From Solwaraspora sp. WMMA2065 (GTDB taxonomy: Bacteria > Actinomycetota > Actinomycetes > Mycobacteriales > Micromonosporaceae), in assembly GCF_030345075.1 (NCBI RefSeq), contig NZ_CP128361.1, positions 5,332,001-5,396,000 of the forward strand: a DNA stretch of 64,000 nucleotides. Reading direction: 5' to 3'. The position numbers and the translations under genes are program-made. Each line of letters begins with the position of its first letter. The stretch's first letter is position 1. Below the pieces are notes generated by a model, which saw only the letters and a program-made list of their open reading frames with translations, did no database searches and was not told where the DNA came from. This document shows positions 1-64,000 of the stretch, piece by piece.

Positions 1-1
1 G

Positions 2-175
2 CTGACCGACGCCGGGGTACCGGAGGCGTTCGCCAGCGTGCTGGCCGCCTCCGACGTCGGCATCGCCCGGGGCGACCTGACCACCGACAGCGGCGACCTC
101 GCCCGACTGATCGGCCGGCCCACCACGTCGCTCGGCGAAGCTGTCCGGGCCGCCCTGGCCGGCCTACCGGGCTGA
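2..175 (+). CDS. C-terminal end of an NmrA-like NAD(P)-binding protein, cut by the window edge
   Basis: Only the last 57 codons are present, ending in TGA at 173-175. The reading includes SDVGIARGDLTTDSGDL and IGRPTTSLGEAVRAAL. That tail is typical of NmrA / SDR-type NAD(P)-binding proteins of the azoreductase or quinone-reductase kind, where the last helix carries the T-x-x-GDLARLIGRP-T-T-L pattern. The Rossmann nucleotide-binding part lies outside the window, so the cofactor cannot be confirmed. The gene converges on the adenine methylase and overlaps its end by 12 bp. Confidence 0.6.
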   Translation: MTDAGVPEAFASVLAASDVGIARGDLTTDSGDLARLIGRPTTSLGEAVRAALAGLPG

Positions 176-1042
176 TCCGCCACTCGGCAGCTGATAGTTG
201 GTGACGAGCAGATCCCAGCTGCCCCGCTTCGCCGACTGCAGGTTAATGTCCCGGCGGGTCGCCATCCGGGTGATCAGGAAATCCGCGCCGAACAGCTCCC
301 GCACGAACGGCGTGTCGCTGTTGGTCAGGGTCAGCCGGACGCCGCGCCGGCTGGCCCGTACCATCGCGTCCCGCAGCCGCACGTGATCGGCCGGCCCGAA
401 CTGCGCCGAGGTGTACCGCCGAAAGTCAGCCCAGCCGCCGAGCGGTACGTACGGTGGATCCAGGTAGACCCAGTCGTCGGCGGCGGCCTCGTCGAGCTGC
501 TCGGCGAAGTCGGCCACCCGTAGGTCAACTCCGGCCAGTGCGTGCGCGGCGTCCAGTAATACCCGCCGGTTGTAGTACGGCCGGTCGTAGGCGCCGTATG
601 GCGCGTTGAACTCGCCCCGTCGGTTGACCCGCCACAGCCCACGGAACGCCGTCTTGTTCAGGTAGATCACCCGGACCGCGCGTTCCAGATCGGAACAGTC
701 TGTCGGCGACCGGCGGCGTACCGCCGCGAAGTGCTCCGGCGTGTTCGGTTGCTCGTCCAGCAGCCGCATCACCGCTTCGGGGTCGCGGGCGACCTCCCGG
801 AAACAGACGATCAACTCAGGGTTGGCGTCACTGAGCACCGCCCGCTGCGGCGCCAGCTCGAAGAAGACCGCTCCGCTGCCGAGGAACGGCTCCCGGTAGC
901 TGCCGGTGAACGGCGGCGCCGCGGCGACGAGGGCGGCGGCGTACCGGGTCTTCCCGCCCGCCCACTTGAGGAACGACCTACCGTCCGCCCTGGTGGTGGA
1001 GCGCGCGGACCTGGCGCCGGCCCGGATCATGGAGCGGATCAT
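164..1042 (-). CDS. D12-class DNA N6-adenine methyltransferase (Dam-like), orphan
   Basis: About 292 aa. It shows the D12 (alpha-class) order of motifs: FLKWAGGKT near the start (AdoMet-binding motif X), [14 protein letters not shown] (motif I), and LDPPYVP (catalytic DPPY, motif IV), followed by LTNSD. The family transfers a methyl group from AdoMet to the N6 of adenine, often in GATC-like sites. I chose the ATG at 1042; a second in-frame ATG lies at 1030, and neither has a clear Shine-Dalgarno (SD) sequence. Either start lies inside the 3' end of the upstream NUDIX gene, an overlap of 53-65 bp that suggests coupled translation. No restriction endonuclease lies beside it, so it looks like an orphan methylase. 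The target site cannot be read from sequence. Confidence 0.85.
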
Positions 1043-1460
1043 ACGGGGCGGTGACCCGCCAGGCGTAGTGCGGCGAGGCGAGGAATTCGGCGAGCAGGCT
1101 CGCCGAGCCGGGAGCGAACGGCCGGCCGTCGCTGATCTGGTCCGGCCGCAGGAACTCCATCGCGGCACCCTCGCCGAGCCGGACGTCGCACTGCCGGGCA
1201 CGGGTGGAGCCGAAGTAGTAGTGCGCCGTCCGCTGCGGGTTCAGCTGCCGGCGGCAGAACAACCGTAACCCGTGCTCGGGGCGCAACCCGGTCTCCTCGG
1301 CGAGTTCGCGTAACGCCGCCTGCTCCGGTGTCTCCCCGGGCTCGCAGTGCCCGCCCGGCACGCACCAGGCGTGCGGATGGCTCGGCGCGTTGCCGTCCCG
1401 TAGCTGCAGCAGCACGGAACCCGCCGGATCGACCAGTAACACCGCGGCGACGTCACCCAT
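978..1460 (-). CDS. NUDIX hydrolase
   Basis: 160 aa. The NUDIX box is complete: a G, five residues, E, seven residues, then REL-AEE-TGL (seen as [12 protein letters not shown] followed by [12 protein letters not shown]). The family hydrolyses nucleoside diphosphates linked to another group, using Mg2+ held by the box glutamates. The flanking VLLQLRDGN and [11 protein letters not shown] resemble MutT/ADP-ribose-type members; the substrate is unknown. The ATG at 1460 overlaps the last 8 bp of the glycosyltransferase gene (ATGGGTGA), so the two are translationally coupled. The coupling invites a role in nucleotide-sugar turnover, but that is inference. Confidence 0.85.
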
Positions 1461-2682
1461 CGGTCCAGTGTGCGGCCGAACCGCCGGTGACGGGGGCGAG
1501 CGCCGAAAGCTGGTCGGCGTGGCGGGCGATTCCACCCGGATGTGCGAGCCGGGTGGCGATTTCGGCCGGTGCCGGCAGCCTCGACATCAGCTCGGCCGCG
1601 TAGGCCACCCCACTGGCCGGACCGGTCTCGGCCAGCAGCTCGGCGAGCAACTGCGGGGTCACCTCCTCGGGTGCGCAGCCCAGGCCGAGCCGGTGCCGTC
1701 GAACCAGGTCGGCGTTGCCGAACTGGTCGCCGCCGTGCGGCAGGACCAGTTGCCGTACCCCGGAACAGATCGCGCCCATCATCGTCCCGGAGCCGCCGTG
1801 GTGCACCACGGCGGAGCAGCCGGCGAGCACCTGGTGCAGCGGCAGCCAGCCGGCGGGCCGGACGTTGCCCGGCAGCGGCCCGAGCGCCGTCACGTCGGTG
1901 TCGGCGCCGAGGGCCAGCACGAACTCCGCGTCGGTCTGCGCGGCGGCGTCGATGGTGCGGCGCAGTCCGGTCAACCCGGCCAGCGCCGGCACCACGGTAC
2001 CGAGGGTGATCAGCACCCGGGGGCGCGCGGTGGGCAGCCGGAGCCAGTCCGGCAGCGCACCGCCGGCGTTGTACGGCACGTACCGCATCGACCATCCATC
2101 GCCGTCGCCGATCATCAGCTCGGTCGGTGCCAGGTGCAGGACCACCCGGTCGGGCAGCTCCAGTGGTACGCCGTTGCGCTCGTACGCCGCCGCCAGGTAC
2201 GGCAGGAACCGAGCGGCCAGCGCCTCTTCGCGGAACAGGTTGAACCCGTGCTCGACGGCGGGCACCCGCAGTGCACGGGCGGCCAGCAGGCCGGCCGGAT
2301 GCAGTCGGGAGTGCACCACCAGGTCCGGCCGCCACCAGCGGGCCAACGTCACCGTCCCGTCCGCCATCAGGTCGGAGACCCGTCCGAAGGTCTCCAGCAG
2401 CAACGGGTCGGTACGGCTGCCGGCGGCGGCGATCCGCCGGCCCCGCTCGCGCATCCGGGCGGCAAGTTCATCGGTGGTGCCGGTGCCGGTGCCGAACACG
2501 GCGGCGATCGGGGCGCCGGGGGCGACGTCCACCGCCGGCAGACCGGCCTGGGCCGCGCCGGCCAGTCCTTCGGCGGCGGTGCCGACCAGTACGTCGTGGC
2601 CGGCGGCCCGCAATGCCCAGGCGAGCGGCACGGTGGGGAAGAGATGCCCGACTCCGGGCGGGCTGGTGAACAGGACGCGCAC
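1453..2682 (-). CDS. GT1-family glycosyltransferase (macrolide/aglycone type)
   Basis: 409 aa, usual for this GT-B family. The N-terminus [16 protein letters not shown] is the acceptor-domain start seen in antibiotic glycosyltransferases (EryCIII, MGT, UGT type). The C-terminal half has the nucleotide-sugar signature [16 protein letters not shown], then [14 protein letters not shown]. It should move a sugar from an activated nucleotide donor to a small-molecule acceptor in the cytoplasm. It is divergent from the methyltransferase across an 80-bp promoter region and co-transcribed with the NUDIX gene. No deoxysugar biosynthesis genes are in view, so the donor may come from primary metabolism or a distant cluster. 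Confidence 0.85.
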
Positions 2683-2697
2683 CGAGAAACCTTCCGG

Positions 2698-2726
2698 TTG
2701 ACACTGGGATCGACAATGGATAATTT
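2698..2726 (+). promoter_or_regulatory. Candidate sigma-70-type promoter for the methyltransferase, with an inverted repeat over the -10
   Basis: TTGACA at 2698-2703, a 17-bp spacer and TAATTT at 2721-2726 form an unusually canonical promoter for this GC-rich DNA. The -10 lies in GATAA-T-TTATC (2719-2729), a perfect odd-centred palindrome that could be a repressor site. It sits between the divergent glycosyltransferase and methyltransferase genes, 38 bp before the methyltransferase ATG. Confidence 0.55.
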
Positions 2727-2764
2727 ATCGTGATTCATCCGGTTTCGCGAGAGGGAGTTCATCG

Positions 2765-3721
2765 ATGGCTGGGCCGACGGACATCCCGTTCACTCCGGAG
2801 CTGCACCTGCGACTGCTACTGAGCATCGACCGCGGACACAACGTGCAGCGCGCGGTCCGCAGCGCGGTGCGACCCGGTGACCGGGTGCTCGACGCCGGCA
2901 CCGGCAGCGGACTGCTGGCGCTGGTCGCCGCCGACGCGGGCGCCGCCGAGGTGGTCGCGGTCGACCGGCACCACGTCGGCATGGCCGAGCAGATCGCCCG
3001 GCACAACAGGGTCGCCGACCGGATCACCTTCGTCGAGTCCGACCTCGCCGATCTCGACCCGGAGGATCTCGGTGGCCGGTTCGACGTACTCCTGGGCATG
3101 ATCCACACCAATAACCCGTTGCTGGACGAGGAGCGCTCCCGGCTGGTCGTCGAGCTGCGTCGCCGGTTCGGCACGGCCGACTGTCGGGTGCTGCCCGGCG
3201 AGGTACGCTACCTGGCCACCGGCTGCGAGCGGCTGGACTGGGACCTGCCGACCGAGCTGACCGATCTGGCCCAGGCCACCGAGGCGCTGCAGGGGGCGTA
3301 CGGCTGGGATTTCCAGCCACTGCTGGACGCGGTCCGTGACGGTGTCGCGATGCGTGCCGCCCGTCCGGCCAAGGGGGTTGCCCCGGCCTGGCGGTCGCCA
3401 ACCCGGTCCGGCGCGCTGCGCTTCCCGCGAAGGGACGTACGGCTGCTCACCGCCGCCGAGGACTGGGTGACGGTGGACTACCAGGCGTCGTCGTTCGACG
3501 GGTTCCCCGACCAGGTGCGGCTCACCGCGACCGCCGCCGGGCGACTGACCGGGGTGATCTGGACCCAGCAGCTGCGGTACGCCGGAGTGCCGCTGTGGAC
3601 CAGCGAGTCGTACAGCCCGCTGGCCGGCCCGTGCCATGTCGGCCCGGGGCAGAAGCTGGTCTTCGGCACCGGTGCGACGTGGCGGGCGACCAACGTCCTC
3701 AGTCACCACCACCCGACGTAG
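2765..3721 (+). CDS. PRMT-fold class I SAM-dependent methyltransferase
   Basis: 318 aa. AdoMet motif I is clear (VLDAGTGSGLLAL), followed by the acidic residue of motif II (VVAVDRH). Sequence and length suggest the protein-arginine-methyltransferase-like fold, but the double-E loop of true PRMTs is replaced by LLGMIHTNNPLL, so arginine methylation is doubtful and a small-molecule acceptor is more likely. An SD-like GAGAGGGAG lies 8 bp before the ATG. The 3' end overlaps the convergent flavin hydroxylase by 19 bp. Position between glycosyltransferase and hydroxylase suggests a tailoring enzyme; the acceptor is unknown. Confidence 0.75.
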   Translation: MAGPTDIPFTPELHLRLLLSIDRGHNVQRAVRSAVRPGDRVLDAGTGSGLLALVAADAGAAEVVAVDRHHVGMAEQIARHNRVADRITFVESDLADLDPEDLGGRFDVLLGMIHTNNPLLDEERSRLVVELRRRFGTADCRVLPGEVRYLATGCERLDWDLPTELTDLAQATEALQGAYGWDFQPLLDAVRDGVAMRAARPAKGVAPAWRSPTRSGALRFPRRDVRLLTAAEDWVTVDYQASSFDGFPDQVRLTATAAGRLTGVIWTQQLRYAGVPLWTSESYSPLAGPCHVGPGQKLVFGTGATWRATNVLSHHHPT

Positions 3722-4875
3722 TCCTCCAGGAACGCGGCCAGGTAGGCCGGTGAGTCGACCAGCCGGGTCAGCCGCGCCGCCTGCACCCGGTGCAGGAACG
3801 CCGCGTCGGCCGTGCCGTACCCGGGGGTGTTGACCAGGTCCATCATCCAGTGCACGAACTCCTGGGCGCGCCAGATGCGGGCCAGCCGGTGCTGCGAGTA
3901 GGCGTCCGACCGGCGGTGGTCGCCGGTGGTGAACCGCTCGATCAGCCCCAGTGCCAGCTCCTCCGCGTCGGCCAGGGCCAGGTTGAAGCCCTTGCCACCG
4001 ACCGGTGGCACGATGTGCGCGGCGTCGCCGGCGAGGAACAGTGACCCGTACCGCATCGGGTCGCAGACCAGGCTGCGCATCCGGACGGTGCCGGTGTCGG
4101 TGACCGGCCCGGTGTGCAGCGTCCACGGTTCGTCCAGGGCCAGCCGGATCCGGACCTCCTTCCAGATCCGCTCGTCCGGCCAGTCCGCCCGGGTCTCGTC
4201 CCGCCCGCATTGCAGGTAGAACCGGCTCACCGTCGGCGTCCGGCGGACGTGCACGCAAGCCCCGGACTCGTGCAGGGCGTTGATCACGCAGTCGCTGGAC
4301 GGCGGGGCTTCGGCGAGCACCGACAGCCAGGCGTAGTCGTACTGGTAGTCGGCGCAGCGCAGCGCCCCGGCGGGGACTGCCCGCCGGGCGACGCCGTACT
4401 CGCCGTCGCAGCCGGCCACCACGTCGCAGTGCAGCTCGCGGCCGTCGGCGAGCCGGATGCGGGGCTGCCCAGTCAGGTCGTCGATCGCCTCCGCCGCAGT
4501 CTCGAACCGCAGGTCACCGCCGTCGGCGAGGTAGGTGTCGACCAGATCGCGGACCAGGAACTGCTGCGGGTAGATGTAGTGGCTGCGGCCGTTGGCCAGC
4601 GGCTCGTAGTGGACCGGGTAGCGCCGCCCGCCGAGCCGGAACTCGACCGCGTCCTCGACCGCACCGGTCCGCAGCAGTCCGCCGGCCAGGTCGTGCCGGC
4701 GAAGCAGGTCGACCACCCGATCCTCCATGGTGGCGCCCCGGGCGCGGTTGGCGACGTACTCGCGGTCCCGACGCTCCAGCACCACACAGCCCACCCCGGC
4801 CCGGCGTAGCAGCACTGCCAGCAGCATCCCGGCCGGTCCGGCGCCGATGACGCCGACCTGGGTACGTTCGTTCAT
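3703..4875 (-). CDS. PobA-like FAD-dependent aromatic hydroxylase
   Basis: 390 aa, the length of 4-hydroxybenzoate 3-monooxygenase. It has GAGPAGMLLAVLLRRAG (FAD dinucleotide motif GxGxxG), the DG motif at VVAGCDGEYGVAR, and LFLAGDAAHIVPPVGGKG (second FAD motif). Parallels with PobA run along the whole protein, including PERIWKE-like and RIWRAQEF segments. The family uses NAD(P)H and O2 to hydroxylate a phenol ring. Translation likely starts at the ATG at 4875, whose A and T overlap the TGA of the upstream PrnB-like gene; a GTG lies one codon earlier. Substrate inference: a hydroxybenzoate or a tryptophan-derived aromatic supplied by its operon partner. Confidence 0.8.
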   Translation of the reverse strand: MNERTQVGVIGAGPAGMLLAVLLRRAGVGCVVLERRDREYVANRARGATMEDRVVDLLRRHDLAGGLLRTGAVEDAVEFRLGGRRYPVHYEPLANGRSHYIYPQQFLVRDLVDTYLADGGDLRFETAAEAIDDLTGQPRIRLADGRELHCDVVAGCDGEYGVARRAVPAGALRCADYQYDYAWLSVLAEAPPSSDCVINALHESGACVHVRRTPTVSRFYLQCGRDETRADWPDERIWKEVRIRLALDEPWTLHTGPVTDTGTVRMRSLVCDPMRYGSLFLAGDAAHIVPPVGGKGFNLALADAEELALGLIERFTTGDHRRSDAYSQHRLARIWRAQEFVHWMMDLVNTPGYGTADAAFLHRVQAARLTRLVDSPAYLAAFLEDYVGWW

Positions 4876-6005
4876 CACCGGTCATCACCGGCCGGCTGGT
4901 CGACGTGGCCGTCGGCGTCAGCGCCGGGCGTTTCGTCTCCGTGGCCACCCAGGCCGGTGTCCGGCGTCCCGCCGTCTTCGGGCCCACCGGGTGTCCCGCC
5001 TCTGTCGGTTCGGTCCCGGTGGCTGCCGTGCAGCGCGAACAGCCGGGCCCGCATCATCTGCCGTACCACCTGCACCCCCGGAGACGTGCTGCGCCCCGCC
5101 GACCGGGCGGCCATCCGGAGGCTGGGCAGCACGTCGCCGCCGAACCGGGCGCAGATCAGTTGGTGCGCCTCGTACGCCTCGACGGTGCCTTCGACGAACT
5201 CGTCGAAGGCGCTACCCAACCGGGCCGGGCCGATCTTGGATCGCATCGCGCGGACCTCGGTGAACAGCGCCATGAGGTGGGCGTGGTCGCGGGTCTGCAG
5301 TCCACTGAAGCCGGCCCGCACCGCTGGCGGTGCCATCGCCGGACGGATCAGTCGCTCGTAGTCGACCGGCGAGAAGTCCGAGGTGAACCGGAAGGCGGCC
5401 GCCGAGCTGCGCATGAACGCCGTGGCGACCCGCAGCGCGGCTCGTGCCTCGGCCTCGTCGCCGTCGGCGCTGGCACCGAGGAAGCAGTTCAGCCCGGTGA
5501 TCGCCCCCTGCATCAGGGTGAAGAAGAACTGGTGACCGATCAGCCACCGGTCGGCGGCGGCGTCGGAGTCACCCGGGTCCGTCCCGTTCGACTGCGGGTG
5601 CGGCGGGCGTTGGACGGGCTTGTCCAGAACGCCGATCGGCTGGTTGCCGACGTCGTGGCCCGCGTACCGGTACAGGCTTTCCAGCCCGAGCCAGAGCTGG
5701 GCGACATAGCCGTCGCTGAGCTGCGAAAGCCCATTTTTGTGGACGTTCTCCCGAACCGCCAGATGCGCTATTGCCAAGGCGTGGAGAAACGCTGATTCCG
5801 GCCTGTGACGGGTACGGCGGATCTGGAAGTAGCGGTCATGCTCCTGGTAGTCGACGGAGGCCGGGTCGGCCAGGCCGCCCGACATCGCGTTGTCGAGCGG
5901 CTCCGGGGCCGAGGTTTGGGGGCCGTCGGCGGTTGCCGCGCGGAGTCGGTGCCGGTTGGTCGGCAGTAACTCCGGATAGGGTAGACACAGTGCGCCATCA
6001 GACAC
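4875..6005 (-). CDS. PrnB-like (DUF1864) haem-dependent oxygenase-family protein
   Basis: 376 aa from the GTG at 6005, which has AGAAGGG seven bases upstream; an ATG at 6035 would add 10 residues but lacks an SD. The protein is mostly helical, with no transmembrane segment or signal. The segment AAFRFTSDFSPVDYERLIRP, then VRAGFSGLQTRDHAHLMALF and later EAYEAHQLICARFGGD, lines up with the central part of PrnB, the enzyme converting 7-chlorotryptophan to monodechloroaminopyrrolnitrin and a member of the IDO/TDO-like haem superfamily. Histidines in RDHAHLM and EAHQ are possible haem or substrate residues. It is the first gene of a two-gene operon with the PobA-like hydroxylase. Remote assignment; substrate unknown. 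Confidence 0.55.
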   Translation of the reverse strand: MSDGALCLPYPELLPTNRHRLRAATADGPQTSAPEPLDNAMSGGLADPASVDYQEHDRYFQIRRTRHRPESAFLHALAIAHLAVRENVHKNGLSQLSDGYVAQLWLGLESLYRYAGHDVGNQPIGVLDKPVQRPPHPQSNGTDPGDSDAAADRWLIGHQFFFTLMQGAITGLNCFLGASADGDEAEARAALRVATAFMRSSAAAFRFTSDFSPVDYERLIRPAMAPPAVRAGFSGLQTRDHAHLMALFTEVRAMRSKIGPARLGSAFDEFVEGTVEAYEAHQLICARFGGDVLPSLRMAARSAGRSTSPGVQVVRQMMRARLFALHGSHRDRTDRGGTPGGPEDGGTPDTGLGGHGDETPGADADGHVDQPAGDDR

Positions 6006-6252
6006 AGGGCAGCCCTTCTGGTGGCTTCCGGGCATGGGTACGGTGTCGCAATACCGCGCCGACGGAGTGGCCTATTCACCGCGCCGCCGGTGATCAAGAA
6101 TTCTTGGAAATTCTCGCGGCTGCTGTGATGGCTGTCAATCCCTGTGTAGTTTTTCGCCTACTGAGTGGTGACTTTGTGCACGTCAGCGGCGCGATATTGA
6201 GTCTGGTGACCGGCGGGGTGGTCGTCGGTCCCCTCCGGCTGGCGGGCGACCG
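6006..6252. promoter_or_regulatory. Upstream region of the PrnB-like operon with a 12-bp palindrome
   Basis: No gene is seen here. The stretch 6085-6180 is visibly AT-richer than its surroundings. It holds the perfect palindrome CAAGAATTCTTG at 6095-6106, about 90 bp before the PrnB-like start, followed by GGAAATTCTC. It probably carries the promoter and an operator for that operon. Confidence 0.4.
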
Positions 6253-6513
6253 TCAACGGTGCACCCGGTCCAGCATCGGGTCGGTCTCGGCCCGTGGCAG
6301 CACGTACGGCGCGGTGATGGTGTCCACTCCGGTGCCACGCGAGCCGGTCGGCCGGTAGGTGACGGTCGCCGCGCCGGCCGAGGCGGTCTCGACGATCCCG
6401 GCGCACCAGGTGCCGCCGCGGTAGACCCAGACCGGGTCGGACGGCTGGTAGCGGTCGGTCGGGTAGACGTCCCGGGGATCGCGTTGGTTGGGGTTGAGGA
6501 TGGGAGCCGGCAT
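6253..6513 (-). CDS. Small hypothetical protein
   Basis: 86 aa. I chose the ATG at 6513 because AGGAGGG lies 8 bp upstream; the ATG at 6519 would be only 2 bp from it. The protein is soluble and reads PSDPVWVYRGGTWCAGIVE in the middle, then VTYRP and ITAPYVLPRAE, which suggests a small beta-barrel-like (SH3/Tudor-like) fold. Proteins of this look are common beside DUF397 and XRE genes in Micromonosporaceae. No function can be given. Confidence 0.65.
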   Translation of the reverse strand: MPAPILNPNQRDPRDVYPTDRYQPSDPVWVYRGGTWCAGIVETASAGAATVTYRPTGSRGTGVDTITAPYVLPRAETDPMLDRVHR

Positions 6514-6519
6514 GCTCAT

Positions 6520-6845
6520 CGCCCTCCTGTCTCGCTGCGCGCGGTGTGTCTCGTGGCTGCTGCCGTCGGATGACTCCGGAGGCAGCTGACCGGCCCGCAA
6601 AGTGGTGACTCTGCGTGCATCGTTGTCTACGCCGCCCCTGGTCTTATCGGGGGTGATGTCGCCGAATGTCCGATTATTCATCACGATGGGTAAACCGCCG
6701 GATACAAGTTCACGTGCGCTATCATGCTCGCAATACCTTGCAGGCGCAAGAGCAGATGCACGTGCATTTGACCCTTCCGCGACGAGGCGCGGCCGCCCCT
6801 GGAGTCCTACGTCTGTTGCGACAATGTCCGATTTGGATTTTATGT
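6520..6845. promoter_or_regulatory. Divergent intergenic region upstream of DUF397 gene
   Basis: No gene is supported in these 326 bp. The stretch holds the perfect palindrome ATGCACGTGCAT (6756-6767), with a related TTCACGTGCGC at about 6708-6718. A ten-codon reading frame starts at the ATG at 6824 (MSDLDFMYA) and ends in a TAA that overlaps the DUF397 start, so it could be a coupling leader. The palindromes may bind the neighbouring XRE regulator. Confidence 0.35.
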
Positions 6846-7085
6846 ATGCATAAGCCGGATAGTGACGTTCCAAGTACCGACCTGCCGACCCTCGCCTGGC
6901 GTAAGAGCGGCCGCAGCAACCCCAGCGGGAACTGCGTCGAGCTTGCCCGGCTGCCCGGTGGTAGCGGGATCGCTCTGCGTAACTCCCGCTACCCGGACGG
7001 TCCGGCGCTGATCTACACCCGTGCGGAGATCGAGGCGTTCATCCTCGGCGCAAGGGACGGTGACTTCGACGACCTGATTCGCTAG
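6846..7085 (+). CDS. DUF397 domain protein
   Basis: 79 aa, one DUF397 domain. The pattern LAWRKSGRSNPSGNCVELA, then IALRNSRYPDGPAL and a final EIEAFILGARDGDFD, is the family hallmark. DUF397 proteins accompany XRE/DUF5753 regulators in actinomycetes and are thought to act as small partners, possibly antitoxin-like or regulator-binding; the mechanism is not established. The regulator lies 190 bp downstream on the same strand, opposite to the usual order. No SD precedes the ATG. Confidence 0.85.
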   Translation: MHKPDSDVPSTDLPTLAWRKSGRSNPSGNCVELARLPGGSGIALRNSRYPDGPALIYTRAEIEAFILGARDGDFDDLIR

Positions 7086-7276
7086 CATCGATCCGGCCGG
7101 TGGCCTGCACCGTGGGGCCCGTCTGGACTCTGCTGGTGACGACCGTCCGCACCGCACGGCGGTGTCCACTGGTCGGACCGGTATCGACGGGGCCTTAGGG
7201 ATCACCCTCAGGTCATGGCATGCTTACTCGCCAAGAGTAGCTGCCATACGACGTGACGGTGTCCGGAGGTCGGTGG

Positions 7277-8161
7277 GTGACGATGACGGCCCAGCCAGAT
7301 GGCGGATCGGCGACCGGGCCGACCGTGCTGCGGATGCTGCTCGGCGCGCAGCTGCGGCGGCTCCGGGAGAGCCAGGGAGTGAGCCGGGAGGCGGCCGGCT
7401 GGCACATCCGCGCCTCCGAATCGAAGATCAGCCGGATGGAGCTCGGCCGGGTCGGCTTCAAGGAACGCGACGTCATCGACCTGCTCACCCTCTACGGAGT
7501 GACCGACTCACGGGAACGCACAGCGCTGCTCGGGCTCGCCCGGCAGGCGAACACGCCCGGCTGGTGGCACCGGTACGGCGACATCCTGCCCAGTTGGTTC
7601 CAGTCCTACCTGGGGCTGGAAGCGGCCGCGAAGATGATCCGCAGCTACGAGGTCCAGTTCGTACCCGGCCTGCTGCAGACCCGCGACTACGCCCGCGCGG
7701 TGGTCCTACTCGGACACGGACGGGCCCCAGCCGACGAAGTGGAACGCCGGGTCGAGCTGCGGATGGAGCGTCAGGAGCTGCTCCATCGGCCACAGCCACC
7801 GAATCTGTGGGCGGTGATCGACGAGGCGGTGCTGCGCCGGCCGATCGGTGGTCCCGCCGTGATGCGCGAGCAGATCAACGCCCTGATCGAGGCGACCAAG
7901 CTACCGAACGTACGGCTGCAGGTCGTGCCGTTCGACGCCGGCGGGCACGCCGCCGCCGGCGGAGCCTTCACCATCCTGCGCTTCGCCGACCAGGACCTGC
8001 CCGACATCATCTACATCGAGCAACTGACCAGCGCGATCTACCTGGACAAGCGGGAGGACGTCGACCATTACGCCGCCGCGATGGAGCGGCTCTGCGTCGA
8101 GGCCGACCCGCCCGCTCGTACCCAGGACCTGCTCCACCAGATCCTGCGCGACCTGGACTGA
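7277..8161 (+). CDS. XRE-family transcriptional regulator with DUF5753
   Basis: 294 aa. The N-terminal helix-turn-helix covers LGAQLRRLRESQGVSREAAG to ESKISRMELGR. The rest is DUF5753, with ARAVVLLGHGR, LWAVIDEAVLRRPIGG, LQVVPFDAGGHAAAGGAF and LPDIIYIEQL. I chose the GTG at 7277 because GGAGGT sits six bases upstream; an ATG two codons later is possible. Such proteins are DNA-binding regulators paired with DUF397 proteins, as here, and are tied to development and antibiotic control in streptomycetes. Targets are unknown. Confidence 0.9.
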   Translation: MTMTAQPDGGSATGPTVLRMLLGAQLRRLRESQGVSREAAGWHIRASESKISRMELGRVGFKERDVIDLLTLYGVTDSRERTALLGLARQANTPGWWHRYGDILPSWFQSYLGLEAAAKMIRSYEVQFVPGLLQTRDYARAVVLLGHGRAPADEVERRVELRMERQELLHRPQPPNLWAVIDEAVLRRPIGGPAVMREQINALIEATKLPNVRLQVVPFDAGGHAAAGGAFTILRFADQDLPDIIYIEQLTSAIYLDKREDVDHYAAAMERLCVEADPPARTQDLLHQILRDLD

Positions 8162-8228
8162 GCCGACAGACCGACCCGGTGGCGCGGGCGTGACCGCAGC
8201 TGGCCACGCCCGCGACCCCGGGGCCGGG

Positions 8229-10589
8229 CTAGCGTCGACCCCGACCGAACACCCGATCGGCCGAGCCGAGCCGGAGGAACACCGTCTCGCCGGTGGCGTC
8301 CTGGGCTCCGTCGTTGTCGGTGATTATGTAGACCTGCCGGTCCCCGCCGACGGTGAGCCCTTCCAGCTTCTCCTGCGTCCACCCGTTGCCGGCCTGCAGA
8401 TCGGGCAGCACGTCGTACGCGAGCCGCTTCGGCAGCACCGGCAGCAGACCCGGTGCCGGGTCGCCGGTCGGTAGGTCGACCGTGTAGATCCGCTTGATCC
8501 GGGCGGCCGGCCCGCTGAGCTTGTCCCGCTCGATCACCGCGAGCCGGCCGTCGCCGACCGAGGCGATCTCGGACAGGCCGATCCAGTCGCCGGCGACATC
8601 GGTGCTCTCCAGCCGGTATCCGAACCAGGCCCAGGTGCCGCCGGGTACGTCGTAACGACCGAGCCGGACCACCCCGGCCGGATCGCTGGCCACGCCCCGC
8701 TGCAACACCACCCACACCTGCTCCCGGCCTCGCCGGTCGGTGAGCGCGGTCACCCCCTCCAGCCCTTGGCTGCCGAGCCCGGCGGCCACCTCGTCGGGCA
8801 GCGACACGACCTGTCGGGTCACCCCCGACCGGTCCAGCCGGACCAGCTGGTTGGCGGCACCGGTCGCTCCCTCCGAGACCAGCCAGAACCCGCCCTGCGG
8901 CCGGGCGAACAGGCCTTCGGCGTCGTAGCCGGCCGGCTTCCCGGACGCGTCGCGGACCACCAGATCGTCGACGATGCGCGCCGGGCTGTGCCGGGTGTCG
9001 ATGGTGTAGATCCGGGTCGGCGAGTAGAGGGCGTCGCTTGCCGCGAACAGTTGGTGTCGCTCGCCGGGGACGGCAGTGAGCGCGCCGAGCCCGCCCCAGC
9101 CGATCGGTGCCCGGTCGGGGCCCCGTCCGCTGGTCTGCGACACCAGCGTCGGGAACGACGGGGTGTCCGCACCCAGCCGGTACAGGTTTACCGCAGCGCG
9201 TACTCCGGCCTCGGCGTCGTCGACCTCGCTGGAGACCGCGAGCAACCCGCGGGACGGGATCGGCAGTAGCCCCTCCGGACCGTTGGTCGTCGCCAGCACC
9301 TGACGCAGCACCGGCCTGGTCGGCCTGGTCAGGTCGTAGACGGCGACGAAGTTGCTCCGTTCGGAGCCGACGAATGCGTACCGGGTGCGGCCGAACGTGG
9401 CGACCGCGATGCCCTCCGGCTCGGCGCCCTTGTTGTCGGCTCGGTTGTCGTTGTGCAGCCCGTGGCGAACCGCCAGGTGTTCAAAGGAGTTGCCGGCGTC
9501 CCAGACCACCCGGCCGGTCCGGCTGTCGAAGATCGACCAGCCCCGGGTGCCGCCCTTCCAGTCCCCTTCGTTCGCGGTCGCCAGGTAGCGGTCGTCGATC
9601 CAGGCCACCGCGTCCGGTTCCCGGGGCAGGTCGGTGATCGTGCCAGTCAGGTCGATCACCCCGTCGTCGGCGGTGTCGATACCGGTCACCGTGGCGGTCC
9701 CGGCGCCGAACGCCTTGGTGATCCGCCCGCTGCGCAGGTCGACCAGGACCACGCCGTTGTTCTCCTGCAGGGTCACCGCGACCTGGTCACGACCGTTGAT
9801 CGACACGTACTCCGGCTCCGGATCGGCCGGGGTGTCCAGCCCGGCGGTGGCCAGACCGGGCAGCGCGCTGCCGTCGGCGGCGGTCAGCGACACCGTACGG
9901 GTCGACCAGGTTGCCGGGTGGCGCCCGGTCAGGTCGACGATCTGCAGGAACCCGGCCGGCGGCTGCGGCAGGTCGCCTTCGTCGCCGCCGAGCGGGGTGG
10001 CCTCCTCGTCCCGTTCGTTCTCGATCGCGATCGCCGCGTAGCGGCCGTTGTCGCTGACCTCGATGGCGTCGGGCTGCCCGCCGAGTGGGATGCTGCGCAC
10101 CCTGGTACGGGTGGCCAGGTCGACCACGTCGAGTCGGCCGGAGGGAGTGGTGTAGCTGGCACTGGTGTTGACGACGATCAGCACGTACCGGTCGACCACC
10201 GCGACCGAGGTCGGTTCGTCCTCGGCGTTGCCGAGCGTGGCCAGCGAGAGGGTGCCGAGACCGCGGGGGTTCCGTGGGTCGGTGATGTCGAGGAAGCCGA
10301 CCCGCCGCCCGGCGGCGTCGGTGTAGATCATCGTCCGGCCGTCCGGGCTGACCGTGGAGATCTCCGCGACGGTCTCGGCGGTCGGGTCCTCACCGGCTGG
10401 TCGGTTGTGGAACACAGGGTACGTCGCGGTGCGGTCGAAAACGGCGGATCCGGGCCAGCCGGGCCTGTCATCGCGGTGACCGGCCGCCGCGCCGCCGGGG
10501 GCCACAACGGTCAGCGCGACGGTGGCGCAGAGGACGGCTGCGGTGGCGGCGGTGGTGACCAGCACCGCCGGACTTCTTCGGGTACGCAT
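8229..10589 (-). CDS. Secreted beta-propeller protein: choice-of-anchor I plus esterase-like phytase domain
   Basis: 786 aa with a Sec signal peptide (RTRRS, then a hydrophobic alanine/valine stretch ending APGGAAAG). The N-terminal half is a beta-propeller of the choice-of-anchor I type (PDAVAWIDDRYLATANEGDW, GAEPEGIAVA). The C-terminal half resembles the esterase-like-activity-of-phytase domain (FARPQGGFWLVSEG, SQGLEGVTAL, QEKLEGLTV). It probably releases phosphate from organic phosphates outside the cell. It lies downstream of PhoX on the same strand, but a hairpin separates the two, so it likely has its own promoter. A GGAG lies about 8 bp before the ATG. Confidence 0.75.
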   Translation of the reverse strand: MRTRRSPAVLVTTAATAAVLCATVALTVVAPGGAAAGHRDDRPGWPGSAVFDRTATYPVFHNRPAGEDPTAETVAEISTVSPDGRTMIYTDAAGRRVGFLDITDPRNPRGLGTLSLATLGNAEDEPTSVAVVDRYVLIVVNTSASYTTPSGRLDVVDLATRTRVRSIPLGGQPDAIEVSDNGRYAAIAIENERDEEATPLGGDEGDLPQPPAGFLQIVDLTGRHPATWSTRTVSLTAADGSALPGLATAGLDTPADPEPEYVSINGRDQVAVTLQENNGVVLVDLRSGRITKAFGAGTATVTGIDTADDGVIDLTGTITDLPREPDAVAWIDDRYLATANEGDWKGGTRGWSIFDSRTGRVVWDAGNSFEHLAVRHGLHNDNRADNKGAEPEGIAVATFGRTRYAFVGSERSNFVAVYDLTRPTRPVLRQVLATTNGPEGLLPIPSRGLLAVSSEVDDAEAGVRAAVNLYRLGADTPSFPTLVSQTSGRGPDRAPIGWGGLGALTAVPGERHQLFAASDALYSPTRIYTIDTRHSPARIVDDLVVRDASGKPAGYDAEGLFARPQGGFWLVSEGATGAANQLVRLDRSGVTRQVVSLPDEVAAGLGSQGLEGVTALTDRRGREQVWVVLQRGVASDPAGVVRLGRYDVPGGTWAWFGYRLESTDVAGDWIGLSEIASVGDGRLAVIERDKLSGPAARIKRIYTVDLPTGDPAPGLLPVLPKRLAYDVLPDLQAGNGWTQEKLEGLTVGGDRQVYIITDNDGAQDATGETVFLRLGSADRVFGRGRR

Positions 10590-10637
10590 GTCTGGGCTCC
10601 GATATCGTCGAGAAAAGATGCCTTGGCGGGATACGAC

Positions 10638-10676
10638 GGGAGCCGCGACCGGTCGGCGAGATCGGCCGCGGCTCCC
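10638..10676 (-). terminator. Hairpin between phoX and the phytase-like gene
   Basis: GGGAGCCGCG (10638-10647) pairs perfectly with CGCGGCTCCC (10667-10676) across a 19-nt loop, after the PhoX stop. There is no T-tract, as is usual for actinobacterial terminators. Confidence 0.6.
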
Positions 10677-10726
10677 GGAGCCCGTACGTCGGGCTCGGAT
10701 GATGAGCAGGGGTGGACAGCGGGCGG

Positions 10727-12688
10727 TCAGGTACCGATGACGCCGCCATCGGCCTTGCGGATGACCACCGTCGCCGACCGGGGTCGGCCGGCCGGGTCGA
10801 AGTCGGGCCAGTTGCTCACCGCTCGCGGGTCCTCCGGCGTCGGACTGCCCCAGTACGTCGTGGACTCACCCGGATGCTGCACGTTGATGAACATGGTTCG
10901 CTGGTCCGGGGTGGTGACCACCCCGGTGATCTCCGCGCCGCGTGGGCCGACCAGGAACCGCCGGACCTCCCCGGTACGCGGGTCGGCGGCCAGCATCGCG
11001 TTGTTGCCGATATTGTCGTGGCCCCGGTCCGCGCGGTTCTGCGTCGAGTTCGACACGTCGGTCTGGATCCACAGCCGCCCGTCGCCGTCGAACCAGATCC
11101 CGTCCGGCGAGCCGAAGATGTTTGTCTCGTCGAGCTGCACCTGCGGGTCGTACGCCGGGTCACCGGCCAGCATGAACACGTCCCACTCGAAGCTGGTCGC
11201 GGTGTTGTCGCGGCCGCGCTCGCGCCACCGGACGATGTGCCCGTACGGGTTCGGGGTACGCGGGTTGACCGCACCGGGCCAGCCGGTGCCGTTGGTCAGG
11301 GTCAGGTAGACGTCGTTGTTCTTCGGATTGACCGCCACCCACTCCGGACGGTCCAGCGGGGTGGCGCCGACCGCGTCGGCCGCCTCCCGGGTACGCAGCA
11401 GCACATCGGCCTGGTCGTGCCAACCGTTCGCCCTGGTCAACGGCCCCTTGCCGTGCTTCAGTGGCAGCCAGACGCCCTTGCCGTCGTCGTCGAACCGGGC
11501 GACGTAGAGCGTGCCGTGGTCCAGCGGGCTGCGGCCCAACGCCCGCTGCATCCGCCACGGACCGTCGCCGACGAACTTGTAGAGGTAGTCACCGTCCTGG
11601 TCGTCGCCGCTGTAGACGACGACCCGACCGCGCGACTCCCAGAAGGTGGCACCTTCGTGCTTGAACCGACCGAGGGCGGTCCGCTTCACCGGGGTCGAGC
11701 GGGGGTTCATCGGGTCGATTTCCACCAGCCACCCGAAGCGGTTCAGCTCGTTGGGGTTGCGCGCCACGTCGAAGCGCGGGTCGGCCAGGTGCCAGCGGTA
11801 GCCGAACCCGGCGGCGTTGACCCCGTACCGGGCCTGCTCCGGCGTCGGCGACCACTGCGGGTCCTCGGTGCCGAAGTAGCCGTTCCAGTTCTCCTCGCAG
11901 GCCACGTAGGTGCCCCACGGGGTGGCCCCGTGCGAGCAGTTGTTCAACGTACCCATCGGTGGGTTGTCCGCCCGTAGCGCCGGGTGCCGGCCGGACACCG
12001 GGCCGGAGAAGGCGACCGGCGTGGTGCCGGTGACCCGACGGTTGAACCGCGAGTCGACGTTGCGCCACCGGCCCCGCGACAGCTCCACCTCCACGACGCT
12101 GACCCCGTGACCGGCGAGCGCCTTGTCAACCTTGTCCCGGGTCATCTCCGCGTCGCCGTCGGGGTAGAGCAGGGTCCGGTCGACGTACTCGTGGTTGAGC
12201 ACCAGCAGGCCGCGGCGGCTGCCCAGCGGGCCGCGACCCAGCGGGAAGAAGTGCATGCCGTCGTGGTGGCTGCCCACCTGCTCGGCCTGTTCGGCGGCGG
12301 TGTTCGTGGCGTCTTTGCGCCAGGCCGGGCCCCGGCTGTGCAGCGGGGTGCCCCATGGGATGAGCACGTCGGCGGTGTAGCCCGGCGGGACGGTGATGGC
12401 GTCGTCGGTGTTGGGCAGGACCGGGTCGAAGCCGAGCAGGCCACGCCGGCCGGGCCTGCCCTTGCCGTGGCCGTGCCCGTGGCCGCCGGCGCTGGCCGGC
12501 GCGTCGGTGCCGAGTGCGCCGCCGGCCGCGCCGAGGAAGGCCGCGGCGGCGATCACCGTACCGTTGCGGACGATGTCGCGGCGGCCGGCGCGGGCGGCGA
12601 GCACCTCACGGAACGGACGGTTGCCGGAGGTGTTCGAGCTGATGTCGTCCGGGTCGCTGTGGACGTGGCTGTCATGGTCGATTGACAT
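10727..12688 (-). CDS. phoX: PhoX-family alkaline phosphatase (DUF839), Tat-exported
   Basis: 653 aa. The N-terminus carries RAGRRDIVRNG followed by a hydrophobic alanine-rich segment and PASAGG, which fits a twin-arginine export signal. The mature protein has PhoX landmarks: GYTADVLIPWGTPL, DGMHFFPLG, LVLNHEYVD, LNNCSHGATPWGTYVACEEN, and near the end DGRLWIQTDVS. PhoX is a monomeric Ca2+/Fe3+ enzyme that frees phosphate from phosphomonoesters outside the membrane. I chose the ATG at 12688 because GAGGA lies five bases upstream. It is divergent from the nuclease/nucleotidase gene, suggesting shared phosphate control. Confidence 0.9.
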   Translation of the reverse strand: MSIDHDSHVHSDPDDISSNTSGNRPFREVLAARAGRRDIVRNGTVIAAAAFLGAAGGALGTDAPASAGGHGHGHGKGRPGRRGLLGFDPVLPNTDDAITVPPGYTADVLIPWGTPLHSRGPAWRKDATNTAAEQAEQVGSHHDGMHFFPLGRGPLGSRRGLLVLNHEYVDRTLLYPDGDAEMTRDKVDKALAGHGVSVVEVELSRGRWRNVDSRFNRRVTGTTPVAFSGPVSGRHPALRADNPPMGTLNNCSHGATPWGTYVACEENWNGYFGTEDPQWSPTPEQARYGVNAAGFGYRWHLADPRFDVARNPNELNRFGWLVEIDPMNPRSTPVKRTALGRFKHEGATFWESRGRVVVYSGDDQDGDYLYKFVGDGPWRMQRALGRSPLDHGTLYVARFDDDGKGVWLPLKHGKGPLTRANGWHDQADVLLRTREAADAVGATPLDRPEWVAVNPKNNDVYLTLTNGTGWPGAVNPRTPNPYGHIVRWRERGRDNTATSFEWDVFMLAGDPAYDPQVQLDETNIFGSPDGIWFDGDGRLWIQTDVSNSTQNRADRGHDNIGNNAMLAADPRTGEVRRFLVGPRGAEITGVVTTPDQRTMFINVQHPGESTTYWGSPTPEDPRAVSNWPDFDPAGRPRSATVVIRKADGGVIGT

Positions 12689-13025
12689 GTCGATCCTCGC
12701 TCGGTCGGAAGCGGGCCGCCCGGTCCGGTGCCATGTCGTGCGCGACGTCCGGACCGGATCTGCCAGGGCGGTCCGGGCTGGACGGCATCGCTGGCACCGG
12801 GACGGTATGCAGCGGACCGGGACCGTCCGCGAACGCGTGTGCGACCTGCCGGCGACGTCGAGATGAACGATCGATGTCCTGACCTGGGGTGTCGCCGAAC
12901 CGTCCCTTGTCACGAAGGGGTAACGGGACCCGAATGTTTAACGGGTCACCACCGGCCCGTCTGTGCTTCGAAACCCGCGTCTCCTAGATTTACTTGACTC
13001 ACCCTCTGACCGGAGGAACGCCTAC
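12689..13025. promoter_or_regulatory. Divergent control region between phoX and the extracellular nuclease gene
   Basis: No gene is seen in these 337 bp. Two direct TAACGGG copies lie at 12921-12927 and 12939-12945, 18 bp apart, inside an AT-richer patch with GTCACGAAGG and GGGTCACCACC around them. They may be binding sites for a phosphate regulator, but the 18-bp spacing does not match the 11-bp repeat period of streptomycete PHO boxes, so this is only a candidate. Confidence 0.35.
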
Positions 13026-16000
13026 ATGCGCCAGCACAGACGCATAGCCACCTGGAAACTCATCACCGCGGTCGTGGGGGCCGGCGCGCTCAGCGTGCCC
13101 GGCAGTGCCGCCGCCATGGCTGCACCGGCTGCCGGTGACCCATTCATCAGCGAGATCCACTACGACAACGCCGGCACCGACACCGGCGAGGCGATCGAGA
13201 TCGAGGCCCCGGCCGAATTCGACCTGACCGGCTGGCAGATCGTCCTCTACAACGGGAGCAACGGAACCGTATACGACACCAGTACCCTGGCGGGCACCGT
13301 CACCGCTGCCGGCGTGGTCGTCGCCGAATACCCCGCCAACGGCATCCAGAACGGGTCCCCGGACGGGGTGGCCCTGGTCGACCCGGCCGGCTCCGTGGTC
13401 GAGTTCCTCAGCTACGAAGGCACCCTCACCGCGGCCGGCGGCCCCGCCGACGGCACGACCAGTGTCGACATCGGTGTCGCTGAGGCCTCCGACACCCCGG
13501 TCGGGCACTCGTTGCAGAAGGTCGACGGCGACTGGCGGCAGCCGGCGGCGAACAGCTTCGGCGTCCGTAACGGCACCGGTGGTGTCGACCCGGACCCCGA
13601 CCCCGAGCTGGGCTGCGACGTCACGGTGACGCACGACATCGCCCAGGTGCAGGGCACCGGTGACAGCACGCCGCTGGCCGGCACCGAGGTGACCGTCGAG
13701 GGCATCGTCGTCGCCGACCACCGTGTCGGCGGCTACAACGGCCTCCACCTGCAGACCGCCGGCACCGGCGGGTCCCGTACGGTTGCCGCCGGCACCGCCA
13801 GCGACGGCGTCTTCGTCTACCTGACCAGCAACCCGGCCAACCACCCGGGGGTCGCGATCGGTGACCGGGTGCGGGTCACCGGCAACGCCGGTGAGTACTT
13901 CGGACTGACCCAGGTGAGCATCGGCGCGCGGACCGACGTGCAGATCTGCGACCGGGACAATCCCCTGCCCACCCCGGTCGCGCTGACCCTGCCGCTGGCC
14001 GCCGGCGACCGGGAGTCCGTCGAGTCGATGCTGGTGGCCCCGGTCGGTGACTTCGCCGTCGCCGAGGTCTACAACACCAACCGGTACGGCGAGGTCGTGC
14101 TGACCGCTGGGGACGCCCCGGCGGTCATCCCGACCGACGTGGCGCAGCCGGGCAGCGCCCAGGCCGAGCAGATCGCCGCCGACAACCGGCTCAACCGGAT
14201 CCTGGTCGACGACGGCCGCACCACCAACCTGGCCGACGCCGGCATCGCCCCGCCGTACGTCTCGCCGGACCAGCCGCTGCGGGTCGGTGACTCGGTCGAG
14301 GCGTTCGGGCCGAGTGTGCTGTCGTACGGCTTCGACGAGTGGCGGCTGCAACCGACCCTGCCGGTCGGTGCGGACACCCCGGCCAGCGAGCGGACCACGT
14401 TCAAGGTGACGAACCCGCGTACCGCCGCCCCGGCTCCGGTCGGTGGCGACATCCGGGTGGCCAGCTTCAACGTGCTGAACTATTTCGTCCACTTCGGTGG
14501 GGACGCGCGTGGTGCGGCCGACGAGGCCGCGCTGGCCAAGCAGGAGGCGAAGATCGTCGCGGCGATCACCGCGCTGGACGCGCACGTGGTCGGCCTGCAG
14601 GAGATCGAGAATTCGGTGCGTTTCGCACCGGCCGAGCCGGAGAAGGCACTCATCCGGCTGGTCGGCGCGCTGAACGCCGCCGACGGTGCCGGGACCTGGG
14701 ACTACGTCCGCTCCCCGGCGGACCTGCCGGGCGCCGCCCAGCAGGACTTCATCAGCAACGCGATCATCTTCAAGCCGGCCGCGGTGACCCCGGTCGGGCC
14801 GTCCCGGTCGGTCGACGACGAGAGCGTCTGGTTCAACGCGCGGGAGCCGATCGCGCAGACGTTCACCGCCGACGAGCTGACCTTCACCGTGGTGGCGAAC
14901 CACTTCAAGTCCAAGAGCACCTCGACGCCGCCGACCGGCGACAACGTCGACACCGGTGACGGGCAGGGTGCGTACAACGGTGACCGGACCCGGCAGGCCG
15001 CCGCGCTGGCCGACTTCGTCGACGATCTGGTGGCCGACAGTGGCAGCGACGACGTACTGCTGCTGGGCGACTTCAACTCGTACACCCAGGAGGACCCGAT
15101 GCGGGCCCTCTACGACGCTGACTACGTCAACCTGAACGACACCGGACGTAGCACCTACGTGTTCGCCGGTGAGTCGGGTTCGCTGGACCACGCGCTGGCC
15201 TCGCCGTCGCTGGCCGCCCGGGTCACCGGGGCCGACGTCTGGCAGATCAACGCGGTCGAGTCGTACGCCTTCCAGTACAACGGCTTCCCGACCTTCTTCG
15301 ACCCGGACCCGTTCCGGGCCAGCGACCACAACCCGATGGTCATCGGGCTGGACACCGGTGCCGACGGGCCGGTCGAGCTGCAGCTCCTGGGGATCAACGA
15401 CTTCCACGGCCGGCTCGAATCCGTCGGTACGGTCGACGGTCAGCCGGTCGGCGGTGCGGCCCAGGTGGCCGGGTTGGTCGACCAGTACCGGGCGACCAAC
15501 CCGAACACGGTGTTCGTCTCGGCCGGTGACAACATCGGCGCGTCCACGTTCGTTTCGGCGATCGACGACGACAACCCGACCCTCGACGTGCTCAACGCCG
15601 CCCGTCTCGACGTGACCGCGGTCGGCAACCACGAGTTCGACAAGGGCATGGCGGATCTGACCGACCGGGTGATCCCGCGTTCGGACTTCCCGCAGCTCGG
15701 CGCCAACGTGTACCGCGATGACGAGCGGGCGCTGCCGGCGTACCACGTGCAGGAGATCGGCGGGATCCGGGTCGGCTACATCGGGGTGGTCACCGAACAG
15801 ACCGCGGTGATGGTCAGCCCGGACGGTATCGCCGGGATCACCTTCCGCCCGGCGGCGGCCGAGGCCGACCTGGTCGCCACCCAGCTCAAGGACGGCGACG
15901 AGAGCAACGGCGAGGCGGACGTGGTGGTGCTGCTCACCCACGAGGGCGCGGCCACCGAGAACATCGACTCGCCCGAGGCGCTGATGAGCGACCCGGTGTT

Positions 16001-17411
16001 CGGGCCGTACACCCGGACCGTTCCGGAGATCGACGTCATCTTCAGCGGGCACACCCACCAGCCGTACGCCTTCGAGGTGCCGGTGCCCGGCACCGACGAG
16101 ACCCGGCCGGTGCTGCAGGCCGAGGACTACGGCAAGAAGCTCGGCCGGATCGTGCTGCAGGTGGACGTCGAGGCGGGGACGGTCGAGACGGACACGGTCG
16201 AGATCGTCGACGTGGTCGGCGCGCCGGTCAACCAGGAGGTCGCCGACATCGTGGCGGCGGCGAAGGCCAACGCCGAGGTGCTCGGCCAGCAGCCACTGGG
16301 CTCGATCACCGCCGACATCACCCGGGCGTACACCAACGGCAACGAGGACCGGGGCAAGGAGTCGGTGCTCGGCAACTTCATCGCCGACGTGCAGCTCGCC
16401 GGAACCCGGGAGCCGGGTCGGGGTGGTGCGCAGATCGCCTTCATGAACCCGGGCGGGCTGCGGGCCGACCTGCTGTACGGCGAGGACGGCGTGATCACCT
16501 TCGCGGAGGCGTTCTCGACCCAGCCGTTCGCCAACGACATGGTCACCCGGACCTACACGGGTGCTCAGGTCAAGCAGGTGCTGGAGGAGCAGTGGCAGCC
16601 GGCCGGGGCGTCGCGTCCGCTGCTGTGGCTCGGCGTGTCGGAGGGCTTCTTCTACACGTACGACCCGACGTTGCCGCAGGGCGAGCGGATCACCTCGATG
16701 ACCCTCAACGGTCAGCCGGTGTCGCCGACCGGGACCTACCGGGTCACGGTCAACTCGTTCCTGGCCGCAGGTGGCGACAACTTCACCACCCTGGCCGACG
16801 GCACGGACACCTCGACCACCGGTGACAACGACCTGACCATGCTGGTGGCGTACTTCGCCGAGAACTCGCCGATCACTGCGGACACCGAGTCGCGGTCGGC
16901 GATCGGCCAGCCCGAGCCGACCTGTGACGTGACGGTCACCGGCACGCACGACGGTGGACTGATCGTCAAGGCGGAGATGACCTACTGCCTGGAGTCGGCG
17001 ACGGTCAACGGTCCGGTCACGGTCCGTCCCGGTGCGACGCTGATCGCCACCGACGGTGCGATCAACGGTCCGCTCACCGCGAACCGTCCGACGGCGGTCA
17101 GCTTCACCGGTACGAGCGTCTCCGGGCCGCTGGCCCTGCTGCGGGCGACCGGGGCGGTGACCCTGACCGGGGTGACCATCCGGGGCCCGCTGGAGGTGAC
17201 CGGTGGTGACGGCGGTCTGCGGCTGGACGGCGCTGACATCTCCGGTCCGGTCCGGCTGGTCAACAACAAGCACGACGAGTTGCCAGTGGTCGTCGCGGGG
17301 AACACGATCCGCGGCCCGCTGCACTGCCAGGGCAACAGCCCGATGCCGGTTGACGAGGACCGGGTGAACACGGTGCAGGGCCCGGTGTCCGGGCAGTGCG
17401 CCCGGATGTGA
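13026..17411 (+). CDS. Secreted ExeM/NucH-type nuclease fused to a 5'-nucleotidase
   Basis: 1461 aa. The ATG at 13026 has GGAGG ten bases upstream. Order by residue: Sec signal (about 1-38); lamin-tail-like domain (about 40-170, ISEIHYDNAGTD); OB-like region (about 195-310); endonuclease/exonuclease/phosphatase domain (about 470-775, RVASFNVLNYF, GLQEIENS, LLGDFNSY, SDHNPM); metallophosphatase (about 785-1020, LGINDFHG, SAGDNIG, GNHEFDKG, SGHTHQPY) with its 5'-nucleotidase C-domain (NPGGLR); and from about 1320 repeats with NGP, SGP and RGPL motifs like a beta-helix. All catalytic motifs are intact. It should degrade extracellular DNA and then dephosphorylate the nucleotides, which suits phosphate scavenging beside phoX. 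There is no LPXTG anchor. Confidence 0.9.
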   Translation: MRQHRRIATWKLITAVVGAGALSVPGSAAAMAAPAAGDPFISEIHYDNAGTDTGEAIEIEAPAEFDLTGWQIVLYNGSNGTVYDTSTLAGTVTAAGVVVAEYPANGIQNGSPDGVALVDPAGSVVEFLSYEGTLTAAGGPADGTTSVDIGVAEASDTPVGHSLQKVDGDWRQPAANSFGVRNGTGGVDPDPDPELGCDVTVTHDIAQVQGTGDSTPLAGTEVTVEGIVVADHRVGGYNGLHLQTAGTGGSRTVAAGTASDGVFVYLTSNPANHPGVAIGDRVRVTGNAGEYFGLTQVSIGARTDVQICDRDNPLPTPVALTLPLAAGDRESVESMLVAPVGDFAVAEVYNTNRYGEVVLTAGDAPAVIPTDVAQPGSAQAEQIAADNRLNRILVDDGRTTNLADAGIAPPYVSPDQPLRVGDSVEAFGPSVLSYGFDEWRLQPTLPVGADTPASERTTFKVTNPRTAAPAPVGGDIRVASFNVLNYFVHFGGDARGAADEAALAKQEAKIVAAITALDAHVVGLQEIENSVRFAPAEPEKALIRLVGALNAADGAGTWDYVRSPADLPGAAQQDFISNAIIFKPAAVTPVGPSRSVDDESVWFNAREPIAQTFTADELTFTVVANHFKSKSTSTPPTGDNVDTGDGQGAYNGDRTRQAAALADFVDDLVADSGSDDVLLLGDFNSYTQEDPMRALYDADYVNLNDTGRSTYVFAGESGSLDHALASPSLAARVTGADVWQINAVESYAFQYNGFPTFFDPDPFRASDHNPMVIGLDTGADGPVELQLLGINDFHGRLESVGTVDGQPVGGAAQVAGLVDQYRATNPNTVFVSAGDNIGASTFVSAIDDDNPTLDVLNAARLDVTAVGNHEFDKGMADLTDRVIPRSDFPQLGANVYRDDERALPAYHVQEIGGIRVGYIGVVTEQTAVMVSPDGIAGITFRPAAAEADLVATQLKDGDESNGEADVVVLLTHEGAATENIDSPEALMSDPVFGPYTRTVPEIDVIFSGHTHQPYAFEVPVPGTDETRPVLQAEDYGKKLGRIVLQVDVEAGTVETDTVEIVDVVGAPVNQEVADIVAAAKANAEVLGQQPLGSITADITRAYTNGNEDRGKESVLGNFIADVQLAGTREPGRGGAQIAFMNPGGLRADLLYGEDGVITFAEAFSTQPFANDMVTRTYTGAQVKQVLEEQWQPAGASRPLLWLGVSEGFFYTYDPTLPQGERITSMTLNGQPVSPTGTYRVTVNSFLAAGGDNFTTLADGTDTSTTGDNDLTMLVAYFAENSPITADTESRSAIGQPEPTCDVTVTGTHDGGLIVKAEMTYCLESATVNGPVTVRPGATLIATDGAINGPLTANRPTAVSFTGTSVSGPLALLRATGAVTLTGVTIRGPLEVTGGDGGLRLDGADISGPVRLVNNKHDELPVVVAGNTIRGPLHCQGNSPMPVDEDRVNTVQGPVSGQCARM

Positions 17412-17448
17412 GCCGCCCGGTTCGGCACTGAAGGCAGCACCGAGAAAC

Positions 17449-17490
17449 GGTACGGCCCGGCAGACCTCGACTGGTCCGCCGGGCCGTACC
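17449..17490. terminator. Bidirectional terminator hairpin
   Basis: GGTACGGCCCGGC (17449-17461) and GCCGGGCCGTACC (17478-17490) form a perfect 13-bp stem with a 16-nt loop, followed by CGTCTTT on the plus strand. It lies between the convergent nuclease and DoxX genes. Confidence 0.85.
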
Positions 17491-17522
17491 CGTCTTTCCG
17501 GGGTCCGGCTACCGCCGCGTGG

Positions 17523-17963
17523 TCAGACGGTCGCCGGCTCCGGGGCGGGAACGGCGGCCGTACGGCGTCGACTCAACATGGCGTCGAGCGAGTACCGGCC
17601 TGGCCCCAGCGCGGCCACCAGCAGAAACGCCCAGCAGAACAGCGCGGCGAGTTCGCCGCCGTTGTTCTGCGGGAGCAGTGCATCCGGCTGATGGACCACG
17701 AAGTAGGCGTACGCCATCGATCCGGAGCAGATGACGGCGGCCACCCGGGTGCCGAGTCCGGCGAGGACCAACAGACCGCCGACGAGCTGGATCAGCGCGG
17801 CCCACCACCCGGGCCAGACGCCGATCTCCATTGCCTCACCGGTGCCTCGGAAGCCGCCGAAGATCCCGAAGATCGAGGCGGCACCGCGCAGTGTGAACAG
17901 CAGACCGACCACCACGCGGAACAGCGTGGGGACGATCTCCGGCAGGCGGGCGAGTACGGGCAT
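17523..17963 (-). CDS. DoxX-family membrane protein
   Basis: 146 aa with four hydrophobic segments (IVPTLFRVVVGLLFTLRGA, WWAALIQLVGGLLVLAGLG, VAAVICSGSMAYAYFVV, LAALFCWAFLLVAALG), the layout of DoxX. The final PGRYSLDAML matches the family end. DoxX proteins are inner-membrane proteins linked to quinone or thiol redox balance; in mycobacteria one works with a superoxide dismutase. No such partner lies here, so its role is open. A conserved-looking inverted repeat lies upstream. Confidence 0.85.
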   Translation of the reverse strand: MPVLARLPEIVPTLFRVVVGLLFTLRGAASIFGIFGGFRGTGEAMEIGVWPGWWAALIQLVGGLLVLAGLGTRVAAVICSGSMAYAYFVVHQPDALLPQNNGGELAALFCWAFLLVAALGPGRYSLDAMLSRRRTAAVPAPEPATV

Positions 17964-18048
17964 GGGGACTCCTCGTGAAACTTGGGAACACTGGTCCCAC
18001 GGCGCCCGGATCGTATCGACCGATGTCGAATTCAGTCAACGATTTCTC

Positions 18049-18072
18049 ACCTAGTGTGATGATCGACTAGGT
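18049..18072. promoter_or_regulatory. 7-bp inverted repeat, candidate operator
   Basis: ACCTAGT (18049-18055) and ACTAGGT (18066-18072) are perfect inverted arms with a 10-bp spacer, one helical turn between centres of each half-site. It lies 86 bp upstream of the DoxX start and about 150 bp upstream of the divergent STAS gene. Confidence 0.45.
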
Positions 18073-18224
18073 TGTGCGCTACCCCGGGTCGGGGGTCTCC
18101 CGGTCTGTCCCCAGCAGGCAGGCGGCGTCGCGTAGGCTGGGCGCTTCGAGCAGCCCAACTCCGCCGCGCGGGCCCACGGGCGCCACCGCAGGTCGGAGTC
18201 GCGACCCGCCAGACGGAGACCAGC

Positions 18225-18590
18225 ATGCACGAGATCCGGGTGCCCTCACCCGAAGCCGGGCACTGCGTCATCGAAGCCTCCGGTGAGCTGGACATGACCG
18301 CCACCGGAGAGCTCAGCGCCGCTGTCCGCGTGGTCGACCGGCAGCAGGCGACCTGGATCGTCGTCGACCTGGACGCCGTCACCCTGATCGATTCGAGTGC
18401 GGTCAAGGAGCTGGTCGACGCGCACCACGCGGCCGCCGGTCAGGGCCAGATCCTGATCGTCCGCAACCCGCAGCCGATCGTCGCCCGGGTGCTGCGGGTG
18501 ACCGGAGTCGCGCCGCTGCTGGGAATCGCGCCGCAGGACCACGCGGGAACCGTCTACGGTGGTAGACCAGACAACGGGAACCACGGGTGA
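18225..18590 (+). CDS. STAS-domain anti-sigma factor antagonist
   Basis: 121 aa, one STAS domain. CVIEASGELDMTATGEL is the N-terminal strand-helix and VTLIDSSAVKELVDAH holds the serine (DSS) normally phosphorylated by the cognate anti-sigma kinase. Unphosphorylated antagonists bind the anti-sigma factor and free the sigma factor. GGAG lies seven bases before the ATG. The stop overlaps the next gene's GTG by 4 bp (GTGA), so the two proteins are made together. Confidence 0.9.
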   Translation: MHEIRVPSPEAGHCVIEASGELDMTATGELSAAVRVVDRQQATWIVVDLDAVTLIDSSAVKELVDAHHAAAGQGQILIVRNPQPIVARVLRVTGVAPLLGIAPQDHAGTVYGGRPDNGNHG

Positions 18591-19333
18591 ACACCCTCAC
18601 CTGGCTGGTGGTGCGCGACTTCGCCAGTGGCGTCACCCGGGTCCGGCTGACTGGCGCGTTGACCGACACTGAACTGGTCCGGCTCGCCCCGGTGCTGCGC
18701 CGCTGCCTCCTGGAAGAGCCGTTGGCGCTGCTCGTCGAGCTGGACGAGGTGACCGTGGCCAGCCCGATCGGACTGCGGGTCTTCGCCATCGTCCAGGGCG
18801 GCGACGCCAGCCACCGTCCGGTGGTGCACCTGTGCGCCCGGCCAGACTCACCCACCGGTCGGCTCGCCAGGCACAGCATCAGCGGTCTGGTGAGCGTGCA
18901 GGACAGCGTGATCGACGCCACCAAACTGGTCGAATCAGCACCGAGGTCCCCGTACCGCTGGCACGAGTACCTGCCCCCACACCCGCGCTCACCGGGAGAG
19001 GCCCGTCGGCTGATCGGCGGAGCCTGCCGCTCGTGGCAGCTGACCACGCTGGTCGACGAGGCGATGGTGATCGGTTCCGAGCTGGTCAGCAACGCGGTCG
19101 AACACGCCGGCACCGAGCTGGACGTCACCACCACCCGGCAGGCCGGAGCGATCCGGATCAGCGTCCGCGACCGCGCTGTCGAGCTGCCCCGACCGGCCAC
19201 CGGGCCCCGGCCCGGGCCGGCACCCGGCCGTGGTCGAGGGCTGGCCATCATCGAGGCGCTCGCCAGCGACTGGGGGTACGCCGGATTCGCCGACGGCAAG
19301 ACCGTCTGGGCGGCGCTGCGGCTGCCCGACTGA
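18587..19333 (+). CDS. STAS / HATPase fusion (RsbW-like anti-sigma kinase)
   Basis: 248 aa. The N-terminal ~105 residues read as a STAS domain (VRLTGALTDTELVRLAPVLR, VELDEVTVASPIGLRVF). The C-terminal ~120 residues are an HATPase_c domain of the RsbW type, with the N-box VIGSELVSNAVEHAG and the late GRGRGLAIIEALASDWGY. This joins antagonist-like and kinase-like parts in one chain. It is coupled to the upstream STAS protein, its likely substrate. No sigma factor gene is adjacent, so the controlled sigma is unknown. Confidence 0.85.
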   Translation: MNTLTWLVVRDFASGVTRVRLTGALTDTELVRLAPVLRRCLLEEPLALLVELDEVTVASPIGLRVFAIVQGGDASHRPVVHLCARPDSPTGRLARHSISGLVSVQDSVIDATKLVESAPRSPYRWHEYLPPHPRSPGEARRLIGGACRSWQLTTLVDEAMVIGSELVSNAVEHAGTELDVTTTRQAGAIRISVRDRAVELPRPATGPRPGPAPGRGRGLAIIEALASDWGYAGFADGKTVWAALRLPD

Positions 19334-19418
19334 GTCGGGCCGGTGCGGATCGGGACGGTGTTAGTCGGGCCGGGCAGCGGGTACCCGACCTCAAACGGTC
19401 ACACCTGTGGAGGTCACG

Positions 19419-19826
19419 ATGACGCAAGCAACCGAGATGCTGGAAACCTATCCGCTCGATCTGGGACACGTCGACCAGCGGGCACTCGCCGACTGCATCG
19501 ATGCCTGCTTCGACTGCGCTCAGGCCTGCACCGCCTGCGCCGATGCGTGCCTGAGCGAGGACATGGTCGCCGAACTGGTCAAGTGCATCCGCACCAACCT
19601 CGACTGCGCCGACATCTGTGCCACCACTGGCCGGGTGCTCTCCCGACACACCGGCTACGACGCGAACACCACCCGGGTGATGCTGCAGGCATGCATCCAG
19701 GCGTGCCGTTCGTGCGGCGAGGAGTGCCAGGCACACGCCAGCGAGCACGAGCACTGCCAGGTCTGCGCCGAAGCCTGCCGCCGGTGCGAGCAGGCCTGCC
19801 GGGACCTGACGGCCGCACTCGGCTGA
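19419..19826 (+). CDS. Csp-type four-helix-bundle copper-binding protein (DUF326)
   Basis: 135 aa, very rich in cysteine in CxxxC and CxxC spacing along helices: CIDACFDCAQACTACADAC, CIRTNLDCADIC, CIQACRSCGEEC, CQVCAEACRRCEQAC. This is the signature of copper storage proteins (Csp), which line a helix-bundle core with cysteines that hold many Cu(I) ions. No signal peptide is seen, so it is the cytosolic type. GGAGG lies five bases before the ATG. It stands alone after the STAS-kinase gene. Confidence 0.9.
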   Translation: MTQATEMLETYPLDLGHVDQRALADCIDACFDCAQACTACADACLSEDMVAELVKCIRTNLDCADICATTGRVLSRHTGYDANTTRVMLQACIQACRSCGEECQAHASEHEHCQVCAEACRRCEQACRDLTAALG

Positions 19827-19865
19827 GCCCGGCTCCGGGCCCGGCACGGCCCGCCGGGCGGGCGG

Positions 19866-21533
19866 TCAGATCCGGGCCAGCGCGGACCGCAGCGGGTCGA
19901 GCCCGAGTACGCCCAGGTTCAGTGCTGCCTGATGGAACTCCTTGAGGTTGAAGGCGGCACCCTTGCGGGCCTGGGCGTCGGCTCGGGCCTGCAGCCAGAT
20001 CCGCTCCCCGACCTTGTACGCCGCCGCCTGCCCCGGCCATCCGAGATAACGGTCCAGTTCGAACCGGAGAATCTCGTCCGGCAGTTGGCAGTGCGCCCGC
20101 AGGAACTGCCACGCCAGCTCCGGAGTCCACCGCTCGCCGGGATGGAAGTTGAACGAGTTCGGCGGGATGGTCAACTGCAGGTGCAGGCCGATGTCCACGA
20201 TCACCCGGGCCGCCCGCAGCGCCTGCCCGTCCAGCATGCCGAGCCGGTCACCGGGGTCGGCCAGGTAGCCCAGCTCGTCCATCAGCCGTTCCGCGTACAG
20301 CGCCCAGCCTTCGCTGTGCCCGGAACACCAGCAGAGCAGCCGCTGCCAGCGGTTGAGCAGATCGGCACGGACCTGCGTCTGACCGATCTGCAGATGATGT
20401 CCGGGCACCCCTTCGTGGTAGACGGTGGTCACCTCCCGCCAGGTCGAGAACTCGGTCAGCCCGTGCGGCACCGCCCACCACATCCGGCCCGGTCGGGAGA
20501 AGTCCTCACTCGGCCCGGTGTAGTAGATGCCGCCGTCACTGGTCGGTGCGAGGCAGCACTCGATCCGCCGGATCTGCTGCGGAATGTCGAAATGGGAGCC
20601 GTGCAGCTCCTCAATGGCCCTGTCGGCCAACGCCTGCATCCAGTCGCGGAACGCCTCACCACCGGCGATGGTCCGCGCCGGGTCGGCGTCCAGGGCGCGT
20701 ACCGCGTCGTCGATGCTGGCGCCGCGCCCGGCGATCTCGGCGGCGACCCGGCGCATCTCCTGCTCGATGCGATCCAACTCGAAGAAGCCCCAGGCGTACG
20801 TCTCGTCCAGGTCGATCCGCGCGCCCAGAAAGTACTGGGAGGCGAGCTCGTAGCGGTCCCGTCCGGCGGCCTCGGTGTCCCGCCCCAACGGGGCCAGCTC
20901 GGTACGCAGGAACCGGCCGAACGCGATGGTCGCCGCGGTGGCCGCCGAGGCCGCGCGGCGCAGGTCCGCGGTGAGGGTGGCCGGAGCGGACAGCCGGCCG
21001 ACCAGGGCGTGGAAGAAGTCGTCCGCTTCCGGGTCGGTCCAGACGTCACACTGGTCGGCGACCTTGAGCATCTGCGCCCGGGGTGCCACGTGCCCGGCCC
21101 GGGCCGCGTCCAGCAGGGTGACCCGTACCTGGTCCAGAGCCTGTGGATAATTGTCCAGCCGGGCGGCGATGTTGGCCATCGCATCGGTGCCCTCGGTCGG
21201 CATCAGGTCGAAGACCTGGCGCAGATGGTGCAGACCGCTGGTGATGACGCTCAGCTCGCTGGTCTCCTCGCCCGCCTCGTAGCGGGCCAGCTCCAGGCCG
21301 AGCCGCTCCGCCATCGCGTCCCGGGCCACCCGCTCGGCCTCCGACTCCGGATCAGCGACATCGAGCTGCCGCAACGTGTCGCGGGTCAGGGCGGCGCGTT
21401 CGGCATACCCGTCCGGCGACAGGTCGTCGAGCTGGTCGTCGTGCCCGTCGACGCCGATGTAGGTGGCTCCGATCGGATTCAGCCGCGCCCACCGCTCGAC
21501 AAAGCTGTTGCTGATGTCATCCACACGTCCCAT
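19866..21533 (-). CDS. DUF885-family metallopeptidase
   Basis: 555 aa. The diagnostic motif is VYHEGVPGHHLQIGQTQ, where HE and the HH pair would bind a metal. The start region ISNSFVERWARLNPIGATYIGV and the end with YLGWPGQAAAYKVGERIWLQ and FHQAALNLGVLGLDPL also fit DUF885, whose members are thought to be Zn-dependent carboxypeptidases. No signal peptide is present, so it is likely cytoplasmic. The ATG at 21533 is chosen from conservation; it lies 60 bp from the divergent exporter gene. Confidence 0.85.
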   Translation of the reverse strand: MGRVDDISNSFVERWARLNPIGATYIGVDGHDDQLDDLSPDGYAERAALTRDTLRQLDVADPESEAERVARDAMAERLGLELARYEAGEETSELSVITSGLHHLRQVFDLMPTEGTDAMANIAARLDNYPQALDQVRVTLLDAARAGHVAPRAQMLKVADQCDVWTDPEADDFFHALVGRLSAPATLTADLRRAASAATAATIAFGRFLRTELAPLGRDTEAAGRDRYELASQYFLGARIDLDETYAWGFFELDRIEQEMRRVAAEIAGRGASIDDAVRALDADPARTIAGGEAFRDWMQALADRAIEELHGSHFDIPQQIRRIECCLAPTSDGGIYYTGPSEDFSRPGRMWWAVPHGLTEFSTWREVTTVYHEGVPGHHLQIGQTQVRADLLNRWQRLLCWCSGHSEGWALYAERLMDELGYLADPGDRLGMLDGQALRAARVIVDIGLHLQLTIPPNSFNFHPGERWTPELAWQFLRAHCQLPDEILRFELDRYLGWPGQAAAYKVGERIWLQARADAQARKGAAFNLKEFHQAALNLGVLGLDPLRSALARI

Positions 21534-21592
21534 GCTGATGACCCTACGCGGCAGGTCGGCGGGGCCGGCGCATCCGAAAGGGGGGAACGGGA

Positions 21593-22777
21593 ATGCAGGA
21601 ACCCGGTTCGGCCGGCCCACCACCCGGTCCCCGGCTCGCCAGCTGGCTGCCCGGCTTCCTGCTGCTCGCCGGCATCTGGGGCACCAGTTTCCTGCTGATC
21701 AAGATCGGGGTCGCCGAGCTGCATCCGATCCACGTGACCCTGGCCCGGGTCGCCGCCGGTGCGCTCACCCTGCTGATCGTGTTGCCACTGGTTGGCGACC
21801 GGCTGCCCCGGGATCCGTGGCTGTGGCTGCACCAGTGCGTTGTCGCGGCGGTCGGGGTCGCCCTGCCGTTCACCCTCATCGGGTACGGGGAGCAGCGGAT
21901 CCCGTCGCTGCTCGCCGGCATCTGGAACGCCACCACCCCGCTGATCGCCCTGCCGTTGGCGGCGCTGGTGTTCCGCACCGAGGCAATGACGGCCCGCCGG
22001 CTGGCCGGCACCGGGTTGGGCTTCGTCGGCGTGCTGGTGGTGCTCGGGGTCTGGCAGGGCGTCGGCGGGGGGCAGTTCGCCGGGCAGTTGATGTGTCTCG
22101 GCGCGGCCGCCTGCTACGGCGCGACGATCCCGTACCAGAAGCGGTTCGTTGCCGGCCGGTCGGACAGCGGCGTCGCGCTCGCCGCGACCCAGCTGATCCT
22201 GGCCACCGGCCAGTTGGCCGTCGTCGCACCGATCGTCGCCGGGGCCCCGCCGACACCGACCCGGCTCTCTCCGGCGGTGATCGTGAGCGTGCTGATTCTT
22301 GGGGCGGTCGGCACCGGCCTGGCCTTCGTGATCCACATGCGCAACATCCGGCTGGTCGGGGCCAGTACGGCGGCCACCGTCACCTATGTCGTGCCGGTCG
22401 TCGCGGTCGCCGCAGGGGTGTCGGTCCTCGGCGAGCGGCTGGTCTGGCACCAGCCGGTCGGGGCGCTGATCGTGCTGGCCGGGGTGGCCCTTGCACAGGG
22501 CACCGGGCTGCCCCGACCGGCCCGCTCCGGTCCGCTGCCCGGCGGCACGGTCCCGGACAGCGGCCCGCTGCTGTCCGGCGGCCCGCTGCCGGACAGCGGT
22601 TCAGTGATGGGCGGCGGCCCAGTCGACCAGTCGCCGGGCCGACCAGGTGTTGACCACCCGGTCGGCATCGACACCGCAGAGCGCGGCCCGGGCGCACCCG
22701 AACCGCTGCCAGTCGAGCTGACCCGGCGCGTGGGCGTCGGTGTCGATGGCGAACAGGCAGCCGGTCTCGACCGCTAG
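21593..22777 (+). CDS. EamA/DMT-family exporter with an unusual C-terminal tail
   Basis: 394 aa. About ten hydrophobic segments run from FLLLAGIWGTSFLLIKIGVA to LIVLAGVALAQGTGL (residue about 305), the two-EamA-repeat layout of drug/metabolite transporters; LLAGIWNATTPLIALPLAAL is typical. Substrate unknown. After the last membrane segment come about 90 hydrophilic residues with a repeated GPL-P-DSG pattern. The last 177 bp lie antisense to the end of the PHP gene, so the tail may be a recent read-through extension. The SD is GGGGGGAACGGG before the ATG. Confidence 0.85.
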   Translation: MQEPGSAGPPPGPRLASWLPGFLLLAGIWGTSFLLIKIGVAELHPIHVTLARVAAGALTLLIVLPLVGDRLPRDPWLWLHQCVVAAVGVALPFTLIGYGEQRIPSLLAGIWNATTPLIALPLAALVFRTEAMTARRLAGTGLGFVGVLVVLGVWQGVGGGQFAGQLMCLGAAACYGATIPYQKRFVAGRSDSGVALAATQLILATGQLAVVAPIVAGAPPTPTRLSPAVIVSVLILGAVGTGLAFVIHMRNIRLVGASTAATVTYVVPVVAVAAGVSVLGERLVWHQPVGALIVLAGVALAQGTGLPRPARSGPLPGGTVPDSGPLLSGGPLPDSGSVMGGGPVDQSPGRPGVDHPVGIDTAERGPGAPEPLPVELTRRVGVGVDGEQAAGLDR

Positions 22778-23686
22778 CCGGATCAGCCGCTTCGGCGGGT
22801 CCTGCCGCTCCGGCCGGGAGTTGATCTCGACGGCCTTGCCGTGCTCGGCGCAGGCGGCAAAGACCGCTTCGGCGTCGAAGTCACTCGGCGGCCGGGACCG
22901 CCGTCGGTGGCCGCGGTCGCCGGGTCCGGTCACCCCCGGCGGCCGCGACGTCACCATCCGACCGGTGCAGTGACCGAGGATGTCCAGCCGAGGGTTGGTG
23001 ACCGCGGTCAGCATCCGCCGGGTCATCCGCGCCCGGTCGTCACGCAGATTGGCGTGCACCGAGCCGACCACCACGTCGAGCCGGTCGAGCAGTTCGTCGG
23101 ACTGGTCGAGGGAGCCGTCCGGCAGGATGTCCACCTCGATGCCGGTCAGGATCCGGAACCCCTCCGGCAGGGCGGCGTTGAGCGCCGCGACGTGGTCGAG
23201 TTGGCGCCGCAGACGGGCGGCAGTCAACCCGCGGGCGACCGTGAGCCGGGGCGAATGATCGGTCAGCACCAGGTACTCGTGGCCCAGCTCGACCGCGGCC
23301 AACGCCATCTCCTCGATCGGCGAACCGCCGTCGGACCAGTCCGAGTGGGTGTGGCAGTCGCCGCGCAGCGCGGCGCGCAGTGCCGCCGCCGCCTCGTCCA
23401 GGTCGGTGCCCTCGGTAGCCAGCAGCCGGCGCAGATAGACCGGCTCCTCGCCGGCCAGCGACTCGGCCACACACCGGGCAGTCACCTCGCCTACCCCGGC
23501 GAGCTCGGTCAACGTGCCGGCATCAGCCCGCTGCGACAACTCGGCGGCGGGCAGTCCGGCCAGTGCCGTGGCGGCGGACCGGAACGCGCGTACCCGGTAG
23601 GTCGCCTCGTTGGCCCGCTCCAGCAGGAAAGCGATCCGACGAAGGTCGACGATCGGGTCCCGGGCATTGCTCACACCGGTCACCAT
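22601..23686 (-). CDS. PHP-domain phosphoesterase with N-terminal helix-hairpin-helix
   Basis: 361 aa. Residues about 1-100 resemble the DNA polymerase X / HhH region (ANEATYRVRAFRSAATAL, LAGVGEVTARCVAESL). From about 108 a PHP domain follows: GDCHTHSDWSDGGSPIEEMA, VLTDHSP, GIEVDILPDGSLD, VVGSVH, ILGHCTG, EINSRPERQDPP and AIDTDAHAPGQLDW, which supply the metal-binding His/Asp/Glu set. The polymerase palm is absent, so it is a stand-alone phosphoesterase, possibly a histidinol-phosphatase or DNA-repair type. Its 3' end overlaps the exporter gene tail to tail. Confidence 0.85.
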   Translation of the reverse strand: MVTGVSNARDPIVDLRRIAFLLERANEATYRVRAFRSAATALAGLPAAELSQRADAGTLTELAGVGEVTARCVAESLAGEEPVYLRRLLATEGTDLDEAAAALRAALRGDCHTHSDWSDGGSPIEEMALAAVELGHEYLVLTDHSPRLTVARGLTAARLRRQLDHVAALNAALPEGFRILTGIEVDILPDGSLDQSDELLDRLDVVVGSVHANLRDDRARMTRRMLTAVTNPRLDILGHCTGRMVTSRPPGVTGPGDRGHRRRSRPPSDFDAEAVFAACAEHGKAVEINSRPERQDPPKRLIRLAVETGCLFAIDTDAHAPGQLDWQRFGCARAALCGVDADRVVNTWSARRLVDWAAAHH

Positions 23687-23737
23687 AGGCCCCTTCGGCG
23701 GTACTGTCGCCCGGCCGGAGCCGACTAAGGTCGTCGC

Positions 23738-24727
23738 ATGCGGACCATCGACTGGGTCGACGACGCCATCGAGATCATCGACCAGACCGCGTTGCCCGAC
23801 CGGACCACCGTACTACGGCTGTCCACCGTCGAGACGGTGGTCGACGCGATCCGGTCCCTGGCGGTTCGCGGCGCGCCGGCGCTCGGCGTGGCCGGTGCCC
23901 TCGGGGTGGCGCTGGCCGCGCGGCTGCACCACGACGAGCCGCAACGACTGGCCGACGCCGTCGAACGGCTGCGTACCGCCCGGCCGACCGCGGTCAACCT
24001 CGCCCGGGGCGTCGACCGGGCGGCGGCCCGGCTCGCGGAGAGCCCGTCGGCCGTACTCGCCGAAGCGGTGGCCCTGCGCGACGAGGAGGAGGCGGCGTCG
24101 GTGGCGATGGCCCGGCTCGGGGCCGACCTGCTCGGGCAGCTCTGTCCGCCCCGGTGCCGGCTGCTGACCCACTGCAACACCGGTGCGCTGGCCACGGTCA
24201 CCGGAGGAACCGCGCTCGGGGTCGTCGTCGAACTGCACCGGCGCGGCGGGCTGGAGTCGGTGATCGCCAGTGAGACCCGGCCGCTGCTGCAGGGTGCCCG
24301 GCTGACCGCCTGGGAACTCGACCGGGCCGGGGTCGACTTCCGGGTCGCCGTCGACGGGGCCGGGCCGTTCCTGATGGCCCGTGGCCTGGTCGACGCGGTC
24401 GTCGTGGGCGCCGACCGGATCTGCGCGAACGGCGACACGATCAACAAGATCGGCACGTACGCCCATGCGCTCGGCGCCCGCCGGGCCGGGCTGCCGTTCG
24501 TGGTGGTCGCTCCCGAATCGACGGTGGATCCGGCGACCGCCACCGGCGCACAGGTCGAAATCGAGGACCGGGGGTCCGCCGAGGTGGTCAGTTTCGTCGC
24601 GACCCGGACCACGCCGGCCGGGGCCGGCGCGGTCAATCCCGCCTTCGACGTGACGCCCGCCGACCTGGTGACCGCCGTCGTCACCGACCGCCGGGTGATC
24701 CGGCTGGACCGGGGCGAACAGGTCTGA
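23738..24727 (+). CDS. mtnA: S-methyl-5-thioribose-1-phosphate isomerase
   Basis: 329 aa, the usual size. Motifs include IRSLAVRGAPALGVAGA, LLTHCNTGALATVTGGTALG (with the active-site Cys), SETRPLLQGARLTAWEL and VVVGADRICANGDTINKIGTYAHA (with the catalytic Asp). It converts methylthioribose-1-phosphate to methylthioribulose-1-phosphate in the methionine salvage pathway. No other salvage gene is adjacent. It is divergent from the PHP gene across 51 bp. Confidence 0.93.
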   Translation: MRTIDWVDDAIEIIDQTALPDRTTVLRLSTVETVVDAIRSLAVRGAPALGVAGALGVALAARLHHDEPQRLADAVERLRTARPTAVNLARGVDRAAARLAESPSAVLAEAVALRDEEEAASVAMARLGADLLGQLCPPRCRLLTHCNTGALATVTGGTALGVVVELHRRGGLESVIASETRPLLQGARLTAWELDRAGVDFRVAVDGAGPFLMARGLVDAVVVGADRICANGDTINKIGTYAHALGARRAGLPFVVVAPESTVDPATATGAQVEIEDRGSAEVVSFVATRTTPAGAGAVNPAFDVTPADLVTAVVTDRRVIRLDRGEQV

Positions 24728-24765
24728 GCCGCCGGCAGACAGTTCGGCCCACCGTCGGCCGGTCT

Positions 24766-24826
24766 GCCCGGGTCAGTCGACCAGCCGACCAGCCAGCCCG
24801 GGTCAGTTAGCCCGGGTCAGTCGACC
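24766..24826. repeat. Threefold GCCCGGGTCAGT repeat between mtnA and tyrA
   Basis: GCCCGGGTCAGT begins at 24766, 24796 and 24810. The first and third copies extend to GCCCGGGTCAGTCGACC. The third copy includes the last codons and stop of tyrA. This looks like local duplication of the tyrA 3' end. Confidence 0.8.
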
Positions 24827-25833
24827 GGTGCCGGCCGGACCGCTGTCACGGTACGCCGGTCGTCGGCCACGGCGGTGACCCAACCGCCGGCCCGCCCCAG
24901 CCGCAGCAGCGCGTCCGGCCGGGCCGGCAGCTCCAGCGGCCGGCCCGGCTGTGGTGGCCAGCCTCCCCGTGCCGAACTGCCCGGGGTCAGCCACGGCACC
25001 AGAGCCTGCACCGGGTCTTCCGCGTCCAGCGCCGCCCGGGCCGCCGTCAGGGTGGACAGCACCTCGTCCAGGCCGGCCCGGACCGCCCCGGCGTTGCCGC
25101 CGCACATCGCCGCGACCAGCTCCGGCCGGCTGGCCGCCACCCGGGTGCCGTCCCGGAACGACCCCGCCGCCAACGACCAGGCGAGCGGGTCGGTCACCGC
25201 GCTGGCGGCCAGCGCGGTCGCGAGCAGATGCGGTACGTGACTGATCGCCGCGACGGCCCGATCGTGCTCCTCGGCGGTGGCCGGTACCACCCGGGCACCC
25301 AGCCCGGTCACCGCTGTCGCGATGGTCAGCCAGTCGTCGACCGAGGTCACCGGCGGTTCCAGGCATAGCACCCAGGCGCAGCCGGTGAACAGCTCCGGGT
25401 CGGCGGAGGTGAACCCGGAAGTCTCCCGACCAGCCATCGGATGGCCGCCGACGAACCCGGCGGTCCGGTCGTGCTGGCGGTGCAGACGCCGGTCGACCAG
25501 CCGCCGCACCGGTTCCTTGACCGAGGTGACGTCGGTGACCAGCCCGGAGTAGCCGACCGCGGCGATCTCGTCGAGCACCGGACCCACCGCCGGCAGCGGC
25601 ACCGCCAACAGCACCAGATCGGCGTCGGCCACCGTGTCCCGTACCGTCGGGGCGACCTGCCAGCGCGCGTCGGGTGCGGCCCGCGCGGCGGCGGTACGCG
25701 CGGTGGCCCGGGTCGCAGGATCGGCGTCGTACCCGAAAACCCGGTGTCCGGCGGCGGCGAACGCGCGCAGCGCCGAGCCGCCGATCAGCCCCAGCCCGAT
25801 CACCGCCACTCGCACGCGGTGACTCTGCCACAT
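24817..25833 (-). CDS. tyrA: Prephenate dehydrogenase
   Basis: 338 aa. The NAD-binding start is VAVIGLGLIGGSALRAF, followed by FGYDADPAT. Catalytic-region motifs are LLAVPLPAVG, VTDVTSVKEPV, FVGGHPMAGRETSGF (the histidine typical of prephenate dehydrogenases), EEHDRAVAAISHVPHLLA and AAGSFRDGTRVAASRPEL. It oxidatively decarboxylates prephenate to 4-hydroxyphenylpyruvate for tyrosine. The last part, after residue ~290, is a short regulatory-looking tail. I chose the ATG at 25833, just ahead of the Rossmann fold. Confidence 0.92.
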   Translation of the reverse strand: MWQSHRVRVAVIGLGLIGGSALRAFAAAGHRVFGYDADPATRATARTAAARAAPDARWQVAPTVRDTVADADLVLLAVPLPAVGPVLDEIAAVGYSGLVTDVTSVKEPVRRLVDRRLHRQHDRTAGFVGGHPMAGRETSGFTSADPELFTGCAWVLCLEPPVTSVDDWLTIATAVTGLGARVVPATAEEHDRAVAAISHVPHLLATALAASAVTDPLAWSLAAGSFRDGTRVAASRPELVAAMCGGNAGAVRAGLDEVLSTLTAARAALDAEDPVQALVPWLTPGSSARGGWPPQPGRPLELPARPDALLRLGRAGGWVTAVADDRRTVTAVRPAPVD

Positions 25834-25933
25834 CGAGCCAGGGCGCGGTCGGGCAGCCGCCGTCGGTACGCTGACTTGGCACGGTGGCGGACCGACGCGA
25901 GCCGCCGCCCCGGCCGCAGGAGGGAGGGACGAG

Positions 25934-26401
25934 ATGCCGGACCGGCCGATCGAATGGCCGTCACCCGCACCGACCAGCCCGCCGGGCTGGCCCGGTGCGC
26001 CGGCCGGCTGGCACCCGCCGGTGGCCGGCTGGGGTTCACCACGTGGGCAGCACCCGTACCCGCCGGGGATGTTTCCGGCCATGCCCGCACAGCCACCGGC
26101 CCCGCCCCGGCCGACCTACCGGGAGCCGCACCCGGTACGCCCGGGAGCCGTCGCACTCGGGGCGCTGGCCACCGCGCTGTGGCTGCTGCTGACCGGCCTG
26201 ATCGGCCAGGACCTGCGCGGGTACGCCCTGTCGACGCTGCTCTGCGGCGTGCTGGCCTGGACCGTCGCGATCCTGCTCGCCCGGGTCGGCGACCGGGGCG
26301 TGGCGACCGGCATCGCGCTCGCCATGTCGGCCGGCTGGAGCATCACAACTGTGGCGCTCGCCACACACTGGGCGGCGACCGGCGACTGGCCACTGTGGTG
26401 A
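25934..26401 (+). CDS. Proline-rich small membrane protein
   Basis: 155 aa. The first ~75 residues are rich in Pro, Gly and Trp (PTSPPGWPGAPAGWHPP), an N-terminal cytoplasmic tail type common in actinobacteria. Three or four hydrophobic segments follow (VALGALATALWLLLTGLIG, LSTLLCGVLAWTVAILLA, IALAMSAGWSITTVALA). AGGAGGGAGG lies upstream of the ATG. No function is recognised. It is divergent from tyrA. Confidence 0.75.
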   Translation: MPDRPIEWPSPAPTSPPGWPGAPAGWHPPVAGWGSPRGQHPYPPGMFPAMPAQPPAPPRPTYREPHPVRPGAVALGALATALWLLLTGLIGQDLRGYALSTLLCGVLAWTVAILLARVGDRGVATGIALAMSAGWSITTVALATHWAATGDWPLW

Positions 26402-26460
26402 CCAGCGGGGGGCGAATTCCGGGCTTGACGAACGCGGCGACGGTCGGCACGCTCGGCGGC

Positions 26461-26625
26461 ATGGCCAACACCGGGCACCGGCTCGATCCCGAGCGGAATC
26501 GACGCCGACTGCAGATCCTCGCCGAGCTTGCCGGCGCCAAGCTCGGCCGCGAACGGGTCCGGCCCCGCAAGGTCCGTGGGCAGCAGTTGCGCGAGTTGAT
26601 CGCGGCCCGCCGACTGGTCAACTGA
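26461..26625 (+). CDS. Small basic hypothetical protein
   Basis: 54 aa from the ATG at 26461, strongly basic (DPERNRRRLQILAEL, RERVRPRKVRGQQLREL). An in-frame GTG at 26398 overlaps the previous stop (GTGA) and would give 75 aa; no SD favours either start. It may be a nucleic-acid-binding peptide. Its stop codon lies in the first copy of a 17-bp tandem repeat. Confidence 0.5.
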   Translation: MANTGHRLDPERNRRRLQILAELAGAKLGRERVRPRKVRGQQLRELIAARRLVN

Positions 26626-26666
26626 CCGAACGCCTCAGCTGACCGAACGCCTCAGCTGACCGGACG
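26622..26666. repeat. 17-bp tandem repeat
   Basis: CTGACCGAACGCCTCAG occurs at 26622-26638 and 26639-26655, followed by a partial third copy CTGACCGGACG. It begins at the stop codon of the small basic protein gene. Confidence 0.85.
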
Positions 26667-26835
26667 TCGACGCGCTGTCGCGCACCCGTCCCTGCCGGTC
26701 AGTGACTGTTCGGGGCGTTGTGGGGTCAACGACCCACCTGAGCCGATACCGTCAATCTGACGACAGAATCGGCGGTCACCGACGGCGGCGCGGATGCCGC
26801 ACCGCCCGGTGACCGCAGGGACCATTGGGGGGACC

Positions 26836-28048
<1,213 letters not shown>

Positions 28049-28089
28049 GCCGGGCGGCCCGCCGGTATCGTCGGCCGATCCCGGTGGCG

Positions 28090-28797
28090 TCAGGCGATCG
28101 CGGTGTCCAGTGCGATGCGTACCATCTCGCTGAAGGTCTGCTCCCGGTCGTCCGCGCTCATCTTCTCGCCGGTGCGGATGTGGTCGCTCACGGTGAGGAT
28201 GGTCAACGCGCGGGCCCGGAACCGGGCGGCGATGGTGTACAGCGCCGCCGACTCCATCTCGACCGCCAGCACCCCGTAGTCGGCGAGCGTGTCGTACAGG
28301 TCCGGCCGGTCGGTGTAGAACGCGTCGGCGGCCAGGACCGGGCCGACCCGCAGATCGACACCGTGCCGGTGGGCGGCGTCGACCGCCGTACGCAGCAGAC
28401 CGAAATCCGCCACCGGGGCGTAGTCGACCAGCCCGGCGAAGCGCACCCGGTTCATGTTCGAGTCGGTCGACGAACCGTTGGCTGCGATCACGTCCCGCAG
28501 GTGCAGATCCTCGGCCAACGCGCCGCAGGAGCCGACCCGGATCAGCGTCCGCACCCCGTACTCGTTGATCAGCTCGTGGGCGTAGATCGACGCCGACGGC
28601 ATGCCCATTCCCGACCCCTGCACCGACACCCGCGTCCCGGCGTACCGGCCGGTGAAGCCGAACATGCCGCGCACGTTCGAGTAGCAGGTGGCGTCCTCGA
28701 GGAAGTTCTCGGCGATCCACTTGGCGCGCAGCGGGTCTCCGGGCATGAGGACCCGCTCGGCGATGTCGCCGGGCTTGGCTCCGATGTGCGTGCTCAT
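28090..28797 (-). CDS. deoD: Purine-nucleoside phosphorylase, DeoD type
   Basis: 235 aa, the normal DeoD length. Motifs: [73 protein letters not shown] and [11 protein letters not shown]. It splits purine nucleosides with phosphate to base and ribose-1-phosphate as a hexamer. The ATG at 28797 is preferred over one at 28803 because family members begin with the sequence MSTHIGA. It converges on tadA. Confidence 0.95.
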
Positions 28798-28887
28798 GGC
28801 CATGATCCTGCCAGTGCGGCCGGTGCCGCCTACGCTCGGGCGGTACCGCCGTGACGGTCGGCAGGCGCTTCAGGTAGCCTACTCGGC

Positions 28888-28977
28888 GGTGGTGTGTCCG
28901 AGTGGCCTAAGGAGCACGCCTCGAAAGCGTGTGAGGGTTCACGCCCTCCGCGGGTTCAAATCCCGCCGCCACCGCCA
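28888..28977 (+). tRNA. tRNA-Ser (anticodon CGA)
   Basis: The acceptor arms are GGTGGTG (28888-28894) and CGCCACC (28967-28973) with a G:U pair, then G and an encoded CCA (28975-28977). The D-arm starts TCCGAG; the anticodon loop is CTCGAAA with CGA at 28922-28924. There is a long serine-type variable arm, and the T-arm is GCGGG-TTCAAAT-CCCGC. It reads UCG codons. Confidence 0.95.
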
Positions 28978-29004
28978 CTGAGCAGGCGATCATCCTGCTG
29001 GTTG

Positions 29005-29043
29005 AACGCCCGGCAGGTCCGCGAGGACCGGCCGGGCGTTTCG
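29005..29043. terminator. Strong terminator after tRNA-Ser(CGA)
   Basis: AACGCCCGGC (29005-29014) pairs with GCCGGGCGTT (29031-29040), and inside it GGTCC pairs with GGACC around GCGA. A short TTT follows. It lies between the tRNA and a convergent gene, so it may serve both. Confidence 0.85.
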
Positions 29044-29055
29044 GCGCACCGGCCG

Positions 29056-30099
29056 TCACCGGTCGGCGATCAGCTCGACGACGGCGCTGGCGATCCGGTC
29101 GATCGCCGCCGAATCGGCCAGCAGGGCGGCGACCCGCTCGTCTGCGGCCGGTCCACCACCGGGCGGCCGGTCCATCTCGTCGGCACCCGTGCCGGTGTCG
29201 AACACCGAGCGGAGTACGGCGACCACCGCGCACCGGGGGTCGGCGCCTCGGCGCAGCTGCGCCTCGATCGCCGTCACCGCGACCGACGCCAGCTCGGTCA
29301 ACCGGGCCTCGTCCGCCTCGTCCGGCGTCCTCGGCTGCAGGTGGTCGCTCTCGCGGGCCGGACCGGTCCCGGCCCGCGCGGCCGGCGGCACCGGGGCGTG
29401 CTTGCGGCCGAGCGGCCGTTCGACGAAGTCCGCGTACCACTTCGGACGTCTGCGCATCGCGGCGAGCACCCGGTCGAGGTCGGCCGTCACCTCCCGTTCC
29501 CCGCCACCACAGTGGCCGGTGACGGCGGCTCGGCGGTCCGCCCACGCGCCCAGCGGCCACACCCGTACCCCGGCCGTGGCCGGGATCCCCACCCAGACCA
29601 GTACCTCGACGGCGAGGGCCAGCAGCCACGGGTCCTGGTCGAGGTGGTGCTTGAGCCATCCGGGCAGCCGGGGCCGCTGCAACGCGCCACGGTCGCCGCG
29701 TCGGCGGCGATGCGCGTCGACGGTGGCCGGCCCGATCCGCCGGGCGATCCACCCCTCCAGGTTGACCACTGGGACCTTGGCGCTGGTCAGCAGGTCGTCG
29801 AGGACCGCCTCGACGTCGTCGTGGAACTTGTCCAGGCAGTCGGCTTCCAGCCGGTGGACCGACGACGCGCAGGCGGGGTGTCCCCGGGCGAGTTCGATCC
29901 GGCGGGTCAGCCGCTGGAACACCACCGGCCAGACCAGGGCGTACCCACCCGCGCGGAGCAGCCCACGCTCCGCGTCGGACGCCGTCCTCGCGCGGTCCGC
30001 CAGTATGCCCCGCCGGGCGAGGTCCCGGACGTGATCTTCCGCAGCGGTACGCCCGAACGACGCGCCGGCGGCCCGGACAGCCACGCTCGCACTGGCCAT
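29056..30099 (-). CDS. Unrecognised protein with a weak sigma-region-2-like segment
   Basis: 347 aa from the ATG at 30099, which has AAAGGA about ten bases upstream. I do not recognise the family. It is soluble and Arg-rich. The segment HDDVEAVLDDLLTSAKVPV, then NLEGWIARRIGPATVDAHRRRRGDRG, loosely resembles the end of sigma-70 region 2, where a Trp-containing helix precedes a D-x-x-RR motif. LLALAVEVLVWVGIPATAG and WPLGAWADRRA follow, with no region-4 helix-turn-helix seen. It may be a diverged sigma-like or DNA-binding protein; this is a guess from one motif. Confidence 0.6.
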   Translation of the reverse strand: MASASVAVRAAGASFGRTAAEDHVRDLARRGILADRARTASDAERGLLRAGGYALVWPVVFQRLTRRIELARGHPACASSVHRLEADCLDKFHDDVEAVLDDLLTSAKVPVVNLEGWIARRIGPATVDAHRRRRGDRGALQRPRLPGWLKHHLDQDPWLLALAVEVLVWVGIPATAGVRVWPLGAWADRRAAVTGHCGGGEREVTADLDRVLAAMRRRPKWYADFVERPLGRKHAPVPPAARAGTGPARESDHLQPRTPDEADEARLTELASVAVTAIEAQLRRGADPRCAVVAVLRSVFDTGTGADEMDRPPGGGPAADERVAALLADSAAIDRIASAVVELIADR

Positions 30100-30469
30100 C
30101 GGTATCTGTCCTTTCCAGTAAGCCACCAGATCATCAAAAAGGTGTGGGGGAGGTGGTCGGCTATCTGCGTACGAGTCGAAAGTTATCCGCGGTTCCGCTG
30201 GCTCAGAAGAGATTGGAGCCCGCTGCCGTAATAGTGCGTAGCCGCGGGGTCGAATTGTCGACCGTCGCAGATCTAAGCGTCACCGCTACCCCCTGAAAGG
30301 TTGCTCAGCAGATCCGGTGTGGACTTTACGGCTCGATCACCGGTGGCGTCATCACTCGGTGCCTACGATCTTTTGCGTACGGTCACATTCGGCTCGCCCG
30401 GTGGCGACCGGCTCCGACCTGTTAGGACGATCCACCGGTACGTTCGGCGCGACGACGCCGTACGGAGGT
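30100..30469. other. Intergenic region with a short inverted repeat
   Basis: No gene is supported. GGTCGA-ATTG-TCGACC (30248-30263) is a perfect short inverted repeat about 150 bp upstream of the 29056-30099 gene. The region presumably holds that gene's promoter. Confidence 0.4.
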
Positions 30470-31794
30470 CTATCCGGAATCGCGATCGATGCAGATCCGG
30501 AGCCGATGGGTCATCGACGCGGCGGCATTACGGTTGCTGGCCGCCATCTTTCTGAGCAGGTTGGACACGTGGACACCCGCCGTGCGTTCGGTGATGAACA
30601 GTTCGGTGGCGATCTCCCGATTGGTCCTGCCCAGGCATAGCAGACACAGCACCTCCAACTCGCGGGCGGTGAGACCGAACGGCCGTGCTGCCGGCCCGGC
30701 GGTGTCGTCGGCTGGCTCCGGCGGCTCCGGGTCGAGGGGGATGCGGGCCCGGCGGGCCATCGCCTCGATCTCGCTACGCAGCGGCCCGGCCGGCAGCGGA
30801 TTGGTGGACTGCCAGGCCGACCTGGCGGCCGATCCGGCGCGGGTCAGGTCGCCGGCGGTGAGCGCGGTCTCGGCTTCCCGCCAGTAGGCGTAGCCCGCCG
30901 GGTAGGACCGGCCGAGCATCGACCAGCCCCGGACCACCATTACCCAGGCGTCGGGGTCGGCGGTGCCTCGGGCCCGGGCGAGTTCGGCCAGGCAGAGGTC
31001 ACGCAACACCCGTAGCTGCGAGATCCCGGCCTGTTTCCGTCGGACAGTTCGTAGTACCGGTCCAGCAGCGACCGGTCGACCGGGCCGCCGGCCGACGCGG
31101 TCAGGAACCGTTCCAGCTCGGCGCGGGTGAACCGGGCCAGCTCCAGCCGGTGGATCCGGCGGATGAAGTCCGGCTCGGCGAGCAGCGTCCGCAGTGGGTG
31201 CCGCCGGTCCAGGTCGTTCGACCGGTAGCTGTGCACCAGCAGGACCCGCTCGTCGGTCTGCGCCCGAGCCGAATAGGAAACCAGGTCCAACGTGGATGGC
31301 TCGGCCCAGTGCAGGTCCTCGATGATCAGTACGGTCGGCGTGTGCGCGCCGAAGTGGTCGAGCATCCGCAGGACCGCGCCGAACACCCGTAGCTGTGCGG
31401 TCGACTCACCGAGGGGCGCGACTCCGGTGAAGTCCGACACCAGCCGGCTCAGTTCGGCGTACGAGGGTCCGCCAAGCTCGCGTACCCGCTGCTCACCGAG
31501 TGCCCGGACGATCCGCCGCAGGGCGTCGATCAACGGGGCGTACGGCACCGCGCCGGTGCCCAGGTTGATGCAGACGCCGCGCAGGACGGTGCGGCCTGCC
31601 GAGCGGGCCTCGGCGGCGAACTCCTCGAGCAGCCGGCTCTTGCCGACGCCCGCCTCACCGCCGACGAAGACCGTCGCGGCGGCACTGCCCGCCGCCTCGG
31701 TCAACAGCCCGGTCAGCCGGGCGCGTTCCGCGGCGCGGCCGATGAAAGATCCACCCGCTGCCGGGAACTGCGCAGATGCGTACGCCGTCGCCAT
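30470..31794 (-). pseudogene. LuxR-family LAL regulator, internally deleted and frameshifted
   Basis: The 5' part (31794 to about 31035) encodes an AAA-type ATPase N-terminus: SFIGRAAERARLTGLL, VFVGGEAGVGKSRLLEEFA (Walker A), TVLIIEDLHWAEPSTLDLV (Walker B), ending YELSDGN, where family members continue with a PFF motif. The frame then shifts. The 3' part, in another frame, holds the C-terminal LuxR helix-turn-helix: LTARELEVLCLLCLGRTNRE, IATELFITERTAGVHVSNLL. LAL regulators are about 900-1000 aa; here only about 440 codons remain, so the central TPR-like region is lost. Both surviving ends read cleanly, which suggests a fairly recent deletion near 31030. Confidence 0.8.
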
Positions 31795-31943
31795 GTGTCC
31801 ATGGTGGCGCGAGTAATGGGGACTGTCAGCCGTCGCCGTGTGTCACATCGTATCCGGTGGCCGATGCTGACTCAGTGGTCACCGGAAAATGCCGGTCCGG
31901 TCGGCCGGAAGCGATGGTGTGCCGTTGCGCTGCGTTGTCCAGG

Positions 31944-32162
31944 TTAACGACAATCGTCGCGGTCGTCCGGCTCCGGAATCGATTCCACGGTACGCCGGCG
32001 GTCGTCGACGTACTCGGCCAACTCTTCAGGGCCCGCACCGCCGGTCACAGCGGCCTGCCACGCCGCGCCGAACTCGGCGGCGAGTAATTCGATCATCCGT
32101 TGTCGGGTTTCGGCTGGTAGCCCGTCATCGGGCACCGGTCCGCCGGATCGATCGTCGATCAT
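31944..32162 (-). CDS. Small acidic hypothetical protein
   Basis: 72 aa from the ATG at 32162, which has GGAGG five bases upstream. It contains AETRQRMIELLAAEFGAAWQ and EELAEYVDDRRRTVESIPEP and appears fully helical and acidic. No family is recognised. It lies alone between the broken LAL regulator and the vWA gene. Confidence 0.6.
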   Translation of the reverse strand: MIDDRSGGPVPDDGLPAETRQRMIELLAAEFGAAWQAAVTGGAGPEELAEYVDDRRRTVESIPEPDDRDDCR

Positions 32163-32296
32163 CGAGACCTCCGCTGCGATCGTTGGCCCCGTGCTCCGGA
32201 ATTGATGTGCTCCTCGGACATTGTCAATAGTTTTGATCATATATGAACCTGACGGACAGTCGACCTTGGCCGTTCAGCGGACGGCCTGACGACAAT

Positions 32297-32324
32297 CAAG
32301 ATCACCGTAACAAGATCACCGTAG
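32297..32324. repeat. 14-bp tandem repeat
   Basis: CAAGATCACCGTAA (32297-32310) is followed by CAAGATCACCGTAG (32311-32324), identical over 13 bases. It lies between the small acidic gene and the vWA gene, downstream of the latter. Confidence 0.8.
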
Positions 32325-32372
32325 CTGGTCCGAGTCGGGCCGGGCTGCCGTCGCCCGCAGTCGGGGCCACCG

Positions 32373-33083
32373 TCACCCGGGGCCGGTCGGGTCGAGCCGC
32401 TGCACCCCGGGCGGCAGATCCGGCCCGTCGGGCAGGACCGGTCCGGCGTCGCTGGTCGGGTGGTAGCCGGACCGGACGACGCTGGCGATGAGCACCTGTG
32501 CGATCCCGGTGATCGTCCGGGCCGGATCGGCGCCGGGCACCATCAGGTACGACGCCATCCGTCCCGATCCGGTCGCCGGATGGGCCAGCGACCTGATGAT
32601 CCGGGGATCCGCCTCGTCCACGCCGCAGGCGACGACGCTCGGGCGGGCGCTGGACGAGGTCAGCTCGGCGAACGCCGCCTGCCAGGCGGACCGCAAGTCG
32701 GTTGGCCGGCCATCGCTGATGAACCAGACGGTGGGCCGGTGTGTGGTCTCTCCGCTGGCCGCGAACCGTGCCATGTCCGACTCGATCTCGTCCCGCGTGG
32801 CCGTGAACGCCGACTCGTAGCAGGTGCCGCCGCGTACGGTGAGGGCCGGCGAAACCAGCCCGGGAGCAAGCAGGTCACCGAGCGGGAGCCGGACCTCCGC
32901 GTGGTCGGAGAAATCGATCAGCCCGAACCGTACCCGGGCCGCGACGACCGGGTGCCGCGCCAGCGCGTCGACGAGCGCCGGCACGATCTCGTTCGCCGCT
33001 TCCAGCTTGCCGTCCGCCGCCATCGACACCGAGACGTCGACGACCAGGTAGAACGGCAGCAGGTTGGTGTCTGACTGGCGCAT
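32373..33083 (-). CDS. von Willebrand factor A domain protein (TerY-like)
   Basis: 236 aa, one vWA domain. The MIDAS metal site is complete: LVVDVSVSMAADGK (DxSxS), the Thr in TVRGGTCYESAF, and WFISDGRPTDL (Asp). Length and layout match TerY-type proteins, which bind partners in stress or tellurium-resistance-like systems. No TerD, kinase or phosphatase gene is adjacent, so a partner is not visible. No signal peptide or membrane segment is present. Confidence 0.85.
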   Translation of the reverse strand: MRQSDTNLLPFYLVVDVSVSMAADGKLEAANEIVPALVDALARHPVVAARVRFGLIDFSDHAEVRLPLGDLLAPGLVSPALTVRGGTCYESAFTATRDEIESDMARFAASGETTHRPTVWFISDGRPTDLRSAWQAAFAELTSSSARPSVVACGVDEADPRIIRSLAHPATGSGRMASYLMVPGADPARTITGIAQVLIASVVRSGYHPTSDAGPVLPDGPDLPPGVQRLDPTGPG

Positions 33084-33151
33084 CGATCGGCTCCTCCGTC
33101 CGCCATGCCGCAGGTCTGACGGACGGGTGTGGGCCGAGCTGGAGCTGTACC

Positions 33152-33727
33152 TCAGTGCGGCTGGCCGTCCGCTGGCTCGTGCGGCTGGCTGTCGGCTGGC
33201 TCGTGCGGCTGGCTGTCGGCGGCGATGTCGGACACGATCTGGCAGGTGTCGACGACCGGATCGACGGCCTGTGCCTGGTCGGCCAGCTGGAACAGCAGCG
33301 ACCGCAGTGCCTCGCGATCGGTCGGCCGCAGCGACCCGAGCAGATGCTCCTCGGCCTGCTCCAGCCGCTCCCGGGTCGCCGACCAGACCTGGTGCCCGTG
33401 GTCGGTCGCGACGATGGTCTTGTGCCGGCGGTCGTCCGGGTTGGCCCGCCGTTCGAGCAGCCCGGCGCGCTCCAGATCGTCGATCAGGTAGGTCATCACG
33501 GTCTTGTCGATGCCCAGCCGACGGGCCAGCGAGATCTGACTCTCCGGCGTGGCCTCGACCGCCGCCGCCAGCACCTGATGGCCGCGCGGCCCGCCGGGCA
33601 GGTCGTGCAGCACGGCGCTGCTGCTCTTGACGTACGCCCGGAAGACCACGCCCAGCGCCCAGCCGAGGTCGCCGCCGCCAGCGGCGCGGGCCGGACCCGG
33701 ATCCGTGCGTTGACCGGGACGAGGCAT
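33152..33727 (-). CDS. MarR-family transcriptional regulator
   Basis: 191 aa. The winged helix-turn-helix is clear: ISLARRLGIDKTVMTYLIDD, LERAGLLERRANPDDRRHKT, then VWSATRERLEQAEEHLLG. MarR proteins are dimeric repressors that often leave DNA on ligand binding. It is divergent from the LLM oxidoreductase gene, a usual target arrangement, with nested inverted repeats between them. The C-terminus ends with ADSQPHEP repeated twice and a final ADGQPH, a 24-bp tandem repeat outside the conserved fold. Confidence 0.9.
   Translation of the reverse strand: MPRPGQRTDPGPARAAGGGDLGWALGVVFRAYVKSSSAVLHDLPGGPRGHQVLAAAVEATPESQISLARRLGIDKTVMTYLIDDLERAGLLERRANPDDRRHKTIVATDHGHQVWSATRERLEQAEEHLLGSLRPTDREALRSLLFQLADQAQAVDPVVDTCQIVSDIAADSQPHEPADSQPHEPADGQPH
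33155..33220. repeat. 24-bp tandem repeat in the MarR C-terminus
   Basis: The unit containing GCGGCTGGCTGTCGGCTGGCTC recurs with a 24-bp period and encodes ADSQPHEP, ADSQPHEP and ADGQPH at the end of the MarR protein. Confidence 0.85.
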
Positions 33728-33781
33728 AGGCCGAGCTTATCGCAGGCTCGTCTGCGCTGACCGACCATCCTCACGTCAGAA

Positions 33782-33826
33782 GGGTCACAGTGCCGATCGT
33801 CTGTTCGGCAGACTATCTTGTGACCC
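33782..33826. promoter_or_regulatory. Nested inverted repeats between MarR and LLM genes
   Basis: Outer arms GGGTCACA (33782-33789) and TGTGACCC (33819-33826) are a perfect 8-bp inverted repeat. Inside lies GTCTG-TTCGG-CAGAC (33799-33813). The right outer arm overlaps TATCTTG, a possible -10 for the LLM gene. The placement fits an operator for the MarR regulator. Confidence 0.5.
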
Positions 33827-33860
33827 GTACGCATGACTGCTGTCGCGGGGAGCGAACGAC

Positions 33861-34844
33861 ATGGCTGACTACGGACACGACCTGCTGTTCGGCACCTTCA
33901 TCACGCCGGTCGCCGAGCAGGCCGACCGGGCCCTGGCGCTGGCCCAGTTGACCGAGGAGGCCGGGCTCGACCTGGTGACCGTGCAGGACCACCCGTACCA
34001 GGCCCGGTTCCTGGACACCTGGACCCTGCTGTCAGTGATCGCCGCCCGCACCACCCGGGTCCGGGTCGCGCCGAACGTCGCCAACCTGCCGCTGCGCCAG
34101 CCGGCGATGCTGGCCCGCAGCGCGGCCAGCCTCGACCTGCTCAGCGGCGGCCGGGTCGAGCTGGGCCTCGGGGCCGGTGCCTTCTGGGACGCGATCGCGG
34201 CGATGGGCGGCGGCCGGCTCACCCCGGCCGAAAGCGTCGAAGCGCTGGCGGAGGGCATCGAGATCATCCGCTCGGTCTGGGACGCCGGCGGCGGCACCGT
34301 CAAGGTCGACGGCCGGCATCACCGGGTATGGGGTGTGCATCCAGGTCCGGCGCCCGCCCACCCCATCGGCATCTGGCTGGGCGCGTACAAGAAGCGGATG
34401 CTCGGGGTCACCGGTCGACTCGCCGACGGTTGGCTGCCCAGCAGCCCGTACGCGCCGCCGGAGCAGCTACCGGCGATGAACGCGGCCATCGACGCGGCGG
34501 CACGGCAGGCGGGGCGGGACCCGGCCGCGGTCCGCCGGCTCTACAACATCAGCGGTACGTTCGGCAGCGGCGACGGATTCCTCACCGGCAAACCGGGCGA
34601 CTGGGCCGAGCAGCTCGCCGGACTGACCCTGGAGCAGGGCTTCAGCGGCTACCTACTGGCCAGCGACGACCCGGACATGATCCGCCGGTTCGCCGCCGAG
34701 GTGGTGCCGGCGGTCCGCGACCTGGTCGCCGCCGGCCGCAGCGCCGCAGCAGCGGGTTCGGTTCCCGCCGCGTCGGCCCCCGCCGCCGCCGGCATCACCC
34801 CCACCCCCGACGACGGGGTACGGCTCAGCGCTGAACGCGTCTGA
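33861..34844 (+). CDS. LLM-class flavin-dependent oxidoreductase
   Basis: 327 aa. It has the luciferase-like (beta/alpha)8 pattern: FGTFITPVAEQADRALALAQ, LTEEAGLDLVTVQDHPYQ, RVAPNVANLPLRQPAMLARS, LSGGRVELGLGAGAFWDAI and IGIWLGAYKKRMLGVTGRLA. Such enzymes use FMN or F420; the layout is closer to F420-type proteins. The last ~40 residues are Ala/Pro-rich linker. Its TGA at 34842-34844 is followed in the same frame, with no start codon, by a hemerythrin domain. This suggests the protein was once an LLM-hemerythrin fusion. It is probably controlled by the divergent MarR gene. Confidence 0.85.
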   Translation: MADYGHDLLFGTFITPVAEQADRALALAQLTEEAGLDLVTVQDHPYQARFLDTWTLLSVIAARTTRVRVAPNVANLPLRQPAMLARSAASLDLLSGGRVELGLGAGAFWDAIAAMGGGRLTPAESVEALAEGIEIIRSVWDAGGGTVKVDGRHHRVWGVHPGPAPAHPIGIWLGAYKKRMLGVTGRLADGWLPSSPYAPPEQLPAMNAAIDAAARQAGRDPAAVRRLYNISGTFGSGDGFLTGKPGDWAEQLAGLTLEQGFSGYLLASDDPDMIRRFAAEVVPAVRDLVAAGRSAAAAGSVPAASAPAAAGITPTPDDGVRLSAERV

Positions 34845-35381
34845 GACGAGTCGACCCGGCCGACCGCCCCGCCACCCGACCCCACGCTGACCTACAGTCC
34901 CGCCCAGCGGACCGCCGGGCAGCACCTGATCGACGTACACGATCATCTGCGCGAGGAGCTGCGGACCGTGCGCGACCTGATCGACCAGGTCGCAGCCGGC
35001 ACCATGACCGCCGGCGGTGCCCGGGCGCACATCAACACGATGACCATGCGGCAGAACAACTGGACCCTCGGCGCCTACTGCGAGTCGTACTGCCGGGTGG
35101 TGACCACCCACCACACCATCGAGGACATCGGCATGCTGCCGCAGCTGCGCCGCGCCGACCCGGGACTCGCCCCGGTGGTCGACCGGCTGTCGGAGGAGCA
35201 TCACGTCATCCACGACGTGCTGGAACGGGTCGACCGGGCGCTGGTTGCCCTGGTCAGCGAGCCGGACCGGATCGGCGACGTCAAGACCGCCGTCGACCTG
35301 CTCACCGATACCCTGCTGTCCCACCTGTCCTACGAGGAACGCGAGCTGGTCGAGCCACTGGCCCGGTTCGGTGTGGGGTGA
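34845..35381 (+). CDS. Hemerythrin-like domain, in frame with the LLM gene after a TGA
   Basis: The domain needs residues from about 34923 on (GQHLIDVHDHLREELRTVRD), including the first iron-ligand histidines. No ATG, GTG or TTG lies in frame between the LLM stop and the GTG at 34968, which would cut those ligands off. Later ligands are present: VTTHHTIEDIGMLPQL, SEEHHVIHDVLERV and SHLSYEERELVEPL. The reading frame right after the stop is DESTRPTAPPPDPTLTY, a linker-like sequence. Options: read-through, a rare CTG start at 34887, or a recent Trp (TGG) to stop change in a fused gene. Hemerythrin domains bind a di-iron centre and O2. Confidence 0.7.
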   Translation, partial: DESTRPTAPPPDPTLTYSPAQRTAGQHLIDVHDHLREELRTVRDLIDQVAAGTMTAGGARAHINTMTMRQNNWTLGAYCESYCRVVTTHHTIEDIGMLPQLRRADPGLAPVVDRLSEEHHVIHDVLERVDRALVALVSEPDRIGDVKTAVDLLTDTLLSHLSYEERELVEPLARFGVG

Positions 35382-35409
35382 CCAGCACCGGCCGGGCAAG
35401 ATCTCCGTC

Positions 35410-35874
35410 ATGCGGTTGACTATCGAGCGCGCCGACTTCGCTGACCCGGAGCTCGGCGTCTTCCTGCAGGCACATCTCGACGAACTCGCGCCAACGGCGC
35501 CTGCCGAGAGCCGACACGCGCTGGATCTTTCCGGGCTGCGGGCACCGGGCGTCCGTCTGTGGGTCGCCCGGATGAGTGGCGAGCTGGTGGGCACGGGTGC
35601 CCTGGCCGAGGTGGAGCCGGCGCACGAGGAGATCAAAAGCATGCGGACGGATCCGCGACGACGCGGCCAGGGCATCGCCGCGCGCGTCCTCGACCACCTC
35701 ATCGGGGACGCGCGACGACGCGGCGTCCGCCGCATCTCGCTGGAGACCGGAAGCATGGACTTCTTCGTCCCGGCGAGGACGTTGTACGCAAAGGCGGGCT
35801 TCGTCCCCTGCCCGCCCTTCGGCGCCTACGTCGATGATCCCAACAGCGCGTTCATGACCCGCGAACTGGCGTGA
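35410..35874 (+). CDS. GNAT-family N-acetyltransferase
   Basis: 154 aa from the ATG at 35410. The acetyl-CoA loop is RTDPRRRGQGIAARVLDHLI (the R/Q-x-x-G-x-A/G motif). VARMSGELVGTGALAEVEP and SLETGSMDFFVPARTLYAKAG, then FVPCPPFGAYVDDPNSAFM, match common GNATs annotated as acting on small amines. The acceptor is unknown. It follows the hemerythrin region by 28 bp and could be co-transcribed. Confidence 0.88.
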   Translation: MRLTIERADFADPELGVFLQAHLDELAPTAPAESRHALDLSGLRAPGVRLWVARMSGELVGTGALAEVEPAHEEIKSMRTDPRRRGQGIAARVLDHLIGDARRRGVRRISLETGSMDFFVPARTLYAKAGFVPCPPFGAYVDDPNSAFMTRELA

Positions 35875-36403
35875 CCTGAGGCGCGTTCCGCCTCGCGCGG
35901 GGCATCCAACCGCTCTCAACCCGCGCTGGCCGTACGGGGGCGCGCAGGACTGGTACGCCGCCATCTCGCACGCCACCACGCTACGGCCGGGTCGCAGCCG
36001 TCGGCCCCTTCGATGTTGCGGTTTTGGTGCGTCGACGACGATCGCGGCACGGCGTGCAACCTCCCAGCCCGCAACCGTGTGGGAGAAGGGTGGAAAGGGA
36101 CCGGCAGCCGCCGGTCCGATCGTCAAGGAGGCCATGCGGCAAGCTCCATCTCCACAGCTTGACACCCAGACGGTTCGTGGCGCGAGCCACTGCTGAGCGA
36201 CGCTCGGCATGAGTACGTGGGGTAGTGGGTCAATCGCCATCCTGAACCGGCTCAGCGAAATCGCGCGACCGCAGTCACTTCGACACGGGTCAACTGCAGG
36301 ACGGGCCATGGTTCGCCTTCGCGCCTGCTACGTGCCGATGGTTGACCTATCGATCCCGCACCGCATTGAGCCACAGACCAGCCGAGGCCAACATCCTTGA
36401 GCG
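35875..36403. other. 529-bp stretch without a supported gene
   Basis: No reading frame here has a ribosome-binding site, recognisable domain or actinobacterial third-codon GC pattern. Short open frames on both strands look random. It marks the left edge of a low-density accessory stretch. Confidence 0.5.
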
Positions 36404-36751
36404 TCACCAATCCCGACTGTGTCGCCCTGGCCTACCGGTTCGGGCTTCAGGCGGTGGGCTGAAGATGTGATCTCGGTATGCGCGCTCCGGGACAAGGTGC
36501 CGACCAGACTGAGCCTTCTTGAGCCAGTCGACAAGTTCGAGGATGTCCTCCTCGCGTACGCCTTCTTGGCGTAGCTTCGCCGCGAAGGCTTCAGGTGCCA
36601 CCCCACGCCACCGGTCACGGGCGTTCATGAGGTCTGCCTTGAACATGGCCTGTTCGTTCCACTTCAAGTGGTTGTCGTAGCCCTTGGCCATCATGGCGAG
36701 GTACTCGGCGATGCTGGCAACGCTGGATGGAAGGCCTTCAGGGTGAGTCAT
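36404..36751 (-). CDS. Hypothetical protein of the accessory region
   Basis: 115 aa. It has lower GC than its chromosomal neighbours and a helical, Lys/Glu-rich composition (AEYLAMMAKGYDNHLKWNEQ, FAAKLRQEGVREEDILELVD). No family is recognised. The codon use and position among remnants suggest horizontal origin. The start ATG at 36751 is the first available; no strong SD is visible. Confidence 0.55.
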   Translation of the reverse strand: MTHPEGLPSSVASIAEYLAMMAKGYDNHLKWNEQAMFKADLMNARDRWRGVAPEAFAAKLRQEGVREEDILELVDWLKKAQSGRHLVPERAYRDHIFSPPPEARTGRPGRHSRDW

Positions 36752-36870
36752 GGGCGAGTTGTATCATGTAGGTACGACATCGCTCAGAAAGCTTGACTTC
36801 TGGGCAGTGGCGCGGTGGTCCAAACAGTGCCCGTGCCGGAAGAGCTGAATTTAATGGTGAGACACCTGCA

Positions 36871-36876
36871 TATAAT
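36871..36876 (+). promoter_or_regulatory. Consensus -10 hexamer TATAAT
   Basis: A perfect TATAAT sits in an AT-rich patch 19 bp ahead of the zinc-ribbon reading frame. No good -35 is seen. Transcription would begin near 36883, leaving almost no leader. Confidence 0.3.
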
Positions 36877-36894
36877 AATGGACGAGGCATTTGA

Positions 36895-37278
36895 ATAATA
36901 GACGCCTTCGAACAACAAGCCGAAGCGATCAAGGCCAATCCGGCTGCCTATCGCAAGGAGAAACGGATCATCTGTGACCGCTGCCAGCCGCACCGCACGA
37001 TCGCCGTGGTGTATGTCGGTGTGGACGGACGCCGGTGCCTATGGACGCCGGCTGGTCGCGGCCCGGTAAATCGTCCGGGGCAGAGCAGCGATGGTCCAGT
37101 CACTCCGGAACGCATACCTGCGCGAGCTGTTCCACTGCCCCGTGAGCTAGGGGATCTCGTCCAGTCTGCCGTAGCGACATGCCGACGGTGTCGAGCAGGG
37201 CTCCTCCTCATGCCCCAGATGGGTCGTATCCTCGCTGTCCCGCTGGGCGCGCCGACGTGGGCGCGGGTGACAGAATAG
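36895..37278 (+). pseudogene. Zinc-ribbon-like reading frame lacking an upstream start codon
   Basis: The open frame after a TGA at 36892 reads DAFEQQAEAIKANPAAYRKE, then KRIICDRCQPHRTIAVVYVG, and later VATCRRCRAGLLLMPQMGRI. The paired CxxC motifs (CDRC and CRRC) suggest a small zinc ribbon. The only ordinary starts (GTG at 37003/37006) fall after the first CxxC. A nearby ATG at 36879 gives MDEAFE and stops, which resembles the same start with a frameshift. It is therefore probably a damaged gene, or one with a non-standard start. Confidence 0.5.
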
Positions 37279-37392
37279 CCGCCGCCATATGGGATTTTTG
37301 GAGCAGAACTTCATTGCCTGACCGGGATCGGCGAATCTGGCTCGCGCGCCTTGGCCGCCGCGAGACTTGGCCCCGAAGGGGGTTACCTCGCC

Positions 37393-37605
37393 GTGTCCGC
37401 GCTCGAATCGTATCTTTCCGCTGGGCCCTGGGTACTGGTCATTGTCGCCTTGACCTTCGTCGTGCCCCGCCTCGTAGTCGCGTTGGTCGCCCTGTTCAGG
37501 GTGGACGCGGACAAGCTGCCGGCCGTGCTTCGGGCTCTGGCCGAACTCTTTCGCATCTGGCGCCGAGGGGGTCAGCAACGGCGAGATGAAGACCTGCCCG
37601 GGTAG
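37393..37605 (+). CDS. Small single-pass membrane protein
   Basis: 70 aa from the GTG at 37393 (a TTG at 37351 would add 14). One membrane helix, GPWVLVIVALTFVVPRLVVA, is followed by a basic tail (LAELFRIWRRGGQQRR). No family is recognised. It lies between the zinc-ribbon frame and the phosphotransferase gene. Confidence 0.5.
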   Translation: MSALESYLSAGPWVLVIVALTFVVPRLVVALVALFRVDADKLPAVLRALAELFRIWRRGGQQRRDEDLPG

Positions 37606-37785
37606 GATCGACTTCGACGTGGGTCTGGTCTTGGGGTGCGGTCCGACCACGGCCACAGGCGGGCGCGCTTCATGGAATCTCATTGAGGGAGTGCTCCTAC
37701 GAGCACCGCTGGCTGCCCTCGGTACCCCTGAGCTGCGGCTGCGCCTTCCCGGGGCTGTCCGGCGCAGTCGGTAGCGTACGTCCCT

Positions 37786-38838
37786 GTGACAGCTTCCGTG
37801 CTTGCCGAGGTCGCCGCTCTCGACCTGGCTGCCCAGGACCTGCCGTTACTGGCCGACATGTACCGGCTCGGCGAGGTCGAGGAGGTTCGATATCTGCCCG
37901 ACGGGTTGATGAACCGCAACTGGCAGCTGCGGACAGCCGGTGGCGAGTTTGCGCTGAAGCTGCTGTTGGACGCGCCCGTGTCGACCGTGCGACGCAATCT
38001 GAGCGTCGCTGCGGCGCTCGCCGCAGCCGGGGTACCGGCATGTCCGCCGGTGCTGACCCTCGGCGGCGATGTCGTCGCCGAGATGGATGACCGCGCTTAC
38101 AGTCTGTTCGGCTGGCTGGAGGGCGAGCACATTGCGGGTACCGGATTGTCGGCCGGTCAAGCACATCACCTTGGCGGTGTGGTTGGCAGGCTGCACCGCG
38201 AGCTCAACGATCCGGGCCTGCGGAGGTGGCTACCGGCTGCCGGTGCCGTCACCGCCACGGTGGCAGCGCCCGGTGAGGCGGTGGCCGAGGCTGACCGATA
38301 TCTACGCGCCATCGGCGCGTTCGCTTCGGCGGCACCGTTCGACGTCCAGACGGTCGAGTTGCTGCGGCGGCGCAAGGCGCTCATCGCCGAGTATGGGCAT
38401 CTGCGCCCGGCCACCGATCAACCGGCTGGCCCTGCCGGATACACCCATGGTGATCTTCAGCATCGCAACATCATCTGGCGTGACGGGGTGGTGGCCGGAG
38501 TGATCGACTGGGATCGGATCAGGGTTCGCCCGTTCGGCGAGGAGATCGCCCGGACCGCCACGCTGCAGTTTGGCGGTGAGGCGGGCGAGTTGGATCTGGA
38601 GCTGGTGGCCGCGTTCGTCGCCGGGTACCGTGCCGTGGTCGCGATCAGCGATGCCGAACTGGCCGACGCGGTGGACCGCCTATGGTGGAAGCGGGCCTCG
38701 GACTTCTGGCAGCTGGTCTTCCACTACGACCGAGGCGACCACTCCTGTGACCACCTGTTCTTCTCCGGTGAGACGTTCCTGCACTGGTGGACGGCAAACC
38801 GGGTTCAGGTTCGCGACGCCTTCGCGGCGCGACCCTGA
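37786..38838 (+). CDS. Aminoglycoside phosphotransferase-family (APH-like) kinase
   Basis: 350 aa from the GTG at 37786. The APH fold shows LPDGLMNRNWQLRTAGGEFA and ALKLLLDAP (ATP-binding lysine), SLFGWLEGEHI (hinge), YTHGDLQHRNIIWRDG (catalytic Asp and Asn) and VAGVIDWDRIRVRPFGEEIA (metal-binding Asp). The family phosphorylates aminoglycosides, choline, homoserine or other small alcohols. There is no resistance-gene context, so the substrate is open. Confidence 0.85.
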   Translation: MTASVLAEVAALDLAAQDLPLLADMYRLGEVEEVRYLPDGLMNRNWQLRTAGGEFALKLLLDAPVSTVRRNLSVAAALAAAGVPACPPVLTLGGDVVAEMDDRAYSLFGWLEGEHIAGTGLSAGQAHHLGGVVGRLHRELNDPGLRRWLPAAGAVTATVAAPGEAVAEADRYLRAIGAFASAAPFDVQTVELLRRRKALIAEYGHLRPATDQPAGPAGYTHGDLQHRNIIWRDGVVAGVIDWDRIRVRPFGEEIARTATLQFGGEAGELDLELVAAFVAGYRAVVAISDAELADAVDRLWWKRASDFWQLVFHYDRGDHSCDHLFFSGETFLHWWTANRVQVRDAFAARP

Positions 38839-38918
38839 ACTCTCGCTACTCGCAGGGCGATGTGCTCGATCATCCGGAGCGGGACTGGAGGGCCGCTCCG
38901 GGTCCGCGCTGGACGATG

Positions 38919-39130
38919 CTAGAAATGGATCATGGATCGGATGCCTTGGCGTGCGTCGGCGTCGGCCATCGCCTCGTTCACGTCGTGCAGTGGCCTGCTG
39001 CTGGTGATGATCTCCTCGCTGCGCAGGGTGCCCCGTATCGCCAGATCGGCGTAGCGCGGGATGTCGAAGCGGGTGCGCACCGATCCCATCACGGTGCCGG
39101 TGATCCCGCGACCGTGCCGCAACAGGGCCG
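38919..39130 (-). pseudogene. C-terminal remnant of a zinc-dependent alcohol dehydrogenase
   Basis: The frame RGITGTVMGSVRTRFDIPRY, then RPLHDVNEAMADADARQGIR, matches the last ~60 residues of class III-type Zn alcohol dehydrogenases. The catalytic and Rossmann domains are missing; upstream lies an unrelated DUF6907 gene. It is a fragment, not a gene. Confidence 0.7.
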
Positions 39131-39163
39131 CTGGCAGGCGAAGGATTCGATCCGTACGGCTCC

Positions 39164-39532
39164 TCACCACGACCACCCACTTTCGGCCTCGGTCGTGAGC
39201 AGCCGCAGCGCGGACAACAACGGCGACGCGTTCCGGACGGTCATCGCGATGCTGCGGTCACCGTCCTGGATGTGGAGATAGGTCTCGCACGGCCATGGCG
39301 CGACAGCCTGCGTCAGATACGCCTCACCGGCCTGCGGCGCGAGGGCTATCGCTGTGGTCAGATCGAGACGGACCGGTGCCGACCGGTGCTGCCCTGCGGT
39401 AGCGGGACGGTAGCTGTTGCCGGACAGCGCAGCCGCGTCAGCTGTGCATCGGGCGCGGTCACACCAGGCGGGATGCCGCTGGTCAGGACTGGTTTCGGTA
39501 GATCCAAAATTCTTCTGGCTTCTTACGCTCAC
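39164..39532 (-). CDS. DUF6907 domain protein
   Basis: 122 aa from a GTG at 39532. It shows the pattern of this actinomycete family: an HPAWCDRARCTA zinc-like start, VRLDLTTAIALAPQAGEAYL, then PWPCETYLHIQDGDRSIAMT and LLSALRLLTTEAE. Such proteins sit in accessory regions and near XRE genes; no function is known. It is divergent from the membrane protein gene at 39621. Confidence 0.65.
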   Translation of the reverse strand: MSVRSQKNFGSTETSPDQRHPAWCDRARCTADAAALSGNSYRPATAGQHRSAPVRLDLTTAIALAPQAGEAYLTQAVAPWPCETYLHIQDGDRSIAMTVRNASPLLSALRLLTTEAESGWSW

Positions 39533-39620
39533 TGACTACCGTGAAGAGTCAATGCGCTCGCGGCTTGCAGCGAATGCGCGAACTTCTGCCCGACGACGTG
39601 GCCATAGGGGGGCGAAGCCA

Positions 39621-40103
39621 GTGAACGAATCTGACCTGACCTCAGCGTTCATCGAGGTCCGAGCGGCCGCCGCGCCGCCGCACCAGCTGACCCCACAAGC
39701 CCTGATCGCCGCCGGGCAGCGGGCACGCCGCCGCCGTCGGATCGCCGCGACGGCCGGCAGCGGACTGGCCGTGCTCGTGGTCGTGACGCTCGGCATCGGC
39801 ACGGTGAACGCGTTGTCGTCCGGTCGGCACGAGGCTCCGATCGAACCGGGCTACTCGTCGCCGACCGCCGTACCGGAGCAGCCGGCGACCGCCCCGCCGG
39901 TCCCGCCCTCCACTCCGGCACCGGACCGCCCGCCGACGTCGACCCCGTCTACCCCGCCTCGCTCGCCGGCCTCGGCCCCTCCTGACCCGGCGATCGATGT
40001 CTCTTCGTCGGCGGACCCGGCACTGCCGGTGGAAGTGGAGCCGGGTGTCTCGTCAACGGCGGAGGAGCCACTGGCCGACCCGCCGAGCGCGTTGCCTCGC
40101 TGA
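39621..40103 (+). CDS. Single-pass membrane protein with Pro/Ser/Thr-rich outer tail
   Basis: 160 aa from the GTG at 39621, which has AGGGGGGC upstream. The N-terminal cytoplasmic part (SDLTSAFIEVRAAAAPPHQL, then QRARRRRRIAATA) precedes one membrane helix (GLAVLVVVTLGIGTVNAL). The outer part is low-complexity Pro, Ser, Thr, Ala. This layout is typical of proteins encoded after ECF sigma factors in actinomycetes, acting as anti-sigma or wall-spanning proteins, but no sigma gene precedes it here. Confidence 0.6.
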   Translation: MNESDLTSAFIEVRAAAAPPHQLTPQALIAAGQRARRRRRIAATAGSGLAVLVVVTLGIGTVNALSSGRHEAPIEPGYSSPTAVPEQPATAPPVPPSTPAPDRPPTSTPSTPPRSPASAPPDPAIDVSSSADPALPVEVEPGVSSTAEEPLADPPSALPR

Positions 40104-40162
40104 CCCTGCGGACAACTCCGCCGACGCTGAGGCCAACAACCGAAACGAAGAGCGCGAAGCCG

Positions 40163-40225
40163 TGATCCACAGCGTCTCTTCGACTCGACACGCCGGGGCC
40201 TGATCAGCTGGAGTGCTGTGGATCA
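40163..40225. repeat. 11-bp inverted repeat flanking a 41-bp spacer
   Basis: TGATCCACAGC (40163-40173) and GCTGTGGATCA (40215-40225) are perfect inverted arms. They lie after the membrane protein gene. The loop is too long for a normal terminator, so it may be a recombination or protein-binding site. Confidence 0.6.
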
Positions 40226-40381
40226 TGGTGCGCGCCGCTGGCTGTCGGAGCGTCGTAGGCGGGCTAAGTGGGCGAGGTGCCGCTGCGGCGTGCTCGTGGT
40301 TGACCCGCATGGCGCAGGTCCAACTCGGCAGCTATAGCTGGCCGATGTCAGCACATGGCCGACCACGTACGTCGGGAACCG

Positions 40382-40573
40382 CTAAAGCGCTTCTTCTTGA
40401 AACGGCCGGTTCTGTTTGATCCAGGCGACGACCTCTTCGCGTGCCCAGATCCGGCCGACGGTGAGCGTATCGAGCGGCTTCGGGAAGTCTGGCCGGTTGA
40501 CGATGGTCTGGGTGCGCTGACGGCTGATGCCACCCATGAGCGCCTGAATCTCGCCCAAAGCCACCAGTCTCAT
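40382..40573 (-). CDS. AlpA/excisionase-type helix-turn-helix protein
   Basis: 63 aa. It has the MerR-like/excisionase winged helix pattern: LGEIQALMGGISRQRTQTIV, NRPDFPKPLDTL, GRIWAREEVVAWIKQNR. Such small proteins bind DNA as regulators or recombination directionality factors of mobile elements. An inverted repeat (AGCAAC / GTTGCT) lies just upstream. No integrase is visible in the window. Confidence 0.75.
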   Translation of the reverse strand: MRLVALGEIQALMGGISRQRTQTIVNRPDFPKPLDTLTVGRIWAREEVVAWIKQNRPFQEEAL

Positions 40574-40608
40574 GCCGCGAACGCTACGCTGTCAAGCTTA
40601 GCAATGGC

Positions 40609-40628
40609 AGCAACTTGTACCCGTTGCT
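40609..40628. promoter_or_regulatory. Inverted repeat upstream of the HTH gene
   Basis: AGCAAC (40609-40614) and GTTGCT (40623-40628) are perfect arms with an 8-bp spacer, between the HTH gene and the divergent small gene at 40669. Candidate autoregulatory operator. Confidence 0.4.
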
Positions 40629-40668
40629 ATCGTTGACATGTTTGATGATCGTGGGCCACTCTTGAGGC

Positions 40669-40899
40669 ATGACGCCGATGGATCAGGATCGCTGGATCGA
40701 GTCGGGTCCGAACGCCCAGGACGCCGATGTCACCCGAGAGTGCGAAGTCGATGAAGCGGCCGAGGTGGGTCTCACGCTGCGGTGGAGTTTCGAGGACCTG
40801 AAGGCCGAGCACGGTGAGGCCGGCGCCCGACGGATCCTCGCTGAGGTCCTTGCCCGGTGGCAGGCCAACGGCGGAGAGCCGGTGGCGTTCGACGACTGA
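40669..40899 (+). CDS. Small acidic hypothetical protein
   Basis: 76 aa, acidic and helical (LRWSFEDLKAEHGEAGARRI, LAEVLARWQANGGEPVAF). No family is recognised. It is the first of a run of four small plus-strand genes divergent from the HTH gene. Confidence 0.6.
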   Translation: MTPMDQDRWIESGPNAQDADVTRECEVDEAAEVGLTLRWSFEDLKAEHGEAGARRILAEVLARWQANGGEPVAFDD

Positions 40900-40948
40900 C
40901 GACGCGTGACCGATCGGAAACGTCTTCCCTTGTGAGAGGAATCCATCG

Positions 40949-41086
40949 ATGTGGGATGTCGGGGCGCTGTTCAGTGCGGCGTTGCTGGGCTTCTGCGCCG
41001 GGCTGTGGTCGTTCAAGGTCAAGTCGCGGTGGTGTCCGGACTGTGGGCGTACGACGTATCCGTTGGCGGATCGGCGTGGCGGGTAG
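40949..41086 (+). CDS. 45-residue membrane peptide with a CxxC motif
   Basis: Starts MWDVGALFSAALLGFCAGLW (one hydrophobic helix), then SFKVKSRWCPDCGRTTYPLA. The CPDCG motif suggests a metal or redox site on a membrane-anchored peptide. AGAGGA lies eight bases before the ATG. The next gene's GTG overlaps its 3' end by 11 bp, supporting translation. Confidence 0.65.
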   Translation: MWDVGALFSAALLGFCAGLWSFKVKSRWCPDCGRTTYPLADRRGG

Positions 41087-41339
41087 TCGGCTGCTCCGTA
41101 CGCCCGAGCCGAGGCCGGGTGACGTCCTGGTGGTCGGTGGTGAGGCCAGCGTGCAGTTCGCTGGTGAGCGCAGGCTGAGGTTCCGGGTCATCTCGGTGGA
41201 CCCCAAGCCGACGTACGAGGGCTGGCTCTGGGTCACGGGTTACGTGATCGACAAATCCGGCGATGCCGCCGAGCGGCGGGAGATATTCGTGCAACGCCAG
41301 GGACTTTTTCGACTGCCCCGGCGCGGAGAACAACCTTGA
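41076..41339 (+). CDS. Small hypothetical protein, beta-rich
   Basis: 87 aa from a GTG at 41076 that overlaps the previous gene by 11 bp. It reads PEPRPGDVLVVGGEASVQFA, ERRLRFRVISVDPKPTYEGW and LWVTGYVIDKSGDAAERREI, which looks like a small beta-barrel protein. No family is recognised. Confidence 0.6.
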   Translation: MAGSRLLRTPEPRPGDVLVVGGEASVQFAGERRLRFRVISVDPKPTYEGWLWVTGYVIDKSGDAAERREIFVQRQGLFRLPRRGEQP

Positions 41340-41364
41340 AGTGGAGAGACTTGAAGTGGAGAGA
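41335..41364. repeat. 15-bp tandem duplication carrying a ribosome-binding site
   Basis: CTTGAAGTGGAGAGA occurs at 41335-41349 and 41350-41364. Each copy contains GGAGAGA, so the SD of the next gene is doubled. Confidence 0.9.
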
Positions 41365-41367
41365 GCA

Positions 41368-41607
41368 GTGATTGTCGAGATGTTTCGTGAGCTGGTGGTG
41401 CGGTGGCGGGAGCGGCGGGACGGGCGGTCGGCTGCGTCGAAGCGGCTGGCCAGGCTGGCCCGGGAGCGTGCGGCGGCCCGGGAGCGGCGGTTGGACGGCA
41501 ACCGTGGGCATCGGTGGTCGTCGGAGCCGACGATGCTCACGCCGACGCTGCGTCCGCTGATGACCTACGGTCAGCTGCTCGGCTACCGCGTACCGGCAGG
41601 GTCGTGA
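41368..41607 (+). CDS. Small Arg-rich hypothetical protein
   Basis: 79 aa from the GTG at 41368 (GGAGAGAG upstream); an ATG at 41380 is also possible. It is very basic (VVRWRERRDGRSAASKRLAR, LARERAAARERRLDGNRGHR) with a conserved-looking end (PTLRPLMTYGQLLGYRVP). It is the last gene of the small-gene run, followed by a strong terminator. Confidence 0.6.
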   Translation: MIVEMFRELVVRWRERRDGRSAASKRLARLARERAAARERRLDGNRGHRWSSEPTMLTPTLRPLMTYGQLLGYRVPAGS

Positions 41608-41658
41608 CCTGACCCGGCAGCCGAGTCAGATGCTGAACTACAGACGAAGAGTTGCGCG

Positions 41659-41702
41659 AACGCCGCTGGCCGGTCCCCTCAGAGGGACCGGCCAACGGCG
41701 TT
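41659..41702. terminator. Strong bidirectional terminator
   Basis: TGGCCGGTCCC (41667-41677) pairs with GGGACCGGCCA (41684-41694), extended by AACGCCG / CGGCGTT outside one mismatch; TTGT follows. It separates the small-gene run from the convergent tRNA-Ser. Confidence 0.9.
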
Positions 41703-41718
41703 GTGGCTGCTCAGTGAG

Positions 41719-41803
41719 CGGAGGATACGAGATTCGAACTCGTGAGGGTGTGAACCCAACACGCTTTCCAAGCGTGCGCCCTAGGCCTCTAGGCGAATCC
41801 TCC
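41719..41803 (-). tRNA. tRNA-Ser (anticodon GGA)
   Basis: On the minus strand the acceptor GGAGGAT (41803-41797) pairs with ATCCTCC (41726-41720). The anticodon loop is TTGGAAA with GGA (plus-strand TCC at 41767-41769). There is a long serine variable arm, and the T-arm is ACGAG-TTCGAAT-CTCGT. No CCA is encoded. Confidence 0.95.
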
Positions 41804-41884
41804 GCACGACACGATACAGGCTGCGGACGTGGCGGTCAGCACGGGCCGGGGTCGCCGACGGCCGCCCACCGCCCGGGGTACAGT

Positions 41885-41983
41885 GGGGCCAACCCCTCGT
41901 GCGGCGTGCATCTCGTGAACCTCCCCAGGGCCGGAAGGCAGCAAGGATAAGCGAGCTCTGGCGGGTGCACGGGGGGCCCTTTC
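41885..41983 (+). ncRNA. ffs: Small signal recognition particle RNA (4.5S type)
   Basis: The conserved core CCGGAAGGCAGCAAGGATAAGC (domain IV with the GGAA tetraloop) lies at 41931-41952. The ends GGGGCC-AA-CCCCTCGTGC and GCACGGGGGGCCC can close a long helix. Position directly before dnaX is normal for actinobacteria. The ends are set from pairing and may be off by a few bases. Confidence 0.9.
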
Positions 41984-42091
41984 GTCTCCGGGGCCGGCCG
42001 GGGGACCTGCCCCGGGGTGGCGGTCGCCGGCCCGCCCGCGCAGAATGGCTCCCGGCGTGGAACCCTGCCTGGTCGGAAGGAGGCGGTGAGG

Positions 42092-44476
42092 GTGGCACTG
42101 GCGCTCTACCGCAAGTACCGGCCGAGGACGTTCGCCGAGGTCATCGGCCAGGAGCACGTCACCGAGCCGTTGTCGCAGGCGTTGCGGACCGGGCGACTCA
42201 ACCACGCGTACCTCTTCTCCGGGCCGCGCGGTTGCGGCAAGACCTCCAGCGCCCGAATCCTGGCCCGCTCGCTCAACTGCGAGCAGGGACCGACGCCGGA
42301 GCCGTGCGGCAAGTGCGACTCCTGCCGCGCCCTGGCTGCCGACGGCAGCGGCTCGATCGACGTCATCGAGATCGACGCGGCCAGCCACGGCGGCGTCGAC
42401 GACGCCCGTGAGCTGCGCGAACGCGCCTTCTTCGCGCCGGCCAGCAGCCGGTTCAAGATCTACGTCATCGACGAGGCGCACATGGTCTCGTCGGCCGGCT
42501 TCAACGCGCTGCTCAAGCTGGTCGAGGAGCCGCCGGACTATGTCAAGTTCATCTTCGCCACCACCGAGCCGGAGAAGGTCCTCGGCACGATCAAGTCGCG
42601 GACCCACCACTACCCGTTCCGGCTGATCCCGCCGGGGGTGCTGCGGCCGTACCTGGAGCAGCTCTGCTCCGCCGAGGGTGTCAAGGTCGACCCGGCGGTC
42701 TTCCCGCTGGTGGTGCGGGCCGGCGGCGGCAGCGCCCGGGACAGCCTGTCGGTGCTCGACCAGTTGATCGCCGGTGCCGGCCCGGAGGGGGTCAGCTACC
42801 CACGGGCGGTGGCCCTGCTCGGCGTCACCGACAGCGCCCTGCTGGACGAGATGTGTGACGCCCTCGCCGCCGGTGACGGTGCCGCCGCCTACGCAACCGT
42901 CGACCGGGTCGCCGAGGCCGGGCACGACCCCCGCCGGTTCGCCTCCGACCTGTTGGAGCGGTTGCGGGACCTGATCGTGCTGCAGCAGGTGCCGGACGCG
43001 GTCAGCAAAGGGCTGATCGACGGGCCACCCGACCAGATCGACCGGATGACCGCCCAGGCCGAGCGGCTCGGCCCGGCGACGCTGTCGCGGTGCGCCGACA
43101 CGGTGCACAACGGCCTGGTGGAGATGCGCGGCACCACCGCGCCACGGCTGCTGCTGGAGCTGGTCTGCGCTCGGATGCTGCTGCCCGGGGCCGAGGAGTC
43201 GACGGGGGCGCTGCTGCAGCGGATGGAGCGGATGGAGCGTCGGCTGGCAGCCGGCGTACCGGTGGCTGCCGCTGCTGCTGCACCGGTGACCGTCGCTCCC
43301 GCCGCCGCGCCGACCGCCGGCACCGCCGTGGCACCGGCCGGACCGCCGGCCGCGACGCCCGCCGCTGCCGTGCCGGCTGCGCCGCCGGCGGTTGAGCGGC
43401 CACCGGCCGCCGCGCCGGCCGTACCGCCGGAAGCGGTGATGCCCGACCCGGCCGTCGCCGAGCCGCAGCCGGCCCCGGCCGCGCCGGGCGCCCTCGACGC
43501 GGCAACCGTCCGGCGGTCCTGGGACCAGATCCTCGCCATGGTCGGCAACCGGAGCAAGCGAGCCGCCGCGGTGGTCCGCGAGGCGACGGTACGCGACGTC
43601 GACGGCGACGTGCTGGTGCTGACCTTCCGGCACAGCGTGCACGCCACCATGCTGTCCGCCTCGCCGGACCTGCTGCTCGAAGCCGTCTACGAGACGCTCG
43701 GGGTCCGGTGGCAGATCCGCTGCGAGACCGCCGGTGCGGCGTCCGGTCCGGCCCGGGCCAGCGCCGCCCGGTCGGGCCCGGCGTCACCCGCCGCCGGTCC
43801 ACCTGCCAACGGTCCGGCCACCGCTGGCCCGCCGGCCGCCACCCGGTCGGCGGCGGCCAGCGCCGCCCGCGCGGCGGCTTCGGGCGGCGGGGCTGCCGGC
43901 CGGCCGGGTGCGAGTCGCCCGGGTGGTCGCCAGCCGGCCGGCGGCGGTGACGACTCCGACTGGCCCGAACCGGCCCGACCGGGCGGCGGCGACGCCCCGC
44001 CGGTGAACGACGGCCCGTCCGGTAGTGGCCCACCGCCGGGTGGCACCCGGCAGGCCGCTGACGGTGCCCGGCCGGGCGGTGGGGGCGCGTCCACCGGCCC
44101 TGGGTCGGAACAACGGTCGGCACCGACGCAACAGAACGGCCCGGCGCGGCAGAACGGCCCGGCGTCGCGGTCGGTCGGTCGGCCGGCGAGCGCCGCGGCC
44201 GGTCGGGGAGCGTCGTCGGCGGGGGGCGGTGCCTGGGCCGACGGGTCGTCCGCCGAGGAGCCGCCGTACGACCCGGACTACGACGGTCCGGTCCGGCCCG
44301 GTGCCGCGTCCGGTCCGCCGCGCGGCCCCGTCTATGAGGGCTTCGACCCGGGCGACGAGCCGCTGGACGAAGTGGTGGACGAGCAGACCGCCCGGCAGAG
44401 CAGCGAGGAACAGGCGATGCAGTTGCTGCGCCAGGCGCTCGGTGCGGAGAAGATCGGCGAGATCGATTCGCGGTGA
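42092..44476 (+). CDS. dnaX: DNA polymerase III gamma/tau subunit
   Basis: 794 aa from the GTG at 42092, eight bases after AAGGAGG. The clamp-loader ATPase is complete: LYRKYRPRTFAEVIGQEHVT, YLFSGPRGCGKTSSARILAR (Walker A), the four-Cys zinc module C-x8-C-x2-C-x2-C (CEQGPTPEPCGKCDSC), VYVIDEAHMVS-type Walker B, and the SRC-like motif as SRTHHYPF. Domain III and a long Ala/Pro/Gly-rich linker follow, then a region near 500-570 (VRRSWDQILAMVGNRSKRAA) like the tau helicase/polymerase-binding part. No frameshift signal for a separate gamma product was noticed. Confidence 0.95.
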   Translation: MALALYRKYRPRTFAEVIGQEHVTEPLSQALRTGRLNHAYLFSGPRGCGKTSSARILARSLNCEQGPTPEPCGKCDSCRALAADGSGSIDVIEIDAASHGGVDDARELRERAFFAPASSRFKIYVIDEAHMVSSAGFNALLKLVEEPPDYVKFIFATTEPEKVLGTIKSRTHHYPFRLIPPGVLRPYLEQLCSAEGVKVDPAVFPLVVRAGGGSARDSLSVLDQLIAGAGPEGVSYPRAVALLGVTDSALLDEMCDALAAGDGAAAYATVDRVAEAGHDPRRFASDLLERLRDLIVLQQVPDAVSKGLIDGPPDQIDRMTAQAERLGPATLSRCADTVHNGLVEMRGTTAPRLLLELVCARMLLPGAEESTGALLQRMERMERRLAAGVPVAAAAAAPVTVAPAAAPTAGTAVAPAGPPAATPAAAVPAAPPAVERPPAAAPAVPPEAVMPDPAVAEPQPAPAAPGALDAATVRRSWDQILAMVGNRSKRAAAVVREATVRDVDGDVLVLTFRHSVHATMLSASPDLLLEAVYETLGVRWQIRCETAGAASGPARASAARSGPASPAAGPPANGPATAGPPAATRSAAASAARAAASGGGAAGRPGASRPGGRQPAGGGDDSDWPEPARPGGGDAPPVNDGPSGSGPPPGGTRQAADGARPGGGGASTGPGSEQRSAPTQQNGPARQNGPASRSVGRPASAAAGRGASSAGGGAWADGSSAEEPPYDPDYDGPVRPGAASGPPRGPVYEGFDPGDEPLDEVVDEQTARQSSEEQAMQLLRQALGAEKIGEIDSR

Positions 44477-44590
44477 CTTGAGGCCGATTCGTGGCGACCA
44501 GGTGTGCGGCTTCCGTGCCGGGCGCTGCGGATCCGGCGGGACGGACTAGGCTGGCCACGGTCCGGCCACACTGATCGAAGGAGCGGTGCC

Positions 44591-44923
44591 GTGCGCCCCG
44601 GTGGACAGCCCAACATGCAGCAGATGCTGAAGCAGGCGCAGAAGATGCAGCAGCAGATGGCGACCGCCCAGGCTGAGCTGGCTGAGGCGGAGGTCACCGG
44701 TGTGGCCGGCGGAGGGCTGGTCACGGCGACCCTTTCCGGCGTCGGCGAGATCCGGTCAATCAAGATCGACCCCAGTGCGGTGGACCCGGCGGACGTGGAG
44801 ACGCTGGAGGATCTGGTGCTGGCCGCGGTCCGCAACGGCAACGACGAGGTCCGCAAGCTGACCGAGGAGAAGATGGGCCCGGTCACGGGCGGCCTCGGCG
44901 GTCTCGGACTACCCGGGTTCTGA
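44591..44923 (+). CDS. YbaB/EbfC nucleoid-associated protein
   Basis: 110 aa from the GTG at 44591 with AAGGAG eight bases upstream. [40 protein letters not shown] and [17 protein letters not shown] match YbaB/EbfC, a small dimeric DNA-binding protein. The dnaX-ybaB-recR order is conserved widely. The C-terminus is Gly-rich. Confidence 0.93.
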
Positions 44924-44933
44924 GCCGCCGCAG

Positions 44934-45527
44934 ATGTACGAAGGCGCTATCCAGGACCTGATCGACGAGCTGGGCCGGCTGCCCGGCGTGGGGCCGAAGA
45001 GCGCCCAGCGGATCGCGTTCCACATTCTCTCCGCCGACCCGGCGGACGTCACCCGGCTGGCCACCGCGCTGCGCCGGGTCAAGGATCTGGTCAAGTTCTG
45101 CACGGTGTGTTTCAACGTGGCCGAGACCGAGCACTGCCGGATCTGCCGCGACCAGCGGCGCAGTGACGACGTGCTGTGTGTGGTCGAGGAGCCGAAGGAC
45201 GTCGTGGCGATCGAGCGCACCGGTGAGTTCCGGGGGCGCTACCACGTGCTCGGTGGGGCGATCAATCCGTTGGAGGGGGTCGGCCCGGACAACCTGCGGA
45301 TCCGGGAGCTGATGCTGCGGTTGGGTTCGGGGACGGTCAAGGAGCTGATCCTGGCCACCGACCCGAACACCGAGGGTGAGGCGACCGCGACCTATCTGGC
45401 GCTGATGGTGAAGCCGATGGGGATCGCGGTGTCCCGGTTGGCCAGTGGTCTGCCGGTCGGCGGCGACCTGGAGTACGCCGACGAGATCACCCTGGGCCGG
45501 GCGTTCGAAGGCCGGCGTTCGGTCTGA
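44934..45527 (+). CDS. recR: Recombination mediator RecR
   Basis: 197 aa. It has the helix-hairpin-helix [20 protein letters not shown], a C4 zinc finger ([19 protein letters not shown]), the Toprim region [20 protein letters not shown] and the conserved [20 protein letters not shown], and ends with [19 protein letters not shown]. RecR works with RecO to load RecA at gaps. It starts 11 bp after ybaB. Confidence 0.96.
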
Positions 45528-45563
45528 CACCGGGCCGGCGAAACACACGAAACATGTAACAAC

Positions 45564-45592
45564 TTGGTATAGCTCAATCTCGGACATATCTG
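45564..45592 (+). promoter_or_regulatory. Candidate promoter of the peptide ABC operon
   Basis: TTGGTA (45564-45569), a 17-bp spacer and TATCTG (45587-45592) lie in an AT-rich patch between recR and the transporter operon. A second -10-like TATCAT is at 45596-45601. Confidence 0.35.
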
Positions 45593-45765
45593 GCCTATCA
45601 TCGGCGCTGTAGGGTTCGATCGTCGTTGACGGGACAGTTAAGACACGATCCGGTACCAACCGCGTTCCGGCTGGTTTCCGGTCGCGCCGAACGCCGGCTA
45701 AGGTCTCGCCATCGGTGACCCCCGTCACTACGTTGTCCGTACCCAAAGGACGAGGTGAAGCACCC

Positions 45766-47427
45766 ATGCGTGCACCCAGGCCGAAGGCCGCCATCGCGGC
45801 CGTCGCGGTCGCGGCGCTGGCCCTAGCCGGCTGCGCCGAGAGCGAGCGTGACGACTCCGGCGACTCCAGCGATGCCACCCTGGTCTTCGGCGTAGCCGGC
45901 GACCCGAAGGTCCTCGACCCCAGCTTCGCCAGCGACGGCGAATCGCTGCGGGTGGCCCGGCAGATGTTCGAGACCCTGGTCCGTCCCGAAGAGGGCGGTA
46001 CGGCGATCACACCCGGTCTGGCCGAGAGCTGGACCCCGGACGAGTCCGGTACCGTTTGGACGTTCAAGCTGAAGTCCGGCGTCAAGTTCCACGACGGCAC
46101 CGACTTCAACGCCGAGGCGGTCTGTGTCAACTTCGACCGCTGGTACAACGCGACCGGCCTGATGCAGAGCCCCGACGTCACCGCCTACTGGCAGGACGTG
46201 ATGGGCGGCTTCGCCAACAACGAGAGCGAAGACCTGCCGGAGAGCCTGTTCGAGTCGTGCACCGTGGTCGACGACACCACCGTCGACCTGGCCTTCACCC
46301 GGGTCTCCAGCAAGATCCCGGCGGCCCTGATGCTGCCGTCGTTCTCCATCCACTCGCCGGCCGCGCTGGAGGAGCACAACGCCAGCGACGTGACCGGCAG
46401 CGCCGACGACATCTCCTACCCGGCGTACGCGTTGGAGCACCCCACCGGCACCGGGCCGTTCAAGTTCGACAGCTGGGACATCGCCAACAAGACCCTCACC
46501 CTGGTCCGCAACGAGGACTACGCCGGTGAGAAGGCGAAGGTCAAGACGCTGATCTTCCGGACCATCTCCGACGAGAACGCCCGCAAGCAGGAGCTGCGCA
46601 ACGGCGGCATCCAGGGCTACGACCTGGTCGGCCCGGCCGACGTGCAGCCGCTCAAGGACGACGGCTTCAACGTGCTCACCCGCCCGGCGTTCAACGTCCT
46701 CTACCTGGCGATGAACCAGCAGGGCAACCCGGCACTGGCCGACATCCGGGTCCGGCAGGCGATCGCCCACGCGCTGAACCGTCAGGCGCTGGTCGACTCG
46801 AAGATGCCGCCGGGGGCCGAGGTCGCCACCCAGTTCGTCCCGCCGACCGTCGAGGGCTGGAACTCCGACGTCACCACCTACGACTACGACGTGGCGAAGG
46901 CCAAGGAGCTGCTGGCCGAGGCCGGCCACTCGGACCTGGCGCTGCGGTTCCACTACCCGACCGAGGTCACCCGGCCGTACATGCCGAACCCGAAGGACAT
47001 CTTCGAGCTGCTCGCCGCCGACCTGCGGGAGGCCGGGATCACCGTCGAACCGATCCCGCTGAAGTGGTCGCCGGACTACCTCAACGCCACCACCTCCGGC
47101 AACGCGCACGACCTGCACCTGCTCGGCTGGACCGGTGACTACGGCGACGCCTACAACTTCATCGGTACGTTCTTCGACCGGCCGAAGGACGAATGGGGCT
47201 ACGACAACCCGGACCTGTTCGCCAAGTTCGCCGAGGCCGACGGCACCGCCGACATCGAGGCCCGCTACGAGCTGTACCAGGGCATCAACGCCGACATCAT
47301 GGAGTTCCTGCCGGGTGTGCCGGTCTCGCACTCCCCGCCGGCGATCGTCTTCGCCGAGGACGTGATCGGGGTGCAGGCCAGCCCGCTCACCGACGAGCGG
47401 TTCGCCACCGCCGAGTTCAAGTCCTGA
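45766..47427 (+). CDS. Peptide/oligopeptide ABC transporter substrate-binding lipoprotein
   Basis: 553 aa. The signal ends in the lipobox LALAGCAESE, so Cys would carry the lipid. The family 5 fold shows LVFGVAGDPKVLDPSFASDG, ARQMFETLVRPEEGG, LAESWTPDESGTVWTFKLKS and GVKFHDGTDFNAEAVCVNFD. The segment DIRVRQAIAHALNRQALVDS is typical of DppA/OppA. It captures peptides or similar solutes outside the membrane. It heads a five-gene operon with both permeases and both ATPases. Confidence 0.93.
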   Translation: MRAPRPKAAIAAVAVAALALAGCAESERDDSGDSSDATLVFGVAGDPKVLDPSFASDGESLRVARQMFETLVRPEEGGTAITPGLAESWTPDESGTVWTFKLKSGVKFHDGTDFNAEAVCVNFDRWYNATGLMQSPDVTAYWQDVMGGFANNESEDLPESLFESCTVVDDTTVDLAFTRVSSKIPAALMLPSFSIHSPAALEEHNASDVTGSADDISYPAYALEHPTGTGPFKFDSWDIANKTLTLVRNEDYAGEKAKVKTLIFRTISDENARKQELRNGGIQGYDLVGPADVQPLKDDGFNVLTRPAFNVLYLAMNQQGNPALADIRVRQAIAHALNRQALVDSKMPPGAEVATQFVPPTVEGWNSDVTTYDYDVAKAKELLAEAGHSDLALRFHYPTEVTRPYMPNPKDIFELLAADLREAGITVEPIPLKWSPDYLNATTSGNAHDLHLLGWTGDYGDAYNFIGTFFDRPKDEWGYDNPDLFAKFAEADGTADIEARYELYQGINADIMEFLPGVPVSHSPPAIVFAEDVIGVQASPLTDERFATAEFKS

Positions 47428-47477
47428 ATCCACGAGTGGACCAGCGAGATCCACGAGTGAACTAGCGAACGGAACGA

Positions 47478-47533
47478 GGGCGGGCGTCAGCCGCCACCCG
47501 GGCCACCAGTCCGGGTGGCGGCGGCGCCCGCCC
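47478..47533 (+). promoter_or_regulatory. Large intercistronic hairpin after the binding-protein gene
   Basis: GGGCGGGCG (47478-47486) pairs with CGCCCGCCC (47525-47533), and GCCGCCACCCGG (47490-47501) pairs with CCGGGTGGCGGC (47511-47522). It lies between the binding protein and first permease; such hairpins can protect the upstream message or stop part of transcription, giving more binding protein than permease. Confidence 0.7.
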
Positions 47534-47565
47534 ACGCGACCCTCCACACCCCCTGCCGAGGCACC

Positions 47566-48570
47566 GTGTTCCGCTTCATCGTCCGACGACTGCTCCAACT
47601 CGTACCCACGCTGTTCGGTCTCTCCCTGCTGCTGTTCATCTGGCTGCACCGACTGCCCGGCGGCCCGGAGTCCGCGATCCTCGGTGAACGCGGCACCCCG
47701 GAGATGCGCGCGGCGATCCGCCGCAACCTCGGGCTCGACGAGCCGATCCTGATCCAGTACGGCCGGTTCATGAAGCGGCTGCTGCAGTTCGACCTCGGCA
47801 CCTCGATCTCCACCAAACGTGAGGTCACCACCGAGTTCCTGCAACGCTTCCCGGGCACCGTGGAGCTGACCGCCGCCGCCATGCTGATCGCGATCGGCGT
47901 CGGCATTCCGCTCGGCTACCTGGCCGCCCGCCGCCGCGGCACCCTGCTCGACCACGGATCGGTGGTCGGCTCGCTGATCGGCATCTGCGTCCCGGTCTTC
48001 TTCCTCGCGTACGTGCTGAAGGCGATCTTCGCGGTGAACCTCGGCTGGTTCCCGTCCAGTGGCCGGCAGGACCCCCGCATCGACGCCACCCGGGTGACAA
48101 ACTTCTTCGTCCTGGACGGACTGCTGACCCGGGAGTGGGACGCCTCGCTCAACGCGCTGTGGCACCTGGTGCTGCCAGGGTTGGCGCTGGCCAGCATTCC
48201 GCTGGCGATCATCGTCCGGATCACCCGGGCCAGCGTGCTGGAGGTGCTCGGCGAGGACTTCGTCCGTACCGCCCAGGCCAAGGGCCTGACCGGCCGGGTG
48301 ATCCGCCGCCGGCACGTGCTGCGCAACGCGATGCTGCCGGTGGCCACCAGCATCGGCCTGCTCACCGGTGGGCTGCTCTCCGGTGCGGTGCTCACCGAGA
48401 CCGTGTTCGCCTTCGGCGGCATCGGCGCCTTCGTCGCCGACGCCATCAGTCAGCGGGACTACCCCGTACTGCAGGGTTTCATCCTGATCATCGCGTTGGT
48501 CTACGTACTGGTGAACCTGCTGGTGGACATCTCCTACACCTTCATCGACCCGAGGGTGCGGGTCCGGTGA
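47566..48570 (+). CDS. Peptide ABC transporter permease (DppB type)
   Basis: 334 aa from the GTG at 47566. FRFIVRRLLQLVPTLFGLSL is the usual start. Six membrane segments, LGLDEPILIQYGRFMKRLLQ, and the EAA-loop region VRTAQAKGLTGRVIRRRHVL identify a binding-protein-dependent permease. TFIDPRVRVR ends the protein. It pairs with the next permease. Confidence 0.94.
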   Translation: MFRFIVRRLLQLVPTLFGLSLLLFIWLHRLPGGPESAILGERGTPEMRAAIRRNLGLDEPILIQYGRFMKRLLQFDLGTSISTKREVTTEFLQRFPGTVELTAAAMLIAIGVGIPLGYLAARRRGTLLDHGSVVGSLIGICVPVFFLAYVLKAIFAVNLGWFPSSGRQDPRIDATRVTNFFVLDGLLTREWDASLNALWHLVLPGLALASIPLAIIVRITRASVLEVLGEDFVRTAQAKGLTGRVIRRRHVLRNAMLPVATSIGLLTGGLLSGAVLTETVFAFGGIGAFVADAISQRDYPVLQGFILIIALVYVLVNLLVDISYTFIDPRVRVR

Positions 48571-48643
48571 GCGGGCGGCTGGCCGGTACGGGTGAACAGG
48601 ACTGCGGCGAGCGTGGCCCGCAGCCGCGGACGGAGGCGGCCCG

Positions 48644-49615
48644 ATGAGTGACATCCTGAGCCCGGGACGGAAGAAGGCGAAGCTCGACCGGCTCGCCGAG
48701 CTGTCCGCCGCGCACGACGACGAACGCGGGGTCAGCCTCTGGCAGGAGGCGTTCCGCCGGCTGCGCCGCAACCCGGCGGCGATCGTCGGCACCGTCATCC
48801 TCGGCGTCTTCCTGCTGGTCGCCCTGGTCGGCCCGTTCCTGGTGCCGTACGACCCGGCGGCGCAGCTGTGGAAGGACGAGATCCGCGAGGCGCAGGCCTT
48901 CTACCCGGGCCCGCGTGCGGAGAACTGGTTCGGCGTGGACCATCTCGGCCGCGACGAGTTCAGCCGGATGATCGTCGGTGCCCGGCAGACCCTGCTGGTC
49001 GGCGTCGTCGCCACCCTGATCGGGCTGACCGTCGGCACGCTGATCGGTGGGCTGGCCGGTGCCGCCGCCGGCCTCGGCGGACGGTGGGGCCGCTGGGTGG
49101 ACACCGTACTGATGCGGATCGTCGACATGCTGCTGGCGCTGCCCAGCCTGCTGCTGGCGATCAGCATCGCGGCGCTGCTCGGGGCCAGCCTGACCACCGT
49201 CATGATCGCGGTCGGGATGGTCTCGGTGCCGATCTTCGCCCGGCTGCTGCGCGGCTCGATGCTCGCCCAGTCGAACAGCGACTACGTCCTCGCCGCCACC
49301 TCCCTGGGGGTACGGCGAAGCAAGGTGGCGCTGACGCACATCCTGCCGAACTCGCTCGCCCCGGTGATCGTGCAGTCCACGCTCACCCTGGCCACCGCGA
49401 TCATCGAGGTGGCCGCGCTGTCGTTCCTGGGGCTGGGCAACCCGGACGCGTCGATCCCGGAATGGGGGGTGATGCTGGCCGACGCGCAGCGCTACCTGGA
49501 CGCCGCGCCCCGGCTGGCGATCCTGCCCGCGCTGGGCATCATCATCACCGCGTTGGGCTTCACCCTGCTGGGCGAGGCGATGCGCGAAGCCCTCGACCCG
49601 AAACTGCGGAAGTGA
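48644..49615 (+). CDS. Peptide ABC transporter permease (DppC type)
   Basis: 323 aa. A cytoplasmic start (LWQEAFRRLRRNPAAIVGTV) is followed by six membrane segments. FGVDHLGRDEFSRMIVGARQ, the EAA loop YVLAATSLGVRRSKVALTHI and LPNSLAPVIVQSTLTLATAI, and the end LGEAMREALDPKLRK are DppC/OppC hallmarks. It starts 73 bp after dppB. Confidence 0.95.
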   Translation: MSDILSPGRKKAKLDRLAELSAAHDDERGVSLWQEAFRRLRRNPAAIVGTVILGVFLLVALVGPFLVPYDPAAQLWKDEIREAQAFYPGPRAENWFGVDHLGRDEFSRMIVGARQTLLVGVVATLIGLTVGTLIGGLAGAAAGLGGRWGRWVDTVLMRIVDMLLALPSLLLAISIAALLGASLTTVMIAVGMVSVPIFARLLRGSMLAQSNSDYVLAATSLGVRRSKVALTHILPNSLAPVIVQSTLTLATAIIEVAALSFLGLGNPDASIPEWGVMLADAQRYLDAAPRLAILPALGIIITALGFTLLGEAMREALDPKLRK

Positions 49616-49618
49616 GCC

Positions 49619-50620
49619 ATGGCGCTGCTCGACGTGGATGAACTGGCGGTCACCTTCGCCCGGCGGGGGCAGCGGACCGTGCACGCCGTCGACGGGGTGT
49701 CCTTCTCGGTCGACGCCGGTGAGGTGACCGGGCTGGTCGGCGAGTCCGGCTGCGGCAAGAGCGTCACCTCGCTGGCGATCATGGGGTTGCTGCCGGCCGG
49801 CAAGGGCGTGCGGGTCCAGGGCAAGGCCGCGTTCGACGGCACCGACCTGCTGCAGCTCGATCCCCGGGCGATGCGGGACGTACGGGGCCGCGACGTGGCG
49901 ATGATCTTCCAGGATCCGCTCTCCTCACTGAACCCGGTGGTGCCGATCGGGGTGCAGGTCACCGAGGTGCTGGTCCGGCACCGGGGAATGCGCGGCGAGG
50001 CCGCCCGGCTCGAAGCCGAGCACCTGCTGGACCGGGTCGGCATCCCGGACCCCACCCGCCGGTTGAAGGAGTACCCGCACCAGCTCTCCGGCGGGATGCG
50101 GCAGCGGGCGCTGATCGCGATGGCGGTCGCCTGCCAACCCCGGTTGCTGATCGCCGACGAGCCGACGACCGCGCTGGACGTGACGATCCAGGCGCAGATC
50201 CTGGAACTGCTCAAGGACCTGGTCCGCGAGTCCGGCACCGCACTGGTGATGATCACCCACGATCTGGGGGTGGTGGCCGGCATGTGCGACACGATCAACG
50301 TGCTGTACGGCGGCCGGGTGGTCGAGACGGCCCGCCGCCGGCCCCTGTTCGCGGCACCGCGCCACCCGTACACGGTGGGTCTGCTCGGCTCGATTCCCCG
50401 GCTCGACGCGGGCCACGGCCGGCGGCTGCGGCCCATCCCCGGCTCGGTCCGGGACCTGCTGCCCTGGCCGGACGGCTGCGCCTTTGCGCCGCGCTGCGCC
50501 CGCCAGGTGGACGCCTGCCTCGGCACCGCGCCGCAGCTGCGCCGGGAGCCGGACGGGCACGCGTTCCGCTGTGTCAATCCGCCCGAGACCGACGACACGG
50601 GGGAGGCCGCCGGTGAATGA
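49619..50620 (+). CDS. Peptide ABC transporter ATPase (DppD/OppD type)
   Basis: 333 aa. Walker [21 protein letters not shown]-loop [11 protein letters not shown], signature [20 protein letters not shown], Walker [18 protein letters not shown] and switch [13 protein letters not shown] are all intact. A C-terminal cysteine cluster ([16 protein letters not shown]) matches the oligopeptide ATPase C-domain. It starts 3 bp after the DppC stop and overlaps the next ATPase by 8 bp. Confidence 0.95.
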
Positions 50621-51704
50621 GCCACTGGTCGAGGTCCGCGACCTCAAGGTGCACTTTCCGATCACCCGGGGCGTCCTGCTGGATCGGGTCGTCGGGCACG
50701 TCCGGGCGGTCGACGGGGTGGACCTGCGGATCGCCCGGGGCGAGACGTACGGCCTGGTGGGCGAGTCGGGCTGCGGCAAGTCGACGCTCGGCCGGGCCAT
50801 CCTGCAGCTGACCCCGCCGACCGGCGGCGAAGTGGTCTTCGACGGGGTGACGTTGAACCGGCTGCCGGCGGCCAAACTCCGCACCATGCGCCGCCGCTTC
50901 CAGATGATCTTCCAGGACCCGATGTCCAGCCTGGACCCGCGGCAGAACGTCGAGTCGATCCTGGTCGAAGGACTGCAGGCGCACGACATCGGTGCCGACC
51001 GCACCGAGCGCCGGCGGATCGTCGGCGAAGCGCTCGACGCGGTCGGCCTGCCCCGCTGGGCGCTGTCCCGCTACCCGCACGAGTTCTCCGGCGGCCAACG
51101 GCAACGGATCGGCATCGCCCGGGCGCTGGTCCTCGGCCCGGAGCTGATCGTCGCCGACGAACCGGTCTCCGCCCTGGACGTGTCGATCCAGGCCCAGGTG
51201 ATCAACCTGCTGGACGAGCTGCAGATCGAACGCGGCCTCACCTACCTGGTGATCGCCCACGACCTGGCGGTGGTCCGCCACATCTCGGACACCATCGGGG
51301 TCATGTACCTCGGCGCGCTGGTCGAGGAGGCACCCGGGGACCAGCTCTACCGCGAGCCGCTGCACCCGTACACCCGGGCGTTGCTGTCCGCCGTGCCGGT
51401 GCCGGACCCGGAGGTGGAGGACCGCCGGGAGCGGATCCTGCTGGCCGGGGACCTGCCGTCGCCGGCGAACCCGCCGGCCGGCTGCCGGTTCCACACCCGG
51501 TGCCCGTGGGCGCAGCCGACCCGCTGCGCCGACGAGCGGCCGGTGCTGCGCGAGATTGGCCCGTCCCGGGTGGCCTGCCACTGGGCCGAGCAGATCGCCG
51601 CCGGGTCGCTGCGCCCACACCGGACGAGTCCGGAAGCAGTCGCCCCCGCCGGTGCCGTCTCCGCGCCGGCCACCGTCTCCGCCCCGCACGAACCGCTGCC
51701 GTAG
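50613..51704 (+). CDS. Peptide ABC transporter ATPase (DppF/OppF type)
   Basis: 363 aa from the GTG at 50613, preceded by [28 protein letters not shown] is typical of DppF. Walker [31 protein letters not shown], signature [20 protein letters not shown], Walker [17 protein letters not shown] and [13 protein letters not shown] are intact. The C-terminal oligopeptide domain includes [10 protein letters not shown]-like residues. A Pro/Ala-rich tail ends it. Confidence 0.95.
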
Positions 51705-51752
51705 CTGTCCGGGCCCTCGCGCGAGCCGCTGCCGTCCGGGTCGACCGCAGGT

Positions 51753-52016
51753 TCAACCGTCCGGGCGGTGCAGCAGGCCGACCGCGATGGCGTGTACGGC
51801 GTCCAGGCCGGCCGGGTCGGCCAGGTCGGCCCGGCCGCCGGTCACCACGTACCACTCCGCGGCATCCTTGTACTGCACGCGGAGGGTGACCTGGCCGGCG
51901 GCGAACTCGGTGCGCAGCGTCAACTCGCCGGTGATCACACCGACCTCGTCGGTCATCACCCCGCCCGGCCCGGCGACGATGTCCCGGGTGCGGCTCGACT
52001 CCACCGGCTCGCCCAT
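51753..52016 (-). CDS. Small conserved hypothetical protein
   Basis: 87 aa with AGGAG seven bases before the ATG. Mostly beta: VITGELTLRTEFAAGQVTLR, VQYKDAAEWYVVTGGRADLA, then DPAGLDAVHAIAVGLLHRP. The type is seen in Micromonosporaceae, but I know of no function. It converges on the transporter operon. Confidence 0.65.
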   Translation of the reverse strand: MGEPVESSRTRDIVAGPGGVMTDEVGVITGELTLRTEFAAGQVTLRVQYKDAAEWYVVTGGRADLADPAGLDAVHAIAVGLLHRPDG

Positions 52017-52093
52017 GGTCAGCTCCTGTCGTCTCGTCGTCGGCAGCCCGTACCGCCGTCACCGACCGGTCGTTGTCCGGGGACCGGTCGCGG

Positions 52094-52804
52094 TCACGGA
52101 CAGGTCGCCAGCATGTCGGCCAGCGCCGCCTTCTCCGGCTCCGTGACCGACAGCTCCCAGTAGTGCTTGACGGTGATCCAGTCCTGGGCGTACTGGCACC
52201 AGTAGTCCCGGTTCGGCGGCTTCCACTGCGACGGGTCCTGGTCACCCTTTGCCCGGTTGGTCGACGCGGAAACCGCGATCAGCTGCGGGCGGTCCAGGTC
52301 GTTGGCGAACTCGCGGCGCTGGTCGTCGTCCCACTCGTCGGCACCGGAGCGCCAGGCGTTGGCCAGCGGGACGATGTGGTCGATGTCGAGGTCGCCGGGG
52401 TCGGTGAAGGACTCGCCGTCGAACGCGCTGAGCCACTGCCCGCCGACCACGTTGCAGCCGTCCAGTTCGATCGCCGTGCCGTCGCGTTCCAGCACGGTGT
52501 CCCGGACATCGCAGTTGCTGCCGGCGGAGCTCCAGTGCGGAAAGTGGTCCCGGCTGTAGCCCCGCATTGAGCCGGCGGACGCCACGGTCAGCTGGTCGAG
52601 CAGCGCGGACGCCTGATCAGCGGAGCCGTCGCCGGAGCCGTCCGCCGACCCGTCGGGCGGCGCGGCGGTGGGGGAGCCGAGGGTGATGTCGACGGACTCG
52701 CAGCCGGCGGTCGCGACGAGCGCCAGGGCGGCGGCTACCGCGACCGCCGCCCGGCGCGGGTCGAATCGGATGGTCCAGGGACGCTGTCGAAAAGGGGTTC
52801 GCAC
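52094..52804 (-). CDS. Secreted HNH-type (DUF1524) nuclease lipoprotein
   Basis: 236 aa from the GTG at 52804 (an ATG at 52873 is possible). The signal ends in VATAGCES, a likely lipobox. The nuclease part carries DLDIDHIVPLANAWRSGADE, ANDLDRPQLIAVSASTNRAK and GDQDPSQWKPPNRDYWCQYA, the DHxVPL-N-KGD-DP-W pattern of DUF1524/HNH nucleases. All catalytic His/Asn positions are present. It may degrade DNA outside the membrane for nutrients or competition. Confidence 0.85.
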   Translation of the reverse strand: MRTPFRQRPWTIRFDPRRAAVAVAAALALVATAGCESVDITLGSPTAAPPDGSADGSGDGSADQASALLDQLTVASAGSMRGYSRDHFPHWSSAGSNCDVRDTVLERDGTAIELDGCNVVGGQWLSAFDGESFTDPGDLDIDHIVPLANAWRSGADEWDDDQRREFANDLDRPQLIAVSASTNRAKGDQDPSQWKPPNRDYWCQYAQDWITVKHYWELSVTEPEKAALADMLATCP

Positions 52805-52902
52805 CTGCTTAGCTTGCGGGTGCCCGGCGGTCAGCGCCAGGCACCCGCCGTCCCGGCGTTTCGCCGGAACCATAGTGGATCTTGGCTCGGTGCCGCCGGC
52901 TC

Positions 52903-55103
<2,201 letters not shown>

Positions 55104-55946
55104 TCAGCCGGTGCCGGCCGTGGATCCGCTGCTCACCGGCGGGGTACCGGCACCGTTCGGCGGCACGCCGGCGGTCACCGGACCCGGCAGCGTGATCGAC
55201 GGCGGGGCGGTGCCCGGCTGGCCCGCCAGCAGCAGCGTCCCGAGCTCCAAGCGCACGCCGGTGAGGATGCCGTCCGGGCGGTAGCAGTAGATGCCGACGT
55301 CCAGCGGCGGCTGCAGCGACGTCGTGGTGGACTCCACGGAGAAACAGGTGCCGTCGACGCCGTCGAGCGGCTCGGTCACCGACACCGCCAGCGGGGCCCG
55401 CCGGTCGGCCAGCACCGCACGCCAGCCGGCGAACAGGTGGTGCAGCCGGGGGTCGAGCGCCGGCTCGACCGCGGCGTCCGGGTCGCCCAGCCGGACACAG
55501 TACGGCGTCACCGGGTTGGCGGCCGACGGCAGCGCACACCGGAACAGGCCGTCGGCGTTCTGCGCCATCGCGACGTCGCCCGTACCACCCGTGCCGCTCG
55601 TACCGCCCGCGCCACCCGGGGCTCCGCCCGGAATGTCCACCCGCCACCCGCCGTCCTCGGCCAGGGTCACCGCCACCGTCCGGTCCGGCCGGCCCGGGGT
55701 CTGCAACGTGTAGAACGCCGTCATCCGCAGGTCGCTGGCGGCAGCGGCCGCCGCCGCCAGCTGCGCCCGTGGCTCCGCCGGCGCAGCGCTCCCCGGTGCC
55801 GACGGCGACTGCTCGCCGGTCGGCGTGCCCTGCGGCGACGTCACCGGATCGGTCGAATCGCAGCCCAGCAGGGACAACGTGACGAACGCCACGCAGGCCA
55901 GCGCGGCAGGCGAGTTTCGTGACGCTACGGGACCCCGGGAATGCAT
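55104..55946 (-). CDS. Hypothetical lipoprotein
   Basis: 280 aa. The signal ends in LSLLGCDST, a likely lipobox. A Ser/Pro/Gly linker is followed by [40 protein letters not shown] and [20 protein letters not shown], a layout like LppX/LprG-type or other outer-face lipoproteins of actinobacteria. The function is unknown. It is divergent from ask. Confidence 0.7.
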
Positions 55947-56221
55947 CCGCCCATTCTGCGTACCCGGTCGGGTTTTTCGGCCCGGCGGCCCACGGACACG
56001 CTGATTTCCGTCGCCGGCCCGCTGACGAGCTGGGGCCTTTTGGCCCGACGGCGGGGCGTCGGCGTGTCGCGGACCGGGCCGCCCGGACGACCGGCCGCCC
56101 CGGACGGACACGGGCGGTGACCGCGCCCGGCCGGATCGTGGGAACGGCTGTCTGCACGGGCTCCGGACGCCGGTACCCTGATGCGGGCAGGTTGGCAGCA
56201 GCTGGAGGGGAGTGGACCGCC
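55947..56221. other. Intergenic region ahead of ask
   Basis: No gene is supported in these 275 bp. It presumably holds the promoters of the lipoprotein gene and of ask-asd; no clear -35/-10 pair stands out. Confidence 0.4.
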
Positions 56222-57487
56222 GTGGCACTGGTGGTGCAGAAGTACGGCGGGTCCTCGGTCGCCGACGCCGAGCGCATCAAACGGGTCGCCGAGCGGATCG
56301 TCGCGGCCCGCAAGTCCGGCGACGACGTCGTGGTGGTCGTGTCCGCGATGGGCGACACCACCGACGAACTGCTCGACCTCGCCGGGCAGATCAGCCCGCT
56401 GCCGCCCGGCCGGGAGCTGGACATGCTGCTCACCTCCGGCGAGCGGATCTCGATGGCGTTGCTCGCCATGGCCATCCACAACCTGGGCTACGAGGCGCGG
56501 TCCTACACCGGCTCGCAGGCCGGTGTGCTGACCACCTCGGTGCACGGCCGGGCCCGGATCATCGACGTCACCCCGGGGCGGCTGCAGGGCGCCCTGGACG
56601 AGGGCGCGGTGGCGATCGTGGCTGGTTTCCAGGGCGTGTCCCAGGACACCAAGGACATCACCACGCTGGGCCGCGGCGGTTCGGACACCACGGCGGTGGC
56701 GCTCGCCGCCGCGCTGCAGGCCGACGTCTGTGAGATCTACACCGACGTCGACGGGGTGTTCACCGCCGACCCCCGGATCGTGCCGAACGCCCGGCACATC
56801 AAGCAGATCACCTACGAGGAGATGCTGGAGCTGGCCGCCTGCGGAGCGAAGGTGCTGCACCTGCGCAGCGTCGAGTACGCCCGCCGGGCCGGTCTGCCGA
56901 TCCACGTCCGCTCGTCGTACTCGACCAACACCGGCACCATGGTGACCGGATCGATGGAGGATCTTTCCGTGGAGCAAGCACTCATCACCGGAGTCGCCCA
57001 CGACCGGAGCGAGGCGAAGATCACCATCGTCGGCGTTCCCGACGAGCCGGGTGCCGCCGCCCGCATCTTCGAGACGGTGGCCAACGCGGAGACCAACATC
57101 GACATGATCGTGCAGAACGTGTCGACCGAGGGCACCGGCCGCACCGACGTCTCCTTCACCCTGCCGAAGGCCGACGGCCCGACCGCGATGGCGGCGCTGG
57201 GCAAGGAACAGGAGCGGATCGCCTTCAAGGGCCTGCTCTACGACGACCACGTTGGCAAGGTGTCGCTGATCGGCGCCGGGATGCGTTCCCACCCGGGCGT
57301 GGCCGCCAACTTCTTCGCCGCACTCGCCGAGGCCGGCGTCAACATCGAGATGATCTCCACCTCGGAGATCCGGGTCTCGGTCGTCTGCCGGGACACCGAC
57401 CTGGATGCGGCGGTACGCGCGGTGCACGCCGCCTTTGACCTCGGCGGTACGGAGGAGGCGGTGGTCTACGCAGGCACCGGCCGGTGA
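56222..57487 (+). CDS. ask: Aspartokinase (alpha subunit, full length)
   Basis: 421 aa from the GTG at 56222, preceded by GGAGGGGAG. The kinase part has [55 protein letters not shown] and [20 protein letters not shown]. Two ACT domains follow ([20 protein letters not shown] and [20 protein letters not shown]). It phosphorylates aspartate, the first step to lysine, threonine and methionine. An internal start at Val250 can give a 172-residue beta subunit, the same sizes as the Corynebacterium enzyme. It forms an operon with asd, 6 bp apart. Confidence 0.96.
56969..57487 (+). other. Internal start for the aspartokinase beta subunit
   Basis: The in-frame GTG at 56969 is codon 250 and is preceded by GGAGG with an 8-9 base spacer. 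Translation from it gives 172 residues holding both ACT regulatory domains. Actinobacterial aspartokinases are alpha2beta2 enzymes whose beta subunit arises this way. Confidence 0.75.
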
Positions 57488-57493
57488 ACCCCG

Positions 57494-58573
57494 GTGCCTG
57501 ACGCCAGGGCACGCCAGCTGCCCACCCTCGCGGTGCTCGGTGCGACCGGAGCCGTCGGTGCCGTCATGTGCGAACTGCTCACCTCACGGGCCAATGTCTG
57601 GGGTGAGATCCGGCTGCTGGCCTCACCCCGCTCCGCCGGGCGGCTGGTGCGTTGCCGGGGCGAGGACCTGCCGGTGCACCAGGTCAGCCCGGAAGCCTTC
57701 GACGGGGTCGATGTCGTCATGGTGGACGTGCCGGACGACGTGTCCCGGCAGTGGACACCGGTCGCCACCGGGCGCGGCGCGACCGTGGTCGACAACTCGG
57801 GTGCGTTCCGGATGGATCCCGGCGTACCGCTGGTCGTGCCGGAGATCAACGCCGAGCAGGTACGTCGCCGGCCGCGCCGGATCGTCTCCAACGCCAACTG
57901 CACCGTCCTGGCCATGATCGTCGCGATCGCCCCGCTGCACCGCGAGTACGGCCTGCGCGAGCTGGTGCTGGCCAGCTACCAGTCGGTCTCCGGCGCCGGG
58001 CGGTTCGGTGTGGACCTGCTGCACAGCCAGCTGACCAGGGCGGCCAGCGACCGTACGCTCGGCTCCCGGCCCGGCGACGTACGTCAGGCGGTGGGGGACG
58101 ACCTCGGCCCGTTCCCGGCCCCGCTGGCGCTCAACGTGGTGCCGTTCACCGGCGAGCTCGCCGACGCCGGCTGGTCCACCGAGGAGCTGAAACTCCGCGA
58201 CGAGTCCCGCAAGATCCTCGGCCTGCCGGATCTGAAGGTCTCGTCCACCTGTGTGCGGGTGCCGGTGGTGACCGGACATTCGGTCGCCGTACACGCGGTC
58301 TTCGGCAGTGAGGTCACCGCGGACGGTGCCCGCGAGGTGCTGCGCAACGCGCCCGGGGTGATCGTGGTCGACGACCCGGCGAACGCCGAGTTCCCGATGC
58401 CGATCGACGCGGTCGGCACCGAGCCGTCCTGGGTCGGCCGGATCCGTCGGTCGATGGACGACCCTCGGGCCATCGACTTCTTCGTCACCGGCGACAACCT
58501 GCGCAAGGGTTCGGCGCTGAACACCATCCAGATCGCCGAACTGATCGCCCGGGATCTGTCCGCCAGTCGGTGA
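57494..58573 (+). CDS. asd: Aspartate-semialdehyde dehydrogenase
   Basis: 359 aa from the GTG at 57494. LAVLGATGAVGAVMCELL binds NADP; VSNANCTVLAMIVAI carries the catalytic Cys in the NCT motif; SYQSVSGAG and SSTCVRVPVVTGHSVAVHAV (with the active-site His) follow. It reduces aspartyl phosphate to the semialdehyde, the step after aspartokinase, which is encoded 6 bp upstream. Confidence 0.96.
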   Translation: MPDARARQLPTLAVLGATGAVGAVMCELLTSRANVWGEIRLLASPRSAGRLVRCRGEDLPVHQVSPEAFDGVDVVMVDVPDDVSRQWTPVATGRGATVVDNSGAFRMDPGVPLVVPEINAEQVRRRPRRIVSNANCTVLAMIVAIAPLHREYGLRELVLASYQSVSGAGRFGVDLLHSQLTRAASDRTLGSRPGDVRQAVGDDLGPFPAPLALNVVPFTGELADAGWSTEELKLRDESRKILGLPDLKVSSTCVRVPVVTGHSVAVHAVFGSEVTADGAREVLRNAPGVIVVDDPANAEFPMPIDAVGTEPSWVGRIRRSMDDPRAIDFFVTGDNLRKGSALNTIQIAELIARDLSASR

Positions 58574-58720
58574 CCGACGCGCTGACGTGCGGCAGACGCT
58601 GCCGCGCTGGTCTCAGCTGTGACTGAACGCAGTGTTGAGGTTGCAGCAGCCAGCCGAAGTGTGCTCTACTTGATACAGAACTCTTCTAACGGTGCCTAGG
58701 GGAAACCCGAACACCACATC

Positions 58721-58750
58721 CTAAGGCCGCCTTCGGGCGGCCTTAGCGTT
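58721..58750 (+). terminator. Perfect UUCG-loop hairpin just upstream of the DUF3800 gene
   Basis: CTAAGGCCGCC (58721-58731), TTCG, GGCGGCCTTAG (58736-58746), then CGTTTG. It is an intrinsic terminator by structure. It ends only 16 bp before the DUF3800 start and 147 bp after asd, so it may end the asd transcript or attenuate the downstream gene. Confidence 0.85.
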
Positions 58751-58762
58751 TGAGGGAGAATC

Positions 58763-59656
58763 TTGCACCTCTGCTACCTCGATGAGTCGGGCGGCTGTGA
58801 GCCTCCCAACAGTAGCCCTTCCGCCACGCCTGTAATGGTGCTACTCGGCATGATCCTCGATGCGGCTACCGTCCCGGCTCTGACTCGAGACTTCCTGGAT
58901 CTCAAGCGACGGCACTTCCCCGGTCGTTTCAGTTCCAGTCGCGCACTTGACCACATTCTGGTCGAGGTGAAGGGTAGTGAGATTCTGCAAATGACCCGCA
59001 GTGATTCTCGTAACAAGCGTCGGCAAGCGGATAGATTCCGGACCGAACTTCTGGATCTGGTCGAGGCGCACCATTGCCGGGTTGTTGGTCGCGTCTGGAT
59101 CAAGGAGCCGACCGCCGGCATGGACGCTGAATCCAGCTACTGTTACGCGGTGCAGGATATTGCCCGTCATTTCGGTCAATACATGCAGCAAGAGGACGAA
59201 GTGGGGGTGCTGATCGCTGACGGCCGTAGTCACCAGACCAATCTGCGGGTGGCGCACTCCATCTTTACTCAGAAGTGGCGCACTGGCGGCGACCCGTACG
59301 CGAATCTCCGGGAAGTGCCCCTGTTTGCGGCCAGCGACAACCACGCGGGCCTGCAGATCGCGGATCTTCTAGCCTCAACTTTCGTCTTCCCCATGGCTGC
59401 GGCAGCCTACTGTACTTCCCGACCCGGATATGTTCATTCTTCTTCCCGGTACAACCAGGTGCGCTCCTCATTCGGGACACGTCTGGGTCAACTCCAGTAC
59501 CGATACAGAGACGAGACGGGCAAGTGGCGCGGTGGCTTAGTGGTGAGTGATCGAATAGCTCACCAGTCCGGATCACGTCTGTTTCGTCCTGCCTCCCCTG
59601 TGCCGTCTACCCGCACTCCTGTGGAGCAGGCTGCGGCTCTGCCCGCCACACCTTGA
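58763..59656 (+). CDS. DUF3800 domain protein
   Basis: 297 aa. It starts at a TTG (MHLCYLDESG) with GAGGGAG six bases upstream. The DUF3800 pattern is complete: YLDESG at the N-terminus, LRVAHSIFTQKWRTG in the middle and LFAASDNHAGLQIADLLAST near the end, giving the acidic residues of its RNase H-like fold. The codon use is less GC-biased than in the core genes, which suggests transfer. DUF3800 genes are common on phages, islands and near defence genes; the activity is not established. Confidence 0.8.
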   Translation: MHLCYLDESGGCEPPNSSPSATPVMVLLGMILDAATVPALTRDFLDLKRRHFPGRFSSSRALDHILVEVKGSEILQMTRSDSRNKRRQADRFRTELLDLVEAHHCRVVGRVWIKEPTAGMDAESSYCYAVQDIARHFGQYMQQEDEVGVLIADGRSHQTNLRVAHSIFTQKWRTGGDPYANLREVPLFAASDNHAGLQIADLLASTFVFPMAAAAYCTSRPGYVHSSSRYNQVRSSFGTRLGQLQYRYRDETGKWRGGLVVSDRIAHQSGSRLFRPASPVPSTRTPVEQAAALPATP

Positions 59657-59721
59657 CGGGGGCGCATACGGACGGTGGCGGGTCGGGCGGTACTGCTTGA
59701 TCCAAAAGATCGTGCATCTGG

Positions 59722-60710
59722 TCAGGTCCCCGAAGGGATACTCCCATCACGAAGAAGAGCGGCACCGCGCTGATCAAGTTGTTTAGCGAATGAGGGTAGG
59801 CGCTGGCCAACGCCACCCAGACGCGCTCGCATGTTCTTCACGGCGGCACGCGCCCGGCCCGACTTGACGCCAGTCATCGCGTCCATGGCCATGTTCCAGT
59901 TCGCGGCTGCCTCGCCGAGACGGCCCTGCGCGCACTGCACGTCGCCCAGGTTGGCTAACGTCAGCGTGTGAATACGGCGGTAGACATCTGAGTTTCGAGT
60001 CGCAATCGACCGGCGGAGCTGCATCTCGGCGCCCGACATATCTCCCAGATCCCGCAGGGCCTGTCCAGCTTGACTAGCAAGCGAGGTTTCCGTGAAACCG
60101 CTGGTCCGAATCCACGGCGGCTCCTCGTCCGGTGCAGATTCCGCAAGGCGCTTCTCGGCAGCAGAGATCGCCGTTGAGGTGCGTGTACGGTCACCTGTTG
60201 CCGCGTGACCCCGCGCCACGAGGATTGCGAAAAGAGCAGTGGCGGCCGGGGTGGAGCTTCCCTTCGACCAGCCGAGAGCGGATTCCGCGAGGTTGAGCGC
60301 CTGTTGCCCGTGACCGAGATCAACAGCCTGATGAGCCATCGCACGCAGAGTGAACGCTGCAAGTGCGCGGTCGTCGGCTTCATTCGCGAGCCGCAGTGAT
60401 TGGACGTAGTACCGCTGAGCTAGGCCGTGCAGGGACGAATCAAATGCTTTCCATCCGGCAAGGTAGGTCATCTCCGCAGCCAGGCTGAACATTGCCCTGC
60501 GTCCCGAGTCGGACGAGAACCTGCCGCGCAGATAGTCAGCGACATCTGACGAAAGGTATTGAATGACCGCAAGACGGGCGTGGCCGCCGCCGAACCGCTC
60601 GTCAGCTCGACTGAACACCGCCAGCATGTCTCGCACGGCGTCAATCTCGCTGCGGCCTACCGCGACCCCACCGCCTTGTGCGCGTCGCCCTCGGTCTGCG
60701 ACCTCCTGCC
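59722..60710 (-). pseudogene. 3' part of a TPR-containing regulator gene split by IS110
   Basis: The frame reads WQEVADRGRRAQGGG, DMLAVFSRADERFGGGHARL, then helical TPR-like repeats (AQRYYVQSLRLANEADDRAL, AFTLRAMAHQAVDLGHGQQA, RRIHTLTLANLGDVQCAQGR) to RLPSFAKQLDQRGAALL. This is the C-terminal ~330 residues of the actinomycete regulators that have an N-terminal helix-turn-helix. The N-terminal part lies at 62213-62630 beyond the insertion. Removing the element joins the two in frame as NEFWQEVADRG. Confidence 0.85.
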
Positions 60711-60742
60711 AGGACTCGAAAGACATCCCAGGAGCTTGAATG

Positions 60743-61975
60743 TCAAGCAGCAGCCTTGCTGAGGTGATGCGACCACGCGGTCGCCTCGTCGTAGACGGTG
60801 CCGGTCTTCAGGCATCCGTGCAGGATGCCGACGAGCCGGTTGGCGAGTTGGCGCAGCGCGGCGTTGTAGCTGGCGCCGCGGGCACGTTGCCGGTCGTAGT
60901 AGGCGCGGGCACCCGGCGAGGCCTTCAACGCGGAGAACGCCTGGGTCATCAGGGCGTCGATGAGCCGGTCGTTGTGGACGAACCGGGCCGCGACGGTCCT
61001 CTTCTTCCCGGACGCGCGGGTGATCGGGCTGGTCGCGGCGTAGTTCTTCCGGGCCTTCGCGGTGGCGTAGCGGTCGTGGTCGTCACCGAACTCGGCGAGC
61101 ACCCGGGCGCCGAGGACGGCACCCAGTCCGGGCTGGGACAGGATGATCTCAGCGTCCGGGTGCCGGCCAAAATGGTCCTCCACCTGCCCTTGCAGGGCCT
61201 TGACCTGCTCGTTGAGAGTGACCAGCAGGGCGACCAGGGCGCGCACCGACGCGGCGTAGGCGGTGGTGACCACGGCCGGCTGGCCGAGGTGCTCGGCACG
61301 CAGCACCGCCTGGATCGACGCGGCCTTGGCCGCGACGTCACGGCGCCGGGCCCGTTTGAGAGCGGCGCTGATCTGGCTGATACTCAGCCGGGCGGCGCTG
61401 GCCGGATCAGGGGCCTTCGCGAGGAGTTGCAGGGTGTCAGCGGCGTCGAGGTCCTCGAACGCCTCCAACGCCGCAGGGAAGTACTCCCGCAGCGCGTGCC
61501 GCAGCCGCTGCACAGCACGGGTGCGTTCCCAGATCAGCGTCTTGTGCATCCGGGTGACGACCTTGACCGCCTCGGCGTCCGCCGAGTCTCCGGCCATCGG
61601 GCTCAGTTGGTGCGAGTCGGTGCGCACCATGTCGGCCAGCATGTGCGCGTCGGCGGCGTCGCTCTTGGCCCGGGACACCGCCAGACGTTCCCGGTAGCGG
61701 GCCGCCTGCAACGGGTTGACCGGGTACACCGTGTACCCGGCGGCGACCAGCGCCTGCACCCACGGGCCCCGATCGGTCTCGATACCGATCTTCACCTGAG
61801 CAGCAGCAGCGTCGGCGTCGATGTCGTCGCCGAGCGCCGTGCCGATCATCGCGTGGAGCCTGGTGATGCCGGCGATGCCCTCGGGCAGCCTCGCCTTGGC
61901 CAGCCTGCGGCCGGAGGCGTCCATGAGCTCGACGTCGTGGTGGTCCTCCGCCCAGTCATCTCCTATGAACAGCAA
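60743..61975 (-). CDS. IS110-family DEDD transposase
   Basis: 410 aa from a TTG at 61975 with GGGAGAG upstream. The N-terminal RuvC-like DEDD domain has LFIGDDWAEDHHDVELMDAS (first D), VKIGIETDRGPWVQAL (E) and AVSRAKSDAADAHMLADM (D-x-x-D). The C-terminal Tnp domain has LSQPGLGAVLGARVLAEFGD, AARKNYAATSP-like residues and the serine-bearing ITRASGKKRTVAARFVHN. It appears intact. The IS110 transposase recombines DNA guided by an RNA made from the element's non-coding end. Confidence 0.94.
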   Translation of the reverse strand: MLFIGDDWAEDHHDVELMDASGRRLAKARLPEGIAGITRLHAMIGTALGDDIDADAAAAQVKIGIETDRGPWVQALVAAGYTVYPVNPLQAARYRERLAVSRAKSDAADAHMLADMVRTDSHQLSPMAGDSADAEAVKVVTRMHKTLIWERTRAVQRLRHALREYFPAALEAFEDLDAADTLQLLAKAPDPASAARLSISQISAALKRARRRDVAAKAASIQAVLRAEHLGQPAVVTTAYAASVRALVALLVTLNEQVKALQGQVEDHFGRHPDAEIILSQPGLGAVLGARVLAEFGDDHDRYATAKARKNYAATSPITRASGKKRTVAARFVHNDRLIDALMTQAFSALKASPGARAYYDRQRARGASYNAALRQLANRLVGILHGCLKTGTVYDEATAWSHHLSKAAA

Positions 61976-62212
61976 CGTCTCTCCCGCCTATTGAGTCGAT
62001 CACCGCTGGTAGCCAGGAGGAGAACCATCAGCGACCTAATGAAGCAGTGCTCACGCCGCGACCGGGCGGGCACGACATCCCATCAGCGATCAACTCTCCA
62101 CACCGACCAGCCGGGGCACGATCTTTCGTCAGGACTCGACGTCCAGGAACCCGGAGTGCTCACCGGCTGGCGGCTACCTACCCACCAGGAGTTTGCCGGA
62201 TGGCTCACTCCC
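61976..62212 (-). ncRNA. Candidate IS110 bridge RNA region
   Basis: The 237-bp non-coding left end is where IS110-type elements encode the bridge RNA. It contains TCGAGTCCTG (plus strand 62130-62139), identical to the right donor end and core at 60710-60719. It also holds CCTCCTG (complement of 62014-62020), which can pair with the CAGGAGG of the right target flank, and GAGTT as in the left target AATGAGTT. The exact RNA ends are not known. Confidence 0.55.
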
Positions 62213-62630
62213 AGAACTCATTAGGAACCGCGAGCGCAGCCAGCGAGTACAAGGCTTTGAGCGCGAAAGCTCGTCGCTCCAAGTCGGCCCTCCCGATCGT
62301 TACGAGGTTGGTGGCGCAGTCGTCCACCCACCAGTCGAGTCCGCCTAGGTCGGCTTCCAGGCTACCGTCCACGTCGAAGCCAAGGTCGGTCGGTGAGACG
62401 AGATGACCGAGTCGACGGCTGACCGCTTCGGCGAGGTAGCGAGGGGTTCGACCACTTGGCCGTACCCCTGCGACCCAGTGGCCGACGTGTGACCGATCGC
62501 AGGATCGCAGGTCGTCGTTGTGCTCGCGGGCGATGACTCGAACTGCTGCGGCACAGGCATCGTATGACCACCGGCACGCCTTGATCATCTCCCGCAGTTG
62601 CTCGTTGCGTTTCCTCTGCTGCCGTGTCAT
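62213..62630 (-). pseudogene. 5' part of the TPR regulator gene split by IS110
   Basis: Starts at the ATG at 62630 with GGGAGG six bases upstream. The helix-turn-helix region spans RNEQLREMIKACRWSYDACA, DRSHVGHWVAGVRPSGRTPR and YLAEAVSRRLGHLVSP. It continues to LYSLAALAVPNEFW, where IS110 sequence adds GAG and a TGA. A truncated DNA-binding protein of about 141 aa could still be made. Confidence 0.85.
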
Positions 62631-62654
62631 CCGCAGCCTCCCTGGTCGGACCGG

Positions 62655-62672
62655 CGTTCAACGCGTTCAACG
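62655..62672. repeat. 9-bp tandem repeat upstream of the regulator
   Basis: CGTTCAACG twice in succession, 24 bp upstream of the regulator ATG. Candidate operator or promoter element. Confidence 0.6.
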
Positions 62673-62896
62673 CGTCCAGTGTCCTCACAGGCTACCGGAG
62701 GACGCCGACAATCCGTTTACTACAAACAGGTCCTGCCGCACCGGAGTAGAGCGCGGCGATGATCATTGGATGGCGAACGATTGTGCTTCGCGATTCGAAC
62801 TACTAATCGGCTCATCCATAGATGCGAGTTGTCGATCAGCGTGGCCTCCCCTGGCTGTTGGCTGAGCGTTTGGTGTCGAGTTCGCGAGGAGAAGTC

Positions 62897-63217
62897 ATGG
62901 AGCAGCGGAGCAGGCGGGGGCGGGTGGTGCCTCGGCAGGGCGTACTCGTGGAGCCGTGGCAGGTCAGGGCGGTGCAGTTCGAGACGCGGTGGCGTGGGCT
63001 GGACCCGGCGGCGGTGTACGCGTACCTGCGGCAGGTCGCCGATGTGCTGGACCGGCTCACCCGGCAGGCCGCCGTCGACCGGGCCGAGGCCGACCGGCTG
63101 CGCGAAGGGCTGCGGCAGTGGCGGCAACGCCACGTCGGCTGCCGCTTCAACGACCCGCCCGCCGGCGTCTACCAGTCGGAGCATCAGCGGCAGACCGGCA
63201 ACGGAGGCCACTGGTGA
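62897..63217 (+). CDS. DivIVA-like domain small protein
   Basis: 106 aa from the ATG at 62897 with AGGAG upstream. VQFETRWRGLDPAAVYAYLR and QVADVLDRLTRQAAVDRAEA match the DivIVA/DUF3552-like N-terminal motif (F-x-x-x-x-x-G-x-D-x-x-x-V-x-x-x-L) followed by a short coiled coil. Such short DivIVA-like proteins are common in actinomycete integrative elements. It heads an operon of five overlapping genes. Confidence 0.7.
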   Translation: MEQRSRRGRVVPRQGVLVEPWQVRAVQFETRWRGLDPAAVYAYLRQVADVLDRLTRQAAVDRAEADRLREGLRQWRQRHVGCRFNDPPAGVYQSEHQRQTGNGGHW

Positions 63218-63456
63218 GCGACGAACCGCGCTGGACCATCCACCTGCCGACCCGGCTCACTGACATCGAGGCCGCCGCCCGGTTCGCCGCCGCGCTGCGG
63301 GACTCGCTGGCCCACCTCGACGTCGTCGACTTCGCCGGCACCACGCTGTCGGCCACCGACCGCCCGTTGCTGCGTACCCGGGTATGGGGTGACGTCGACC
63401 CCGACCCGGCCGGCAGCGACCTGGTCAGCGACCGCACCGCGCCGGCCGATGGCTGA
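63214..63456 (+). CDS. Small hypothetical protein in the right-edge operon
   Basis: 80 aa from a GTG at 63214 that overlaps the previous stop by 4 bp (GTGA), with GGAGG upstream. It reads PRWTIHLPTRLTDIEAAARF, AAALRDSLAHLDVVDFAGTT and DRPLLRTRVWGDVDPDPAG. No family is recognised. Confidence 0.7.
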   Translation: MSDEPRWTIHLPTRLTDIEAAARFAAALRDSLAHLDVVDFAGTTLSATDRPLLRTRVWGDVDPDPAGSDLVSDRTAPADG

Positions 63457-63652
63457 CCCCGTCCCCCGCCAGGTCGAGATCGATCACCTGACGGAGCTGG
63501 TCGACCGGCACGCGCCGCGCGCCGACGGCTGCGCCTGCGGCGACCCGCTCACCGCCGCTGGCCGCTGCTGGCGCACCGAGGTCGCGCTCACCCGGCTGCG
63601 CGACCTCGGTGTGCACGTCGCCGCCGTCGACCAGCCGGAGAACGCCGGATGA
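63449..63652 (+). CDS. Small Cys-containing hypothetical protein
   Basis: 67 aa from an ATG at 63449 that overlaps the previous gene by 8 bp. HAPRADGCACGDPLTAAGRC has three cysteines that may bind metal. The helical end is WRTEVALTRLRDLGVHVA. No family is recognised. Confidence 0.7.
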   Translation: MADPVPRQVEIDHLTELVDRHAPRADGCACGDPLTAAGRCWRTEVALTRLRDLGVHVAAVDQPENAG

Positions 63653-63864
63653 GCATGCACGTCCCCGTCCGCCCGAGCTGGGTCTGCGCCGGCTGCGGGC
63701 ATGCCTGGCCGTGCCTCGACAGCCGGCGACAACTCACGATCGAGTACGCCGACGCCCGCGTCTCCCTGTCGGTCTACCTCGCCACCAACATGGTCGAGGC
63801 GATGACCGACCTGCCGGCCGGGCACGGCTGCGACCTCTACTGGCGTTTTCTCGGCTGGCTGTGA
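63649..63864 (+). CDS. Small zinc-ribbon-like protein
   Basis: 71 aa from an ATG at 63649 that overlaps the previous stop (ATGA). PSWVCAGCGHAWPCLDSRRQ holds CxxC plus a third Cys, and GHGCDLYWRFLGWL ends the protein. It may be a zinc-binding protein. Confidence 0.7.
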   Translation: MSMHVPVRPSWVCAGCGHAWPCLDSRRQLTIEYADARVSLSVYLATNMVEAMTDLPAGHGCDLYWRFLGWL

Positions 63865-64000
63865 TGTCGATGTCGATTTTGCGCCCCGGCGACGAACCGA
63901 TGCACTACGACGACGGCTCACACCGCTGGATCCCGCCCGACCCCGACTACGACCAGGAGATCTGGGAGAACCAGGTGCGTGAACACCAACACGAGCATCG
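63864..64000 (+). CDS. Start of a fifth small protein, cut by the window edge
   Basis: The ATG at 63864 shares its A with the previous TGA (TGATG). The 45 codons in view read SILRPGDEPMHYDDGSHRWI, then PPDPDYDQEIWENQVREHQ. It is hydrophilic. It continues the operon beyond the window. Confidence 0.6.
   Translation, partial: MSMSILRPGDEPMHYDDGSHRWIPPDPDYDQEIWENQVREHQHEH

What the first reader, a model, noticed from the sequence alone, without database searches (positions are those of the whole stretch)
61976..62212. Probable bridge RNA in the IS110 left end, with visible donor and target matches
Seen: the 10-mer CAGGACTCGA at 62130-62139 equals 60710-60719 at the right donor end with the core, and CAGGAGG at 62014-62020 can encode an RNA segment complementary to the right target flank. 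Known: IS110 transposases are guided by an RNA with separate donor and target loops. A 7-base match can arise by chance in 237 bp; the 10-base match is harder to dismiss.
Basis: partly seen in the sequence, partly recalled or inferred. Interest (0 to 1): 0.75.

Follow-up and report, generated by a model that had tools for sequence, protein, structure and literature searches.

The report
Guide RNA of an actinobacterial transposon
The stretch encodes a bridge RNA, the guide with which an IS110-type jumping gene chooses where to insert; it is a clear new example of a mechanism published in 2024, although the two short matches that drew attention to it are not the guides.

Summary
The bridge-RNA idea is right; the two matches offered for it are wrong. 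Nine near-identical copies of the element (seven in this genome, two in a relative) share 62225-60717 (minus strand) and sit in nine different sites, so the shared stretch starts at 62225, not 62212. The 10-mer is three shared bases plus seven of flank unique to this copy; it lies mostly in the target loop's apical hairpin, and matches that long occur in 168 of 2000 control draws. CAGGAGG overlaps structural helices. The guides are elsewhere: left target CCGGGTTC-CT, right target GACGAA-AG, left donor GGGATGT-C, right donor TCATTAG, around a CT core. Across 49 insertion sites guides match their own targets far better than permuted ones, repeated in 33 further sites. Donor guides and a handshake base covary. 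A 41-pair two-loop structure is supported by covariation in 58 sequences. TTGACA-N17/18-TCTAAT-like promoters appear at 56 of 56 modelled circle junctions; 1 of 55 integrated left ends has a comparable -35. New member of a known kind, the IS110-group bridge RNA; a helix closing both loops may be a structural variant.

The parts
60717..62225 (-). Sequence common to nine element copies (1509 bp); the insertion sequence from core to core is 62224-60721
   Evidence: Nine copies with nine different flanks; six of the nine (window copy included) are identical, the other three have 1, 2 and 3 substitutions; empty sites of other insertions
60743..61975 (-). IS110-type transposase, 410 aa; D7, E66, D106, D109 and S322 correspond to the DEDD residues and serine
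   Evidence: Pfam PF01548 and PF02371; aligns with the solved IS621 and ISCro4 transposases, the N-terminal part only weakly; positions; identity of the IS621 catalytic residues partly recalled
62008..62213 (-). Bridge RNA, approximate extent; 5' end inferred from the -10 box, 3' end from the closing helix
   Evidence: Covariation of 41 pairs in 58 sequences; ends inferred, not measured
62145..62154 (-). Left target guide CCGGGTTC plus core CT
   Evidence: Identical to the left target at 4-6 of 8 positions in each of nine sites; permutation tests
62123..62130 (-). Right target guide GACGAA plus AG (complement of core CT); complementary to target CTTTCGTC
   Evidence: First four right-target bases match in 9 of 9 own-type copies; permutation tests
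62074..62081 (-). Left donor guide GGGATGT plus C of core
   Evidence: Identical to the right end 60729-60722; its A/G variation agrees with the right end in 78 of 78
62036..62042 (-). Right donor guide TCATTAG, complementary to left-end CTAATGA (62224-62218)
   Evidence: The two donor bases after CTAAT pair in 83 and 79 of 84 instances, with three and two base types; the third pairs in 2 of 84
62035..62035 (-). Handshake base G after the right donor guide, pairs with target base C at 62225
   Evidence: 48 of 49 and 30 of 33 sites pair
62223..62224 (-). Core CT at the left end
   Evidence: Empty-site comparison of three other insertions of the element
60721..60722 (-). Core CT at the right end; left donor GGGATGT lies at 60729-60723 and right target TTCG at 60720-60717
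   Evidence: Copy comparison and empty sites of three other insertions
60741..60746 (-). -35 box TTGACA in the right end, overlapping the transposase stop codon
   Evidence: At least 5 of 6 consensus bases in 56 of 56 modelled circle junctions
62220..62222 (-). AAT of the left end; with T at 60723 and the core CT it forms the -10 box TCTAAT in the circle
   Evidence: Modelled circle junction
62172..62178 (-). 5' arm of the closing helix (GGTAGCC); 3' arm at 62014-62008
   Evidence: 95.8% of cells paired, 4 of 7 pairs with compensatory change; coordinates
62106..62171 (-). Target-binding loop: outer helix 62171-62156 with 62119-62106, apical hairpin 62144-62141 with 62135-62132
62017..62101 (-). 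Donor-binding loop: outer helices within 62101-62086 and 62032-62017, inner helix 62073-62066 with 62056-62047
59722..62630 (-). Host gene split by the insertion: pieces 62226-62630 and the part below 60717
   Evidence: Uninterrupted homologues in relatives; only a TPR_12 hit below Pfam's cut-off, so its function is open

Best explanation
The left end of an IS110-group insertion sequence encodes a bridge RNA. After excision the two ends join in a circle and rebuild a promoter (TTGACA-N17-TCTAAT) whose -10 box spans the CT core, so the RNA is made mainly from the circle. The RNA's first loop holds two target guides that recognise (C)CGGGTTC-CT-TTCG; its second loop holds two donor guides that recognise the circle junction GGGATGT-CT-AATGA. 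The DEDD transposase brings target and circle together, exchanges strands at the CT core and leaves the element between the target halves, with no duplication beyond the core. Shown by sequence comparison here: common extent of the copies, core, guide-target and guide-donor covariation, RNA structure, junction promoter sequence. Inferred, mostly from IS621: transcription, RNA ends, protein binding and strand-exchange chemistry.
For: Nine copies define the common stretch. Empty sites of 3 of the 9 insertions read left target-CCTTTCG-right target in relatives. Guide vs target over 49 sites: left 5.59 of 8 vs 2.67 permuted (24 classes), right 4.95 of 6 vs 2.29 (14 classes), 0 of 20000 permutations as high; other frames of the left guide give at most 3.08 vs 5.43. 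Second set of 33 sites, all with guide pairs not in the first: 5.32 vs 2.84 (27 classes) and 4.77 vs 2.21 (20 classes), 0 of 20000. Handshake base 48 of 49 and 30 of 33. Donor guides covary. Structure: 97.3% of cells paired, 24 of 41 pairs with compensatory changes, 150 such cells vs 33.7 shuffled. Junction -35 at least 5/6 in 56 of 56 modelled circles vs 1 of 55 integrated left ends. The RNA model matches 27 of 30 loci that the motif script had missed, one of them (L162) about 1 kb away from the transposase, and the seven own copies and nothing else in the own genome at E up to 0.1.
Against: No transcript or activity data. The single-sequence fold is only weakly more stable than shuffles (z -1.38, 17 of 200 at least as good). 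At this window's own site none of the 16 homologous loci examined shows CTTTCG at the corresponding place (position extrapolated in some); the nearest two read CCCCTCG, so the pre-insertion allele is inferred. Left target positions -8, -7, -6 match in 16, 24 and 27 of 49 sites, right positions +5, +6 in 34 and 12 of 49. Some sites match badly (L081, L118: 2 of 8). Handshake bases alone are weaker in a class-level permutation (157 of 20000 as high), and the second one pairs in 19 of 49.
Confidence: 0.96

Rival explanations
1. One reading: the 10-mer contacts the donor end and CAGGAGG the target flank.
For: The strings are present.
Against: Each match occurs in 1 of 9 copies; chance-level length (168 of 2000 draws); both overlap base-paired helices; the 10-mer spans unique flank and has the wrong sense for a right guide.
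Confidence: 0.01
2. The left end is a structured 5' leader or regulatory RNA of the transposase, and the protein alone reads the target motif.
For: The structure lies directly upstream of the transposase gene; no RNA was measured here.
Against: Guide bases change together with target bases across 24 left and 14 right guide classes and again in 33 further sites. The own element and those of G313 and G234 (89% and 86% protein identity) differ by one base in the right guide and by the matching target base (TTCG vs TTCA).
Confidence: 0.03
3. TTCG (60720-60717) belongs to the element, and the core is longer than CT.
For: All nine copies carry TTCG; the two nearest relatives of the window site have CTCG instead.
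Against: Empty sites of three other insertions already carry CTTTCG. The donor guides fit GGGATGT-CT-AATGA without it. Related elements carry other bases there that match their own right guides.
Confidence: 0.04

Closest known systems
IS621 bridge RNA and recombinase (IS110 group)
   Same: Left-end location, two internal loops with the 5' guide pairing to the bottom strand and the 3' guide to the top strand, CT core, handshake base after the donor guide, junction promoter, DEDD plus Tnp domains with the serine
   Different: Only remote protein similarity (E 8.4e-12); a helix closing both loops is supported here; right target guide matches mainly the first 4-5 bases past the core; the left guide's core-position bases are not CT in several relatives
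ISEc21 seekRNA (IS110 family, Siddiquee et al. 2024)
   Same: Upstream non-coding region makes the targeting RNA; circle intermediate with junction promoter; no target duplication (passages of PMC11187229)
   Different: Different target; not compared by sequence here
ISKrh6, IS110 family of Kocuria rhizophila
   Same: Actinobacterial IS110 element with a proposed guide-RNA region upstream of the transposase
   Different: Its ends were left to be settled by experiment in that paper (passages of PMC12500396); not compared by sequence here

Membership tests
IS110-group bridge RNA system | DEDD RuvC-like domain plus Tnp domain with catalytic serine | tested here: met
   PF01548 and PF02371 above cut-off; D7, D106, D109 and S322 align with IS621, the N-terminal alignment being weak by itself; E66 sits in the equivalent motif, alignment gapped there; IS621 catalytic residues partly recalled
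IS110-group bridge RNA system | Structured RNA in the left end, upstream of the transposase, with two internal loops | tested here: met
   By covariation; model matches at the seven own copies
IS110-group bridge RNA system | Left and right target guides covary with the insertion site | tested here: met
   49 and 33 sites
IS110-group bridge RNA system | Left and right donor guides match and covary with the joined ends | tested here: met
   right-donor count limited to the 84 of 95 instances with a single CT[AC]AT in the searched stretch (2 had none, 9 several); copies of one element at different sites count separately
IS110-group bridge RNA system | CT core shared by target and donor, no longer duplication | tested here: met
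   Empty sites of three insertions; at the window's own site the nearest relatives read CC at the core position
IS110-group bridge RNA system | Promoter formed at the circle junction | tested here: met
   Sequence only: 56 of 56 modelled junctions; activity not tested
IS110-group bridge RNA system | RNA is expressed, binds the recombinase and directs recombination | not testable with these tools
   Needs RNA sequencing and recombination assays
IS1111 group (RNA in the right end) | Long right end holding the RNA | tested here: not met
   20 bases lie between the transposase stop and the right core; the RNA is in the left end
Rfam 15 families | Match to a curated RNA family in the left end | tested here: not met
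   No match at E up to 1 in 61950-62240

The most novel reading that the evidence does not exclude
The element belongs to an actinobacterial clade whose bridge RNA is a structural variant: a conserved helix (62178-62172 with 62014-62008) closes target and donor loops into one three-way junction, and the CT core doubles as part of the -10 box, so that making the guide RNA and being ready to recombine are the same molecular event.
Probability: 0.35. Interest if true: 0.45.

Novelty: new member of a known kind. Interest (0 to 1): 0.33.

Why it matters
It gives a complete, testable guide map for an actinobacterial IS110 element and an alignment of 58 related bridge RNAs, many with their natural targets. 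Such elements are candidates for programmable insertion in high-GC actinomycetes. It also shows how easily short visual matches mislead, and how comparing many copies and relatives finds the guides.

Tried and rejected
Rfam for the left end: no family. Single-sequence folding: weak (z -1.38), so structure rests on covariation. A first motif pass was replaced; the next script failed on a coding error and was rerun. Motif extraction missed 9 of 72 loci in the first set and 31 of 80 in the second; 14 and 16 more were dropped for duplicate sites, short flanks or unclear ends. Of those 40 misses I gave 30 to the RNA model and 27 had a match at E up to 0.01. Of the matches listed by the family search only a part was fetched, mostly complete or multi-copy ones. 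Class-level permutation of the handshake bases alone is weaker than that of the target guides (157 of 20000 as high, 5 classes). A paper search for Ms AS-4 with three other terms found none.

Full report
What is there. The transposase at 60743-61975 (minus) is of the IS110 type (Pfam DEDD_Tnp_IS110 and Transposase_20) and aligns with the solved IS621 and ISCro4 transposases. The own genome holds seven copies of the element and one genus relative two.

Where the core is. A query of joined flanks found relatives without the insertion. Three of the nine insertions (L004, L006, L009; in L009 the left homology is good only near the junction) have empty sites reading left target-CCTTTCG-right target. 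The left end keeps C-CT-AATGA and the right end GGGATGT-CT-TTCG, so the shared core is CT. For the other sites I found no clean empty site with this sequence. At the window's own site the two nearest relatives read CCCCTCG, and none of the 16 homologous loci examined shows CTTTCG there; I infer that this strain's allele differed, which is a caveat and not shown.

The guides. With the ends known, four segments in the left end fit the IS621 scheme: 62154-62145 CCGGGTTC-CT (left target), 62130-62123 GACGAA-AG (right target), 62081-62074 GGGATGT-C (left donor), 62042-62036 TCATTAG (right donor). The nine copies carry the same left end, so guides do not change between copies; the test is across related elements.

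Covariation with targets. From 88 fetched loci of the family, 16 duplicates were set aside, 9 of 72 gave no motif and 14 were dropped, leaving 49 distinct sites. Left guides match their own targets at 5.59 of 8 positions against 2.67 when permuted among 24 classes; right guides 4.95 of 6 against 2.29 among 14 classes; no permutation of 20000 reached either. Shifting the left guide by one or more bases drops the mean match from 5.43 to 3.08 or less. The same extraction on 80 named genome loci gave 33 further sites, all with guide pairs not in the first set: 5.32 against 2.84 and 4.77 against 2.21, again 0 of 20000 (31 of 80 gave no motif or donor part, 16 dropped). In the first set right-target positions +1 to +4 match in 49, 46, 49 and 47 of 49 sites, +5 in 34 and +6 in 12; left positions fall from 48 of 49 at -1 to 16 of 49 at -8.

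Donor and handshake. The two donor bases after CTAAT pair with the right donor guide in 83 and 79 of 84 instances, with three and two base types; the third base pairs in 2 of 84. The variable A/G of the left donor guide agrees with the right end in 78 of 78. The base after the right donor guide pairs with the last left-target base in 48 of 49 and 30 of 33 sites, with C, G, T and A among the targets; the next base pairs in only 19 of 49. This corresponds to the handshake guide described for IS621 (passages of PMC11208158).

Structure. In 58 sequences, pruned at a pairwise score of 92%, 41 pairs in six helices hold in 97.3% of cells; 24 pairs show compensatory changes; shuffled and slid controls are far lower. 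The structure was derived from the same alignment, which favours it against the slid controls. The donor loop has outer and inner helices. One of the six, a 7-pair helix closing both loops, is kept in 95.8% of cells, with 12 compensatory cells against 2.8 shuffled. The passages I read on IS621 describe a 5' stem-loop and two loops, not such a helix; figures are not held, so I did not see them.

Promoter. Joining the ends in a script gives TTGACA-N17-TCTAAT for this element. At least five of six -35 bases are present in 56 of 56 distinct modelled junctions (spacing 17 in 45, 18 in 11), against 1 of 55 integrated left ends; TCTAAT itself in 51 of 56. TTGACA overlaps the TGA stop codon, which accounts for three of its six bases.

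Spread. The RNA model finds the seven own copies and no others in the own genome at E up to 0.1, and has a match in 23 of 396 genomes of the phylum at E up to 1e-5, own included, with filters that lose weak matches.

Literature. PMC11208160: abstract, section 12 and passages; PMC11208158, PMC11187229 and PMC12500396: passages only. Searches for IS110 with bridge RNA, with Streptomyces, with Micromonospora and with Actinobacteria and for seekRNA showed no listed title or abstract start that names this element; only open-licence full texts were searched. The junction promoter, the CT core and the guide scheme are published for other members, so novelty is low. The host's identity is not given by the tools; relatives with names are actinomycetes, the closest a Micromonospora.

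Noticed in passing
L234 (G003:C1:1207000-1216000), about 3.8 kb shared with L235, L236, L237: A same-genus genome carries four near-identical copies of a composite: IS110-type transposase, methyltransferase-like ORF, second IS110-type transposase. In the two copies scanned the RNA model has weak matches upstream of both transposases (35.9 and 24.1 bits). The second transposase's 1.46 kb part also occurs alone (L258, L259). How the composite moves is unresolved.
   Followed up: partly
window 61055-61136, + strand: Rfam Ms_AS-4 (actinobacterial sRNA) matches at 74.9 bits (gathering score 50) antisense to the transposase gene; it may be a real antisense RNA or only conserved coding sequence.
   Followed up: no
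window 59722-62630, - strand: A host gene is split by the insertion; uninterrupted homologues with open frames of about 450-550 aa exist in relatives. Function open: a TPR_12 hit below Pfam's cut-off only.
   Followed up: partly
L091-L095 and L182-L186 (the latter named Phytohabitans flavus): The IS110 copies of this genome have the same target bases on both sides at each of the five sites, as if inserted into a repeated sequence; the named loci were dropped as duplicate sites.
   Followed up: no
L028, L040, L044, L047, L096, L111, L134 and others: The two core-position bases at the end of the left target guide are not CT (CA, CG, CC, TT, GG) although the DNA core is CT, so pairing at the core may be dispensable on that side.
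   Followed up: no
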